Positions 1 through 64,000 of a DNA stretch of 64,000 bases are shown here, piece after piece. Both the position numbers and the translations under genes were made by a program. Source of the stretch: Streptomyces soli. GTDB taxonomy: Bacteria; Actinomycetota; Actinomycetes; Streptomycetales; Streptomycetaceae. The stretch lies in the NCBI RefSeq assembly GCF_003999195.1, contig NZ_RJVR01000253.1, positions 1 through 64,000 on the forward strand, written 5' to 3'. The stretch's first letter is position 1; each line of letters opens with the position of its first letter. The notes below the pieces were generated by a model. The model had not been told where the DNA came from, made no database searches, and saw nothing but the letters and a program-made list of their open reading frames with translations.

Positions 1-253
1 TGGCCACCGGCATCGGGACCGGCACCGGCCGCGCCGCCGCCAGCAGCTGCGCCCGCCGCACGAGCAGCCGCCCGCGCTCGGCGTCCAGCCCGGCCAGCGC
101 GGTGTCGATCCCGCGAACCTCGGCCACCAGCTCACCCGCGAGCGGCAGCGCGCAGCGTGGGCACACCGCGAACGCCGGCGGCCCCGTACCCGGCAGGTAC
201 CAGCCGCAGGCGGGGCAGCGCTCGGGCGGCGGCGGTGGCTGCGTTGTGTCCAT
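1..253 (-). CDS. Zinc-ribbon protein, N-terminal part only (runs off the left edge)
   Basis: On the reverse strand an ATG at 253 opens a frame that reaches the window edge without a stop, so about 84 N-terminal residues are visible and the C-terminus is missing. A proline run (residues 6-10) is followed by two Cys pairs, C13/C16 and C31/C34, spaced like a small zinc ribbon. A Leu/Ala/Arg-rich helical segment then follows, beginning GIDTALAGLD. This head resembles the N-termini of large Streptomyces multi-pass membrane proteins annotated as SCO7613-type; that is recall, not a search. It diverges from the SRPBCC gene, with about 80 bp between the two starts. The function is unknown. Confidence 0.55.
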   Translation of the reverse strand, partial: MDTTQPPPPPERCPACGWYLPGTGPPAFAVCPRCALPLAGELVAEVRGIDTALAGLDAERGRLLVRRAQLLAAARPVPVPMPVA

Positions 254-332
254 GCCCGGAGTGTGCTGCGGCCCACAACACGCCGCATGGGGTGCGCTAC
301 TCAGATCCGCCCTGAGTACGCACACTTGCCCC

Positions 333-803
333 ATGGACTGGTGCCACTATCGCTTCCGCAGTTCGTGGGACGTCGAGGCCGGCCCCGACGCCGTCTACCG
401 CGTTCTGGAACGCCCCGACGAATACCCCACCTGGTGGCCCCAGGTGCGCGAGGTCCGCCGCACCGGGGAGACCACCGGCACGCTGCGCTTCCGCTCGGCG
501 CTGCCGTACGACCTCTTCGTCACTGCCCACGCCATCCGCCAGGACCCGCAGGCCCGGGTCCTCGAAGTGGCCATGTACGGCGACCTGGAAGGCTGGGTCC
601 GCTGGACGATGCTCCAGAACGGCGCCGACGGCGGCGCCGGCACACACCTCGTTTTCGAGGAGGACGTGGTCGTCAACAAGCCCCTGATGCGCCGCCTCGC
701 CCTCCCCTGCCGCCCCCTCTTCCGCGCCAACCACGCCCTGATGATGCGCCAGGGCCGCCGCGGCCTCCGCGCCCGCCTCGCCACCGCCCCGAATGCCGTT
801 TGA
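333..803 (+). CDS. SRPBCC-fold (polyketide cyclase/START-like) protein
   Basis: The product is 156 aa. The head, with segments FRSSWDVEAGPDAVYRVLE and YPTWWPQVREV, is typical of SRPBCC ligand-binding proteins: a Trp-rich strand, a helix that closes the cavity, then alternating strands. The ATG at 333 is chosen because homology-like sequence starts there and the longer upstream frame is low-complexity and overlaps the divergent gene. No good ribosome binding site precedes it, so the mRNA may be leaderless. These proteins usually bind or process hydrophobic ligands; nothing here identifies the ligand. No partner gene lies beside it. Confidence 0.7.
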   Translation: MDWCHYRFRSSWDVEAGPDAVYRVLERPDEYPTWWPQVREVRRTGETTGTLRFRSALPYDLFVTAHAIRQDPQARVLEVAMYGDLEGWVRWTMLQNGADGGAGTHLVFEEDVVVNKPLMRRLALPCRPLFRANHALMMRQGRRGLRARLATAPNAV

Positions 804-830
804 ACGCACTGCCATCTCTCTCCTTGCGTG

Positions 831-994
831 GGAATCCCGGCCTTCAGGCCGGGCGGGAAACGCATCCTGAGTGCCGGAGCCGTGAAGCGGCGTAGTATGC
901 TTCGCATCTGCCTCGGCAGCGGTCAGGACTTGGCCGTCATGAAACTCCTTGGAGTCGAGTGAGAAGCCCCCTTGTTTACGAGGGGAGGAGTCAC
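831..994 (+). mobile_element. Relic of an IS200/IS605-type (TnpB-associated) right end
   Basis: This gap between the SRPBCC gene and tRNA-Val holds two hairpins typical of right ends of IS200/IS605 elements and of the 3' part of TnpB guide RNAs. Hairpin 1 is CCCGGCC (836-842), loop TTCA, GGCCGGG (847-853), preceded by GGAAT. Hairpin 2 pairs 968-974 with 979-985 around a TTTA loop and ends in GAGTCAC (989-994); TCAC/TCAA is the usual right cleavage motif of the family. No tnpA or tnpB frame is present, so this is either a remnant or a non-autonomous copy. The call rests on pattern memory and was not checked against a database. Confidence 0.45.
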
Positions 995-1020
995 GTGCCC
1001 TGTATTGTTCTGGTCGTCCC

Positions 1021-1095
1021 GGGCGATTAGCTCAGCGGGAGAGCACTTCGTTCACACCGAAGGGGTCACTGGTTCGATCCCAGTATCGCCCACCA
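1021..1095 (+). tRNA. tRNA-Val (anticodon CAC), CCA encoded
   Basis: The cloverleaf can be drawn by hand. The acceptor stem GGGCGAT (1021-1027) pairs with ATCGCCC (1085-1091), the discriminator is A1092 and CCA is encoded at 1093-1095. The D arm AGCTCAGCGGGAGAGC follows. The anticodon stem CTTCG/CGAAG encloses loop TTCACAC, giving anticodon CAC that reads the Val codon GTG. The T arm has GGTTCGATCC. A strong hairpin follows directly. No duplicated 3' end that would mark an integrated element was seen in this window. Confidence 0.95.
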
Positions 1096-1098
1096 TTA

Positions 1099-1137
1099 CA
1101 GAGGGGCCGGTCCGTCACCGACGGACCGGCCCCTCTG
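1099..1137 (+). terminator. Strong hairpin terminator after tRNA-Val
   Basis: A perfect inverted repeat pairs 1099-1116 with 1120-1137, leaving a 3-nt loop. It has no long T-run, which is usual for Streptomyces. It sits between the tRNA gene and the convergent exonuclease gene and could serve both strands. Confidence 0.8.
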
Positions 1138-1158
1138 CATTGGCGTACGCGTACGCGC

Positions 1159-1911
1159 TCACGCCGCCGGCTCGGCCGGCACCGCTCGGGGCAGCGGCTC
1201 GGGGCGGAGCGGCCATGCCGGGTCCACGCGCTCGCCGGTGCCGTTGCGGGAGAACCAGGCCTGGAGGCCGCGGGCCTGGCCGGCGTGCCAGACGGCCTGG
1301 CGGGCGTGGAGCTCGCCGGGCGCCATGTCGCCTATGCGCGCCTCGAAGCGGCGCCCCACTTCGCGGACCAGGTGCAGGGAGGCGGCCGCGTCGGCGGCGG
1401 CGTCGTGGGCGTCGGTGAGCGGCACGCCGTAGTGAGCACAGAGGTCGGTGAGGGTGCGGCGGCCCTTGCGGTAGCGGTCGAGGTACTTGTCGAGGACGCG
1501 TGGGTCGAGGACGCAGAGCGGCGTATGCGCCATGTAGCGGGCCAGCTCGGTGCCCCGGTGGCGGCGCAATTCGCGGTCCAGCAGTGTGAGATCGAAGGGC
1601 GCGTTCATCACGACCAGAGGCACCCCGGCAGCCGACTGCCGGGCCAGCGCCCGGGCCAACTCCTCGACGACGGGCCCCGGCCGGCTGCCGAAGCGCCGCA
1701 AGTGGTCGTCGGTCAGGCCGTGTACGGCGCGTGCGCCGTCCAGGACGGGAATGCCGGGGTTCACCAGCCAGTTCCTGGCGTGGAATTGGCTGCCGGGGGA
1801 GCCCTGGAGCACCAGGGCGGCGGAGACGATGCGGTCGGCCTCCACGTCCACGCCGGTGGTCTCGGTGTCGAAGGCAGCGAGCGGTCCGTCGTACCAGCGC
1901 GGCTGCGGCAT
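1159..1911 (-). CDS. DEDDh 3'-5' exonuclease (DnaQ-like)
   Basis: The product is 250 aa. Exo I is FDTETTG near the N-terminus, Exo II lies around NAPFDLTLLDREL, and the third motif is DAHDAAAD, giving the H-x4-D spacing of DEDDh exonucleases. The family hydrolyses DNA or RNA from the 3' end with two metal ions, in proofreading, repair or RNA trimming. It lacks polymerase or helicase domains and is about the size of a free-standing epsilon-like protein. The start at 1911 has GGGAG six bases upstream; an in-frame ATG 23 codons earlier lacks one. It converges on tRNA-Val across a shared hairpin. The exact substrate cannot be told from sequence. Confidence 0.85.
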   Translation of the reverse strand: MPQPRWYDGPLAAFDTETTGVDVEADRIVSAALVLQGSPGSQFHARNWLVNPGIPVLDGARAVHGLTDDHLRRFGSRPGPVVEELARALARQSAAGVPLVVMNAPFDLTLLDRELRRHRGTELARYMAHTPLCVLDPRVLDKYLDRYRKGRRTLTDLCAHYGVPLTDAHDAAADAAASLHLVREVGRRFEARIGDMAPGELHARQAVWHAGQARGLQAWFSRNGTGERVDPAWPLRPEPLPRAVPAEPAA

Positions 1912-2001
1912 GACGTACTCCCGTACGAGCGAAGGGAATTGAGGAAGGGTTAGAAAGCGCCGGGCGGTCGGCGCGACCACCGCCCTTCACAGTACCTACC
2001 C

Positions 2002-2016
2002 GTGACAGGCCGTCAC
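2002..2016. promoter_or_regulatory. GTGAC-N5-GTCAC dyad in a divergent promoter region
   Basis: A perfect 5-bp inverted repeat with a 5-bp spacer lies in the roughly 200-bp gap between the divergent exonuclease and DUF4365 genes. The size and spacing suit a dimeric regulator. No regulator is encoded next to it, so this is only a candidate operator. Confidence 0.25.
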
Positions 2017-2119
2017 TGAACCGTAACTGTTTCCCAAACGTCGCTGGTGGGGATGAATACAGGAGACGGGGGAAGACCAGCAGGACCGACGAATGACGGT
2101 CGGAAGGGCACGGAGAGCG

Positions 2120-2692
2120 ATGGCGATCGCGCAGCCCGAATCGGGTGGGCTGCTGCCCGAGCGGACCGCACCGCTGCGCGGGGCGCTCGCCACCACCAGC
2201 TGCATGGAGACCCTGCAGGTGGGTTATCTGCACGCGGTCGCTGCCGCGGCGGGTTGCTCGCTCGCCCAGCCCTTCCCCGACTACGGCATCGACTGGCACA
2301 TCAGCCACAGCGCCCGTGGCGCGGGCCACGCGGTCGATGACGAGGTCACCATAAAGGTCCAGCTCAAGTGCACGTACCAGGTCGCCCCGCACCCCGCGGG
2401 CCCCACCTTCGCCTTCACGCTCGACAACGAGCACCTGGTGAAGCTGGCTCGCACCCCGGTGTCGGTGCACAAGATCCTGGTAGTGATGCTCGTGCCGCGT
2501 ACGCCGGAGGAGTGGCTGCGAGCCAGCCACGACCGCCTGGAGCTGCGGCACTGCTGCTACTGGATCAACCTGGCCGGCCACCCGGTGACCGGCCGGCGCA
2601 GGACCACCGTGCGGATACCCACCGCGCGGATCTTCGACGACCGCGCCCTCTGCGAGATCATGACGCGGGTCGGGGCGGGAGGGAGGCCATGA
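2120..2692 (+). CDS. DUF4365-family protein, PD-(D/E)XK nuclease-like
   Basis: The product is 190 aa. From memory it matches the DUF4365 proteins kept in most Streptomyces. DUF4365 is grouped with PD-(D/E)XK nucleases, and the sequence carries a compatible core: GID (D58) followed, after a variable loop, by KVQLK (Q81, K83). This is the Q-x-K form of the motif. The role is unknown. ATG 2120 is preferred because GGAG lies four bases upstream; an ATG at 2093 would add nine residues. Its stop TGA overlaps the ATG of the next gene (ATGA), so the two are probably made together. Confidence 0.65.
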   Translation: MAIAQPESGGLLPERTAPLRGALATTSCMETLQVGYLHAVAAAAGCSLAQPFPDYGIDWHISHSARGAGHAVDDEVTIKVQLKCTYQVAPHPAGPTFAFTLDNEHLVKLARTPVSVHKILVVMLVPRTPEEWLRASHDRLELRHCCYWINLAGHPVTGRRRTTVRIPTARIFDDRALCEIMTRVGAGGRP

Positions 2693-3870
2693 TGGACCGG
2701 CTGGACCGCTCTGCCGAGGACTTCGAGCTGCCCGACCCCGAAAGAGTCGACCCCGCCGTCCTCACCACGCTGCTCGCCCGGCACGGCTGGCAGCGGCGCG
2801 GCGACGCCCACGGCCGCTACACCCGCTGGACCCCACCCGGGGACGCCGGCACCAGCCTCCTGGTGCCCGCGTCCCAGAACAACGGCCGGCACGCGGACTA
2901 CGCCGACCTCCTCGGCGAGGCCCTGACCGCGCTGGCCCGCAGCGGCGCGCCCTCGGCCCGCGAGGTGCTCACCGCCCTGTCCGTGCCCGGGGACGAGATC
3001 CGCTGGATCCGCGACATGCCCCGGGTCGCCGACGCCGTGCCCTGGCCCGCTGCCGGGCAGCTGCGCTCGGCCGCCCGCGCCATGCTCATGGCCGCCGCCC
3101 GCGCCGAGCGCGGCCCCGCCGGCTACTTCGGCGAGCGGCACGGGCGTTTCGCCACGGCGTTCCTGGAGCAGGTCCTCGTCGGGCCCTCGCCCGGCGGCCA
3201 CCTGCTCACCGCGTACGTGCCCGCCCCCGACGGCCGGGCGGTCGTCACGACCCTGCTACGCGCGTTGCAGGCCACCCGGGACGCGGTGGACTACCAGCGC
3301 ACCACCGGTGGCATGGAGGCCTTCGACTCCGCCGTGGGCCTCGGCGTCTGCCATGAACTCACCGAGTCTCTGGTCCGGCTGGTGCGAGGCGCCGAGGGTG
3401 TGGCCGTGGCCCTCGCCTGGTCGCCTGCCTCCGGCCCACCGGCGGGCTTCGCGGCGCGGCCGGAGCCCGTCGAGTTCTCGCCTGGCGACCTCCCGGCCCT
3501 GGAGGCCGCCAGTGTCCGTTACGTGAGCGAGGAGCCCTCCGTACACGTCAATGTCACCGGCACCGTCGTCCGGCTGCGCCGTCCCCGCCCCTCCGGCGGT
3601 GGCACCATCCGGCTGCGGGTCCTGGCCGGGGCCGACGTCCGCCAGGTCCGTGTCCGCCTCGACCAGGACGCGTACCGCATCGCCGCCCACGCCCACCTGG
3701 TCGGTCTGCCCGTCCGCGTCACCGGCCGCCTCGAAGCCCGCAGCGGTTTCCGCCGCATCATCCAGCCCAGCGCGGTGACGCCCGTCCATGTCGACGAGGC
3801 CGAGCGCGACCGCCTGCTCAAATCCCTCCAGGGAGGAATCGAGACCTTCGAGGACGCGTGCGGCGGCTGA
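2689..3870 (+). CDS. Conserved hypothetical protein, translationally coupled to the DUF4365 gene
   Basis: The product is 393 aa and not recognised as a known enzyme. The N-terminal two thirds is mixed alpha/beta with Ala/Arg-rich helices. Residues from about 280 to 370 alternate short strands (VHVNVTGTVVRLRR, RVRVTGRLEARSGF) in a way that suggests a small beta-barrel such as an OB fold; this is inference only. There is no signal peptide or membrane segment. The start is the first ATG of ATGATG and overlaps the DUF4365 stop, with GGGAGG just upstream. The pairing suggests a shared function, possibly nucleic-acid related. Confidence 0.6.
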   Translation: MMDRLDRSAEDFELPDPERVDPAVLTTLLARHGWQRRGDAHGRYTRWTPPGDAGTSLLVPASQNNGRHADYADLLGEALTALARSGAPSAREVLTALSVPGDEIRWIRDMPRVADAVPWPAAGQLRSAARAMLMAAARAERGPAGYFGERHGRFATAFLEQVLVGPSPGGHLLTAYVPAPDGRAVVTTLLRALQATRDAVDYQRTTGGMEAFDSAVGLGVCHELTESLVRLVRGAEGVAVALAWSPASGPPAGFAARPEPVEFSPGDLPALEAASVRYVSEEPSVHVNVTGTVVRLRRPRPSGGGTIRLRVLAGADVRQVRVRLDQDAYRIAAHAHLVGLPVRVTGRLEARSGFRRIIQPSAVTPVHVDEAERDRLLKSLQGGIETFEDACGG

Positions 3871-3890
3871 AGCCGTCGCACGCGTCCTCG
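3849..3890. terminator. Terminator hairpin spanning the stop codon of the upstream gene
   Basis: Bases 3849-3868 pair with 3871-3890 (20 bp, one G-T pair). The 5' arm encodes the last residues of the hypothetical protein, and the stop codon lies in the loop. The hairpin separates two convergent genes whose stops are about 30 bp apart and can end transcription from either side. Confidence 0.65.
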
Positions 3891-3898
3891 CCCGGGGG

Positions 3899-4408
3899 TC
3901 AGCCGTGCTGCACAGCGCTCTGGGAGTAGTTGTCATGCCATGCGGCCTTCGCGCCCGAGTCCCCGATCCGGTACACGTCGATTACCGCGCCCACCGAGAC
4001 CACGAGGCAGGCGCCCAGCACGGCGTACCTGACCAGCGACGAGGTGACCCAGGTCCGCGTCTGACCGCCCTCGGTGGCAGCCGCCCGGCGGGTCGCCCAG
4101 CACACGAGGGCCGACAGCAGGAAGAGACCGACAGCCCAGGGCAGCATGCCGTCGCCCAGCTCGGCGTGCTTCTGGATCAGCGGGTCGGTGCCGGTGTGGG
4201 ACTCCAGCCATTCGCCGGCGTGGGTGGCCAGGGGGACGCTCGCGAGGGTCACAAACCCCAGAACCGGCAGCAGCACGCCGAGTTTCCGGGCACTTCTGGG
4301 CCAGGCCGCGCAGACGACGAGCGCCAGCGCGAGCAGAGGCACGAACACGATCACGAAGTGCACGAACAGCACGTGCGCAGGAAGTCCATTGATGACGGTG
4401 AGACTCAA
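3899..4408 (-). CDS. DUF2231-like four-helix membrane protein
   Basis: The product is 169 aa with four hydrophobic segments at about residues 12-32, 43-62, 87-105 and 125-145. The N-terminal GLPAHVLFVHFVIVFVPL is the signature start of DUF2231-type membrane proteins, whose conserved His residues are thought to bind haem or metal. The start is a TTG at 4408, with AAGGA shortly upstream; no ATG or GTG lies before the conserved motif. It stands alone between a convergent and a divergent gene. The function is not known. Confidence 0.7.
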   Translation of the reverse strand: MSLTVINGLPAHVLFVHFVIVFVPLLALALVVCAAWPRSARKLGVLLPVLGFVTLASVPLATHAGEWLESHTGTDPLIQKHAELGDGMLPWAVGLFLLSALVCWATRRAAATEGGQTRTWVTSSLVRYAVLGACLVVSVGAVIDVYRIGDSGAKAAWHDNYSQSAVQHG

Positions 4409-4642
4409 GAGTCCTTCTCCACGATGATTTGGGGGGGATCATGCCCGGGCAGCGGGCCTGCCAGGGCAGAGAGCGCGGCCAGCCTGGCACAGGAACTTCT
4501 CAGGTACCTCTGAGCGGTACTGGTGTCCCGTCCGCATCAGTGCCACCGCTTATCGCTTCGCGGTGCACGGGCCCGGCTCGGTACGATTCACCGGTGCAGC
4601 ATCAGCTGCGGAGCCAGTGGGACATACGTCAGGAGAGAACCG

Positions 4643-6625
4643 GTGTCAGACGTCCGTGTGATCATCAAACGCGATTCCGATGAGCGGGAAGAGCGGGTGG
4701 TCACGCCGGGGACGACTGCCGGGGAGCTGTTCGGCGGCGACCGCAGCATCGTCGCCGTCCGCGTCGGCGGTCAGCTGAAGGACCTCGCGTACCAGGTCGC
4801 GGACGGCGACGAGGTCGAGCCCGTCCTGATCAGCAGCGAGGACGGCCTCAACATCCTGCGCCACTCCACCGCGCATGTGATGGCCCAGGCCGTGCAGGAG
4901 CTCTTCCCGCAGGCCAAGCTCGGCATCGGCCCGCCGGTCAAGGACGGCTTCTACTACGACTTCGACGTCGAGAAGCCCTTCCACCCCGATGACCTCAAGA
5001 GCATCGAGAAGAAGATGCAGGAGATCATCAAGCGCGGCCAGCGCTTCTTCCGCCGCGTCGTCACCGACGAGGACGCCCGCGAGGAGCTCGCTTCCGAGCC
5101 GTACAAGCTGGAGCTGATCGGTCTCAAGGGCTCCGCCGGCGATGCCGCCGAAGGCGCCTCCGCCGAGGTCGGCGCGGGCGAGCTGACCATCTACGACAAC
5201 CTCGACCCGAAGACGGGCGAGCTGTGCTGGAAGGACCTCTGCCGGGGTCCCCACCTGCCCACCACCCGCAACATCCCGGCCTTCAAGCTGATGCGCAACG
5301 CCGCCGCCTACTGGCGCGGCAGCGAGAAGAACCCGATGCTGCAGCGCATCTACGGCACCGCGTGGCCGTCCAAGGACGAGCTCAAGGCCCACCTGGACTT
5401 CCTCGCCGAGGCCGAGAAGCGCGACCACCGCAAGCTGGGCTCCGAGCTGGACCTGTTCTCCATCCCGGAGGACATCGGCTCAGGCCTGGCCGTCTTCCAC
5501 CCGCGTGGCGGCATCATCCGCCGCACCATGGAGGACTACTCGCGCAAGCGCCACGAGGAGGCGGGGTACGAGTTCGTCTACACCCCGCACGCCACCAAGG
5601 GGAAGCTCTTCGAGAAGTCCGGCCACCTGGACTGGTACGCCGACGGCATGTACCCGCCCATGCAGCTCGACGAGGGCGTGGACTACTACCTCAAGCCCAT
5701 GAACTGCCCCATGCACAACCTGATCTTCGACGCCCGGGGCCGGTCCTACCGTGAACTGCCCCTGCGGCTCTTCGAGTTCGGCACCGTCTACCGGTACGAG
5801 AAGTCGGGCGTCGTGCACGGCCTGACCCGCGCCCGCGGCTTCACCCAGGACGACGCGCACATCTACTGCACCAAGGAGCAGATGGCCGAGGAGCTCGACG
5901 GCCTCCTCACCTTCGTGCTGAACCTGCTGCGCGACTACGGCCTGGAGGACTTCTACCTCGAGCTGTCCACCAAGGACCCGGAGAAGTTCATCGGCTCGGA
6001 CGAGAACTGGGAAGAGGCGACCGAGACCCTCCGCAAGGCCGCCGAGAAGCAGGGCCTCGATCTGGTCATGGACCCGGGCGGCGCCGCCTTCTACGGCCCG
6101 AAGATCTCCGTCCAGACCAAGGACGCCATCGGCCGCACCTGGCAGATGTCGACCATCCAGGTCGACTTCAACCTGCCCGACCGCTTCGACCTCGAGTACA
6201 CCGCCTCCGACGGCACCAAGCAGCGCCCGGTCATGATCCACCGCGCCCTGTTCGGCTCCATCGAGCGGTTCTTCGCGGTCCTCCTGGAGCACTACGCGGG
6301 TGCCTTCCCGGCGTGGCTGGCCCCGGTGCAGGCGGTCGGCATCCCGATCGGCGACGCGCACGTGCCGTACCTGCAGGAGTTCGCCGCCAAGGCCAAGGCG
6401 AAGGGGCTGCGCTTCGAGGTCGACGCCTCCTCGGACCGTATGCAGAAGAAGATCCGCAACGCGCAGAAGAGCAAGGTCCCGTACATGGTGATCGCCGGAG
6501 ACGAGGACATCGCCAACGGCGCGGTCTCCTTCCGCTACCGCGACGGCTCGCAGAAGAACGGAATCCCGGTCGAGGACGCTCTCACCGAGATCGCCAAGGC
6601 CGTCGAGGACCGCGTGCAGGTCTGA
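4643..6625 (+). CDS. thrS: Threonyl-tRNA synthetase
   Basis: The product is 660 aa, the usual size. Domains in order are a TGS domain (residues 1-65), the SAD-type editing domain with [10 protein letters not shown] near residue 75, the class II catalytic core with motif 2 in the [20 protein letters not shown] region and zinc-ligand sequence at MNCPMHN, and the C-terminal anticodon-binding domain. It charges tRNA-Thr and edits Ser-tRNA-Thr. The GTG at 4643 follows AGGAGAG. The roughly 230-bp upstream gap contains a possible -10 (TACGAT, 4582-4587) but no recognisable T-box. A 17-bp hairpin ends the gene. Confidence 0.97.
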
Positions 6626-6640
6626 GCGCCGTAAGGGCAT

Positions 6641-6680
6641 GATGAAGGGCCCCGGGGGAGCAACCCCGGGGCCCTTCATC
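6641..6680 (+). terminator. thrS terminator
   Basis: Bases 6641-6657 pair perfectly with 6664-6680 around a 6-nt loop, starting 15 bp after the thrS stop. Confidence 0.85.
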
Positions 6681-6696
6681 GTCCGCCGGAAGTCAT

Positions 6697-7257
6697 ATGC
6701 TGGCCCGCATGACGAGTGAGCCGGAGCAGCAGATCGGCGTGGGGACTCAGGACGCGTTTCAGCGCCTGTGGACGCCCCACCGGATGGCGTACATCCAGGG
6801 CGAGAACAAGCCCACCGGCCCGGGCGCCGAAGACGGCTGCCCGTTCTGCGCGATCCCGGCCAAGAGCGACGAGGACGGCCTGGTCATAGCGCGCGGGGAG
6901 ACGGTGTACGCGGTGCTGAACCTCTACCCGTACAACGGCGGCCACCTGATGGTGGTCCCGTACCGCCATGTCGCCGACTACACGGACCTGGACCAGGCGG
7001 AGACCGTCGAGCTCGCGGAGTTCACCAAGCGGGCGATGACCGCGCTGCGGGCTGCGTCCGGGGCGCACGGGTTCAACATCGGCATGAACCAGGGCACGGT
7101 GGCCGGCGCCGGGATCGCCGCTCACCTGCACCAGCATGTCGTGCCCCGGTGGGGCGGGGACACGAACTTCATGCCGGTCACCGCCCACACCAAGGTGCTG
7201 CCGCAGCTGCTCGCGGACACCCGCGAGATGCTCGCCGACGCCTGGCCGGCGAGCTGA
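6697..7257 (+). CDS. HIT-family hydrolase/phosphorylase (Ap4A phosphorylase-like)
   Basis: The product is 186 aa. The catalytic histidine triad is AHLHQHVVPRW, and CPFC (about residues 48-51) lies in the N-terminal region as in actinobacterial members. The mycobacterial relative, found in the same thrS-HIT-pgsA-patA-pimA order, is described as a diadenosine tetraphosphate phosphorylase, so a role in clearing Ap4A made by aminoacyl-tRNA synthetases fits the position after thrS. The start could be ATG 6697 (GGAAG four bases upstream) or ATG 6709. The next two genes run in the opposite direction, so the mycobacterial block is interrupted here. Confidence 0.85.
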   Translation: MLARMTSEPEQQIGVGTQDAFQRLWTPHRMAYIQGENKPTGPGAEDGCPFCAIPAKSDEDGLVIARGETVYAVLNLYPYNGGHLMVVPYRHVADYTDLDQAETVELAEFTKRAMTALRAASGAHGFNIGMNQGTVAGAGIAAHLHQHVVPRWGGDTNFMPVTAHTKVLPQLLADTREMLADAWPAS

Positions 7258-7271
7258 AGACGCAGAGTGCC

Positions 7272-9011
7272 TTACGCGTCGTAGACGTCGGCCCGGATCG
7301 GGTCGGCGCCCTGGACGAGGTTGCTGAGCAGCGTCGAGCGGCCGGTGAACTTCTCGGTGTCGACGCCGTGGTCCTCCAGCACCTGGATAGCGGCGCTGTG
7401 CACCGCGCGCAGCACGGGCGTGGCGGCGCGCAGCGCGTCGTCGGCCATGAAGCGGTGCTTCCAGGGCTTGTCGGCCCAGGTGTGGCGCAGCCCGAAGGGC
7501 TCGGGGAGGACCAGCTTGCCGCCGAGGAAGTCCAGCAGCGGCGGATACCAGGTGAGCGGGGCGCGGGCGGCGAGCCGTACGACGTCGTCGCTCTTGAGTA
7601 GCGGTAGCGGGACCTTCTTGGTCTCCCAGAACCTGATGGACTTGGCGACCTCCTTCTCGGAGGGCTCCGGCGCGGTGGTGAACAGGGAGTGCACCGGACC
7701 CAGCGCGTGCCCGGTCACTTCCACCCGCAGGGTGCTCGCCAGGACGGTGACGGTGACCATGAAGGTGATCACCAACTGGCCGCCGTTGAGGATGAGCTGG
7801 ACGCCCAGGTAGTGGCGGTTGCCCGCACCGATCTGCTGCTCGTTGCAGATCCGCTGGATCTCGAAGTCCTTGACGGTGAAGCCCTCGATCTCGGCGCCGG
7901 TCGGCCGGGCGACCTTCTTCGCCCCGGGGCCTATCGCGCCGACGACCCAGTGCCGTATCGACAGCTTCGAGAACCCGCCGGTGTGCAGCGGGCCGCGCTC
8001 CAGCTCGCGCAGCCGGCCGTGGATCGCCTTGATCACGTCCCAGCTGCGGAAGCCGTGGATCTCGGCGATGCCGGCGCGCGGCACCAGCTCCTCGGCCAGG
8101 CTCCAGGTGGCCCAGCGGGCGCCCATCCCGAGGAGTCCCTTGGGCCCGGCGTAGAAGACGATGTTGCTCTGCTGCTCCTGGGAGAGCTTGGCCAGGTTCT
8201 GCCGCAGCTGCTCGGCCCGGGTCTCGTTGGGGTTGCGGGGCACCGCCTCGGGGATCTTGGCGCCGACGCCGGAGCCCGACACCAGGCCCGCCCAGCGGTC
8301 CCGCAGGTCCAGGGCCGTACGCTCGCAGATCCGCTTCGCCCAGTACCAGCCCAGCACCGGGGCGAGCATCATCACCCGCAGATACTGCTGCCAGAAGCCG
8401 CTCAGCGGCGGGTTGACCACGAACAGCACCGCGAGGAAACCGACGACCAGCAGCACGATCCCGCCGAGCACCCCGGCGGTCGTGCCCTTCTCGCCGCTCT
8501 TCTCGCGGGCCTTCTCGATGGTGCTGCGCAGTTGGAAGGCCCCGAACCAGATGAGGACGCCGGGCAGGAAGAGCAGCCCGAAGAGGGCGGTCACCAGGGT
8601 GAGTCTGGAGTCGCGTTCCTGGCGTATGCGGTTGGCGGCGAGGCAGTGCTCGACGACGGTCTGGGGCTCGGCGCCGAAGGACTGGATGAGCTCTTTGCGG
8701 TCGCCGCCCAGCATCCGTACCTGGACCGCGCGGGCGAAGGCCTCTCCGAGCCGTGGTTCCAGGAGGGAGAGCTTGCCCTTCTTGAACTCGGTGGGCGTGG
8801 CCGGTATCCGGTCGGCCTCCGGTTTGTCCGCGTCCAGCGCGACGAACTTCTCGACCGTGTGGTCCCTCTCGTCGCGGTACGCGGCCGACGCGAGCGCCTG
8901 TGTCGCGGCGGTCTGCCCGTCGGTGCCGGTGAGCGGGACCTGCGCCCCGGGGCTCAGAAAGTCGAACTCCGAACTGGCGAACCCTGAGAGACCAGCCACT
9001 ACCGCCCCCAT
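7272..9011 (-). CDS. Multi-pass membrane protein of unknown function
   Basis: The product is 579 aa, with no recognised family. A short hydrophobic N-terminus (GAVVAGLSGF) could be a signal anchor. A hydrophilic segment of about 110 residues follows, then strong hydrophobic stretches (LTLVTALFGLLFLPGVLIWF; GVLGGIVLLVVGFLAVLFVV), a weaker one at MMLAPVLGWYW, and a late one at QLVITFMVTVTVLASTL near residue 430. The C-terminal 130 residues are soluble. ATG 9011 is taken as the start because upstream codons look non-coding and lack a ribosome binding site, but no strong site precedes 9011 either. It is convergent with the HIT gene and lies downstream of the EF-G2 gene. Confidence 0.6.
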   Translation of the reverse strand: MGAVVAGLSGFASSEFDFLSPGAQVPLTGTDGQTAATQALASAAYRDERDHTVEKFVALDADKPEADRIPATPTEFKKGKLSLLEPRLGEAFARAVQVRMLGGDRKELIQSFGAEPQTVVEHCLAANRIRQERDSRLTLVTALFGLLFLPGVLIWFGAFQLRSTIEKAREKSGEKGTTAGVLGGIVLLVVGFLAVLFVVNPPLSGFWQQYLRVMMLAPVLGWYWAKRICERTALDLRDRWAGLVSGSGVGAKIPEAVPRNPNETRAEQLRQNLAKLSQEQQSNIVFYAGPKGLLGMGARWATWSLAEELVPRAGIAEIHGFRSWDVIKAIHGRLRELERGPLHTGGFSKLSIRHWVVGAIGPGAKKVARPTGAEIEGFTVKDFEIQRICNEQQIGAGNRHYLGVQLILNGGQLVITFMVTVTVLASTLRVEVTGHALGPVHSLFTTAPEPSEKEVAKSIRFWETKKVPLPLLKSDDVVRLAARAPLTWYPPLLDFLGGKLVLPEPFGLRHTWADKPWKHRFMADDALRAATPVLRAVHSAAIQVLEDHGVDTEKFTGRSTLLSNLVQGADPIRADVYDA

Positions 9012-9179
9012 CCATGCACGCCGACAGGCGAGTTGCCCGCCCGGCCCATTCCCCGTCGGCGGACCAGGCACACCTTCTGATCTGCCCACACAGCGTATAT
9101 GCGCCGGACGCGGCGCGTCAGCGGACCGGCGCATCAGGCCTGTTCACGCGCCGGGCCACCAACGGAACGCGCCCACCCG

Positions 9180-11396
9180 CTACTTGCCGGCCGCCTCCTG
9201 CTGGAGCAGCTTCGTCGCGAGCTGCGGCGGCATCGGCTCGTGCCGGGTGTACTCGCGGCTGTAGCGCCCGGTGCCGTGGGACAGCGACCGCAGGTCCACG
9301 GCGTAGCGGCTGATCTCGATCTCCGGCACCTCGGCCCGTACGAGCGTGCGTCCCGGCCCGGCGGGCTCGGTGCCCAGGACCCGGCCCCGGCGCCCGGACA
9401 GATCGCTCATCACTGGGCCCACGTACTCGTCGGAGACCAGCACCTTGATCTCGTCGACCGGTTCGAGGAGGTGGATACGGGCCTCGGTCGCCGCCTCCCG
9501 CAGGGCGAGCGCGCCCGCCGTCTGGAAGGCGGCGTCGGAGGAGTCCACCGAGTGCGCCTTGCCGTCGGTGAGGGTGACCCGGATGTCGACCACCGGGAAG
9601 CCGAGCGCGACCCCCCGGGCGGCCTGGGTGCGGATACCCTTCTCCACCGAGGGGATGAACTGCCGGGGCACCGCGCCGCCGACGACCTTGTCGACGAACT
9701 CGATGCCCGAGCCGACCGGCAACGGCTCGACCTCGATCTCGCAGATGGCGTACTGGCCGTGGCCGCCGGACTGCTTGACGTGCCGGCCGCGCGCCGCGGT
9801 CCGGTCGCCGAAGGTCTCCCGGAGCGACACCTTGTGCGGCACGCCGTCGACCTGGACCCCGTAACGGCTGCGCAGCCGCTCCAGGGCCACGTCGACATGG
9901 GCCTCGCCCAGGCACCACAGCACCACCTGGCGCGTGTCGGGGTTCTGCTCCAGCCGCATGGTCGGGTCCTCGGCGACCAGCCGGGACAGGCCGACCGACA
10001 GCTTGTCCTCGTCCGCCTTGCTGTGCGCCTCGATGGCGACCGGCAACAACGGCTCGGGCATCACCCAGGGCTCCATCAGCAGCGGGTCGTCCTTGGCGGA
10101 CAGCGTGTCGCCGGTCTCGGCGCGGCTGAGTTTGGCGACGCAGACCAGGTCGCCGGCGATCGCGTGCGGCACGTTGCGCTGCTGCTTGCCGAAGGGCGAG
10201 GACAGCGCGCCGATCCGCTCGTCGACGTCGTGGTCCTCGTGACCCCGGTCCTCCAGGCCGTGCCCGGACACATGCACCGTCTCGTCCGGCCGCAGCGTGC
10301 CGGAGAACACCCGCACCAGGCTGATCCGGCCGACGTACGGGTCGGAGGAGGTCTTGACCACCTCCGCCGCGAGCGGCCCGTCCGGGTCGCAGGTCAGCGA
10401 CGCGCGCGGCTTGCCCTGCGGGGTGGTGACGGGCGGCACCTCGCGCTCCAGGGGGGTCGGGAAGCCACCGGTGATCAGCTCCAGCAGCTCCACGGTTCCG
10501 ATGCCCTGCTTGCAGCCCTCGGCGGCCGGGGCGGCGGCGAGCACCGGGTGGAACGAGCCCCTCGCCACGGCCCGTTCGAGGTCCTGGATGAGGGTCTTGA
10601 GGTCCAGCTCCTCACCGCCGAGGTAGCGCTCCATGAGGGTCTCGTCCTCGCTCTCGGCGATGATCCCCTCGATGAGCCGGTTACGGGCCTCGTCGATCCG
10701 CGCCAGCTGGTCGGCGTCCGGGTCGCTCTCGGCGCGCTCGCCGGAGGAGTAGTCGAAGACCCGCCGGGTCAGCAGCCCGGTCAGTCCGGTGACCGGCGCA
10801 TGGCCGTCCGGGCTCTCCTCGCCGTGCAGCGGCACGTAGAGCGGGAGCACGGTCTCCGGGGAGTCGCCGCCGAGGACCTCGCGGCAGGCCTCCGTCATGT
10901 CGTCGAAGTCGGCCCGCGCCGACTCCAGGTGTGTGATGACGACCGCGCGCGGCATGCCGACCGCCGCGCACTCGTCCCACACCATGCGGGTCGCCCCGGA
11001 CAGCGTCTCCGGGCCCTCCGCCGCCGAGACGACGAAAAGGGCCGCGTCCGCTGCCCGCAGACCGGCTCTGAGTTCCCCGACGAAGTCGGCGTATCCGGGA
11101 GTGTCGAGGATATTGACCTTGATACCGCCCCACTCCAAGGGTACGAGTGACAGCTGTACCGAGCGTTGCTGGCGGTGTTCGATCTCGTCGTGGTCGGAGA
11201 CCGTGGTCCCGTCGGCCACATGCCCGGCGCGGTTCACCGCACCGGTGGCCAGGGCCAGGGCCTCGACCAGTGTTGTTTTTCCCGAACCGCTGTGGCCGAC
11301 CAGCACCACGTTCCGAATGTCGTCGGGCCGTCGGGCCTGGCCGGCCGCCGGTGCCCTTCCGGCGGCTCCTGTATTTGTCTGGTTCCTGTCGCCCAT
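9180..11396 (-). CDS. Elongation factor G-like protein (EF-G2 type) with altered GTPase motifs
   Basis: The product is 738 aa with the full EF-G domain order: GTPase (1-280), domain II, III, IV (around HVKQSGGHGQYA) and V. G1 is GHSGSGKT (34-41). G3 is DTPGY, where Tyr102 replaces the His that activates water in canonical EF-G. The G4 position reads THLE (155-158) instead of NKxD. The lineage is called EF-G2 in Actinobacteria, and the mycobacterial member is reported to bind but barely hydrolyse GTP. The true role is uncertain. ATG 11396 is preceded by a GA-rich site (GGGAGG/GAGG). Longer upstream reading is spurious. Confidence 0.85.
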   Translation of the reverse strand: MGDRNQTNTGAAGRAPAAGQARRPDDIRNVVLVGHSGSGKTTLVEALALATGAVNRAGHVADGTTVSDHDEIEHRQQRSVQLSLVPLEWGGIKVNILDTPGYADFVGELRAGLRAADAALFVVSAAEGPETLSGATRMVWDECAAVGMPRAVVITHLESARADFDDMTEACREVLGGDSPETVLPLYVPLHGEESPDGHAPVTGLTGLLTRRVFDYSSGERAESDPDADQLARIDEARNRLIEGIIAESEDETLMERYLGGEELDLKTLIQDLERAVARGSFHPVLAAAPAAEGCKQGIGTVELLELITGGFPTPLEREVPPVTTPQGKPRASLTCDPDGPLAAEVVKTSSDPYVGRISLVRVFSGTLRPDETVHVSGHGLEDRGHEDHDVDERIGALSSPFGKQQRNVPHAIAGDLVCVAKLSRAETGDTLSAKDDPLLMEPWVMPEPLLPVAIEAHSKADEDKLSVGLSRLVAEDPTMRLEQNPDTRQVVLWCLGEAHVDVALERLRSRYGVQVDGVPHKVSLRETFGDRTAARGRHVKQSGGHGQYAICEIEVEPLPVGSGIEFVDKVVGGAVPRQFIPSVEKGIRTQAARGVALGFPVVDIRVTLTDGKAHSVDSSDAAFQTAGALALREAATEARIHLLEPVDEIKVLVSDEYVGPVMSDLSGRRGRVLGTEPAGPGRTLVRAEVPEIEISRYAVDLRSLSHGTGRYSREYTRHEPMPPQLATKLLQQEAAGK

Positions 11397-11664
11397 GTGT
11401 GCCTCGCCTCCCGGTCGCGCACGAGCTCGCGCTCGTACGGGCACTTCTCGGGACGCCACGGGAGACCGCTCAGGGCGGCCTCTTCGACGCCCGCGGTAAT
11501 TCGACCTTCCCACGCCCGTCACGGTGCGTCCATACGTCGTACGTGCGCGGGGAAATACCGGAAGGGCGGCAGCCGCACGCATTTGGCGCAGCGCGGCTGG
11601 CTACGATGGGCCAGCCGGTGGCCGACGGGGCCGCCGCAGCAATCCACCGACCTCCGGGAAGGCC

Positions 11665-12333
11665 ATGCTGAACAAGTACGCGCGTGCTTTCTTCACGCGT
11701 GTTCTCACGCCGTTCGCCGCATTTCTGCTGCGCCTGGGCGTGAGCCCCGACGCCGTGACCCTGATCGGCACCGGCGGCGTGATGGCGGGCGCGCTGGTCT
11801 TCTACCCCAGGGGCGAGTTCTTCTGGGGCACGGTGGTGATCACCCTGTTCGTCTTCTCCGACCTGGTGGACGGCAACATGGCCCGCCAGGCCGGCGTCTC
11901 GAGCCGCTGGGGCGCCTTCCTCGACTCCACCCTCGACCGGGTCGCCGACGCCGCGATCTTCGGCGGCCTGGCACTCTGGTACGCGGGCGGTGGCAACGAC
12001 CTCGTCCTGTGCGCGGTGACCATCTTCTGCCTGGCCAGCGGCCAGGTCGTGTCGTACACCAAGGCGCGCGGCGAGAGTATCGGCCTGCCGGTCAACGTCA
12101 ACGGCCTGGTCGAGCGCGCCGAGCGGCTGGTCATCTCGCTGGTCGCCTGCGGTCTGTCCGGGTTGCACAAGTTCGGCGTCCCCGGCATCCAGTACCTGCT
12201 GCCCATCGCCCTGTGGATCGTGGCCGTCGGCAGCCTGGTCACCCTCGGCCAGCGCGTCGTCACCGTACGCCGCGAGGCCTTCGAGGCCGACGCGGCGGCG
12301 GCCCGGAAGCCGGAAGGGAGCGGGGCGGCGTGA
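11665..12333 (+). CDS. pgsA: Phosphatidylinositol phosphate synthase (CDP-alcohol phosphotransferase)
   Basis: The product is 222 aa and a membrane protein. It carries the full CDP-alcohol phosphotransferase signature: D66, D69-G70, A73-R74, G83, D87 and D91. Hydrophobic helices surround it. In actinobacteria this member joins CDP-diacylglycerol to inositol phosphate, the first step to phosphatidylinositol and its mannosides. GGGAAGG precedes ATG 11665. The following patA and pimA genes overlap at 4 nt each, which fixes the pathway assignment. The product is often misannotated as PG-phosphate synthase. Confidence 0.9.
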   Translation: MLNKYARAFFTRVLTPFAAFLLRLGVSPDAVTLIGTGGVMAGALVFYPRGEFFWGTVVITLFVFSDLVDGNMARQAGVSSRWGAFLDSTLDRVADAAIFGGLALWYAGGGNDLVLCAVTIFCLASGQVVSYTKARGESIGLPVNVNGLVERAERLVISLVACGLSGLHKFGVPGIQYLLPIALWIVAVGSLVTLGQRVVTVRREAFEADAAAARKPEGSGAA

Positions 12334-13241
12334 AGGAGCGGCTGACCGATGCCCTGTACGGAGCCGGCTGGGGCGCCGTCAAGCGCCTCCCGGAGCCGGT
12401 GGCGAACCGCCTCGGGCGGGACATCGCCGACCTGGCCTGGCGGCGGCGCGGCAAGGGCGTGGCCCGGCTGGAGTCGAACCTGCGCCGGATCGTGCCGGAC
12501 GTCGACGAGGAGCGGCTGCGCGAGCTGTCCCGGGCCGGCATGCGCTCGTACCTGCGCTACTGGATGGAGTCCTTCCGGCTCCCGGCCTGGAGCCAGGAAC
12601 GGGTCCGCGACGGCTTCGAACCCAAGGACATCCACTACCTCACCGACGGCCTCGCCAGCGGCCGCGGAGTCATACTCGCCCTCCCGCACATGGGCAACTG
12701 GGACCTGGCCGGCGCCTGGGTCACCACCAAGCTGGAAACCCCCTTCACCACCGTCGCCGAGCGCCTCAAGCCCGAGACCCTCTACGACCGCTTCGTCGCC
12801 TACCGCGAGAGCCTCGGCATGGAGGTCCTGCCGCACAACGGCGGCGAGGCCTTCGGCACCCTCGCCCGGCGCCTGCGGGCCGGCGGCCTGGTGTGCCTGG
12901 TCGCCGACCGCGACCTGTCCTCCTCCGGTGTCGAGGTCGACTTCTTCGGCTCCGCCACCCGCATGCCGGCCGGCTCCGCCCTGCTGGCCCAGCAGACCGG
13001 CGCCCTGCTGCTGCCGGTCACCCTCTGGTACGACGACTCGCCCGTCATGCGGGGCCAGGTCCACGCGCCCATCGAGGTGCCCGAGCACGGCTCCCGTACG
13101 GAGAAGACCTCCGTCATGACCCAGGCCCTGGCCGACGTCTTCGCCGCGCGCATCGCCGAGCACCCCGAGGACTGGCACATGCTCCAGCGGCTCTGGCTCG
13201 CCGACCTCGACTCTGATCGCTCCGGAACGGAGAAGCCTTGA
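12330..13241 (+). CDS. patA: Phosphatidylinositol mannoside acyltransferase
   Basis: The product is 303 aa of the LpxL/HtrB-like lysophospholipid acyltransferase superfamily. The catalytic H-x4-D is H120 and D125 in LPHMGNWDLAG. The family moves an acyl chain onto the mannose of phosphatidylinositol mannosides at the inner membrane face. It starts at GTG 12330, inside the pgsA stop (GTGA), and its own stop overlaps the pimA TTG. Annotation pipelines often label it lipid A lauroyl acyltransferase, which makes no sense in this Gram-positive setting. Confidence 0.88.
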   Translation: MKERLTDALYGAGWGAVKRLPEPVANRLGRDIADLAWRRRGKGVARLESNLRRIVPDVDEERLRELSRAGMRSYLRYWMESFRLPAWSQERVRDGFEPKDIHYLTDGLASGRGVILALPHMGNWDLAGAWVTTKLETPFTTVAERLKPETLYDRFVAYRESLGMEVLPHNGGEAFGTLARRLRAGGLVCLVADRDLSSSGVEVDFFGSATRMPAGSALLAQQTGALLLPVTLWYDDSPVMRGQVHAPIEVPEHGSRTEKTSVMTQALADVFAARIAEHPEDWHMLQRLWLADLDSDRSGTEKP

Positions 13242-14398
13242 GGATCGGGATCGTCTGCCCGTACTCGTGGGACGTCCCAGGTGGCGTCCAGTTCCACGTC
13301 CGCGACCTCGCCGAGCATCTGATCAAGCTCGGCCACGAGGTCTCCGTCCTCGCCCCAGCCGACGACGAGACCCCGCTGCCGCCCTACGTCGTCTCCGCCG
13401 GCCGCGCCGTCCCCGTCCCGTACAACGGCTCGGTCGCCCGCCTCAACTTCGGCTTCCTGTCCGCCGCCCGGGTCCGCCGCTGGCTGCACGAGGGTGCCTT
13501 CGAGGTCATCCACATCCACGAGCCCATGTCGCCCTCGCTCGGCCTGCTGGCCTGCTGGGCGGCCCAGGGGCCCATCGTCGCGACCTTCCACACCTCCAAC
13601 CCCCGCTCCCGGGCCATGATCGCCGCGTACCCGATCCTCCAGCCCGCCCTGGAGAAGATCAGCGCCCGCATCGCCGTGAGCGAGTACGCCCGCCGCACGC
13701 TCGTCGAGCACCTGGGCGGCGACGCCGTCGTCATCCCGAACGGCGTCGACATCGGCTTCTTCGCCGACGCCGAGCCCAACCCGGACTGGCAGGGTGACAC
13801 GATCGGCTTCATCGGCCGCATCGACGAGCCCCGCAAGGGCCTGCCCACGCTGATGCGCGCCCTGCCGAAGATCCTCGCCGGGCGGCCCGGCGTCCGGCTC
13901 CTCGTCGCCGGCCGCGGTGACGAGGACGAGGCCGTCGAGGACCTCCCCGCAGCCATGCGCGACCGCGTCCAGTTCCTCGGCATGGTCAGCGACCACGACA
14001 AGGCCCGCCTCCTGCGCAGCGTCGACCTCTATGTCGCCCCCAACACCGGCGGCGAATCCTTCGGCATCATCCTCGTCGAGGCCATGTCCGCCGGCGCGGC
14101 CGTCCTCGCCAGCGACCTCGACGCCTTCCGCCAGGTCCTCGACGGCGGCTCCGCAGGCGACCTCTTCCCCGTCGAGGACGCCGACGCCCTCGCCACCTCC
14201 GCCCTCCGCCTCCTCGCCGACCCCGCCCGCCTCTCCGAACTCCGCGAGCTCGGCAGCCGCCACGTCCGCCGCTTCGACTGGTCCACCGTTGCCGCGGACA
14301 TCCTCTCCGTCTACGAGACCGTCACCGCCGGCGCCGCCCACGTCGCCGAGGACGAACGCATCAGCCTCCGCGCGCGGTTCGGCCTGGCCCGCGACTGA
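13238..14398 (+). CDS. pimA: GT4 glycosyltransferase, phosphatidylinositol mannosyltransferase
   Basis: The product is 386 aa. It is a GT-B fold GT4 enzyme with an N-terminal WDVPGGVQFHV glycine loop, a nucleotide-binding C-domain (GFIGRIDEPRKGLPTL) and the E-x7-E region GGESFGIILVEAMSAG. It adds the first mannose from GDP-mannose to phosphatidylinositol. The start is TTG 13238, overlapping the patA stop (TTGA), with GGAG upstream; no ATG or GTG lies nearby in frame before the conserved start. A repeat-rich gap follows. Confidence 0.9.
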   Translation: MRIGIVCPYSWDVPGGVQFHVRDLAEHLIKLGHEVSVLAPADDETPLPPYVVSAGRAVPVPYNGSVARLNFGFLSAARVRRWLHEGAFEVIHIHEPMSPSLGLLACWAAQGPIVATFHTSNPRSRAMIAAYPILQPALEKISARIAVSEYARRTLVEHLGGDAVVIPNGVDIGFFADAEPNPDWQGDTIGFIGRIDEPRKGLPTLMRALPKILAGRPGVRLLVAGRGDEDEAVEDLPAAMRDRVQFLGMVSDHDKARLLRSVDLYVAPNTGGESFGIILVEAMSAGAAVLASDLDAFRQVLDGGSAGDLFPVEDADALATSALRLLADPARLSELRELGSRHVRRFDWSTVAADILSVYETVTAGAAHVAEDERISLRARFGLARD

Positions 14399-14735
14399 TT
14401 TCCGACGCCGCCGCCCGCTCGCCTGAGGCGGGAAGGGCTGGCCCAACCCGGTGGGCAAAATCAGCCCGTCCGGCGTTTGAGGACCTGGGGGCACTCTCCC
14501 CCAGACTCCGTCCGGGGGGACCCCCACCAGCCTTCCCCCTGGCTTCGCCGGGGGCACTCTCCCCCAGCCTTCGGCCGGTGGGGGTGCCCCCGGCGAAGCC
14601 AGGGGGAGGACCCCCACCCAGCCGCCAGGCTGGGGGAGGACCCCCACCCAAACGAAGGTTTGGGGGAGAGCCCGGTTTCGGGAAGGGGCGGGGCGGGGGA
14701 AATGCCCGCCGCAGGCGAAGCCGCACCACCGCACG
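14399..14735. repeat. Intergenic cluster of GC-rich palindromic mini-repeats
   Basis: No gene is seen here. The centre is a large palindrome: 14534-14557 pairs perfectly with 14584-14607 over 24 bp, with a second smaller palindrome in its loop. Two more hairpins follow: CCCAGCC/GGCTGGG at 14618-14635 and CCCAAAC/GTTTGGG at 14646-14664. An arm with GGTTTCGGGAAGGGGCGGG (14673-14691) recurs near 45.9 kb (inverted) and 58.2 kb. Pieces of the same palindromes reappear inside coding sequences near 16.4, 52.8 and 53.2 kb. The cluster may also terminate pimA transcription. Confidence 0.85.
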
Positions 14736-14753
14736 GCGGTAGCCTTGCCGCCC

Positions 14754-15302
14754 GTGACCACCACCATCATTTGGGTCGCGGTAGCGATCATCGCCGTCGG
14801 CCTGTACCTGAGCTGGACGGCCGGCCGCCTGGACCGCCTGCACGCCCGCATCGACGCGGCCCGCGCCGCGCTGGACGCGCAGCTGCTGCGCCGCGCCTCC
14901 GTGGCGCAGGAGCTGGCGACGGCAGGCGTACTGGACCCGGCCGCGAGCATCGTGCTGTACGAGGCCGCGCACGCCGCGCGCCAGGCCGAGGTCGAGCAGC
15001 GCGAGGTGGCGGAGAGCGAGCTGAGCCAGGCGCTGCGGGCGGTGTTCGCGGAGCCGGACGCGGTGGAGGCCGTACGGGAGGCCCCAGGCGGGGCGGAGGC
15101 GGAGCGGGAGTTGACGCATGCCGTGCGCCGGGTGCCCATGGCGCGCCGCTTTCACAACGACTCCGTGCGCGCGGCCCGCGCCCTGCGCCGGCACCTCGCG
15201 GTCCGCTGGTTCCGGCTCGCCGGGCATGCGCCGTCGCCGGCGACGTTCGAGATGGACGACGAGCCGCCGGCCCTGCTCACCGCGGACGGTTCAGGCCACT
15301 GA
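14754..15302 (+). CDS. Membrane-anchored coiled-coil protein (weakly LemA-like)
   Basis: The product is 182 aa. A single N-terminal membrane helix (residues 4-22) is followed by a long charged Ala/Glu/Arg helix ([20 protein letters not shown]) and a second helical region, then an acidic tail. The layout, a short outside N-terminus plus helical bundle, recalls LemA proteins, but the key LemA motifs are not clear. GTG 14754 is the likely start; a TAGCCT -10-like element lies nine bases upstream, so the mRNA may be leaderless. A TTG at 14745 is the alternative. It lies between pimA and pdxS, and its function is unknown. Confidence 0.6.
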
Positions 15303-15403
15303 CGACGGATTGGCCCTTTTCCGGTCCACTTCGTAAGGGCGAGGATGAGAGTGCAGGAGCAGTAGCGACTGCGAGCCACTACTCAGTTTCCAGTGAGGTC
15401 CCC

Positions 15404-16318
15404 GTGTCCAGCACGTCCTTCAGCAGCACCCAGACTCCCGAGACCGGCACCGCCCGCGTCAAGCGCGGCATGGCCGAGCAGCTCAAGGGCGGCGTGATCA
15501 TGGACGTCGTCAACGCCGAACAGGCGAAGATCGCCGAGGACGCGGGCGCCGTCGCCGTCATGGCCCTGGAGCGGGTCCCCGCCGACATCCGCAAGGACGG
15601 CGGCGTGGCGCGCATGTCGGACCCGAACATGATCGAAGAGATCATCGACGCCGTCTCGATCCCGGTCATGGCCAAGTCCCGCATCGGCCACTTCGTCGAG
15701 GCCCAGGTCCTCCAGGCACTCGGCGTGGACTACATCGACGAGTCCGAGGTACTCACCCCCGCCGACGAGGTCAACCACAGCGACAAGTGGGCCTTCACCA
15801 CCCCCTTCGTCTGCGGTGCCACCAACCTGGGCGAGGCCCTGCGCCGCATCGCCGAGGGCGCCGCCATGATCCGCTCCAAGGGCGAGGCCGGCACCGGCAA
15901 CGTCGTCGAGGCGGTCCGCCACCTCCGCCAGATCAAGAACGAGATCGCCCGGCTCCGCGGCTACGACAACAACGAGCTGTACGCCGCCGCCAAGGAGCTG
16001 CGCGCCCCGTACGAGATCGTCAAGGAGGTCGCCGAGCTCGGCAAGCTCCCGGTCGTGCTGTTCTCCGCCGGTGGCGTGGCCACCCCCGCCGACGCCGCGC
16101 TGATGCGTCAGCTCGGCGCCGAGGGCGTCTTCGTCGGCTCCGGCATCTTCAAGTCCGGCGACCCGGCCAAGCGCGCCGCCGCGATCGTGAAGGCCACCAC
16201 CTTCTACGACGACCCGAAGATCATCGCGGACGCGTCCCGTAACCTCGGCGAGGCCATGGTCGGCATCAACTGCGACACCCTGCCCGAGACCGAGCGGTAC
16301 GCCAACCGCGGCTGGTAA
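15404..16318 (+). CDS. pdxS: Pyridoxal 5'-phosphate synthase, synthase subunit
   Basis: The product is 304 aa. The catalytic residues of the PdxS (Pdx1/SnzP) barrel are present: D34 in MDVV, K91 in AKSRIGHF and K159 in RSKGEAGTG. It condenses ribose 5-phosphate, glyceraldehyde 3-phosphate and ammonia into PLP, with ammonia delivered by PdxT from glutamine. GTG 15404 is the start. About ten residues precede the usual Bacillus N-terminus, which is normal for Streptomyces. pdxT follows after a hairpin. No PdxR-type regulator is adjacent. Confidence 0.97.
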
Positions 16319-16338
16319 CCACCGGCAGACGCACCATT

Positions 16339-16367
16339 GATGGGCAGGCCGCGACGGCCTGCCCATC
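16339..16367 (+). terminator. Hairpin between pdxS and pdxT
   Basis: Bases 16339-16351 pair with 16355-16367 (13 bp, loop CGA). There is no T-run. It may reduce read-through into pdxT or set the pdxS:pdxT ratio. Confidence 0.55.
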
Positions 16368-16400
16368 CGCCGTAGAACACATCGGAGAGGTCCGCACCCC

Positions 16401-17027
16401 GTGTCCAGCAGCACTCTCCCCCTGCCTTCGGCGGGGGCACCCCCAACCATCGGCGTCCTCGCCCTCCAGGGCGACGTACGCGAGCATCTCGCCGCCCTCG
16501 CCGGGGCCGGCGCGCAGGCGCAGCCGGTGCGCCGCGCGGAGGAACTGGCCGAGGTCGACGGCCTGGTGATCCCCGGCGGCGAGTCCACCACCATGTCCAA
16601 GCTTGCGGTGATCTTCGGCCTGCTGGAGCCGCTCCGGGAGCGCATACGCGGCGGCATGCCCGCGTACGGCTCCTGTGCAGGCATGATCATGCTGGCGGAC
16701 AAGATCCTGGACGGCCGCGCCGACCAGGAGACCATCGGCGGCATCGACATGATCGTGCGCCGCAACGCCTTCGGGCGGCAGAACGAGTCCTTCGAGGCGG
16801 CTGTCGAGGTCACCGGCGTCGAGGGCGGTCCGGTCGAGGGTGTCTTCATCCGCGCGCCCTGGGTCGAGTCCACCGGCAGCGAGGTCGAGACCCTGGCCCG
16901 GCTCGACGACGGTACGGTCGTCGCCGTACGCCAGGGCTGTCTGCTCGCCACGTCCTTCCACCCGGAGCTGACGGGCGACCACCGGGTGCACCGGCTGTTC
17001 ACCGACATGGTGCGCGCCGCACGCTGA
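16401..17027 (+). CDS. pdxT: Pyridoxal 5'-phosphate synthase, glutaminase subunit
   Basis: The product is 208 aa and a class I glutamine amidotransferase. GGES is at residues 59-62, the nucleophile is C92 in YGSCAGM, and H187/E189 complete the triad (SFHPELT). It hydrolyses glutamine and channels ammonia to PdxS. The first 16 residues ([16 protein letters not shown]) are unlike the family, which normally starts within a few residues of IGVLALQGD. They are encoded by a copy of the palindromic repeat at 16411-16445. The start at GTG 16401 is the usual gene start; GAGAGG lies 14 bases upstream. Confidence 0.95.
16411..16445 (+). repeat. Palindromic repeat copy inside the pdxT 5' end
   Basis: The stretch resembles the repeat at 14555-14590: the same CACTCTCCCCC start, a CCTTCGGC core and a GGGGGCACCCCC tail, shortened in the loop. 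It is in frame and adds roughly 12 residues after the start codon. Confidence 0.6.
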
Positions 17028-17088
17028 TGCGATCCCGGTAGGATCGCAACCGTTCGTTAAGCAATTGGTGACGTGAAGGAGACGGCGG

Positions 17089-17841
17089 ATGTCCGGCCAC
17101 TCTAAATGGGCTACGACGAAGCACAAGAAGGCCGTGATCGATGCCAAGCGCGGCAAGCTCTTCGCGAAGCTGATCAAGAACATCGAGGTCGCGGCCCGGA
17201 CCGGCGGTGCCGACCCGGACGGTAACCCGACCCTCTTCGACGCCATCCAGAAGGCCAAGAAGAGCTCGGTCCCGAACAAGAACATCGACAGCGCGGTCAA
17301 GCGCGGTGCGGGCCTCGAGGCCGGCGGCGCCGACTACCAGACGATCATGTACGAGGGCTACGGCCCCAACGGTGTCGCGGTGCTCATCGAGTGCCTCACC
17401 GACAACCGCAACCGCGCCGCCTCCGACGTCCGGGTCGCCATGACCCGCAACGGTGGTTCGATGGCCGACCCGGGCTCGGTGTCGTACCTCTTCAACCGCA
17501 AGGGCGTCGTCATCGTCCCCAAGGGCGAGCTCTCCGAGGACGACGTGCTCGGCGCGGTCCTCGACGCGGGCGCGGAGGAGGTCAACGACCTCGGTGAGTC
17601 CTACGAGGTGATCAGCGAGGCGACCGACCTGGTCCCGGTGCGCTCCGCGCTCCAGGAGGCGGGCATCGACTACGACTCGGCCGACGCCAACTTCCTCCCC
17701 ACCATGCAGGTGGAGCTCGACGAGGAGGGTGCGCGCAAGATCTTCAAGATGATCGACGCGCTGGAGGACAGCGACGACGTGCAGAACGTCTTCGCCAACT
17801 TCGACGTGAGCGACGAGGTCATGGAGAAGGTCGACGCCTGA
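17089..17841 (+). CDS. YebC/PmpR-family protein (translation or transcription factor)
   Basis: The product is 250 aa, full length. The N-terminus [20 protein letters not shown] is the family hallmark and the three-domain length is normal. YebC-type proteins were long annotated as transcription regulators next to ruvC; recent work links members to relief of ribosome stalling at proline runs. GAAGGAG precedes ATG 17089. A strong intrinsic terminator separates it from ruvC, so here it is not in the ruv operon. Confidence 0.93.
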
Positions 17842-17863
17842 CGCGCGCTCGGCAGGACCGAAA

Positions 17864-17910
17864 CGGCGGGCCGGTGGGGATACATACCCACCGGCCCGCC
17901 GCCCCTTTTT
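17864..17910 (+). terminator. Intrinsic terminator after yebC
   Basis: Bases 17864-17878 pair perfectly with 17887-17901 (loop GATACATA), followed by a TTTTT run at 17906-17910. This is a classic rho-independent terminator. Confidence 0.92.
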
Positions 17911-18051
17911 GCGGCTAACCGCAGGTTGCTGCTGCGTAGCGCGGCACGGGGTGGGCCGATGGGACACACCTCAACCGGCCTGCCGTCATTGTCGGTGGCA
18001 CCCGATAGCCTGCGGGGACACATGTATTCGAGGGCGAGAAAAGGGGTGACC

Positions 18052-18567
18052 GTGCGTGTGCTCGGCGTGGACCCGGGGTTGACCCGGTGTGGCATCGGGG
18101 TGGTCGACGGCGCGCCGGGAAGACCCTTGCGAATGGCGGGAGTCGGGGTCGTACGGACTCCGGCCGACGCGCAGATCGGGGAGCGGCTGGTCCTGATCGA
18201 GCAGGGCATAGAGGCCTGGCTGGAGGAGTACCGGCCCGAATCCGTCGCCGTGGAGCGGGTGTTCAGCCAGCACAATGTCCGGACGGTCATGGGCACCGCC
18301 CAGGCCAGCGCCGTGGCGATGCTGTGCGCGGCGCGCCGCGGGCTGCCGGTGCATCTGCACACCCCAAGCGAGGTCAAGGCCGCTGTCACCGGCAGCGGCC
18401 GCGCCGAGAAGGCCCAGGTCGGCGCCATGGTGACCCGGCTGCTCCGGCTCGACGCGCCCCCCAAACCGGCCGACGCGGCCGACGCGCTGGCCCTCGCCAT
18501 CTGCCACATCTGGCGCGGCACCACCACCAACCGCCTTCAGCAGATCATCAAGGAGCACAGCAGGTGA
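18052..18567 (+). CDS. ruvC: Holliday junction endonuclease RuvC
   Basis: The product is 171 aa. All four catalytic acidic residues are present: D7 (GVDPG), E68 (VAVERVF), and D141 and D144 (DAADALA). It nicks Holliday junctions symmetrically after RuvAB branch migration. GTG 18052 is chosen since the family begins VRVLGVDPG and AAGGGG lies five bases upstream; GTG 18046 and ATG 18022 are in frame. The stop overlaps the ruvA GTG (GTGA). A TAGCCT -10-like element at 18006 has no clear -35. Confidence 0.95.
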
Positions 18568-19175
18568 TCGCCTTCGTCAGCGGCCCCGTCGCCGCCCTCG
18601 CCCCCGACACCGCCGTCATCGAGGTCGGCGGCATCGGCATGGCCGTCCAGTGCGCCCCGAACACACTGGCCACGTTGCGGATCGGCGAGCCCGCGAAGCT
18701 CGCCACCTCGCTGGTCGTACGGGAGGACTCGCTCACCCTCTACGGCTTCGCGGACGACGACGAGCGGCAGGTCTTCGAGCTGCTGCAGACCGCCAGCGGT
18801 GTCGGCCCCCGGCTCGCGCAGGCGATGCTCGCCGTCCACAGCCCGGACGGGCTTCGCATGGCCGTGGCCACCGGCGACGAGAAAGCGCTCATCTCCGTCC
18901 CCGGCATCGGCAAGAAGGGTGCCCAGAAGCTGCTGATCGAGCTGAAGGACCGGCTCGGCGCCCCCGTCGGCCCCTCCGCCGCCCGCCCGGCGACGGCCGC
19001 CGGCCCCGCGTCGTGGGCCGAGCAGCTGCACGCCGCCCTTATCGGCCTCGGCTACGCACCCCGTGAGGCCGAGGACGCCGTGGCCGCCGTGACCCCGCAG
19101 GCCGAGGCTGCCGCCGAGCCCAATGTCGGCGCCCTGCTCCGGGCAGCCCTGCAGACTCTGAACCGCGCCCGCTGA
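18564..19175 (+). CDS. ruvA: Holliday junction DNA-binding protein RuvA
   Basis: The product is 203 aa. It has an N-terminal OB domain (residues 1-62), two helix-hairpin-helix motifs ([14 protein letters not shown] and [14 protein letters not shown]), a flexible Pro/Ala linker and a C-terminal RuvB-contacting domain ([15 protein letters not shown]). It forms the tetramer that holds the junction. It starts inside the ruvC stop, so the two are translationally coupled; ruvB follows 17 bp later. Confidence 0.96.
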
Positions 19176-19192
19176 CCGTAAGGCAAAGCCAA

Positions 19193-20242
19193 GTGAACTG
19201 GGACGACACCGACCGCATCGTGGCGGCAGCCGCCGACGGCGAGGACCAGGCCGTCGATGCGGCCCTGCGGCCGAAGGACCTGGGCGAGTTCGTCGGCCAG
19301 GAGCGGGTCAGGGAACAGCTCGACCTCGTCCTCAAGGCCGCCCGGGCGCGCGGTGCCACCGCCGACCACGTCCTGCTCTCCGGCGCGCCCGGCCTCGGCA
19401 AGACCACCCTCTCCATGATCATCGCAGCCGAGATGGGCGCCCCCATCCGGATCACGTCCGGCCCCGCCATCCAGCACGCCGGCGACCTCGCCGCCATCCT
19501 GTCCTCACTCGCCGAGGGCGAGGTGCTCTTTCTCGACGAGATCCACCGGATGTCCCGGCCGGCCGAGGAGATGCTCTACATGGCCATGGAGGACTTCCGG
19601 GTCGACGTCATCGTCGGCAAGGGCCCCGGCGCCACCGCCATCCCGCTCGAACTTCCGCCGTTCACCCTGGTCGGCGCCACCACCAGGGCCGGACTGCTGC
19701 CGCCCCCGCTCCGGGACCGCTTCGGATTCACCGGGCACATGGAGTTCTACGCTCCCGCCGAGCTGGAGCGCGTCATCCACCGCTCCGCCCGCCTCCTCGA
19801 CGTCGACATCCAGCCGGACGGCGCCGCCGAGATCGCCGGCCGCTCCCGCGGCACCCCCCGTATCGCCAACCGCCTGCTGCGCCGCGTACGGGACTACGCC
19901 CAGGTCAAGGCCGACGGCATCATCACCCAGGAGATCGCCTCCCAGGCCCTCAAGATCTATGAGGTGGATGCCCGCGGCCTGGACCGGCTTGACCGCGCGG
20001 TGCTGCACGCCCTGCTCAAGCTGTTCGGCGGGGGGCCCGTGGGGTTGTCGACACTGGCGGTGGCGGTGGGGGAGGAGCGCGAGACGGTGGAGGAGGTGGC
20101 CGAGCCCTTCCTGGTGCGCGAGGGACTGCTCGCCCGCACTCCCCGTGGCCGGATCGCTACCCCCGCGGCCTGGTCGCACCTGGGCCTTGTACCCCCCCAG
20201 CAGGGCGGAGGGCCCGGGCAACAGGGGCTGTTCGGCCCTTGA
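19193..20242 (+). CDS. ruvB: Holliday junction branch-migration ATPase RuvB
   Basis: The product is 349 aa. Walker A is GAPGLGKT (64-71), Walker B is LFLDEIHR (D115, E116), and sensor and arginine-finger regions follow, including VGATTRAG and the winged-helix C-domain. It drives branch migration as a hexamer on RuvA. GTG 19193 starts VNWDD, as in relatives. The C-terminal tail is Gly/Gln/Pro-rich. The ribosome binding site is weak, so coupling to ruvA is likely. Confidence 0.96.
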
Positions 20243-20289
20243 CGGCGGGGGGACTCGCCGTCGCCGGAACCGCAGTGCCATGCTGGGCG

Positions 20290-20319
20290 TTGTTCCACCG
20301 GCGAGCCAGCGCTTAGACT
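20290..20319 (+). promoter_or_regulatory. Probable housekeeping promoter for yajC-secDF
   Basis: TTGTTC (20290-20295) and TAGACT (20314-20319) are spaced by 18 bp, close to the Streptomyces HrdB consensus. It lies about 90 bp before the yajC start, in the gap after ruvB. Confidence 0.5.
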
Positions 20320-20407
20320 CCGCCGACGTCGTTCCTACCGGAGCGGCACCCACATCCCCGTATACCAGGCCGGTTCACCCGCGGCCGCGTGAAGGATCGT
20401 CCAGACC

Positions 20408-20845
20408 GTGAGTATTCAGTTTCTCTTCCTGATCGTCGTCATGTTCGGCGCCATGTTCCTCATGACCCGGTCCGCGAAGAACAAGCAGCGCCAGGCCGCC
20501 GACATGCGCAACAAGCTGGAGCCGGGCACCGGCGTCCGCACGATCGGCGGTATGTACGCCGTGGTGAAGGAGGTCCACGACGACACGGTCCTCCTGCAGC
20601 TCGCGGACGGTGTTCACGCGCACTTCGCCAAGAACGCGATCGGCGCGGTCCTGGACCAGGCTGAGTACAACCGCGTCGTGCATGGCATAGAGCCGGCCGA
20701 GGCCGGCGAGGCTGACGAGCCTCACGAGACGGAGGCCGAGGCCGGGACCGAGGCCGAGGGGGACGACCGCATCGACCTCAGCAAGTCCGCGGATGACGAG
20801 CACCCGGAGGACGGCCCGAAGACGGACGGAACCGACTCCAAGTAG
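20408..20845 (+). CDS. yajC: Preprotein translocase accessory protein YajC
   Basis: The product is 145 aa. One N-terminal membrane helix (residues 3-20) is followed by the conserved GTGVRTIGGMYAVVKEVHDD segment. The C-terminal 50 residues are an acidic tail rich in Glu, Asp and Ala, as in other Streptomyces YajC. It associates with SecDF at the translocon. The start is GTG 20408. secD begins about 90 bp downstream. Confidence 0.92.
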   Translation: MSIQFLFLIVVMFGAMFLMTRSAKNKQRQAADMRNKLEPGTGVRTIGGMYAVVKEVHDDTVLLQLADGVHAHFAKNAIGAVLDQAEYNRVVHGIEPAEAGEADEPHETEAEAGTEAEGDDRIDLSKSADDEHPEDGPKTDGTDSK

Positions 20846-20938
20846 CACTTGGGTCCGATTCACGTCCGCACGACACTTCGTTGCCGCCCCTGCCGTGCGC
20901 GCAGGCTCAGGGGCGGTTGGACAGGGAGAAACGAGAAG

Positions 20939-22705
20939 GTGGCAGCACCCAAGAAGGGCCGCAGGTCCTCGGGGAGTCAGGGGTACCCCGGGCGGGCTCT
21001 GGCAGCGATCCTGCTGGCCATGGTGGCGCTGACCGGGGGGATGTTCCTCTCCGGTCACACCACGCCACGGCTGGGCATCGACCTCGCCGGTGGTACGAGC
21101 ATCACGCTGACGGCCAAGAGCAACCAGCCCAATGCGATCAACAAGACCAACATGAACACCGCGGTGGACATCATCAACCGCCGGGTCAATGGTCTTGGTG
21201 TCTCGGAAGCCGAGGTTCAGACCCAGGGCAGCAACAACATCATCGTCAACATCCCCAAGGGCACGAACTCCAAGCAGGCCGAGGAGCAGGTCGGCACCAC
21301 CGCCCAGCTCTACTTCCGGCCGGTGCTCGCCATGGCGGCCAACACCTCGGCCTCCGCTTCGGCGTCACCCTCCGCCAGTGCCTCGGGCTCGGCCTCGCCG
21401 TCCGCTTCGGCCTCGCCGTCCGCCAAGTCCACGTCGTCGGCCTCCGCCGCGCCCTCCGCGAGCTCCACCAAGCAGGGCCGCGCCGTCACCGACGGCCTGA
21501 AGGCGGCCTCGGCCACGGCCTCCGCTTCCGCCTCCGCCACGCCCCCGGCTTCCCCCTCGCCGAGCGCCAGCGCCACCGCGAGCACGGGCACGCTGGACAC
21601 CTCGATCCCGAACGACCTGGCAACGAAGTTCACCGCGCTGGACTGCTCCAACGCCAAGGAGCGCGCGAACCTCAACCTGAACGCCAAGCCGACCGACAAG
21701 ATCGTCGCGTGCAGCCAGGACGGCACGGAGAAGTACATCCTCGGCGTCTCCGCGGTCGACGGGAAGAACGTCAGTAAGGCAAGCTCCGGCTATGACACCC
21801 AGCAGGGCAACGGCTGGATCGTCACCCTGTCCTTCGACGGCACCGGCTCCAAGGATTTCTCGAAGATCACCTCGCAGCTGTCCCAGCAGACCGACCCGAA
21901 CAACCGGTTCGCCATCACGCTGGACAACGAGGTCGTCTCCGCCCCCTCGGTGACCACCACGCTCAGCGGCAGCGCCGAGATCTACGGCAGCTTCACCCAG
22001 ACGAGCGCCGAGGACTTGTCCAACGTCCTGTCGTACGGCTCCCTGCCGTTGACCTTCGACAAGTCCGACGTCACCACCGTCTCCCCGGCGGTCGGCGGTG
22101 AGCAGTTGCACGGTGGCCTCATCGCCGGCGCGGTGGGTCTCGCTCTCGTCGTGCTCTACCTGCTGGCGTACTACCGCGGCCTGAGCTTTGTCGCCGTCCT
22201 CAGCCTCGTGGTCTCGGCGGCCCTGACGTACACGATCATGGCTCTGCTCGGTCCGGCCATCGGCTTCGCGCTGAACCTGCCGGCGGTCTGCGGCGCCATC
22301 GTGGCCATCGGTATCACCGCAGACTCCTTCATCGTGTTCTTCGAACGCATCCGTGACGAGCTGCGCGAGGGCCGCTCGCTGCAGCCCGCCGTGGCCCGTG
22401 GCTGGCCGCGCGCCCGGCGCACGATCCTCGTGTCGGACTTCGTGTCCTTCCTGTCTGCGGCCGTGCTGTTCGTCGTCTCGGTCAGCAAGGTGCAGGGCTT
22501 CGCCTTCACCCTCGGCCTGACCACGCTGCTCGACGTCGCCGTGGTGTTCCTGTTCACCAAGCCGCTGATGACGATCCTGGCTCGCAGGAAGTTCTACGCG
22601 AGCGGCCACCCCTGGTCCGGGCTCGACCCGCGCGCGCTGGGGGTCCAGCCCCCGCTGCGCCGCGTCCGCCGTCCGGCAGCACGATCCGAAGTCAAGGAGG
22701 CCTGA
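20939..22705 (+). CDS. secD: Protein translocase subunit SecD
   Basis: The product is 588 aa. The order is: first membrane helix (residues 20-40), LGIDLAGGTSI, the large periplasmic-type domain, and five further helices in the C-terminal third, with GITADSFIVFFERIRDEL in the conserved region. An Ala/Ser/Pro low-complexity insert of about 80 residues (roughly 138-220) splits the first extracytoplasmic domain. SecDF uses the proton gradient to pull exported proteins. GTG 20939 (VAAPKKGRRS) has a GGGAG and GAGAAG upstream. The stop overlaps the secF ATG. Confidence 0.96.
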   Translation: MAAPKKGRRSSGSQGYPGRALAAILLAMVALTGGMFLSGHTTPRLGIDLAGGTSITLTAKSNQPNAINKTNMNTAVDIINRRVNGLGVSEAEVQTQGSNNIIVNIPKGTNSKQAEEQVGTTAQLYFRPVLAMAANTSASASASPSASASGSASPSASASPSAKSTSSASAAPSASSTKQGRAVTDGLKAASATASASASATPPASPSPSASATASTGTLDTSIPNDLATKFTALDCSNAKERANLNLNAKPTDKIVACSQDGTEKYILGVSAVDGKNVSKASSGYDTQQGNGWIVTLSFDGTGSKDFSKITSQLSQQTDPNNRFAITLDNEVVSAPSVTTTLSGSAEIYGSFTQTSAEDLSNVLSYGSLPLTFDKSDVTTVSPAVGGEQLHGGLIAGAVGLALVVLYLLAYYRGLSFVAVLSLVVSAALTYTIMALLGPAIGFALNLPAVCGAIVAIGITADSFIVFFERIRDELREGRSLQPAVARGWPRARRTILVSDFVSFLSAAVLFVVSVSKVQGFAFTLGLTTLLDVAVVFLFTKPLMTILARRKFYASGHPWSGLDPRALGVQPPLRRVRRPAARSEVKEA

Positions 22706-23844
22706 TGTCCCGGCTCGGTAATCTCGGGCACCGCCTGCACCGGGGCGAGGTCGCCTACGACTTCGTGGGCAAGCGCCGGCTCTGGTACGGCGTTTCGATC
22801 CTGATCACCCTCGTTGCGGTCATCGGCCTCGTGGTGAACGGACTCAAGCTCAGCATCGAGTTCTCCGGCGGCGCGGTCTTCACCACGCCGAAGTCCTCGC
22901 TGTCGGTCAGCGAGGTCCAGAACAAGATCGCCGGCGACACGGGCTCCAGCACCGCCGTCGTGCAGAAGCTGGGCACGGGCAGCCTCCGTATCCAGATCAG
23001 CGACGTCGGCACCGCTGAGGCCGCGCAGATCCAGTCGAAGATCGCCACGGATCTGGGTCTGAAGTCGCAGGACATCAACGAGCAGGTTGTCGGCCCGAGC
23101 TGGGGCCAGGAGATCTCCAACAAGGCCATCGAGGGCCTGGTGATCTTCATGATCCTGGTGACGATCTACCTCGCGATCGCCTTCGAGTGGCGCAAGGCCG
23201 TCGCGGCGGTGATCGCCCTCATCCACGACCTCACGATCACCGTCGGCGTGTACGCCATCGTCGGCTTCGAGGTCAGCCCCGGCACCGTCATCGGTCTGCT
23301 GACCGTCCTCGGTTACTCCCTCTACGACACCGTCGTCGTCTTCGACGGTCTCAAGGAGACCACCAAGGACATCACCAAGCAGAACCGCTTCACGTACAGC
23401 GAGCTCGCCAACCGCAGCCTCAACCAGACCCTGGTGCGTTCCATCAACACCACGGTCGTGGCCTTGCTGCCGGTCGCTGCGCTGCTGTTCGTCGGTGGCG
23501 GCCTGCTCGGCGCGGGCATGCTCAACGACATCGCCCTGTCGCTGTTCGTCGGCCTCGCGGCCGGTGCTTACTCCTCGATCTTCATCGCCACCCCGCTGGT
23601 CGCGGACCTCAAGGAGCGCGACCCGGAGATCAAGGCGCTCAAGAAGCGCGTCCTCGCCAAGCGTGCCGCCGACGCCCGCAAGGCCGAGACGGCTACCGAC
23701 GAGCCGCAGGACGCCGACCAGGCGGACGACGACGAAGAGGCGGAGGGCGCGCACCCCGCGGCCGCCGGGGCTGTCAGCGGGCAGCGGAACCAGCCCGCCT
23801 CGCGCAGCCGCAGCAAGAACCGCCCCTCCGGCAAGCGCCGCTGA
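22705..23844 (+). CDS. secF: Protein translocase subunit SecF
   Basis: The product is 379 aa. It has a first helix (YGVSILITLVAVIGLVVNG), the SecF signature IEFSGGAVF, then a cluster of helices with TVLGYSLYDTVVVFDGLKE. The final 80 residues are a charged cytosolic tail ending in RSKNRPSGKRR. It pairs with SecD; ATG 22705 shares its A with the secD stop (TGATG), and AAGGAGG lies just upstream. Confidence 0.96.
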   Translation: MSRLGNLGHRLHRGEVAYDFVGKRRLWYGVSILITLVAVIGLVVNGLKLSIEFSGGAVFTTPKSSLSVSEVQNKIAGDTGSSTAVVQKLGTGSLRIQISDVGTAEAAQIQSKIATDLGLKSQDINEQVVGPSWGQEISNKAIEGLVIFMILVTIYLAIAFEWRKAVAAVIALIHDLTITVGVYAIVGFEVSPGTVIGLLTVLGYSLYDTVVVFDGLKETTKDITKQNRFTYSELANRSLNQTLVRSINTTVVALLPVAALLFVGGGLLGAGMLNDIALSLFVGLAAGAYSSIFIATPLVADLKERDPEIKALKKRVLAKRAADARKAETATDEPQDADQADDDEEAEGAHPAAAGAVSGQRNQPASRSRSKNRPSGKRR

Positions 23845-23874
23845 GGCACGAAGCAACACAGCAAGGAAACTGAG

Positions 23875-24435
23875 ATGACCACGACGGACGCAGCCCCGGA
23901 CGAACTGCGCAGCCTGCTGCTCAGCCGCATCCGGGATGTGCCCGACTACCCGACGCCGGGCGTGATGTTCAAGGACATCACCCCGCTGCTCGCCGACCCC
24001 ATCGCGTTCAACGCGCTGGTGGACGCCCTGGCCGCGCTCGCCGCGCGGCACGGCGCGGACAAGGTCGTCGGTCTGGAGGCGCGCGGATTCATCCTCGCCG
24101 CCCCCGCCGCTGCCCGGGCGGGCCTCGGCTTCGTACCCGTACGCAAGGCCGGAAAGCTGCCCGGGGCGACCCTCGGGCGGGCGTACGAGCTGGAGTACGG
24201 CACCGCCGAGATCGAGGTGCACCAGGACGCCTTCACCGCCGGCGACCGGGTGCTGGTCATCGACGACGTGCTCGCCACCGGCGGCACCGCCGAGGCGTCC
24301 CTCGAACTGGTCCGCCGCAGCGGCGCCCAGGTCGCGGGGGTCGCGGTGCTGCTGGAGCTGGGCTTCCTCGGCGGGCGGGCGCGACTGGCGCCGGCCCTCG
24401 ACGGGGCCCCGCTGGAGGCACTGATCTCCATCTGA
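23875..24435 (+). CDS. apt: Adenine phosphoribosyltransferase
   Basis: The product is 186 aa. The PRPP-binding loop is VLVIDDVLATGGTA, with the flexible hood and adenine-site segment GLEARGFILAAP earlier. It converts adenine and PRPP to AMP for purine salvage. It sits 30 bp after secF and is followed by a terminator, then rel; the secDF-apt-rel order is widely kept in actinobacteria. Confidence 0.95.
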   Translation: MTTTDAAPDELRSLLLSRIRDVPDYPTPGVMFKDITPLLADPIAFNALVDALAALAARHGADKVVGLEARGFILAAPAAARAGLGFVPVRKAGKLPGATLGRAYELEYGTAEIEVHQDAFTAGDRVLVIDDVLATGGTAEASLELVRRSGAQVAGVAVLLELGFLGGRARLAPALDGAPLEALISI

Positions 24436-24451
24436 GGCAGGCAGCGGAAGG

Positions 24452-24483
24452 AGAGGCGGGTCCACCACGGACCCGCCTCTTTC
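24452..24483 (+). terminator. apt terminator
   Basis: Bases 24452-24463 pair with 24469-24480, with a loop of five bases and a short TTT after the stem. Confidence 0.75.
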
Positions 24484-24583
24484 CGTTGGGACAGCCGTTG
24501 CGCGGGGGACAGACGGGGGACAGGACGCGATGATGGCCACCGGATCAGTACCATGGTGTCTCGGACCCCCTTGAGGAGTGCCC

Positions 24584-27025
<2,442 letters not shown>

Positions 27026-27058
27026 CGACGTAGCGACGTACGAAGAAAACGACGCAAG

Positions 27059-27098
27059 AAAGCGGCCCCCGGCACGAAGCCGTGCCGGGGGCCGCTTT
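27059..27098. terminator. Bidirectional terminator between rel and the DUF349 gene
   Basis: Bases 27059-27076 pair perfectly with 27081-27098 (18 bp, loop AAGC). The stem has A-rich and T-rich ends, so it can work for both convergent genes. Confidence 0.9.
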
Positions 27099-27112
27099 TG
27101 CTACTTCCGGCT

Positions 27113-28342
27113 TCAGCCGCCGAACTCCTGCAGCCCCTTCAGAGCCTGGTCAAGCAGCGCCTGGCGCCCCTCGAGCTCCCGGGCGAGCTTGTCCGCCTTC
27201 GCGGTGTTGCCCGCGGCACGAGCCGCCTCGACCTGCCCGGCCAGCTTGTCCACGGCCGCCTGGAGCTGCCCGGTGAGCCCGGCAGCCCGTGCGCGGGCCT
27301 CCGGGTTCGTACGGCGCCACTCGGTCTCCTCGGCCTCCTGGATCGCCCGCTCGACCGCGTGCATCCGGGCCTCGATCTTCGGCCGGGCGTCGCGCGGGAC
27401 GTGGCCGATGGCCTCCCAGCGCTCGTTGATCGTCCGGAACGCCGCGCGGGCGCCCTTGAGATCGGACACCGGAAGAAGCTTCTCGGCCTCGATGGCCAGC
27501 TCCTCCTTGCCGGCCATATTCTCCCGCTGCTCCACGTCCCGCTCGGCGAAGACCTCGGAGCGCGCCGCGAAGAAGACGTCCTGCGCACCGCGGAAACGGT
27601 TCCACAAATCGTCCTCGGCCTCGCGCTGTGCGCGCCCGGCGGCCTTCCAGTCGTTCATCAGCTCACGGTAGCGGGCGGCGGTCGGGCCCCAGTCGGTGGA
27701 GCCGGACAGCGACTGCGCCTCCTCGACCAGCTTCTCCTTGGTGCGCCGCGCCTCCTCGCGCTGGGCGTCCAGCGAGGCGAAGTGCGCCTTGCGGCGCTTG
27801 GAGAAGACCGAGCGGGCGTGGCTGAAGCGGTGCCACAGCTCGTCGTCGGTCTTGCGGTCCAGACGCGGCAGGCCCTTCCAGGTGTCCACCAGCGCGCGCA
27901 GCCGCTCACCGGCCGACCGCCACTGCTCGCTCTCCGCGAGCTGCTCGGCCTCGACGACCAGCTGCTCCTTGGAGTGCTTGGCCTCGTCGGTCTGCTTGGC
28001 CTTGGCGGCCTTGCGCTCCTCGCGGCGGGAGTCCACCAGGCCGACCAGCGCGTCGAGCCGCTTGGACAGCGCCTCCAGGTCGCCCACCGCGTGTGCGCCG
28101 TCCACCGAGGCACGCAGGTGCTCGATGGCGGTCAGCGCGTCCTTCGGGGCGAGATCGGTGGTACGCACCCGGCGCTCGAGGAGGCCGATCTCAACGACGA
28201 GGCCTTCGTACTTGCGCTCGAAGTAGGCCAGCGCCTCCTCGGGAGAGCCTGCCTGCCACGAACCGACCTCCCGCTCGCCCTCGGCCGTACGCACGTACAC
28301 GGTCCCCGTCTCGTCGACGCGGCCCCACGGGTCGCTGCTCAC
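27113..28342 (-). CDS. DUF349-repeat coiled-coil protein
   Basis: The product is 409 aa. Several DUF349 repeats are visible as units containing DTWKGLPRLDRKTDDELWHR, NDWKAAGRAQREAEDDLWNR and ERWEAIGHVPRD, each a three-helix segment. The rest is charged coiled coil with a Leu/Ala/Lys-rich C-terminus. No signal peptide or membrane helix is seen. The function is unknown. GTG 28342 follows GAGGAGG. It is monocistronic, convergent with rel across a shared terminator. Confidence 0.85.
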   Translation of the reverse strand: MSSDPWGRVDETGTVYVRTAEGEREVGSWQAGSPEEALAYFERKYEGLVVEIGLLERRVRTTDLAPKDALTAIEHLRASVDGAHAVGDLEALSKRLDALVGLVDSRREERKAAKAKQTDEAKHSKEQLVVEAEQLAESEQWRSAGERLRALVDTWKGLPRLDRKTDDELWHRFSHARSVFSKRRKAHFASLDAQREEARRTKEKLVEEAQSLSGSTDWGPTAARYRELMNDWKAAGRAQREAEDDLWNRFRGAQDVFFAARSEVFAERDVEQRENMAGKEELAIEAEKLLPVSDLKGARAAFRTINERWEAIGHVPRDARPKIEARMHAVERAIQEAEETEWRRTNPEARARAAGLTGQLQAAVDKLAGQVEAARAAGNTAKADKLARELEGRQALLDQALKGLQEFGG

Positions 28343-28567
28343 GGCAGCCTCCTCACCTGATGCCCGGCTGTCGGATGGGACCCCGGGCATCTTCCACAGT
28401 TTCATCCTGCCAGGGCCACGCCATGGCAGGTCCGGTGCGCCGCTGAAACTCCTCAGAGCCGGCGCACGCACCCTATACAACCGCCAACATAGGCGACCGG
28501 TACCCCGGCTGTCCGTATCCCGCACAGGCGAAATTCACGAACGGTCGGGGCCGGGGCGCCACTGCGG

Positions 28568-29389
28568 TCAGGACTTGGTGACGGTCGCCTTGTTGATCAC
28601 GACGGTGGCGTTGGGGGCGCCGTCGCCGGTGCCGCCCGCCGCACCCGCGGCGGCGATCTTGTTCAGGACCGTCATGCCCGAACTGCTGATCGTGCCGAAC
28701 GGGGTGTAGCTCGCGGGTAGCGTGCTGTCCTTGTAGACAAGGAAGAACTGGCTGCCGCCGGTGTGCGCGCTGCCGGTGTTGGCCATCGCGACGGTGCCCG
28801 CCGGGTACGTGCCCTTGGAGATGGACTTCGCCTTGAGGTTCTCGTCCGGGATCGTGTAGCCGGGGCCACCGGAGCCCTGCCCGGTCGGGTCGCCGCACTG
28901 CAGCACGTAGATGCCCGAGGTCGTCAGGCGGTGGCACTTGGTGTGGTCGAAGTAGCCGTTGTCGGCAAGGAATTTGAACGAGTTCACCGTGTGCGGGGCG
29001 TTCGCCGCGTCCAGGTTCAAGGCGATGTCACCGCAGGTGGTCTGCAGGTCGAAGACGTACTTCGCCGTCTTGTCGATCGTGACCGCCGGCTCCTGCTTCC
29101 ACGTCTTGGTGGCGACGCTGCCGGCAGCCGCCTTCGCGCAGGGGTCGGGAGCCTTGCTGGCCGTGCTCGCGGAGGGGGAGGTGGACGCCGACGCCGCGGC
29201 GTCGTCCTTCGTACCGCTCCCGAGGCCCATGGCCCAGGAGGCACCGCCCGCCGCGACGACGACCGCGACCACCGCGGCGATCACGGCATTGCGCCGCCGG
29301 TACTTGGACCGCTCCGCGACCCGCCGCTGCTGCTGCCGCTCGAACTTCTCGCGGGCGAGCTGCCGCCGCCGCTGATCCTTCGTGACCAC
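28568..29389 (-). CDS. Membrane-anchored cyclophilin-type peptidyl-prolyl isomerase
   Basis: The product is 273 aa. A basic Gln/Arg-rich cytosolic head (residues 1-33) precedes one membrane helix (about 34-55), then a Ser/Ala/Thr linker and a cyclophilin domain (about 105-273) with segments FDLQTTCGDIALNLDA, GGPGYTIPDENL, MANTGSAHTGGSQFF and YTPFGTI. It likely helps fold exported proteins outside the membrane. The canonical FHR of cyclophilin reads KCHRLTTSGIYVLQCGD here, so the catalytic Arg is kept. GTG 29389 has GGGAGAAGG upstream. It is divergent from the MBL-fold gene. Confidence 0.88.
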   Translation of the reverse strand: MVTKDQRRRQLAREKFERQQQRRVAERSKYRRRNAVIAAVVAVVVAAGGASWAMGLGSGTKDDAAASASTSPSASTASKAPDPCAKAAAGSVATKTWKQEPAVTIDKTAKYVFDLQTTCGDIALNLDAANAPHTVNSFKFLADNGYFDHTKCHRLTTSGIYVLQCGDPTGQGSGGPGYTIPDENLKAKSISKGTYPAGTVAMANTGSAHTGGSQFFLVYKDSTLPASYTPFGTISSSGMTVLNKIAAAGAAGGTGDGAPNATVVINKATVTKS

Positions 29390-29563
29390 TGCGCCTTCTC
29401 CCGATTGCCGGTATTCCGAACGTGATTCCGCGTTCCGGAGATCTTCGCGTTCCCGCGTCCCGTCGTCCAGTGACGTTACTGGTTCGCGACGGCCGTGGCG
29501 GCGCCGGTAGGCTCGTGCACTGCTGGACTGCGTAGATCTCCCGTGGACGACAGAAGGACGAAC

Positions 29564-30256
29564 GTGCTTATTGCCGGGTTCCCGGCCGGGGCCTGGGGGA
29601 CCAATTGCTATGTGGTCGCCCCCGCCGCCGGTGAGGAGTGCGTCATCATCGACCCGGGCCACCAGGCGGCCCAGGGCGTCGATGAGACCCTCGCCAAACA
29701 CCGGCTCAAGCCTGTCGCCGTGATCCTCACCCACGGCCACATCGACCACGTGGCGTCGGTCGTCCCGGTCTGCGGGGCCCACGATGTGCCGGCCTGGATA
29801 CATCCCGAGGACCGCTACATGCTCAGCGACCCGGAGAAGGCCCTGGGACGCACGATCGGCCAGCAGCTGATGGGCGAGCTGACCGTCGGCGAACCGGACG
29901 ACCTCAGGGAACTGACCGACGGCAGCAGGGTGGAGCTGGCGGGGCTGGACCTGACCGTCGCGCACGCGCCCGGCCATACCAGGGGGTCGGTGACCTTCAG
30001 GCTGCCGCAGACCGTCGACATCCCGTCGGTGTTCTTCTCGGGCGACCTGCTGTTCGCCGGCTCCGTCGGACGTACCGACCTGCCCGGCGGCGACACGGCC
30101 GAGCTGCTCGAATCGCTGGCCCGCGTGTGCCTGCCGCTCGACGACTCGACCGTGGTGCTGTCCGGCCACGGCCCCCAGACCACCATCGGCCGCGAGCGCG
30201 CCGCCAACCCGTACCTGCGGGACGTGGCCGGCGAGGCTCCGCGACGAGGATTGTGA
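29564..30256 (+). CDS. MBL-fold metallohydrolase (glyoxalase II-like)
   Basis: The product is 230 aa. The metal motif is T56-H57-G58-H59-I60-D61-H62, with later ligands in [15 protein letters not shown] and LSGHGPQT. The family hydrolyses thioesters such as S-lactoyl thiols, but the substrate here is not known; actinomycetes lack glutathione and use mycothiol. GTG 29564 has AAGGA upstream. hisS starts 13 bp after its stop, so the pair is likely cotranscribed, as in mycobacteria. Confidence 0.88.
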
Positions 30257-30269
30257 CGAGAGACCTTCC

Positions 30270-31532
30270 GTGAGCACTTTCAACGCACCCAAGGGCACGT
30301 ACGACCTGCTTCCGCCCGACTCCGCGAAGTTCCTGGCGGTGCGCGAGGCCATCGCCGCGCCGCTGCGGAACTCCGGCTACGGCTACGTCGAGACACCCGG
30401 CTTCGAGAACGTCGAGCTCTTCGCGCGCGGCGTCGGTGAGTCCACCGACATCGTGACCAAGGAGATGTACACCCTCACCACCAAGGGCGGCGACGAGCTC
30501 GCCCTGCGTCCCGAGGGCACGGCCTCCGTCCTGCGCGCCGCGCTGGAGGCCAACCTGCACAAGACGGGAAACCTGCCGGTCAAGCTCTGGTACTCCGGCT
30601 CGTACTACCGCTACGAGCGCCCGCAGAAGGGCCGCTACCGGCACTTCTCACAGGTGGGCGCCGAGGCGATCGGCGCCGAGGACCCGCTACTGGACGCCGA
30701 GCTGATCATCCTCGCCGACCAGGCCTACCGCTCCCTCGGCCTGCGCGAATTCCGCATCCTGCTGAACTCGCTGGGCGACAAGGAATGCCGCCCCGTCTAC
30801 CGGACCGCGCTCCAGGACTTCCTGCGCGGCCTTGACCTGGACGAGGACACGCGCCGCCGCGTCGACATCAACCCCCTGCGGGTCCTCGACGACAAGCGCC
30901 CCGACGTCCAGAAGCAGCTGACCGGCGCGCCCGTGCTGCGCGACTACCTCTGCGACGCCTGCAAGGCGTACCACGAGGAAGTGCGGGAGCTGCTGACGGC
31001 GGCCGGGGTCGCCTTCGAGGACGACGTGAAGCTGGTGCGCGGCCTGGACTACTACACCCGCACCACCTTCGAGTTCGTCCACGACGGCCTCGGTTCGCAG
31101 TCCGCGGTCGGGGGCGGCGGCCGCTACGACGGCCTGTCCGAGATGATCGGCGGCCCCGCCCTGCCGTCCGTCGGCTGGGCGCTCGGCGTGGACCGTACGG
31201 TGCTGGCGCTGGAGGCCGAGGGCATCGAGCTCGAACTGCCCCCGACCACCGAGGTGTTCGCCGTGCCGCTCGGCGAGGAGGCGCGCCAGGTGCTGTTCAC
31301 CACGGTCACCGAGCTGCGCAGGGCCGGGGTCGCCACCGACTTCGCGTACGGCGGCAAGGGCCTGAAGAACGCCATGAAGTCCGCCAACCGCTCCGGCGCC
31401 CGGTACGCGATCGTCGCCGGTGAGCGGGACCTCGCCGAGGGCGTCGTCCAGCTCAAGGATCTGGAGAGCGGCGAGCAGAACCCGGTCCCTCTGGCCGAGG
31501 TCGTCACGACTCTGCTGGAGAAAAGGGCCTGA
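30270..31532 (+). CDS. hisS: Histidyl-tRNA synthetase
   Basis: The product is 420 aa and class II. Motif 2 is [17 protein letters not shown], the His-specific signature [15 protein letters not shown] follows, and motif 3 is GGGGRYDGL with GWALGVDR. The C-terminal anticodon-binding domain begins near residue 325. It charges tRNA-His. The GTG start at 30270 lies just downstream of the MBL-fold gene. Confidence 0.97.
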
Positions 31533-31643
31533 AAGCCCGCCTCAAAAAACAGCGCGATGCGCCCGGCACTTCCGCCGGGCCGCTAGCGTTGGGCAGTGCG
31601 GATCGGCCCGAGCGGCACACGACGGACCTAGGGAAACGGCGAC

Positions 31644-32285
31644 ATGGTGGCACCAGCGCTTGATGAGGCTCGTACCGGCGACGAGCGGCAGGAACCGGAC
31701 GGGCGGATCGGTGCGGGCAAGGCCTTCAGCTGGCTGCTCGTGGTTTGCGGGGCGCTCGGCCTGCTGGCCTCGTGGGTCATCGTGATCGACAAGTTCAAGC
31801 TGCTCGAGGACCCGAACTTCGTGCCCGGCTGCAGCCTGAACCCGATCATCTCGTGCGGCAACATCATGAAGAGCGAGCAGTCGCACGTCTTCGGGTTCCC
31901 CAACCCGATGATCGGCATGGTCGCCTACCCGATCGTCGTCGCCATCGGCATGGGCCTGTTCGCCGGCGCCCGCTACCGCCGCTGGTACTGGCTCGGCCTG
32001 CAGGCCGGCACCGTGTTCGGTGTCGGCTTCGTGACCTGGCTGCAGTACCAGTCGCTGTACAGCATCGGCTCCCTGTGCCTCTGGTGCTCGCTGGCCTGGG
32101 CCGTCACCATCGCCCTGTTCTGGTACACCGCCGTACACAACATCAAGCACGGCGTGATCAAGGTCCCCGCCGGGGCGCGGTCGATGGTGCTGGAGTTCCA
32201 CTGGGTGATCCCGGTGCTCTGGTACGGGATCATCATCATGCTGATCCTGACCCGCTGGTGGTCGTACTGGAGCACGCTCCTCTGA
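31644..32285 (+). CDS. Vitamin K epoxide reductase (VKOR) family membrane protein
   Basis: The product is 213 aa with five hydrophobic helices. The redox centre C145-L-W-C148 and the loop pair C63/C71 match bacterial VKOR, which recycles DsbA-type oxidases with menaquinone and so supports disulfide bonds in secreted proteins. A separate thioredoxin-like domain, often fused to VKOR, is absent. It stands between hisS and rarA with its own upstream gap of about 110 bp. Confidence 0.9.
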
Positions 32286-32328
32286 GCCGGGACGGCGTTG
32301 TCAGTGCGGTGACATAGGCTTCGATGTC

Positions 32329-33678
32329 GTGGAGCCCGACCTGTTCACCGCAGCCGCCGAGGACCGCCAGGCTCGTGAGCCGGGCGGCAGTCCCCTGGCC
32401 GTACGTATGCGCCCGCGCACCCTGGACGAGGTGGTCGGGCAGGGACACCTGTTGCGGCCGGGATCGCCGCTGCGCCGGCTCGTGGGCGAGGGCGCCGGGG
32501 GACCGGCGGGCCCGTCGTCGGTGATCCTGTGGGGCCCGCCGGGGACGGGGAAGACCACGCTGGCGTATGTCGTCAGCCAGGCCACCGAGAAGCGCTTCGT
32601 GGAGCTGTCGGCGATCACCGCGGGCGTCAAGGAGGTCCGCGCGGTCATCGAGAGCGCCAAGCAGCAGTCCGGGATGTACGGCCGCGACACCGTGCTGTTC
32701 CTCGACGAGATCCACCGCTTCAGCAAGGCGCAGCAGGACACGTTGCTGCCCGCCGTGGAGAACCGCTGGGTCACCCTCATCGCCGCCACCACCGAGAATC
32801 CGTACTTCTCGGTGATCTCGCCGCTGCTGTCCCGCTCGCTGCTGCTTACCCTTGAGCCGCTCACCGACGAGGACCTGCGGGGTCTGCTGCGCCGCGCGCT
32901 CACCGACGAGCGTGGTCTCGGCGGCGCGGTCACACTGGCCGAGGACGCCGAGGCGCATCTGCTGCGGATAGCGGGCGGCGACGCGCGGCGGGCGCTCACC
33001 GCGCTGGAGGCAGGCGCGGGCGCTGCTATGGCGAAGGGCGAGGACTCGGTCAGCCTCGCCACGCTGGAGGAGACCGTCGACCGGGCCGCCGTGAAGTACG
33101 ACCGCGACGGCGACCAGCACTACGACGTGGCCAGCGCCCTGATCAAGTCGATCCGAGGCTCTGACGTGGACGCCGCCCTGCACTACCTGGCCCGCATGAT
33201 CGAGGCCGGCGAGGACCCGCGCTTCATCGCCCGGCGCCTGATGATCTCCGCCAGCGAGGACATCGGCCTGGCCGACCCCACCGCGCTGCCCACCGCCGTC
33301 GCCGCCGCCCAGGCCGTCGCGCTCATCGGCTTCCCCGAGGCCGCCCTCACCCTCAGCCACGCCACCATCGCGCTCGCCCTGGCACCCAAGTCCAACGCCG
33401 CGACCCTGGCCATCGGCGCCGCCCTCGCTGACGTCCGGGCGGGCAAGGCCGGCCCCGTACCGCCCCATCTGCGCGACGGGCACTACAAGGGCGCCGCCAA
33501 GCTGGGCCACGCCCAGGGCTACGTCTATCCGCACGACGTGCCGGGCGGCATCGCCGCGCAGCAGTACGCCCCGGACGCCATCCACGGCGCGCGGTACTAC
33601 GAGCCAACCAGGCACGGCGCCGAGGCGCGGTACGCCGACGTGGTCGAGCGGGTCCGCGAGCGGCTCGCAAGCGACTAG
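32329..33678 (+). CDS. rarA: Replication-associated recombination protein A (RarA/MgsA)
   Basis: The product is 449 aa and an AAA+ ATPase. Walker A is GPPGTGKTT, Walker B is [10 protein letters not shown], sensor 1 lies in [13 protein letters not shown], and the arginine-finger region is SPLLSRS. The C-terminal tetramerisation domain contains [22 protein letters not shown]. It acts at stalled replication forks with SSB. GTG 32329 is the start. Its stop overlaps by four bases the stop of the convergent DUF2470 gene, so no terminator fits between them. Confidence 0.93.
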
Positions 33679-34543
33679 GACGGCTCCGGGCGCGCCACGC
33701 CGTACGCCGCCTCGAAGAGGGAGCGCATCGCCCGGTGCAGCTCCTCGGGCCTCGCACCGGCGACCGGAATTCGAAGCGGGCGTCGAAGGCACCGCCGTTC
33801 CCGGTGAAGCGCACCCGCAGCCCGAAGCGGTCGAGCGCCAGCGGCACCGCGCGCTCCGGCACGATCTCGCAGGCGCCGCTCGCCAATGCGCACAGCCAGT
33901 CGAGCTGGTCGGCGTGCGAGGACGCCAGGTGCTGCAGAAGCTCGGCCTCGTGGTCGACCAGCGGGTCGGCCGCCGCCGCGACGAAGTCCTCCGGGGCGAC
34001 CGGCTCCGCGCCCCACAGGTCGTCCACCGACACCTCGCCGATCTCCAGGCGCAGCCATACGCTGCCGGGCCTGGCGGGCAGCTCCCGCGCGCAGGTGAGC
34101 CACCCGGCGACCCGGGCGCGGCCCCGGATCCGGTTCGGCACCGCCACCGGGGCGACGTCGGTGATCTCCAGCACAGCGGGCAGCTCGTCGGCCTCGGCGT
34201 GTGTGGCGGCCCGAACCGCGGGCGAATCCGCCGGAAACAGCAGGAAGACGTCGCCGTCGGTGCCGGTGGTCCGCTCACCAGGGGTGATCTCGTCCTGCCG
34301 CACCCCGTCGAGGCCGGGAATGACCAGTACCGCCGACGCTGTACTCTGTACGAGAGTTCGTGTGCGTTCGGCTGCTGACGGCAGTCGAGCGGTTTCATGC
34401 CCGCTGGGACGCGGCTGACCATGGGCTGATCGGACCTCCGTCATCCCTTCGCCTTGGGTTTCACCAACGGCGTCGGGTCCAACGCTGTTGGAAAGAGCGT
34501 TGGCGTTGTCTGTGATGCGCTTGGTGTTCCCAGGGCGAGACAT
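33675..34543 (-). pseudogene. DUF2470-type protein with an apparent frameshift near the C-terminus
   Basis: Reading from ATG 34543 (AGGAG five bases upstream) gives about 260 residues like Streptomyces DUF2470 proteins: SAERTRTLVQSTASAVLVIPG, then a flavin-reductase-like split barrel and RFGLRVRFTGNGGAFDARFEF. At about 33766 the frame fails. The expected ending ELHRAMRSLFEAAYGVARP is encoded in the next frame and ends at a stop at 33675. Inserting one C in GAATTCCGG restores a single frame. This is therefore either a recent 1-bp deletion or a sequencing error. DUF2470 occurs in haem-handling HugZ-like proteins; an iron box just upstream fits that. If left uncorrected, the frame would run on to 33353 through rarA. 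Confidence 0.75.
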
Positions 34544-34557
34544 GCGATCTCCTCAGT

Positions 34558-34576
34558 TAAGGTAACCCTAACCTAA
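34558..34576 (-). promoter_or_regulatory. Iron box (DtxR/IdeR/DmdR-type operator)
   Basis: The reverse strand reads TTAGGTTAGGGTTACCTTA, which matches the actinobacterial iron-box consensus TTAGGTTAGSCTMACCTAA at about 16 of 19 positions. It lies 14 bp upstream of the DUF2470 start codon, right before its ribosome binding site, and 22 bp upstream of the rpsD start on the other strand. Repression of the DUF2470 gene by iron-loaded DmdR is the simplest reading. Confidence 0.75.
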
Positions 34577-34598
34577 CTTACACGGAGGTCTGGAGAAC

Positions 34599-35213
34599 GT
34601 GCCTAACCAGTCGCGTCCCAAGGTCAAGAAGTCCAGGGCGCTCGGTATCGCGCTCACCCCGAAGGCTGTCAAGTACTTCGAGGCCCGCCCCTACCCGCCG
34701 GGCGAGCACGGTCGCGGCCGCAAGCAGAACAGCGACTACAAGGTCCGTCTGCTCGAGAAGCAGCGCCTCCGCGCTCAGTACGACATCTCCGAGCGCCAGA
34801 TGGCCCGCGCCTACGACCGCGCCAAGAAGGCCGAAGGCAAGACCGGTGAGGCCCTGGTCGTCGAGCTGGAGCGCCGCCTGGACGCCCTCGTCCTGCGCGC
34901 CGGGCTGGCCCGCACCATCTACCAGGCCCGCCAGCAGGTCGTGCACGGCCACATCGAGGTCAACGGCCAGAAGGTCGACAAGCCGTCCTTCCGCGTGAAG
35001 CCGGACGACGTCGTCCAGGTCCGCGAGCGCTCCCGCAACAAGACGCCGTTCCAGGTCGCCCGTGAGGGTGGCTGGGCCGGCGAGGGCGAGGTCGCCAAGT
35101 ACCTGCAGGTCAACCTGCAGGCGCTGGCCTTCCGCCTGGACCGTCTGCCGAACCGTCGCGAGGTCCCCGTGATCTGCGACGAGCAGCTCGTCGTCGAGTA
35201 CTACGCCCGCTGA
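34599..35213 (+). CDS. rpsD: 30S ribosomal protein S4
   Basis: The product is 204 aa. The S4 RNA-binding domain covers about residues 93-155 ([20 protein letters not shown]). The N-terminus ([19 protein letters not shown]) lacks the four Cys of the zinc-binding form, so this is the zinc-independent type. S4 starts assembly of the 30S subunit. It is a stand-alone gene, outside the large ribosomal protein operons, as usual in Streptomyces. GTG 34599 has GGAGGT and GGAG upstream. Confidence 0.96.
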
Positions 35214-36022
35214 TCCAGCGTTTCGGCCGCTCCGGTCGATTCAGCGCGTACGACCGGCCCGCCGTCTCCCCGGAGACGGCGGGCCGTCTCGCGTACCGGG
35301 CCGCGCAGCACCCGGGTCCGGGTCAGCAGCGCGAAGCGGTCGTCGAGCCGCTCCAGGATCTGCTCCAGCGGCAGCGCCCGCATCCGGCCCGCCGCCAGCT
35401 CCAGGGCCAGCGGGAGGCCGTCCAGACGGCGGCACGGCTCCGCCACCTCGGACCGGTTGGCCTCGTCCACCGCGAAGCCGGGCAGCGCGGCCGCCGCCCG
35501 GTCCGCGAAGAGCTCCACCGCGCCATCCGCCAGCGGATCGAGGGGCAGTACGTGTTCCCCCGCCACGCCCAGCGGCTGCCGGGAGGTAGCCAGCACCCGC
35601 AACCCCGGCGCCCGCCGCAGCAGCGCCTCGGTCAGCCGGGCGGTGGCCTCCACCTGTCGCTCGCAGCAGTCCAGCACCAGCCGCAGCTCCCGGTCGGCCA
35701 GGTGGGCGGCCAGCGCGGCCAGCGGCAGCCGGGTGGTGTGGTCGGTCAGCCCCAGCGCCTCGGCCACCGAGTGCTCCACCAGCCCGGGGTCCCGTACGCG
35801 CGCCAGCTTCACCAGCCAGGCCCCGTCGGGGAATCGGTCGCCCGAGGCGGCCTCCACGGCCGCCCGCACCGCGAGCCGGCTCTTGCCGACCCCGCCGACC
35901 CCGCTCAGCGTGACCAGTCTGGCCCGGCCCAGCAGGGCGGCGACCTCCGACAGGTCACGCCGGCGCCCCACGAAGTGGTTCAGCTCCGCGGGGAGGTTGC
36001 CTGGGGTCGGATGGGGCCGCAT
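35201..36022 (-). pseudogene. Truncated STAND/NB-ARC ATPase fragment (LuxR/AfsR-type regulator remnant)
   Basis: The product is 273 aa. NLPAELNHFVGRRRDLSEV and Walker A GVGGVGKS are exactly the start of the ATPase module of large Streptomyces STAND regulators. Walker B reads LRLVLDCCER (usually LDNCEH), followed by VLATSRQPLG and LPLALELAAGRM. The similarity stops near FALLTRTRVL, where such proteins continue for 400 or more residues with helical, TPR or LuxR domains. The last 35 codons are encoded by the rpsD terminator region, and the frame overlaps the rpsD end by 13 bp. It has no DNA-binding domain and is probably a remnant. Confidence 0.6.
35256..35285 (+). terminator. rpsD terminator
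   Basis: Bases 35256-35269 pair perfectly with 35272-35285 about 43 bp after the rpsD stop. The hairpin lies inside the 3' end of the STAND fragment on the other strand. Confidence 0.75.
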
Positions 36023-36229
36023 TGGTCACGGAGCGTACTGACGGGTGTGCGGAACGTACAGCCAGGGCGTCAACCCCCGTCGTCGATCCGGCCGTCCGCC
36101 CCGCCGGTAATGCGGTACGGGGGCCGGGGTCCGGCGCGATAAGGTCGGTATCTGTTATCGGTTCTCCATTGTCGATTCCCGAGTACCGATGCGGAATCAA
36201 CCGCCGTGCAACTTCCAAGGAGCAGCTTC

Positions 36230-36661
36230 GTGTCCGGTGGAGAGGTGGCCGGCCTCATCGTGGCCGTCTTCTGGGCGATCCTGGTGTCCTTCCTGGCCGT
36301 GGTCCTGGTCAGGCTGGCGCAGACGCTGCGGCAGGCGACGCGGCTCGTCGCGGACGTCACCGAGCAGGCCGTGCCGCTGCTCGGCGAGGCGTCGGCCGCG
36401 GTGCGCTCCGCGCACACCCAGCTGGACCGGGTGGACACCATCACGTCGGACGTCGCCGAAGTCACCGCCAACGCGTCCGCGCTCTCCACCACCGTCGCCT
36501 CCACCTTCGGCGGCCCGCTGGTCAAGGTGGCCGCCTTCGGCTACGCCGTCAGGCGCGCGTTCGGCCTCCAGGCCGGCGGGGCCAAGGGCGCGGCGAAGAA
36601 GCACACCGTGGTCGTCGGCCGGACCCTGCCGTCCGCCCGTGACCGTAAGTCGAGGGGCTGA
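36230..36661 (+). CDS. DUF948-type small membrane protein
   Basis: The product is 143 aa. An N-terminal membrane helix (VAGLIVAVFWAILVSFLAVVL) is followed by a helix resembling methyl-accepting coiled coils (LGEASAAVRSAHTQLDRVDT), typical of DUF948. The C-terminus is basic. GTG 36230 is chosen because AAGGAG lies seven bases upstream; an earlier ATG adds eight residues without a site. It starts the run to the DUF6167-like gene and alaS, with 5-bp spacing to the next gene. Confidence 0.8.
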   Translation: MSGGEVAGLIVAVFWAILVSFLAVVLVRLAQTLRQATRLVADVTEQAVPLLGEASAAVRSAHTQLDRVDTITSDVAEVTANASALSTTVASTFGGPLVKVAAFGYAVRRAFGLQAGGAKGAAKKHTVVVGRTLPSARDRKSRG

Positions 36662-36666
36662 CCTGC

Positions 36667-36954
36667 ATGTTCCGCCGCGCTTTCTGGTTCACCGCCGGCG
36701 CTGCAACCGGTGTCTGGGCCACCACCAAGGTCCACCGCAAGATCCGCAGCCTCAGCCCCGAGAGCCTGGCCGCCAAGGCGGCCGACAAGGCGCTCGAAGC
36801 GGGGGACCGGCTGCGCACCTTCGCGCAGGACGTACGCGCCGGCATGGCCGAGCGCGAGGACCAGCTCAACGACGCACTGGGCCGTACGGCCCCTGATCTC
36901 GATCTCCCCGGGCAGCGCCCGGCGATCGCGTACAACCGGAAGGACGATCACTGA
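36667..36954 (+). CDS. Small DUF6167-like protein
   Basis: The product is 95 aa. [25 protein letters not shown] begins with a short amphipathic or membrane segment; the remainder is a charged helix. From memory it matches the DUF6167 family, which sits upstream of alaS throughout Streptomyces. Its stop shares a base with the alaS start (TGATG), so alaS translation is probably coupled to it. No function is known. Confidence 0.75.
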
Positions 36955-39623
36955 TGGAGTCGGCTGAAATCCGCCGCCGCTGGCTGCGCTTCTTCGAGGA
37001 GCGCGGGCACACCGTTGTGCCTTCGGCGTCCCTCATCGCCGACGACCCCACGCTGCTGCTGGTCCCGGCGGGCATGGTCCCCTTCAAGCCGTACTTCCTC
37101 GGTGAGGTCAAACCCCCCTTCAAGCGCGCCACGAGCGTGCAGAAGTGCGTGCGCACCCCCGACATCGAAGAGGTCGGCAAGACCACCCGGCACGGCACGT
37201 TCTTCCAGATGTGCGGCAACTTCTCCTTCGGCGACTACTTCAAGGAAGGCGCCATCACCTACGCCTGGGAGCTGCTCACCAGCTCCGTGGCGGACGGCGG
37301 CTTCGGCCTTGAACCCGAGAAGCTCTGGATCACCGTCTACGAGGACGACGACGAGGCCGAGCAGATCTGGCGCGAGAAGATCGGCGTCCCCGCCGAGCGC
37401 ATCCAGCGCCTCGGCATGGGCCCCAACTTCTGGTCCATGGGCGTCCCCGGCCCCTGCGGCCCGTGCTCCGAGATCAACTACGACCGCGGCCCCGAGTTCG
37501 GCGAAGAGGGCGGGCCGGCGGTCAACGACGAGCGGTACGTGGAGATCTGGAACCTGGTCTTCATGCAGTACGAGCGCGGCGAGGGCACCGGCAAGGAGGA
37601 CTTCCCGATCCTCGGCGACCTGCCCGCCAAGAACATCGACACCGGCCTCGGTCTCGAACGCCTCGCCATGATCCTGCAGGGCGTACAGAACATGTACGAG
37701 ACCGACAACCTGCGCGTCGTCATCGACAAGGCGACCGAGCTGAGTGGGGTCGCCTACGGCGCCGCCCACGCCTCCGACGTGTCGCTGCGCGTGGTCGCGG
37801 ACCACATGCGTACGTCCGTCATGCTCATCGGCGACGGCGTCAGCCCCGGCAACGAGGGCCGCGGCTACGTGCTGCGTCGCATCATGCGCCGTGCCATCCG
37901 CAACATGCGTCTGCTCGGCGCCAACCAGCCGGTCGTCGCCGACCTGGTGGACGTCGTCATCAACTCGATGGGCCAGCAGTACCCGGAGCTGATCGAGGAC
38001 CGCAAGCGCATCGAGACCGTCGCCCTGGCCGAGGAGGCCGCCTTCCTCAAGACGCTCAAGGCCGGCACCAACATCCTCGACACCGCCGTCAGCGAGACCA
38101 AGGCCTCCGGCGGCAAGGTGCTTCCCGGTGACAAGGCCTTCCTGCTCCACGACACCTGGGGCTTCCCGATCGACCTCACCCTCGAAATGGCCTTCGAGCA
38201 GGGCCTGTCGGTGGACGAGGAGGGCTTCCGCCGGCTCATGAAGGAGCAGCGGGACCGCGCCAAGGCCGACGCCATGGTCAAGAAGAGCGGCCACGCCGAC
38301 CTCTCCGCCTACCGGGCCGTCGCCGACGCCGCCGGCACCACCGAGTTCACCGGCTACACCCACAATGAGGGCGAGGCCACCGTCGTCGGCCTGCTGGTCG
38401 ACGGCGTGCCGTCCCCGGCCGCCAACGAGGGCGACGAGGTCGAGGTCATCCTCGACCGCACCCCCTTCTACGCCGAGGGCGGCGGCCAGCTCGCCGACAC
38501 CGGCCGGATCCGGATCGACACCGGCGCCGTCATCGAGGTCCGCGACGTCCAGCAGCCGGTGCCGGGTGTCACCGTGCACAAGGGCGTCGTCCAGGTCGGC
38601 GAGGTCACCGTCGGCTCGGGCGCCCTGGCCCAGATCGACCTCGTACGCCGCCGGTCCATCGCCCGCGCCCACAGCGCCACCCACCTCACCCACCAGGCGC
38701 TGCGCGACGCCCTCGGCCCGACCGCCGCCCAGGCCGGTTCGGAGAACTCCCCGGGCCGCTTCCGCTTCGACTTCGGCTCGCCGACCGCCGTCCCCGGCAC
38801 GGTGCTCACCGACGTCGAGCAGAAGATCAACGAGGTGCTCGCCCGCGAACTCGACGTGACCGCCGAGGTCCTGCCGATCGCCGAGGCCAAGAAGCAGGGC
38901 GCCATCGCCGAGTTCGGCGAGAAGTACGGCGACCGGGTGCGCGTCGTCACCATCGGCGACTACTCCAAGGAGCTGTGCGGCGGCACGCACGTCGGCAACA
39001 CCGCCCAGCTCGGCCTGGTCAAGCTGCTTGGCGAGTCCTCGATCGGCTCCGGCGTGCGCCGCGTCGAGGCCCTGGTCGGGGTGGACGCCTACAACTTCCT
39101 GGCCCGCGAGCACACGATCGTCTCCCAGCTCACGGACCTGGTGAAGGGCCGCCCCGAGGAGCTGCCCGACAAGATCTCCGGCGTCCTGGCCAAGCTCAAG
39201 GACGCCGAGAAGGAGATCGAGCGCTTCCGCGCCGACAAGGTGCTCCAGGCCGCCGCCGGGCTCGCCGCCGGCGCCCAGGACGTCAAGGGCGTCGCCCTGG
39301 TGACCGGTACGGTCCCGGAGGGCACCGGCGGCGACGACCTGCGCAAGCTGGTCCTGGACGTACGGCAGCGCATCACCGGCGGCCGCCCGGCCGTCGTGGC
39401 CCTGTTCACCGTGACGAACGGCCGCCCGCTGACCGTCGTCGCCACCAACGAGGCCGCCCGCGAACGCGGCATCAAGGCCGGCGAGCTGGTCCGTACCGCC
39501 GCCAAGACCCTCGGCGGCGGCGGTGGCGGCAAGGACGACGTGGCCCAGGGCGGTGGCCAGAACCCGGCCGCCGTCGGGGAGGCCATCGGCGCCGTCCAGC
39601 GTCTCGTCGCTGAGAAGGCCTGA
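36954..39623 (+). CDS. alaS: Alanyl-tRNA synthetase
   Basis: The product is 889 aa. Class II catalytic core with [21 protein letters not shown]-like motif 2, an editing domain with HSATH near residue 573 and CGGTH near residue 675 (metal ligands), then the DHHA1 C-Ala domain ([12 protein letters not shown]). It charges tRNA-Ala and clears Ser/Gly-tRNA-Ala. ATG 36954 overlaps the stop before it, and the alaS stop overlaps the ruvX start. Confidence 0.97.
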
Positions 39624-40087
39624 TGCGCAGGGGCCGGCGCCTCGCGATCGACGTCGGGGACGCCCGGATCGGGGTCGCCTCGTGCGACCCCGACGGGGTC
39701 CTCGCCACCCCGGTCGAGACCGTGCCGGGGCGCGACGTCCCGGCGGCCAAGCGCCGGCTCAGCGAGATCGTCGCCGAGTACGAGCCGATCGAGGTCGTCG
39801 TCGGGCTCCCTCGCTCCCTCAGCGGTAGCGAGGGACCCGCCGCGGCCAAGGTCAGGGCCTTCGCGCAGGATGTGGCGAAAATCATCACACCGGTCCCGGT
39901 GCGGCTGGTCGACGAGCGGATGACCACCGTCACCGCCACCCATGGACTGCGCGCTTCGGGCGTCAAGGCCAAGAAGGGCCGGGCCGTGGTGGATCAAGCG
40001 GCTGCCGTCGTCATCCTGCAGAGCGCACTTGAGACCGAACGGGTGTCTGGTAAAGCTCCGGGCGAGAGCGTCGAACCGTTTATCTGA
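39623..40087 (+). CDS. ruvX: Holliday junction resolvase-like / pre-16S rRNA nuclease (YqgF/RuvX)
   Basis: The product is 154 aa with an RNase H-like fold: AIDVGDARIGVASCDPDG, VVGLPRSLSGSEG and LVDERMTTVTA carry the conserved acidic residues. E. coli YqgF processes the 16S rRNA 5' end, and a junction-resolving role has been proposed in other species. ATG 39623 shares its A with the alaS stop. The alaS-ruvX-mltG order is conserved in actinobacteria. Confidence 0.93.
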   Translation: MRRGRRLAIDVGDARIGVASCDPDGVLATPVETVPGRDVPAAKRRLSEIVAEYEPIEVVVGLPRSLSGSEGPAAAKVRAFAQDVAKIITPVPVRLVDERMTTVTATHGLRASGVKAKKGRAVVDQAAAVVILQSALETERVSGKAPGESVEPFI

Positions 40088-40173
40088 TCGCGGTACGGTA
40101 ACGTTCCGCGCTGCACAGCCCTTCCACAAGCGGGGCTGCCGACCGGCTGCCACCACGCGAGGCTAGGGGATCG

Positions 40174-41898
40174 ATGACTGACTATGGCCGGAGCCCCGGC
40201 TCCGAACCGTGGCACCCCGAAGATCCTCTCTTCGGTGACCAGTGGGACAGCAACCAGCAGCACCAGCAGCAGCCCCAGTACCGGCAGCAGCAGGGCGGCT
40301 GGGACCCATACGCGACGGGCCAGCAGCCCCAGTACGACCAGCAGGGCTACCAGCAGCCGCAGCAGCACCAGCAGCCGCAGCAGCACCAGCAGCCGCAGCA
40401 GCAGTACGACACTTGGGGCGGCGCCCCGGCCGCGTACGGCGGGAACCCGGGCGACCCATACGGCGACCCCTACGCCAACGGCGGCCAGCAGGCCGACTAC
40501 TACGGCCAGGGCGGCTACCCGCCGCCCCAGCCCCCGCAGTACCAGGGGCAGCAGCCGCAACACCCCCAGCAGCCCCAACAGCAGCAGCACTACGGGCAGC
40601 AGCAGTACGACCAGCAACAGCAGCCCCAACAACAGCAGCAGCCGCAGCCCCAGCAGCAGCCGCTGCGCACCAGCCCCCCGCCGCCCGCGGACTGGGACCC
40701 CGAGGCGATCCCCGCCGAGGAGACCCACGCCTTCTTCACCGGCGGCGACGATGACGACGAGGACGACGACCCGCGCGACGGCCGTCGCACACGCGGCGGC
40801 AAGGGCAAGACCAAGGGCGGCAAGAAGCGCCGCAGCGGCTGCGCGTGCCTCGTCGTGCTGCTCGTCCTCGGCGGCGGTGGCGCGGGCGCGACCTGGTACG
40901 GCTACCAGTACTACCAGCAGCACTTCGGCCCGGCCCCGGACTACTCCGGCTCCGGCAAGGGCGAGGTCCAGGTCGAGATCCCCAAGGGAGCGAACGGGGT
41001 CGCGATCGGCAACATCCTCAAGAAGGCCGACGTGGTCAAGAGCGTCGAGGCCTTCACAACGGCGGTCAGCGCCGACCCCAAGGGCCAGCTCATCCAGGCC
41101 GGCGTCTACGTGCTACGCGGGCAGATGTCCGCCAAGTCGGCCGTCACGATGATGCTCGACCCCAGCTCCCAGAACGTGCTGATCATCCCCGAGGGCCTGC
41201 GCGCCACCAAGATCTACGGGCTGATCGACGCCAAGCTCAAGGTCAGCTCCGGCACCACCGAGAAGGCCGCCCAGGACAACGTCGGCTCGCTCGGCCTGCC
41301 CTCGTACGCCGGCGACAACCCCGAGGGCTTCCTCTACCCGGCGCGCTACTCGATCGGCAGCAAGATCACGCCCGTCGCCCTGCTCAAGCAGATGGTCCAG
41401 AACGCCAAGACCGAGTACACCAAGCTCGACCTCGCCGCCGCGGGCAAGAACGTCAACCTCACCAGCGCCTACGACGTGATAATCGAGGCGAGCATCCTGC
41501 AGGCCGAGGTCGACCAGAAGGCGGACATGGGCAAGGCCGCCCGCGCCCTTTACAACCGGCTCAACACCACCCGCACCAACCACAAGCTGGAGCTCGACTC
41601 GACGCTGCAGTACCACCTGGACAAGACCAATCTGACCAGCGCCGAACTCGCCTCGAACGCCGGTGGCTTCAACACCTACACCAACACCGGCCTGCCTCCG
41701 ACGCCCATCGCCAACCCGGGCGCCGACGCCATAGAGGCCGTCCTGAACCCGACCAAGGGCGACTGGGTGTACTGGGTGACGGTCAAGCCCGGCGACACCC
41801 GCTTCGCCGTGACCTGGGCCGACCACCTCAAGAACGTCAAGGTGTACTGCGAATACCATGGCCAGACCCTGAACTCGACCTCCGGATCGTGCCAGTAA
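40174..41898 (+). CDS. mltG: Endolytic transglycosylase MltG with a glutamine-rich cytosolic region
   Basis: The product is 574 aa. The first 170 or so residues are low-complexity, dominated by Gln with Pro, Tyr and Gly. An acidic patch (about 190-200) and a Lys/Arg-rich patch follow, then a membrane helix (about 224-242) starting CACLVVLLVL. The YceG/MltG domain fills the rest, with candidate catalytic Glu445 in EASILQAEVDQ. MltG cuts nascent peptidoglycan and sets glycan length. The start at ATG 40174 has only a weak site. The long Gln tract may drive self-association, which is inference. Confidence 0.9.
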   Translation: MTDYGRSPGSEPWHPEDPLFGDQWDSNQQHQQQPQYRQQQGGWDPYATGQQPQYDQQGYQQPQQHQQPQQHQQPQQQYDTWGGAPAAYGGNPGDPYGDPYANGGQQADYYGQGGYPPPQPPQYQGQQPQHPQQPQQQQHYGQQQYDQQQQPQQQQQPQPQQQPLRTSPPPPADWDPEAIPAEETHAFFTGGDDDDEDDDPRDGRRTRGGKGKTKGGKKRRSGCACLVVLLVLGGGGAGATWYGYQYYQQHFGPAPDYSGSGKGEVQVEIPKGANGVAIGNILKKADVVKSVEAFTTAVSADPKGQLIQAGVYVLRGQMSAKSAVTMMLDPSSQNVLIIPEGLRATKIYGLIDAKLKVSSGTTEKAAQDNVGSLGLPSYAGDNPEGFLYPARYSIGSKITPVALLKQMVQNAKTEYTKLDLAAAGKNVNLTSAYDVIIEASILQAEVDQKADMGKAARALYNRLNTTRTNHKLELDSTLQYHLDKTNLTSAELASNAGGFNTYTNTGLPPTPIANPGADAIEAVLNPTKGDWVYWVTVKPGDTRFAVTWADHLKNVKVYCEYHGQTLNSTSGSCQ

Positions 41899-41927
41899 CC
41901 AGACCGCCGCAGGAGCCCTGAACCCGT

Positions 41928-42764
41928 ATGCCCAGCGCCCGCAGAGCAGCAGTGCTCGGCTCGCCCATCGGCCACTCGCTCTCCCCGGTGCTGCACCGCG
42001 CCGCCTATGCCGAGCTGGGCCTGACCGGCTGGTCGTACGACCGCTTCGAGGTGGATGAGGAGGCCTTGCCGGGTTTCCTCAAGGAGCTGGAGGCCGAACG
42101 GCAGCGGTGGGCCGGTCTCTCGCTCACCATGCCGCTGAAGCGCGCGGTGATCCCACTCCTCGACGAGATCACCGAAACGGCGGCCTCCGTCGAGGCCGTC
42201 AACACGGTGGTCCTCACCGACGACGGCCGCCGCCTCGGCGACAACACCGACATCCCCGGCATGGTCGCCGCCCTGCGCGAGCGCGGCGTCGACCGCGTCG
42301 AATCGGCCGCCGTCCTCGGCGCCGGCGCCACCGCATCCTCCGCCCTGGCCGCCCTCTCGGCCATCTGCACCGGCGAGGTCACCGCGTACGTACGCAGCCC
42401 CGACCGTGCCGCCGAGATGCGCCAGTGGGGTGAGCGGCTGGGCGTCGCAGTCCGCACCGCCGCCTGGGAGGACGCCGCCGAGGCGCTCCACGCTCCGCTG
42501 GTGATCGCCACGACCCCTGCGGGGGCTGCCGACGCGCTGGCCGGCGCCGTGCCCGAGGCCCCGGGCACGCTCTTCGACGTGCTCTACAACCCGTGGCCCA
42601 CGCCGCTTGCCGCCGCCTGGTCAGCGCGCGGCGGCGCGGTCGTCGGCGGGCTCGACCTCCTGGTGCACCAGGCGATGCTGCAGGTCGAGCAGATGACCGG
42701 GCTCAAGCCCGCCCCGCTCGCCGCGATGCGCGCGGCGGGTGAGGCAGCGCTGCGCGGCCGCTGA
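41928..42764 (+). CDS. aroE: Shikimate dehydrogenase
   Basis: The product is 278 aa. Shikimate-site residues are in GSPIGHSLSPVLH, the catalytic Lys is in LTMPLKR, Asp is in GDNTDIPG and Gln in HQAMLQ. The nucleotide loop is LGAGATASSAL, a variant GxGxxx motif. It reduces 3-dehydroshikimate with NADPH. It opens the cluster aroE-aroC-aroK-aroB; about 140 bp separate it from aroC, so aroC may have its own promoter. Confidence 0.93.
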   Translation: MPSARRAAVLGSPIGHSLSPVLHRAAYAELGLTGWSYDRFEVDEEALPGFLKELEAERQRWAGLSLTMPLKRAVIPLLDEITETAASVEAVNTVVLTDDGRRLGDNTDIPGMVAALRERGVDRVESAAVLGAGATASSALAALSAICTGEVTAYVRSPDRAAEMRQWGERLGVAVRTAAWEDAAEALHAPLVIATTPAGAADALAGAVPEAPGTLFDVLYNPWPTPLAAAWSARGGAVVGGLDLLVHQAMLQVEQMTGLKPAPLAAMRAAGEAALRGR

Positions 42765-42902
42765 GTGCGTCCGCACCGTGGACCGGCGCAAACTACGTTG
42801 GGAAACGTGGGAGGATCGAATGGCAGCTTTCGCCCCGAGCCGCAGTCGTACGAAGAGGGGCGCTGGCCGCACTTTCGTACGCGCAGTACTTGAGGAGCAC
42901 CG

Positions 42903-44083
42903 TTGAGCAGGTTGCGCTGGCTGACCGCGGGGGAGTCGCACGGCCCCGCACTCGTGGCGACGCTGGAGGGACTTCCCGCCGGCGTGCCGATCACCACGGA
43001 CATGGTGGCGGACGCGCTGGCGCGGCGGCGGCTGGGCTATGGCCGCGGTGCCCGGATGAAGTTCGAGCGGGACGAGGTCACCTTCCTGGGGGGTGTACGG
43101 CACGGCCTGTCGCTCGGCAGCCCGGTCGCGGTCATGGTCGGCAACACCGAGTGGCCCAAGTGGGAGCAGGTCATGGCGGCCGACCCCGTCGACCCCGAGA
43201 TCCTCGCCGGCCTGGCCCGCAACGCCCCGCTGACCCGGCCCCGCCCCGGCCACGCCGACCTGGCGGGCATGCAGAAGTACGGCTTCGACGAGGCCCGGCC
43301 GATCCTGGAGCGCGCCAGCGCCCGTGAGACCGCCGCCCGCGTCGCGCTGGGCGCGGTGGCCCGCTCGTACCTCAAGGAGACCACCGGCATCGAGATCGTC
43401 TCCCATGTCGTGGAGCTGGCGGCGGCCAAGGCCCCGTACGGCGTTTACCCGACCCCGGCGGACGTCGAGCAGCTCGACGCCGACCCGGTGCGCTGCCTGG
43501 ACGCCGACGCCGGCAAGCGGATGGTCGCCGAGATCGACCAGGCCCACAAGGACGGCGACACCCTCGGCGGCGTGGTGGAGGTGCTCGCGTACGGCGTGCC
43601 GGTGGGCCTCGGCTCGCACGTGCACTGGGACCGCCGGCTGGACGCACGACTGGCCGCCGCGCTGATGGGCATCCAGGCCATCAAGGGCGTTGAGGTCGGC
43701 GACGGCTTCGGCCTCGCCCGGGTGCCGGGCTCCAAGGCACATGACGAGATCGTCCCGACCGCCGACGGCATCCGCCGCACCACCGGCCGCTCAGGCGGCA
43801 CCGAGGGTGGCCTGACCACCGGCGAGCTGCTGCGTGTACGGGCCGCCATGAAGCCGATCGCGACCGTGCCGCGCGCGCTGGCCACGATCGACGTGACCAC
43901 CGGCGAGGTGGCCCAGGCCCACCACCAGCGCTCGGACGTGTGCGCGGTGCCGGCCGCCGGGATCGTCGCCGAGGCGATGGTCGCGCTGGTGCTGGCCGAC
44001 GCGGTGGCCGAGAAGTTCGGCGGCGACAGCGTCCCCGAGACCCGCCGCAACGTCCAGGGCTACCTCGACAATCTGGTCATCCG

Positions 44084-44087
<4 letters not shown>
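42903..44087 (+). CDS. aroC: Chorismate synthase
   Basis: The product is 394 aa. Signatures [11 protein letters not shown] near the start, [14 protein letters not shown], and the FMN-site regions [13 protein letters not shown] and [17 protein letters not shown] are intact. It converts EPSP to chorismate with reduced FMN. The start codon is TTG (42903), with GAGGAG five bases upstream. The stop overlaps the aroK ATG (ATGA). Confidence 0.96.
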
Positions 44088-45741
<1,654 letters not shown>

Positions 45742-46253
45742 CTGGGTTGGGGGTAGGCCGTCCTCCCCCACTCAAAGGAAGCTTTGGGGGAGGCTGGCCC
45801 AACCCGGCCGCACCCGGCAACGGGTACGCACCACGACGGTGGGTGGGCGGGGCCGGCTCGGCGCCCTGAGGCCGGCCCGGGGGGCTGGTTCCCCCACCCC
45901 GCCCCTTCCCGAAACCAGGGGCGCTGCCCCTGGACCCCGGACAGGTGCATTGTTGGGCGCGGGTCCGTGGCCGGGTTGTGCCAGCTCCCCCAGCTAGACG
46001 CTGGGTGGGGGTACCCCCGGCCGAAGGCTGGGGGAGTGCCCCCATCTCGCTCCGCTCGCCTTGCGGAACGTGCTCCCACAACCCGGTGGGCCCCGGGCCG
46101 GGGCCCGGGGCGGAACCCCGGAAGCCTAGCGGGGAGGGGCGGGCGGGCCGGGCCGTTCACACAACTGGGCCCCGGGACGGTACCGTTCGGTAGCGAACGG
46201 CGCTGAATCCGCCGGTCGTGTAAGCAAAGCCGTACGAGACGGAGTGGGCCGAC
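45742..46253. repeat. Gap filled with palindromic repeats; no gene seen
   Basis: The gap begins with a hairpin (45762-45770 with 45785-45793, inner AAAG/CTTT) that may terminate aroB. The motif GGCTGGCCCAACCCGG (45792-45807) also occurs near 14.43 kb. The inverse of the GGTTTCGGGAAGGGGCGGG arm is at about 45899-45917. A CTCCCCCAG...CTGGGGGAG palindrome follows at about 45987-46036. Short frames here are GC-skew artefacts. A start-proximal promoter for the kinase-like gene may lie at 46190-46250, but no clear hexamers were found. Confidence 0.75.
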
Positions 46254-46919
46254 ATGCAGCACGCTGTGGGGCCGCCGCAGCCCTCCGGCACCACCGGGCA
46301 CTTCCCCCTGCCGCCAGGTGCCGCGGTCCAGCTGCCGCAGGCACAGCCGCAGGCGCAGCCACACGCACCCGTGGCGGTCCTGCTGATCGGCGCGGCGGGC
46401 GCGGGCAAGACGACCATCGCCCGCCACTGGGCGGACCACCGCGGCGTACCGACGGCGCACATCAGCCTGGACGACGTACGTGAATGGGTGCGGTCGGGGT
46501 TCGCGGACCCCCAGTCGGGCTGGAACGAGCACTCCGAGGCGCAGTATCGACTCGCCCGCCGCACCTGCGGGTTCTCGGCCCGCAATTTCCTGGCCAACGG
46601 CATCTCCTGCATCATCGACGACGCCGTCTTCCCCGACCGGCCCGTGGTCGGCCTCGGCGGCTGGAAGCGGCACGTGGGCCCCGGGCTGCTGCCCGTCGTC
46701 CTCCTCCCCGGCCTGGACGTGGTCCTGGCCCGCAACGCGCAGCGCTCGGGCAACCGCCGCCTGTCCGATGACGAGGTCGCCCGCATCCACGGCCGCATGG
46801 CCGGCTGGTACGGCTCCGGGCTGCCCATCATCGACAACTCCCAGCTCGACGTCCCCGCTGCCGCGACCGCGCTCGACAGCGTCGTGGCCCGCAGCCTCCA
46901 GGGGCCCCCGGCCTGGTAG
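46254..46919 (+). CDS. P-loop kinase-like protein (AAA_33/zeta-toxin type)
   Basis: The product is 221 aa. A Pro/Gln-rich head of about 40 residues leads into Walker A GAAGAGKTTIARHW. LDDVREWVRSGF supplies the Asp expected in small-molecule kinases, and a lid-like RNAQRSGNRRLSDDEV follows. Zeta toxins and polynucleotide or sugar kinases share this fold. There is no antitoxin gene beside it, so a toxin role is not supported. It is 78 bp upstream of the M24-like gene on the same strand. The substrate is unknown. Confidence 0.7.
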   Translation: MQHAVGPPQPSGTTGHFPLPPGAAVQLPQAQPQAQPHAPVAVLLIGAAGAGKTTIARHWADHRGVPTAHISLDDVREWVRSGFADPQSGWNEHSEAQYRLARRTCGFSARNFLANGISCIIDDAVFPDRPVVGLGGWKRHVGPGLLPVVLLPGLDVVLARNAQRSGNRRLSDDEVARIHGRMAGWYGSGLPIIDNSQLDVPAAATALDSVVARSLQGPPAW

Positions 46920-46997
46920 GCGCACGTGGGGCCCGGCGAGCGCACTGCCGGACCCTCTCAAGAGGCCGTCCGCCGGGCCCCGACGTACGCTCGCCAC

Positions 46998-48107
46998 ATG
47001 TCCGAGGTGCACGCTGTCCGCCGGGAACGTCTTCGTGACCGCTGCGCCGCGGCCGGGGCGGAAGCGGCCCTGGTCTCGCGCCCGGCCAACGTCCGTTACC
47101 TGACCGGCTGCGCCCCCGCCGACGCCGTCCTGCTGGTCGGTCCCGGCTCGCAGGACGTCCTGGTCCACCGCCGCCGGCCGTCCGGCGACCTCGCCGAGGG
47201 CCAGGTGCCGGAGGACGTACGGGCCGTGGTGCTGCCCGCGCCGGACGGCGACCCGGTCGTGGCCGCAGCCGGTCTCGCCCAGGAGCGCAAGGCCGAGGCG
47301 CTGGCCGTCGAGGAGCACCACCTGACGGTCGCCCGGCACCGCGCCATCGCCTCCGTCGTGCCCGGCATCCGGCTGGCCGACCTGGGCGGGGCTGTGGAGC
47401 AGCTGCGCCTGGTCAAGGACGAGCAGGAGATCTCGGCCCTGCGGATCTCCGCCGAGATCGCCGACCAGGCCCTCGGCGAACTGCTGGAATCCATCCTGGT
47501 CGGCCGCACCGAACGGCACCTCGCCCTGGAACTGGAGCGCCGCCTGGTCGACCACGGCGCCGACGGCCCCGCCTTCCCCACGTACGTCGGGACCGGGCCC
47601 CACTCCGGCGCCGCGAACCACCTCCCGACCGACCGGCGGGTCGAGGAGGGCGACTTCCTCACCGTCTGTCTGGGCGCCAACTACCGCGGATACCGGTGCG
47701 AGGTCGGCCGTACCTTCGTCATCGGGACGACTCCCGCCGACTGGCAGATCGACCTGTACGAGCTGGTCTTCGCCGCCCAGCGAGCCGGCCGCGAGGCCCT
47801 CGCACCGGGTGTGGCCTGCCGCGATGTCGACCGTGCCGCCCGCCAACTGGTGGCCTCCGCCGGGTACGCGGAAGCGCTGGGGGAGAGCACCGGGCACGGC
47901 GTCGGCCTGGAGATCGGCGAGGACCCTCGGCTGTCGCCCGCGGCCATGGGTAAACTGGACGCTTGCGTGCCGGTCACCGTCGAACCGGGGGTCCACCTTC
48001 CGGGCCGAGGCGGTGTCCGCATCGACGACACACTCGTCGTACGTCCTCAGGCGGACGGCGGGCCCGAGCTACTCACCATCACGACCAAGGAGCTGCTCGC
48101 CCTTTAG
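46998..48107 (+). CDS. Peptidase M24 (Xaa-Pro peptidase/prolidase) homologue with altered metal site
   Basis: The product is 369 aa with the M24 creatinase-type N-domain and pita-bread C-domain. Only two of five metal ligands are canonical: H300 (STGHGVGLE) and E329 (VTVEPG). The first Asp is C224 (LTVCLGANY), the second Asp is E235 (GYRCEVGRT), and the last Glu is D343 (GGVRIDDT). Loss of D-x10-D suggests weak or no aminopeptidase activity, or another metal. It lies just upstream of efp, where PepP/PepQ genes are common. ATG 46998 is the start; TACGCT eight bases upstream suggests a leaderless mRNA. Confidence 0.85.
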   Translation: MSEVHAVRRERLRDRCAAAGAEAALVSRPANVRYLTGCAPADAVLLVGPGSQDVLVHRRRPSGDLAEGQVPEDVRAVVLPAPDGDPVVAAAGLAQERKAEALAVEEHHLTVARHRAIASVVPGIRLADLGGAVEQLRLVKDEQEISALRISAEIADQALGELLESILVGRTERHLALELERRLVDHGADGPAFPTYVGTGPHSGAANHLPTDRRVEEGDFLTVCLGANYRGYRCEVGRTFVIGTTPADWQIDLYELVFAAQRAGREALAPGVACRDVDRAARQLVASAGYAEALGESTGHGVGLEIGEDPRLSPAAMGKLDACVPVTVEPGVHLPGRGGVRIDDTLVVRPQADGGPELLTITTKELLAL

Positions 48108-48158
48108 TGGGCGCGCACATTTGGTCTCCGCAGCAGCAGTCCAGGAGATTCCGCAACC

Positions 48159-48725
48159 GTGGCATCCACGAACGACCTCAAGAACGGCCTCGTGCTCAAG
48201 CTCGACGGAGGCCAGCTCTGGTCCGTAGTCGAGTTCCAGCACGTCAAGCCCGGCAAGGGCCCCGCCTTCGTCCGTACGAAGCTCAAGAACGTGCTCTCCG
48301 GCAAGGTCGTCGACAAGACCTTCAACGCCGGTGTGAAGGTCGAGACGGCCAACGTCGACAAGCGCGGCATGCAGTTCTCCTACAAGGACGGCGAGAGCTT
48401 CGTGTTCATGGACATGGACACGTACGACCAGATCTACGTCTCTCCCGAGGTGGTCGGCGACGCCGCCAACTACCTCCTCGAGGGCTTCGAGGCCGTCGTC
48501 GCGATGTACGAGGGCTCGCCGCTCTACATCGAACTCCCGGCCGCTGTCGAACTCGTCATCGAGTACACCGAGCCCGGCGTCCAGGGCGACCGCTCCACTG
48601 GCGGCACCAAGCCCGCGCGCCTGGAGACCGGTTACGAGGTCGGCGTGCCGCTCTTCATCACCACGGGTGAGAAGATCAAGGTCGACACCCGCACGGGTGA
48701 CTACCTCGGCCGGGTGAACAACTAA
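48159..48725 (+). CDS. efp: Translation elongation factor P
   Basis: The product is 188 aa with three beta-barrel domains, full length. The tip loop that reaches the peptidyl-transferase centre is [10 protein letters not shown] with Lys33. No EpmA/EpmB or EarP gene is nearby, so the tip Lys may be unmodified; this is inference. EF-P relieves stalling at proline runs. GTG 48159 has AGGAG upstream. nusB starts two bases after its stop. Confidence 0.96.
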
Positions 48726-48727
48726 CC

Positions 48728-49156
48728 GTGGCTGCCCGCAACAAGGCCCGCAAGCGGGCCTTCCAGATCCTCTTCGAGGCGGAGCAGCGGGGTGTCGGCC
48801 CCAAGATCGCCATGGCGGACTGGATACGGCTCGCCCGGACCGACGACCGGCAACCGCCGGTCAGCGAGTACACCATGCAGCTCATCGAGGGCTACGCGGC
48901 TCACGCCGAGCGCATCGACGAGCTGCTTGCCACGTATGCCGTCGGCTGGACCCTCGACCGCATGCCGGTCGTTGACCGCAACGTCCTGCGCCTCGGCGCG
49001 TACGAGCTGATCTGGGAGGACGACGTCCCCGACGCTGTCGTCCTGGACGAGGCCGTGCAGCTCGCCAAGGAGTTCTCCACGGAGGAGTCGCCGGCCTTCG
49101 TGAACGGCCTGCTGGCTCGGCTCAAGGACCTCAAGCCCGGCCTGCGGCGCGACTAG
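48728..49156 (+). CDS. nusB: Transcription antitermination factor NusB
   Basis: The product is 142 aa, all-helical. RNKARKRAFQILFEAEQRG at the N-terminus and VDRNVLRLGAYELIWEDDVP in the middle are the NusB hallmarks. It binds boxA RNA with S10 for rRNA transcription. It is cotranscribed with efp (2-bp gap) and followed by a strong terminator. Confidence 0.96.
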   Translation: MAARNKARKRAFQILFEAEQRGVGPKIAMADWIRLARTDDRQPPVSEYTMQLIEGYAAHAERIDELLATYAVGWTLDRMPVVDRNVLRLGAYELIWEDDVPDAVVLDEAVQLAKEFSTEESPAFVNGLLARLKDLKPGLRRD

Positions 49157-49178
49157 CGCTTACGGCTTCGCCGCGGCA

Positions 49179-49220
49179 CCGAGGCCCGGAACGCATCGCG
49201 TTCCGGGCCTCGGCCTTTTT
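49179..49220 (+). terminator. nusB intrinsic terminator
   Basis: Bases 49179-49194 pair perfectly with 49198-49213 (16 bp, loop ATC), followed by TTTTT at 49216-49220. Confidence 0.93.
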
Positions 49221-49259
49221 CCGCCGCGGGCCCGCTCGCCCTGCGGACGCCTTCTGGCC

Positions 49260-49310
49260 AAAAAGGCGCCCGGGTGTCCGGCGTCCGTTTGGACGCCGCA
49301 CACCCGGGCG
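49260..49310 (-). terminator. bldD intrinsic terminator
   Basis: On the reverse strand, 49310-49300 pairs with 49277-49267 and the inner arms 49298-49291 and 49286-49279 pair around a 4-nt loop. A run of five T follows at 49264-49260. It lies 25 bp after the bldD stop. Confidence 0.9.
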
Positions 49311-49334
49311 AACGTTTCTGCTGAACCGAGGGCG

Positions 49335-49835
49335 TCAGCCCTCCTCCTGCTGGACGGCGCGGCGCGCGTCCGCGTCCAGGACGCCCCAGCTGATGAGCTG
49401 GTCGGTGAGGACCGAAGGGGACTGGTCGTAGATGACGGCGAGGGTGCGGAGGTCGTCCTGGCGGATCGAGAGCACCTTGCCGTTGTAGTCACCACGCTGG
49501 CTCTGGATGGTGGCGGCGTAGCGCTGGAGCGGGCCGGCCTTGTCGGACGGCACCTGGGAGAGCCGCTCAAGGTCGAGCACAAGCTTCGGCGGCGGCTCGG
49601 CAGCCCCGCCGGGCGCGGACCCGGGCAGCAGCTCCTGCACCGGCACGCCGTAGAAATCGGCGAGCTCGGCAAGGCGCTGCACGGTCACCGCACGGTCGCC
49701 GCGCTCGTACGAGCCGACGACCACGGCCTTCCAGCGGCCCTGGGACTTCTCCTCGACGCCGTGGAGGGAGAGTCCCTGCTGCGTGCGGATGGCACGGAGC
49801 TTGGCTCCGAGCTGTTTGGCGTAATCGCTGGACAT
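49335..49835 (-). CDS. bldD: Developmental master regulator BldD
   Basis: The product is 166 aa. An N-terminal XRE-type helix-turn-helix domain (residues 1-79) binds DNA. The C-terminal domain carries the c-di-GMP motif RxD-x8-RxxD exactly: R114, D116, R125 and D128 (RGD then RQDD). In Streptomyces a c-di-GMP tetramer glues two BldD subunits together, which then repress sporulation genes during vegetative growth. GGGGAG lies four bases before ATG 49835. The divergent neighbour is the pyr operon; a likely autoregulatory site lies just upstream. Confidence 0.98.
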   Translation of the reverse strand: MSSDYAKQLGAKLRAIRTQQGLSLHGVEEKSQGRWKAVVVGSYERGDRAVTVQRLAELADFYGVPVQELLPGSAPGGAAEPPPKLVLDLERLSQVPSDKAGPLQRYAATIQSQRGDYNGKVLSIRQDDLRTLAVIYDQSPSVLTDQLISWGVLDADARRAVQQEEG

Positions 49836-49857
49836 AAGGCTCCCCGGACGAAAACTC

Positions 49858-49878
49858 AGTAACTCACTGTGAGGTTAC
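49858..49878. promoter_or_regulatory. Candidate BldD autoregulatory site
   Basis: AGTAACTCAC (49858-49867) fits the early BldD consensus AGTgA(n)mTCACc. It forms the left half of an imperfect dyad, GTAACTCAC-T-GTGAGGTTAC, with one bulged base. It lies 23 bp upstream of the bldD start, where a repressor would block its own transcription. bldD is known to be autoregulated in S. coelicolor. Confidence 0.55.
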
Positions 49879-49939
49879 GCAGCGTAATTGGAATCCGTCA
49901 AGCCGAATGGGCCACACCGGTACCACCTTGGCGTTCGAT

Positions 49940-49969
49940 ATGACGTGATTACGGCGTTTCGCGTACCCT
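49940..49969 (+). promoter_or_regulatory. Possible promoter of the pyr operon
   Basis: ATGACG (49940-49945) and TACCCT (49964-49969) are spaced by 18 bp. A transcript from here would carry a leader of about 100 nt that contains the PyrR-type hairpin. The hexamers are only moderate matches. Confidence 0.35.
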
Positions 49970-50029
49970 GTGGACCGACTCTGCGAGATCATGCCCGGCC
50001 ACCTGCTACGGTGACATCGTAACTCTGGC

Positions 50030-50643
<614 letters not shown>

Positions 50644-50650
50644 CGCCGTT

Positions 50651-50685
50651 CGCGGGAGCCCGGGGACTGTTCCGGGCTTCCCGCG
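50651..50685 (+). terminator. Stem-loop between pyrR and pyrB
   Basis: CGCGGGAGCCCGG (50651-50663) pairs with 50672-50685 with one bulged base. No T-run follows and the PyrR loop sequence is absent. It may act as a weak attenuator or mRNA end. Confidence 0.4.
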
Positions 50686-50727
50686 TGCCCTCCGCTTCCT
50701 GTACATCCCTTCCACGGAGCGAACCCG

Positions 50728-51711
50728 ATGAAGCGCCACCTCATCTCGGCCGCGGACCTCACCCGCGACGACGCCATCCTGGTCCTCGACACCGCCGAGG
50801 AAATGGCCCGCGTCGCCGACCGGCCCATCAAGAAACTGCCGACGCTGCGCGGCCGCACGGTCGTCAACCTCTTCTTCGAGGACTCGACCCGAACCCGCAT
50901 CTCCTTCGAGGCGGCCGCCAAGCGGCTGTCCGCCGACGTCATCAACTTCTCCGCCAAGGGCTCCTCGGTCTCCAAGGGCGAATCCTTGAAGGACACCGCC
51001 CTGACCCTGGAGGCGATGGGCGCCGACGCCGTCGTCATCCGCCACCACACCTCCGGCGCCCCGCACCGCCTGGCCAACTCCGGCTGGATCAACGGCTCGG
51101 TCGTCAACGCGGGCGATGGCACCCACGAACACCCCACCCAGGCCCTGCTGGACGCCTTCACCATGCGCCGCCACCTGTCCGGTACCGGCCGCGACCTGGC
51201 CGGCCGCCGGATCACGGTCGTCGGCGACATCCTGCACAGCCGGGTCGCCCGCTCCAACGTGCTGCTGCTCAACACGCTGGGCGCCGAGGTGACCCTCGTG
51301 GCCCCGCCCACCCTGCTGCCGATCGGCGTCGAGAACTGGCCCTGCGAGATCTCGTACGACCTGAACGCGGTGCTGGCCAAGTCCGACGCCGTGATGATGC
51401 TCCGCGTCCAGCGCGAGCGCATGAACGCCGCCTTCTTCCCCACCGAGCGCGAATACGCCCGCCGCTACGGCCTGGACGGCACGCGCATGGCCTGCCTGCC
51501 GGAGCACGCCATCGTCATGCACCCCGGGCCGATGAACCGGGGCATGGAGATCACCGCCGAGGTCGCCGACTCGCCGCGCTGCACCGCCGTCGAGCAGGTC
51601 AAGAACGGTGTCAGCATCCGTATGGCCGTCCTGTACCTGCTGCTCGGCGGCGCTGCCCCTGCCGTCACCGGCCCTGCCGTCACGCACGCCCGCACCGAGG
51701 AGAACCAGTAA
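50728..51711 (+). CDS. pyrB: Aspartate carbamoyltransferase, catalytic subunit
   Basis: The product is 327 aa. The carbamoyl-phosphate loop [13 protein letters not shown], the 80s-loop Lys in [26 protein letters not shown] and the Asp-site HPGPMNRG are intact. No pyrI regulatory subunit is present; a non-allosteric complex with dihydroorotase is possible, as in some bacteria. ATG 50728 starts 84 bp after pyrR, and pyrC follows two bases after the stop. Confidence 0.96.
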
Positions 51712-51713
51712 GC

Positions 51714-53027
51714 ATGAGCAAGACCCTTATTCGCGGCGCGAGGATCCTCGGCGGCGAGCCTCAGGACGTACTGATCGACGGCGGGACCATCGCCGCCGTG
51801 GGCACAGGGCTCGAAGCCGGTGACGCCACCGTCGTCGAGGCGGACGGCAAGATCCTGCTCCCCGGCCTGGTCGACCTCCACACCCACCTGCGCGAGCCCG
51901 GCCGCGAGGACTCCGAGACCGTCCTCACCGGCACCCGCGCGGCCGCCGTCGGCGGCTACACGGCCGTGCACGCCATGGCCAACACCTTCCCCGTCGCCGA
52001 CACCGCCGGCGTCGTGGAGCAGGTCTGGCGGCTCGGCAAGGAGCACGGCTACTGCGACGTGCAGCCGGTCGGCGCGGTCACGGTCGGCCTGGAGGGCAAG
52101 CAGCTCGCCGAGCTGGGCGCCATGGCCGACTCGGCGGCGGGTGTGCGGGTCTTCTCGGACGACGGCAAGTGCGTGGACGACGCCGTGATCATGCGCCGGG
52201 CGCTGGAGTACGTGAAGGCCTTCGACGGTGTCGTCGCCCAGCACGCCCAGGAGCCGCGGCTGACCGAGGGCGCCCAGATGAACGAGGGCACCGTCTCCGG
52301 GGAGCTGGGCCTCACCGGCTGGCCGGCCGTCGCGGAGGAGTCGATCATCGCCCGCGATGTGCTGCTGGCCGCCCACGTCGGCTCCCGGGTGCACATCTGC
52401 CACCTCTCCACCGCCGGCTCGGTCGAGATCGTACGGTGGGCCAAGTCCAAGGGCTGGGACGTCACCGCCGAGGTCACCCCGCACCACCTGCTTCTCACCG
52501 ACGAACTGGTCCGCTCGTACAACCCCGTCTACAAGGTCAACCCGCCGCTGCGCACCGAGGCCGACGTCATGGCCCTGCGCGAGGCCCTGGCCGACGGCAC
52601 CATCGACTGCGTCGCCACCGACCACGCCCCGCACCCGCACGAGGACAAGGACTGCGAGTGGGCGGCCGCGGCGATGGGCATGGTGGGCCTGGAGACCGCG
52701 CTGGCCGTCGTCCAGCACACGATGGTCGAGACCGGGCTGCTGGACTGGGCCGGCGTCGCCGACCGGATGTCCTTCCGCCCGGCGGTCATCGGCCGCCTCG
52801 CTGGGGGTGCCCCCGGCGGAGCCAGGGGGAGCCACGGACGGCCCGTCTCGGCTGGTGAGCCCGCCAACCTCACGCTGGTCGATCCGGCATACCGTGGTGT
52901 GGTGAATCCCGCGGGCTTCGCCTCCCGCAGCCGCAACACCCCGTACGAGGGCATCGAGCTGCCGGGCCAGGTGATCGCCACCTTCCTGCGGGGCAAGGCG
53001 ACGGTCATGGACGGGAAGCTCACGTGA
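51714..53027 (+). CDS. pyrC: Dihydroorotase, with an in-frame palindromic repeat insertion
   Basis: The product is 437 aa, class I (multifunctional type). Metal ligands H56 and H58 ([10 protein letters not shown]), the TPHHLLL pair and VATDHAPH are present, so the active site is intact. Residues about 364-373 ([10 protein letters not shown]) interrupt the usual [18 protein letters not shown] region and are encoded by the repeat at 52801-52831. That region joins the barrel to the C-terminal beta domain, and an exposed loop there could tolerate insertion. The stop overlaps the next GTG (GTGA). Confidence 0.95.
52801..52831 (+). repeat. Palindromic repeat copy inside pyrC
   Basis: This 31-bp block differs at only about one position from 14581-14608 in the pimA downstream cluster (core GTGCCCCCGGCG, then AGCCAGGGGGAG). 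It keeps the pyrC frame. Confidence 0.85.
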
Positions 53028-53611
53028 CACCTCTGGTACTCATCGCCGACCCGAAGCAGTCCGCGCAGGTCACCGACTGGGCCGACCGCGCCGGCTGGGT
53101 GGTCGGACTGCTGCTCTTCGTCGCGCTGGTCTACTGGCTGATGCGTGAGGGCTGGAAGTGGCGCGCCACCCTGCAGAGCGACCTGCCCGAGCTGCCCACC
53201 GCGCCCGACGCCCTGGCGGCACCTCCCAGCCGCCAGGCTGGGGGAGAGCCGAAGCTCACCATGTCCGGCCGCTACCACGGCTCGACCACCGCCGGGCAGT
53301 GGCTCGACCGGATCGTCGCCCACGGCCTGGGCACCCGCAGCCGTGCCGAGCTGACGCTCACGGACGCGGGACTGACCGTCGTACGCCCCGGGGCCACCGA
53401 CTTCTTCGTACCGGCGGCGCAGCTGCGCGAGGCCCGGCTCGACAAGGGCATCGCCGGCAAGGTCCTCACCGAGGGCGGCCTGCTGGTGGTCACCTGGGCG
53501 CACGGGGACAAGCTGATCGACTCCGGATTCCGCTCCGACCAGGCAGCCGAGCACGACGCCTGGGTCGAGGCCATCAACACGATTTCGCACGACCAGGAAG
53601 GCGCACGATGA
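53024..53611 (+). CDS. Single-pass membrane protein of the pyr operon (PH-like C-domain)
   Basis: The product is 195 aa. One membrane helix (residues 24-41) follows a short N-terminus. The C-terminal 110 residues form alternating strands ([44 protein letters not shown]) suggesting a PH-like barrel. Mycobacteria also have a membrane protein between pyrC and carA, so the position is conserved, but its role in pyrimidine synthesis is unknown. Residues 68-75 come from a repeat copy at 53225-53246. It overlaps pyrC and carA by 4 nt. Confidence 0.8.
53225..53246 (+). repeat. Palindromic repeat copy inside the pyrC-carA membrane gene
   Basis: These 22 bp (CCCAGCCGCCAGGCTGGGG plus GAG, allowing for one extra G) are identical to 14618-14639. 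They form a hairpin, keep the reading frame and encode PSRQAGG in the linker after the membrane helix. Confidence 0.85.
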
Positions 53612-54772
53612 CCACCTCCACCCAGCGGGCCCGCAGGGTCTCCGCCGTACTCGTCCTGGAGGACGGCCGCAGCTTCCGCGGCCGCGCCTACGGGGCCGTG
53701 GGGGAGACCTTCGGCGAGGCCGTGTTCTCCACCGGCATGAGCGGCTACCAGGAGACCCTGACCGACCCCTCCTACCACCGCCAAGTGGTTGTCATGACCG
53801 CCCCGCACATCGGCAACACCGGCGTCAACGACGAGGACCCCGAGTCCTCCCGGATCTGGGTCGCCGGCTACGTCGTCCGCGACCCCGCCCGTGTCCCGTC
53901 CAACTGGCGCTCCGTCCGCACCCTGGACGAGGAGCTGGTCAAGCAGGGGATCGTCGGGATCAGCGGCATCGACACCCGCGCCCTCACCCGCCACCTGCGT
54001 GAGCGCGGCGCCATGCGCGTCGGCATCTTCTCCGGCGAGGCGATCGCCGACGAGGCGACACTGCTCGCCAAGGTGCAGGCCAGCCCCCAGATGAAGGGCG
54101 CGAACCTCTCCGCCGAGGTCGCCACGAGCGAGACGTACGTCGTCCCGGCGATCGGCGAGAAGAAGTTCACCGTCGCCGCCCTCGACCTGGGCATCAAGGG
54201 CATGACCCCGCACCGCATGGCCGAGCGCGGCATCGAGGTCCACGTCCTGCCCGCCACGGCCACCCTCGACGACGTCTACGCGGTCCAGCCGGACGGCGTG
54301 TTCCTCTCCAACGGCCCCGGCGACCCGGCCACCGCCGACCTCACCGTCATCCAGGGCGTCCTGGAGCGCCGCACCCCGCTGTTCGGGATCTGCTTCGGCA
54401 ACCAGCTGCTCGGCCGGGCCGTCGGCTTCGGCACGTACAAGCTGAAGTACGGCCACCGCGGCATCAACCAGCCGGTGCAGGACCGCACCACCGGCAAGGT
54501 CGAGGTCACCGCGCACAACCACGGCTTCGCGGTCGACGCGCCGCTCGACGCCGTCTCCGACACGCCCTACGGCCGGGTCGAGGTCTCCCACGTCTGCCTC
54601 AACGACAACGTGGTCGAGGGTCTGCGGCTGCTCGACACCCCCGCCTTCAGCGTCCAGTACCACCCCGAAGCCGCAGCCGGCCCGCACGACGCGGCCTACC
54701 TGTTCGACCGTTTCGTCGAGCTCATGCGAGACGAACAAGACAAGCACGGCGTAGAGCTCATGGAGGGCCAGC

Positions 54773-54780
<8 letters not shown>
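53608..54780 (+). CDS. carA: Carbamoyl-phosphate synthase, small (glutaminase) subunit
   Basis: The product is 390 aa. The N-terminal domain has [15 protein letters not shown]; the C-terminal class I amidotransferase has [11 protein letters not shown] (nucleophile Cys) and VQYHPEA (His, Glu). It supplies ammonia to CarB. ATG 53608 overlaps the stop of the membrane gene, and the last 8 nt overlap the carB start. One carAB pair here would serve both arginine and pyrimidines unless a second exists elsewhere. Confidence 0.97.
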
Positions 54781-58084
<3,304 letters not shown>

Positions 58085-58208
58085 GCCACCGTGGGCTCCG
58101 CCCCGGACCCCCGTCTCCCACCCGCCCACCCGATCGGCCAATGGTTGGCTTCGGGTTTCCGCTGGGTGGCCGACCACCGGTCGGCGGCCGACGACGAAAC
58201 GCCAGGCA

Positions 58209-58262
58209 ATCGGGGGCCGGGGCGGAGCCCCGGTTTCGGGAAGGGGCGGGTGCGGGGAGAGG
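58209..58262. repeat. Palindromic repeat copy between carB and pyrD
   Basis: The arm GGTTTCGGGAAGGGGCGGG occurs at about 58230-58248, preceded by the dyad GGGGC/GCCCC around a CGGAG-type loop. It matches the copies at 14673-14691 and, inverted, near 45.9 kb. It lies inside the pyr operon but outside genes. Confidence 0.75.
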
Positions 58263-58328
58263 AAAACCCCGGCCACCGGCCCGCAGACGGCTCGCGACAG
58301 CCACAACCGACAGGCAGAACCAACCCGC

Positions 58329-59423
58329 ATGTACCCCCTCCTCTTCAAGCTGGTCTTCCGCCGGATCGACCCCGAGCGCGCACACCACCTCGCCTTCGGC
58401 TGGATCCGGCTCGCCGCCCGCATCCCGGTGCTGCGCACCCTCGCCGCCGCCCTTCTCGCCCCGCGCCACGCGGCGCTGCGGACGGAGGCGTTCGGTCTGC
58501 GCATGCACGGGCCGTTCGGGCTGGCTGCCGGGTTCGACAAGAACGCGGTCGGCATAGACGGCCTGGCCATGCTCGGGTTCGACCATGTCGAGATCGGCAC
58601 GGTCACCGCGCAGCCCCAGCCGGGCAATCCCAAGAGGCGGTTGTTCCGGCTGGTGGCCGACCGGGCGCTGATCAACCGGATGGGGTTCAACAACGAGGGC
58701 TCGGCAGTCGTGGCGGCCCGCCTCGGGGCGCGCAATCCGGTCTTCAAGCCGGTCGTGGGCGTCAACATCGGGAAGACGAAGGTCACCCCGGAGGCGGAAG
58801 CGGTCGCCGATTACGTGACGTCGGCCGAGAGGCTCGCGCCGCACGCGGACTACCTGGTCGTCAACGTGTCGTCGCCGAACACCCCCGGCCTGCGCAATCT
58901 GCAGGCGGTCGGCCACCTGCGGCCGCTGCTGACCGGGGTGAAGGCGGCCGCCGGCGCGGTGCCGCTGCTGGTCAAGATCGCGCCGGACCTCGCGGACGAG
59001 GACGTGGACGCGGTTGCGGACCTCGCGGTGGAGCTGGGGCTGGACGGAATCATCGCCACCAACACCACCATCGCCCGCGAGGGCCTCGGGCTGACCTCGG
59101 ACCCCTCCCTGGTCAAGGAGACCGGCGGGCTGTCAGGCGCGCCGCTCAAGGCCCGCTCGCTGCAGGTGCTGAGCCGCCTGTACGCCCGCGTGGGGGACCG
59201 GATCACCCTGGTCGGGGTCGGCGGCGTGGAGAGCGCCGAGGACGTCTGGCAGCGCATCCTCGCCGGTGCCACGCTGGTGCAGGGCTACAGCGCCTTCATC
59301 TACGAGGGCCCGTTCTGGTGCCGCCGTATCCACCGGGGCCTGGCCGCCCGCCTCGCCGAGAGCCCGTACGACACCCTCGCCGACGCCGTCGGCGCCGCCG
59401 TCCGTAAGGAGAAGGCCGCATGA
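58329..59423 (+). CDS. pyrD: Dihydroorotate dehydrogenase (class 2, quinone)
   Basis: The product is 364 aa. The N-terminal helical extension ([22 protein letters not shown]) is the membrane-binding part of class 2 enzymes. FMN-site segments [31 protein letters not shown] and [16 protein letters not shown] are intact. It passes electrons to menaquinone at the inner membrane. The stop overlaps the pyrF start (ATGA). Confidence 0.96.
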
Positions 59424-60271
59424 CCCCGGAGAGCCCCGAAAACCTCGAACCCTTCGGCGCCCGGCTGCGCCGCGCCATGGACACCCGGGGCCCGCTGTGC
59501 GTGGGCATCGACCCACATGCCTCGTTGCTGGCCTCCTGGGGCCTGGGCGACGACGTGGCGGGCCTGGAGCGCTTCACGAACACCGTGGTCGAGGCGCTGG
59601 CCGACCGGGTGGCCGTACTGAAGCCGCAGAGCGCCTTCTTCGAGCGCTTCGGGTCGCGCGGCATCGCCGTACTGGAGCGGGCGGTGGCGGACGCGCGGCA
59701 GGCCGGCGCGCTGGTGCTGATGGACGCCAAGCGCGGCGACATCGGCTCGACCATGGCCGCCTACGCCGCGACCTACCTCGACAAGGACTCGCCGCTGTTC
59801 TCGGACGCGGTCACCGTCAGCCCCTACCTCGGCTTCGGCTCGCTGCGCCCGGCGCTGGACGCCGCCCGGATCAGCGGGGCGGGGGTCTTCGTACTCGCGC
59901 TGACCTCCAATCCGGAGGGCGCCGAGGTGCAGCGGACCGCCACGCCCGACGGCAGATCACTCGCACAGGTGATGCTCGACCACATCGCGGAGGAGAACCG
60001 GGGGGACACGCCGCTCGGCTCCGTCGGCGCCGTGGTGGGTGCGACGCTCGCCGAGGCGGGGGTGGAGTTGGCGGTCAACGGACCCCTGCTGGCCCCCGGT
60101 ATGGGCGCCCAGGGCGCCACGGCGGCCGATCTGCCGCGGATCTTCGGCTCCGCCGTCCGCGATGTTCTCCCGAGCTTCAGCCGGGGGGTCCTGCGGCACG
60201 GTCCGTCGGTGGCGGGGCTGCGGGAATCGGCCGCTCGGGAGGCAGCAGAAGTGGCCGAATCCGTCAAGTAG
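59420..60271 (+). CDS. pyrF: Orotidine 5'-phosphate decarboxylase (type 2)
   Basis: The product is 283 aa of the long actinobacterial and Myxococcus-type family. The catalytic motif is MDAKRGDIGSTM, with VGIDPH near the start and VGATLAEAG late. It makes UMP, closing the pathway that starts at carAB. It overlaps pyrD and ends the pyr operon with a terminator. pyrE is not in this window. Confidence 0.95.
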   Translation: MTPESPENLEPFGARLRRAMDTRGPLCVGIDPHASLLASWGLGDDVAGLERFTNTVVEALADRVAVLKPQSAFFERFGSRGIAVLERAVADARQAGALVLMDAKRGDIGSTMAAYAATYLDKDSPLFSDAVTVSPYLGFGSLRPALDAARISGAGVFVLALTSNPEGAEVQRTATPDGRSLAQVMLDHIAEENRGDTPLGSVGAVVGATLAEAGVELAVNGPLLAPGMGAQGATAADLPRIFGSAVRDVLPSFSRGVLRHGPSVAGLRESAAREAAEVAESVK

Positions 60272-60297
60272 GCCACAAACCTGCGGTGATTTGTCCC

Positions 60298-60340
60298 AAA
60301 AGTCCTGATCGGGTGAGGCTGACCAGGACTTTTCTTCTTG
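60298..60340 (+). terminator. Terminator of the pyr operon
   Basis: AAAAGTCCTG (60298-60307) pairs with CAGGACTTTT (60324-60333), followed by TTCTTCTTG. It starts 27 bp after the pyrF stop. Confidence 0.88.
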
Positions 60341-60346
60341 TTTGCG

Positions 60347-60375
60347 CTGACGTTGAGCGCTTCGGCCGCTAGTCT
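60347..60375 (+). promoter_or_regulatory. Probable promoter of the sIHF gene
   Basis: CTGACG (60347-60352) and TAGTCT (60370-60375) are spaced by 17 bp, about 110 bp before the start codon. Confidence 0.4.
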
Positions 60376-60484
60376 CCGACGAGAGCGCGCAACGTGCGCG
60401 TTTCACGTTGCCCCTGCAGGTCGGGGGCGACTAGGTTCCACACCGGTCCGTATCCGACAGTTCTACTTCCGAGGTGACGTAGGC

Positions 60485-60808
60485 GTGGCTCTTCCGCCCC
60501 TTACCCCTGAACAGCGCGCTGCCGCGCTCGAGAAGGCCGCCGCGGCTCGCCGGGAGCGCGCCGAGGTCAAGAATCGGCTCAAGCACTCCGGCGCCTCGCT
60601 GCATGAGGTCATCAAGTCGGGCCAGGAGAATGACGTCATCGGCAAGATGAAGGTCTCCGCCCTTCTGGAGTCCCTGCCCGGCGTGGGCAAGGTCCGCGCC
60701 AAGCAGATCATGGAGCGGCTCGGCATTTCTGAGAGCCGCCGGGTCCGCGGGCTGGGTTCCAACCAGATCGCGTCCCTGGAGCGCGAGTTCGGCAGCCCGG
60801 CTGCCTGA
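60485..60808 (+). CDS. sihf: sIHF, nucleoid-associated integration host factor of actinomycetes
   Basis: The product is 107 aa, the same length as S. coelicolor sIHF, and nearly identical by memory ([20 protein letters not shown]). A long N-terminal helix and a helix-two-turn-helix domain ([19 protein letters not shown]) bind DNA. It shapes the nucleoid and affects topology, development and antibiotic production. GTG 60485 is fixed by an upstream stop in the alternative GTG frame. It has its own promoter after the pyr terminator. Confidence 0.96.
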
Positions 60809-60854
60809 TGACCCAGCGGTCCCGCGAACCTTCGGGACCGGGGATAATCGCTCC

Positions 60855-61412
60855 ATGATGGATCGTCCGCGGCTGACCGTGCTCTCCGGCCCCTCCGGGG
60901 TCGGCAAGAGCACGGTCGTCGCCCATATGCGCAAAGTCCACCCCGAGGTCTGGCTCTCGGTGTCGGCCACCACCCGCAAGCCGCGCCCCGGTGAGAAGCA
61001 CGGGGTCCAGTACTACTTCGTGGACGACGACGAGTTCGACAAGCTCGTCGCCAACGGGGAACTGCTGGAGTGGGCGGACTTCGCGGGGCACCGCTACGGC
61101 ACCCCGCGCCAGCCCGTACTGGAGAAGCTCGACGCCGGCGTGCCGGTGCTGCTGGAGATCGATCTGCAGGGCGCCCGGCTGGTCCGCAAGGCCATGCCGG
61201 AGGCCCAGCTGGTCTTCCTGGCGCCGCCCAGCTGGGAGGAGCTCGTACGCCGCCTCACCGGCCGGGGCACCGAGTCCCCCGAGGTGATCGAGCGACGGCT
61301 GGCGGCCGCCCGGGTCGAACTGGCCGCCGAGTCCGAGTTCGATGTGACCCTTGTCAACACCTCCGTCGAGGATGTAGCCCGCGAGCTGCTAGCCTTGATG
61401 GGAGTTGTCTGA
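60855..61412 (+). CDS. gmk: Guanylate kinase
   Basis: The product is 185 aa. Walker A is GPSGVGKST (12-20), GMP-site residues are in [19 protein letters not shown], and the lid contains [12 protein letters not shown]. It phosphorylates GMP to GDP. The start is the first or second ATG of ATGATG; GATAAT (60843-60848) lies just upstream, so a leaderless or very short-leader mRNA is likely. It precedes rpoZ, as in many bacteria. Confidence 0.96.
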
Positions 61413-61429
61413 CTCCGAATCTTTTTCCG

Positions 61430-61457
61430 CCCCCTCGCTCCGCTGGGGGGACCCCCA
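61430..61457 (+). repeat. Short palindromic repeat upstream of rpoZ
   Basis: CCCCC (61430-61434) and GGGGGG (61445-61450) flank CGCTCCGCT, followed by ACCCCCA. The unit resembles the family seen at 14.5 and 46.0 kb. It may form a hairpin in the gmk-rpoZ mRNA. Confidence 0.5.
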
Positions 61458-61475
61458 TTTATCGGAAGGTAGAGC

Positions 61476-61748
61476 GTGTCCTCTTCCATCTCCACGCCCG
61501 AGGGCATCATCAACCCGCCGATCGACGAGCTGCTCGAGGCCACAGACTCGAAGTACAGCCTCGTGATCTACGCGGCCAAGCGTGCGCGTCAGATCAACGC
61601 GTACTACTCGCAGCTCGGTGAAGGCCTGCTCGAGTACGTCGGCCCGCTGGTGGACACTCACGTCCACGAGAAGCCGCTGTCGATCGCCCTCCGCGAGATC
61701 AACGCGGGTCTGCTGACCTCCGAGGCCGTCGAGGGCCCCGCGCAGTAG
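61476..61748 (+). CDS. rpoZ: RNA polymerase omega subunit
   Basis: The product is 90 aa. [21 protein letters not shown] and [14 protein letters not shown] are conserved omega segments. It helps fold and assemble the beta' subunit. GTG 61476 follows GGAAGG. A strong terminator comes 25 bp after its stop. Confidence 0.96.
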
Positions 61749-61773
61749 TCCTTTCCAGCCCTTCGGAGCTGCC

Positions 61774-61810
61774 ACCACGGGCCCGGCCGTATGACGGCCG
61801 GGCCCGTGGT
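61774..61810 (+). terminator. rpoZ terminator
   Basis: Bases 61774-61790 pair perfectly with 61794-61810 (17 bp, loop ATG). The 3' end is 13 bp from the coaBC start. Confidence 0.88.
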
Positions 61811-61823
61811 GTGTCATAGACAC

Positions 61824-63026
61824 ATGACTAAGCCACAGGTCGTCCTCGGGGTGAGCGGCGGGATCGCCGCGTACAAGGCGTGCGAGCTGCTGCGGCGGTT
61901 CACCGAGTCCGGACACGACGTGCGGGTGGTGCCCACCCAGTCGGCGCTGCACTTCGTGGGCGAGGCCACCTGGTCGGCGCTGTCCGGCCACCGGGCCACC
62001 ACCCGGGTGTGGGACGGCGTGGAGGAGGTCCCGCACGTACGGATCGGCCAGCACGCCGACCTCGTGGTGGTCGCCCCCGCGACCGCCGACATCCTCGCCA
62101 AGGCCGCCCACGGCCTGGCCGACGACCTGCTCACCAACACCCTGCTCACGGCGCGATGTCCTGTGGTGTTCGCCCCGGCCATGCACACCGAGATGTGGGA
62201 GCACCCCGCCACCCGGGAGAACGTCGCCACCCTGCGCCGCCGCGGCGCCATCGTCATCGAGCCCGCCGTCGGCCGACTCACCGGCGTCGACACCGGCAAG
62301 GGCCGCCTCCCCGACCCCGGCGAGATCTTCGAGGTCTGCCGCCGCGTCCTGGTCCGGGGCACCGCCGCCCCGGACCTGGTCGGCCGGCACGTCGTCATCA
62401 GCGCCGGCGGCACCCGCGAACCCCTCGACCCGGTCCGCTACCTCGGCAACCGCTCCTCCGGCAAGCAGGGCTACGCACTGGCCCGCGTCGCCCTCGCCCG
62501 GGGCGCCCGCGTCACTCTCGTCGCCGCCAACACCGCCCTGCCCGACCCCGCCGGCGCCGACGTGGTCCGGGTCGGCACCGCCGTACAGTTGCGCGAGGCC
62601 GTACTCAAGGCCGCCGCCGACGCCGACGCCGTGGTGATGGCGGCCGCCGTCGCCGATTTCCGGCCCGCCCACTACGCCGAGGGCAAGATCAAGAAGAAGG
62701 ACGGCGAGGAGCCGGCCCCGCTGGAGCTCGTACGCAACCCGGATGTGCTGGCCGAGCTTTCCCACGACCGCCCCCACCCCGGGCAGATCGTCGTCGGCTT
62801 CGCCGCCGAGACCGACAACGTCCTCGCCAACGGCCGCGCCAAGCTCGCCCGCAAGGGCTGCGACCTGCTCGTCGTCAACGAGGTGGGCGACAGCAAGGCC
62901 TTCGGCTCCGAGGAGAACGAGGCCGTCGTCCTCGCCGCCGACGGCTCCGAGACCCCGGTCCCGTACGGCCCCAAGGAGGCTCTCGCCGAGTTGGTGTGGG
63001 ACCTTGTGGCGCGGCGCCTGGGCTGA
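61824..63026 (+). CDS. coaBC: Bifunctional phosphopantothenoylcysteine decarboxylase/synthetase
   Basis: The product is 400 aa. The N-terminal flavin decarboxylase (CoaC) has GVSGGIAAYKACEL, the APATADILAKAAHG motif and the substrate-recognition clamp region. The C-terminal synthetase (CoaB) has SAGGTREPLDPVRYL, NRSSGKQG and KIKKKDGE. It makes 4'-phosphopantetheine for CoA. ATG 61824 is preferred over an earlier ATG that lies in the rpoZ terminator loop. CATAGACAC precedes it closely and may be a -10 for a leaderless mRNA. Confidence 0.95.
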   Translation: MTKPQVVLGVSGGIAAYKACELLRRFTESGHDVRVVPTQSALHFVGEATWSALSGHRATTRVWDGVEEVPHVRIGQHADLVVVAPATADILAKAAHGLADDLLTNTLLTARCPVVFAPAMHTEMWEHPATRENVATLRRRGAIVIEPAVGRLTGVDTGKGRLPDPGEIFEVCRRVLVRGTAAPDLVGRHVVISAGGTREPLDPVRYLGNRSSGKQGYALARVALARGARVTLVAANTALPDPAGADVVRVGTAVQLREAVLKAAADADAVVMAAAVADFRPAHYAEGKIKKKDGEEPAPLELVRNPDVLAELSHDRPHPGQIVVGFAAETDNVLANGRAKLARKGCDLLVVNEVGDSKAFGSEENEAVVLAADGSETPVPYGPKEALAELVWDLVARRLG

Positions 63027-63203
63027 TCAGCCCCCTTCGTCCTACGGTGAAATACGGTGTCGCAGGTCACGGCCATCCAAGGTGCGAGATCCCGTGTCCA
63101 CCGGAACGCTTCGAACGATAAACTAGCCAAGGAACCGCCGGGCGCAGCCCCGCGCGAGCCGCCAAATGTTCAGTCAGCAGCCGCTGCAACCCCAGGGAGC
63201 GAT

Positions 63204-64000
63204 GTGTCCCGCCGCCTGTTCACCTCGGAGTCCGTCACCGAGGGACACCCAGACAAGATCGCTGACCAGATCAGCGACACGATCCTCGACGCGCTCCTCA
63301 AGGAGGACCCCACCTCCCGTGTGGCTGTCGAGACGTTGATCACCACCGGCCTGGTGCATGTCGCCGGTGAGGTCACGACCAAGGGCTACGCCGACATCGC
63401 GACCCTGGTCCGTAACAAGATCCTCGAGATCGGCTACGACTCGTCGAAGAAGGGCTTCGACGGCGCCTCCTGCGGCGTCTCGGTCTCCATCGGCGCGCAG
63501 TCCCCGGACATCGCCCAGGGTGTCGACACCGCGTACGAGAAGCGGGTCGAGGGTGTCGCCACGGGTGACGAGGACGACGAGTTCGACAAGCAGGGCGCCG
63601 GCGACCAAGGCCTGATGTTCGGCTATGCCACCGACGAGACCCCCGAGCTCATGCCGCTCCCCATCACGCTGGCGCACCGCCTCTCCAAGCGCCTCACCGA
63701 GGTCCGCAAGAACGGGACCATCCCGTACCTGCGCCCGGACGGCAAGACCCAGGTCACCATCGAGTACAACGGCGACAAGGCCGTGCGTCTGGACACCGTC
63801 GTGGTCTCCTCGCAGCACGCGAGCGACATCGACCTCGACTCGCTGCTCGCCCCCGACATCCGCGAGTTCGTCGTCGAACCCGAACTCAAGGCGCTGGTCG
63901 ACCAGGGCCTCAAGCTCGACACCGACGGCTACCGCCTCCTCGTCAACCCCACCGGCCGCTTCGAGATCGGCGGCCCCATGGGTGACGCCGGCCTCACCGG
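63204..64000 (+). CDS. metK: S-adenosylmethionine synthetase, N-terminal part (runs off the right edge)
   Basis: About 265 residues are visible. The start [20 protein letters not shown] contains the methionine/ATP loop, and [15 protein letters not shown] and [10 protein letters not shown] are the family signatures; the C-terminus is missing. It makes SAM from methionine and ATP. GTG 63204 (VSRRLFT) has GGGAG upstream; an ATG two bases earlier is in the wrong frame. The 177-bp leader has a good -10 (TAAACT, 63119-63124) but no recognisable SAM riboswitch. Confidence 0.95.

Follow-up and report, generated by a model that had tools for sequence, protein, structure and literature searches.

The window analyzed here, a stretch of 64,000 nucleotides from Streptomyces soli, carries a putative M24B (PepQ/prolidase-like) pseudopeptidase gene on its forward strand (46998..48107). 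The frame has its ATG at 46998 and a stop codon that ends at 48107, is open throughout, and encodes 369 amino acids (aa) plus stop. Pfam matches to Peptidase_M24 (181.5 bits; cut-off, 23) and Creatinase_N (69 bits; cut-off, 22) give the product the domain pair of an M24B Xaa-Pro dipeptidase, and no NCBIfam peptidase model was reached at cut-off (best, NF040821 with 180.8 bits versus 630). Upstream on the same strand lies a gene for a 221-aa P-loop protein (46254..46919) with a Pfam match to AAA_33 (38.6 bits; cut-off, 27). Downstream, after a gap of 51 nt, efp encodes elongation factor P (EF-P) with a PGKGP loop (48159..48725, forward strand), as identified by open reading frame and family match. 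It is followed by a nusB-like gene (48728..49156, forward strand), named from position and sequence without a family search, and by a convergent BldD-like regulator gene on the reverse strand (49335-49835), assigned by resemblance and by the published gene order in other actinomycetes. A strong terminator-like hairpin with a T-run was found just 3′ of nusB (49179-49213; shuffles averaged 1.5), while the interval from the P-loop gene through nusB held no terminator-like sites.

Active-site columns and fold of the M24 protein

The earlier note, made from the letters alone, described an M24 homologue upstream of efp that had lost three metal ligands, and reading of the open reading frame confirmed C224-E235-H300-E329-D343. 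Metal sites are numbered, and roles assigned to individual residues, after the E. coli enzymes. All codons concerned are on the forward strand: codon 224 (Cys; 47667..47669) occupies the column of metal-ligand Asp 1, codon 235 (Glu; 47700..47702) that of Asp 2, and codon 343 (Asp; 48024..48026) that of the last metal-ligand Glu, and the metal-ligand His at codon 300 (47895..47897) and Glu at codon 329 (47982..47984) are retained. Two of the three ligand changes are conservative carboxylate swaps (D to E, E to D). Overlooked earlier was that both catalytic-His columns are altered too, codon 207 being Asn (47616..47618) and codon 307 Gly (47916..47918), together with second-shell positions such as codon 333, where His (47994..47996) replaces a Tyr found in 80/80 canonical loci. 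The protein has neither the five-ligand D-D-H-E-E set nor the two catalytic histidines of an active M24B Xaa-Pro dipeptidase.

In HMMER alignments, the five ligand-column residues face D/D/H/E/E of the Pyrococcus prolidases 1wy2 and 1pv9, the nearest solved relatives by sequence, and a MAFFT alignment with the M24 paralogues of the same genome, including MetAP-type proteins, returned identical columns. The earlier note had named an alignment that restores canonical ligands as grounds against it; with HMMER and MAFFT in agreement, the ligands stay noncanonical, and alignment error is ruled out as the cause of the odd set. The genome carries a second M24B protein (L001) with a complete ligand set, so the cell need not lack peptidase activity.

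That the fold is kept, as the note had supposed, is borne out by the sequence matches to solved structures, by an AlphaFold2 model (mean pLDDT, 85.5), and by a Foldseek search of this model against the PDB, in which 3q6d, 2zsg, and 1wy2 came first (best E value, 1.9e-31; TM, 0.68; rmsd, 7.0). The pLDDT is under 50 at residues 298-317, H300 included, and the model is unreliable for site geometry.

Distribution and origin of the altered site

Relatives were read as loci from whole genomes together with named-genome loci (the best 80 of 536 confirmed). Excluded before counting were the paralogues L001 and L004 to L007, of which L007 is an M24 protein of the same genome with Cys in one ligand column and was handled as a paralogue rather than a relevant relative; L002, which duplicates the window; and L181, the orthologue in genome G213, which is frameshift-broken in that assembly and is without the canonical set as well. 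No match to the query was obtained for L003, L009, and L010, and L008 was absent from later runs. The resulting 250 loci comprised 170 degenerate loci (window included; 167 different proteins) and 80 canonical loci (78 different). A further sample added 17 degenerate loci, all from the deep branch described below, and 3 canonical loci, 2 of which repeat named loci. One orthologue (L158 of genome G164, 3157-4488) is 444 aa long, with a long Gly/Ala/Pro/Val-rich insert shortly before the metal-ligand His.

Across the 250 loci, in which the named loci are the best 80 of 536, the canonical set was present in 0/170 loci of the degenerate clade versus 80/80 others, which is not a chance distribution. 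With the further sample included, the ligand set was lost in 187/187 orthologous loci on the Streptomyces side of the family and H-D-D-H-H-E-E was intact in 83/83 loci outside, including those of Yinghuangia and Embleya from the same family. All 80 canonical loci carry P206, H207, D224, D235, H300, H307, E329, and E343. The 158 loci of the Streptomyces branch have at position 224 C (101), R (40), G (9), S (4), N (2), or A (2); at 235 E (146), Q (7), R (4), or L (1); and at 307 D (122), G (22), E (8), H (3), V (2), or Q (1), while H300 is found in 155, E329 in 156, and D343 in 154. The first catalytic His (H207) persists in 2/158 of these loci and in 0/12 of the deep branch.

The deep branch (genus codes g75, g76, g81, g82, g85, and g86; 12 loci, or 29 with the further 17) was given no genus name because L213, a record labeled Kitasatospora aureofaciens, groups inside the Streptomyces branch. 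Its 12 loci have A, S, V, or E at 224; S, A, or C at 235; G (10), A (1), or E (1) at 329; and E (11) or Q (1) at 343. The 17 additional deep-branch and 3 additional canonical loci gave the same pattern, with D235 lost in 29/29 deep-branch loci and E329 in 28/29 (G or A), so that too few ligands are kept there for an M24-type metal. Clade-wide, position 224 can be C, R, G, S, A, N, V, or E, and the C-E-H-E-D of the window represents one variant of a site in drift. Within the C-terminal domain, the conservation of columns 235, 300, 329, and 343 in the Streptomyces branch ranks between the 28th and 43rd percentiles, and these columns are thus not specially guarded. The check proposed in the earlier note, whether Cys, Glu, and Asp are fixed among orthologues, gave a negative answer, since 224 varies among the 158 loci and the deep branch drops further ligands. 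The same two observations leave its metal site of a new type unsupported and rule out a new site of fixed type.

A tree was built from 73 of the 250 rows by a quick method without bootstrap, with the active-site columns left out. The 48 degenerate rows formed one side of one branch (SH-aLRT, 100), and loss of the ligand set required one change, a value that 0/500 shuffles equaled. The degenerate side has a long stem (0.4) and adjoins the canonical Yinghuangia and Embleya rows; the outgroup rows did not all fall together. The two-metal catalytic center would have been lost once, on the Streptomycetaceae stem, after the Yinghuangia/Embleya line had branched off.

The loss was also compared with the rest of the protein. 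Sixty columns are at least 95% invariant in 57 nonredundant canonical rows; the clade retains 45 of these and has lost 15, including S41, D58, R60, Y61, H207, D224, D235, T237, H296, H307, Y333, and E343. The N-domain set S41, D58, R60, and Y61 is lost entire, and lost columns were not enriched near catalytic positions (7/15, versus 20/45 of those kept; p = 1.0). The change from Tyr to His at 333 is common to most of the clade (157/158 loci in the Streptomyces branch; 9/12 and 11/17 in the deep branch). Identity between the clade and Yinghuangia/Embleya is 76% over residues 153-190 and 92% over 334-349, versus 23% over the N-terminal residues 40-85. Over residues 153-190, 213-222, and 334-369, similarity between the clade and Yinghuangia/Embleya equals or nearly equals that between Yinghuangia/Embleya and other canonical proteins, which suggests that the region now under selection may already have had an additional function while the peptidase was intact.

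Retention of the gene and its neighbors

An orthologue match (E value, 4.8e-62 or better) was found in 149/150 and 92/93 family genomes, 241/243 in total. In the two genomes without one, G179 and G333, the contig stops inside the block and neither efp nor nusB is matched, which rules out gene loss as the explanation. Broken M24 copies in G213 and G206 look like assembly errors; G206 is 76% complete and has a broken efp as well. Outside the family, 4/15 genomes of the order (G263, G267, G268, and G270; L264-L267) have efp with M24 matches at paralogue level only. In G267, which is outside the clade, the M24 gene is gone and efp begins 60 nt past aroB; efp can therefore do without it.

Between the window and its nearest relative, dN/dS was 0.052/0.349 = 0.15, and the median over 3159 pairs was 0.28, as estimated by a simple method that is prone to bias when the DNA is GC rich. 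The value for canonical pairs was 0.54, probably through saturation, so that these estimates do not serve to compare the groups. These estimates indicate that the M24 gene is under purifying selection at the protein level in both branches. Rates relative to EF-P appeared mixed. The clade was not faster than the pooled canonical loci in 3 of 4 distance bins. It did outpace the Yinghuangia/Embleya/Catenulispora-type pairs in the two closest bins (9 and 21 pairs), as well as all canonical pairs in the closest one. At EF-P distances of 0.04-0.08, the ratio was 2.61 in the Streptomyces branch and 3.85 in the deep branch (3 pairs), versus 1.10 for Yinghuangia/Embleya/Catenulispora-type pairs (9 pairs) and 1.83 for all canonical pairs (21 pairs). 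At 0.14-0.2, the corresponding ratios were 1.40, 2.05, 1.58 (11 pairs), and 2.26. The M24 distance to outgroups is 0.52 for the clade versus 0.40, while the EF-P distances hardly differ (0.27 and 0.25), and this would fit a burst on the stem. The gene has the features by which a pseudoenzyme is recognized: the M24 fold is present, the catalytic residues are gone, and selection appears to retain the gene.

The position beside efp, which the earlier note had called conserved, proved to be so: 170/170 degenerate and 76/80 canonical loci have efp on the same strand at a distance of at most 150 nt. In the remaining four, efp is farther off (two) or was not found in the fetched stretch (two). The EF-P loop (PGKGP or PGKGG) does not correlate strictly with the M24 state, PGKGP occurring in 162/170 clade loci and 30/78 canonical loci. 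The literature gives the order pepQ-efp-nusB beside bldD in Saccharopolyspora erythraea (PMC3359211) and a conserved bldD-nusB-efp-pyr block in Streptomyces (PMC13118837), the latter in passages that do not name the M24 gene. A neighborhood link between EF-P and Xaa-Pro peptidases, with cleavage assumed, is likewise drawn for Firmicutes (PMC7327921) and Saccharopolyspora (PMC3359211). The persistence of a dead copy in that position argues against cleavage as the sole basis of this link.

A second gene, new to this analysis, tracks the degenerate M24. Orthologues of the P-loop (AAA_33) protein encoded just upstream (E value, 4e-64 or better) occur in 142/150 family genomes; the eight without one are the seven Yinghuangia/Embleya-type genomes and G179, where the contig stops at this point. 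The M24 protein was read in 92 of the 150 genomes, and of these 85 have a degenerate M24 with the P-loop gene and 7 a canonical M24 without it, with no exception. In a sample of the class, 8/116 genomes had the orthologue, all 8 belonging to the family (next best E value, 8e-10). The P-loop gene is upstream on the same strand in the fetched stretch of 157/170 degenerate loci, within 300 nt in 139; a separation of about 5-14 kb can occur in genus g85. The best solved match of the P-loop protein is 1zp6, a hypothetical protein, and PADLOC returned only weak matches for it.

Possible roles of the retained protein

Clade-wide loss of the ligand and histidine columns, its single origin, the drift of the ligands, and the retention of gene, fold, and place are established at the level of sequence comparison. 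On that footing the protein is very probably degenerate and devoid of normal Xaa-Pro peptidase activity. It is best read as a retained pseudopeptidase, a former Xaa-Pro dipeptidase without its two-metal center that is probably kept as a noncatalytic protein. The non-peptidase role proposed in the earlier note likewise stands as the best reading, given the lost ligand and catalytic-His columns and the kept gene, fold, and place, and we consider retention for a noncatalytic role likely. Searches of open-access full text, which most subscription journals lie outside, returned no description of this degenerate M24, and nothing for SCO1492, presumably the S. coelicolor locus tag.

Two alternatives would leave the protein an enzyme. 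In the Streptomyces branch, the second metal site could be lost together with Asp 1 and E235-H300-E329-D343 could hold one ion at the other site, with the D-to-E and E-to-D changes compensating, to catalyze some reaction. The four residues are indeed common in that branch, as one bound metal would predict, the remaining metal site is built from them, and E. coli MetAP is able to work with one metal. This is nevertheless improbable, as both catalytic-His columns are altered in nearly all of these loci, Arg occupies position 224 in 40 of the 158, the four columns are less conserved than the domain median, and the deep branch keeps the gene even though these residues are gone there. A metal-free, creatinase-like hydrolase with a new substrate could be imagined from the creatine amidinohydrolase and ectoine hydrolase found among the fold and sequence matches, from H208, retained in 187/187 clade loci, and from the near-universal H333 of the Streptomyces branch. 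Yet the catalytic His of creatinase, which we take to be in column 207, is altered here, H208 is equally conserved in canonical loci (79/80) and so is no mark of a new function, and no family model of such enzymes was reached at cut-off, making this very improbable.

The remaining alternatives concern the neighbors. If the P-loop gene arrived on the stem where the center was lost, the M24 protein could be a subunit or regulator of the P-loop protein, the two forming a module. The matching distribution and the upstream, same-strand arrangement speak for this, but two single events on one long stem amount to one coincidence, many other genes probably arose on that stem, and the two genes can be kilobases apart in genus g85; the codistribution may be coincidental, and we regard a module as unlikely. 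It is very improbable that the frame is a passenger preserved just so that efp is expressed or translationally coupled, while its protein is idle. The stretch free of terminator-like sites up to the hairpin after nusB would suit such coupling, but purifying selection at the protein level, the 45/60 retained invariant columns, and the G267 arrangement argue against it.

The pseudopeptidase reading has parallels and differences among known systems. PepQ/Xaa-Pro dipeptidases (1wy2, 1pv9, and 3q6d) share its two-domain architecture, fold, and alignable length, whereas the metal-ligand and catalytic-His columns of the window protein are altered. Creatinase and the ectoine hydrolase DoeA also combine the M24 fold with a Creatinase_N-type N-domain but are enzymes acting on nonpeptide substrates, and the His column presumed for creatinase is lost in the window protein. 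Ebp1/PA2G4, M24A-like pseudoenzymes, resemble it in having a metallopeptidase fold without a metal site that is kept by selection, and Ebp1 binds the ribosomal tunnel exit (PMC7005732 and PMC3888471). Ebp1 shows that an inactive M24-type fold can become a ribosome factor (PMC7005732). Unlike the window protein, which is bacterial and prolidase derived, Ebp1 is eukaryotic and MetAP derived.

The protein is thus pictured as a former PepQ-like M24B dipeptidase, kept after loss of its center and presumably unable to cleave Xaa-Pro peptides. It would now act by binding a peptide or protein partner, through parts whose conservation predates the loss (roughly residues 153-190, 213-222, and 334-369), most likely in the setting of the aroB/P-loop/M24/efp/nusB block. 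Candidate partners are EF-P, the ribosome or translation machinery, and the P-loop protein. EF-P or the ribosome is a tentative choice with a low chance of being right, and the P-loop protein is a doubtful one. A translation role is possible; only the efp neighborhood favors it, and the canonical relatives share that neighborhood. Functions may differ between the deep and Streptomyces branches. It is quite improbable, though conceivable, that the P-loop protein and the dead M24, as binding subunit, form a pair, brought together on the Streptomycetaceae stem, that acts with EF-P to sense or regulate how proline-rich proteins are translated.

Across a large and much-studied family, a gene that is likely annotated automatically as a peptidase very probably does not encode one. 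The sister genera Yinghuangia and Embleya keep a working version in the same place and offer a natural control for why PepQ-type peptidases adjoin efp; a phenotype for the dead version would mean that something other than cleavage ties it to efp. A translation-sensing pair, if true, would be a bacterial counterpart, of separate origin, to the eukaryotic M24-fold ribosome factors.
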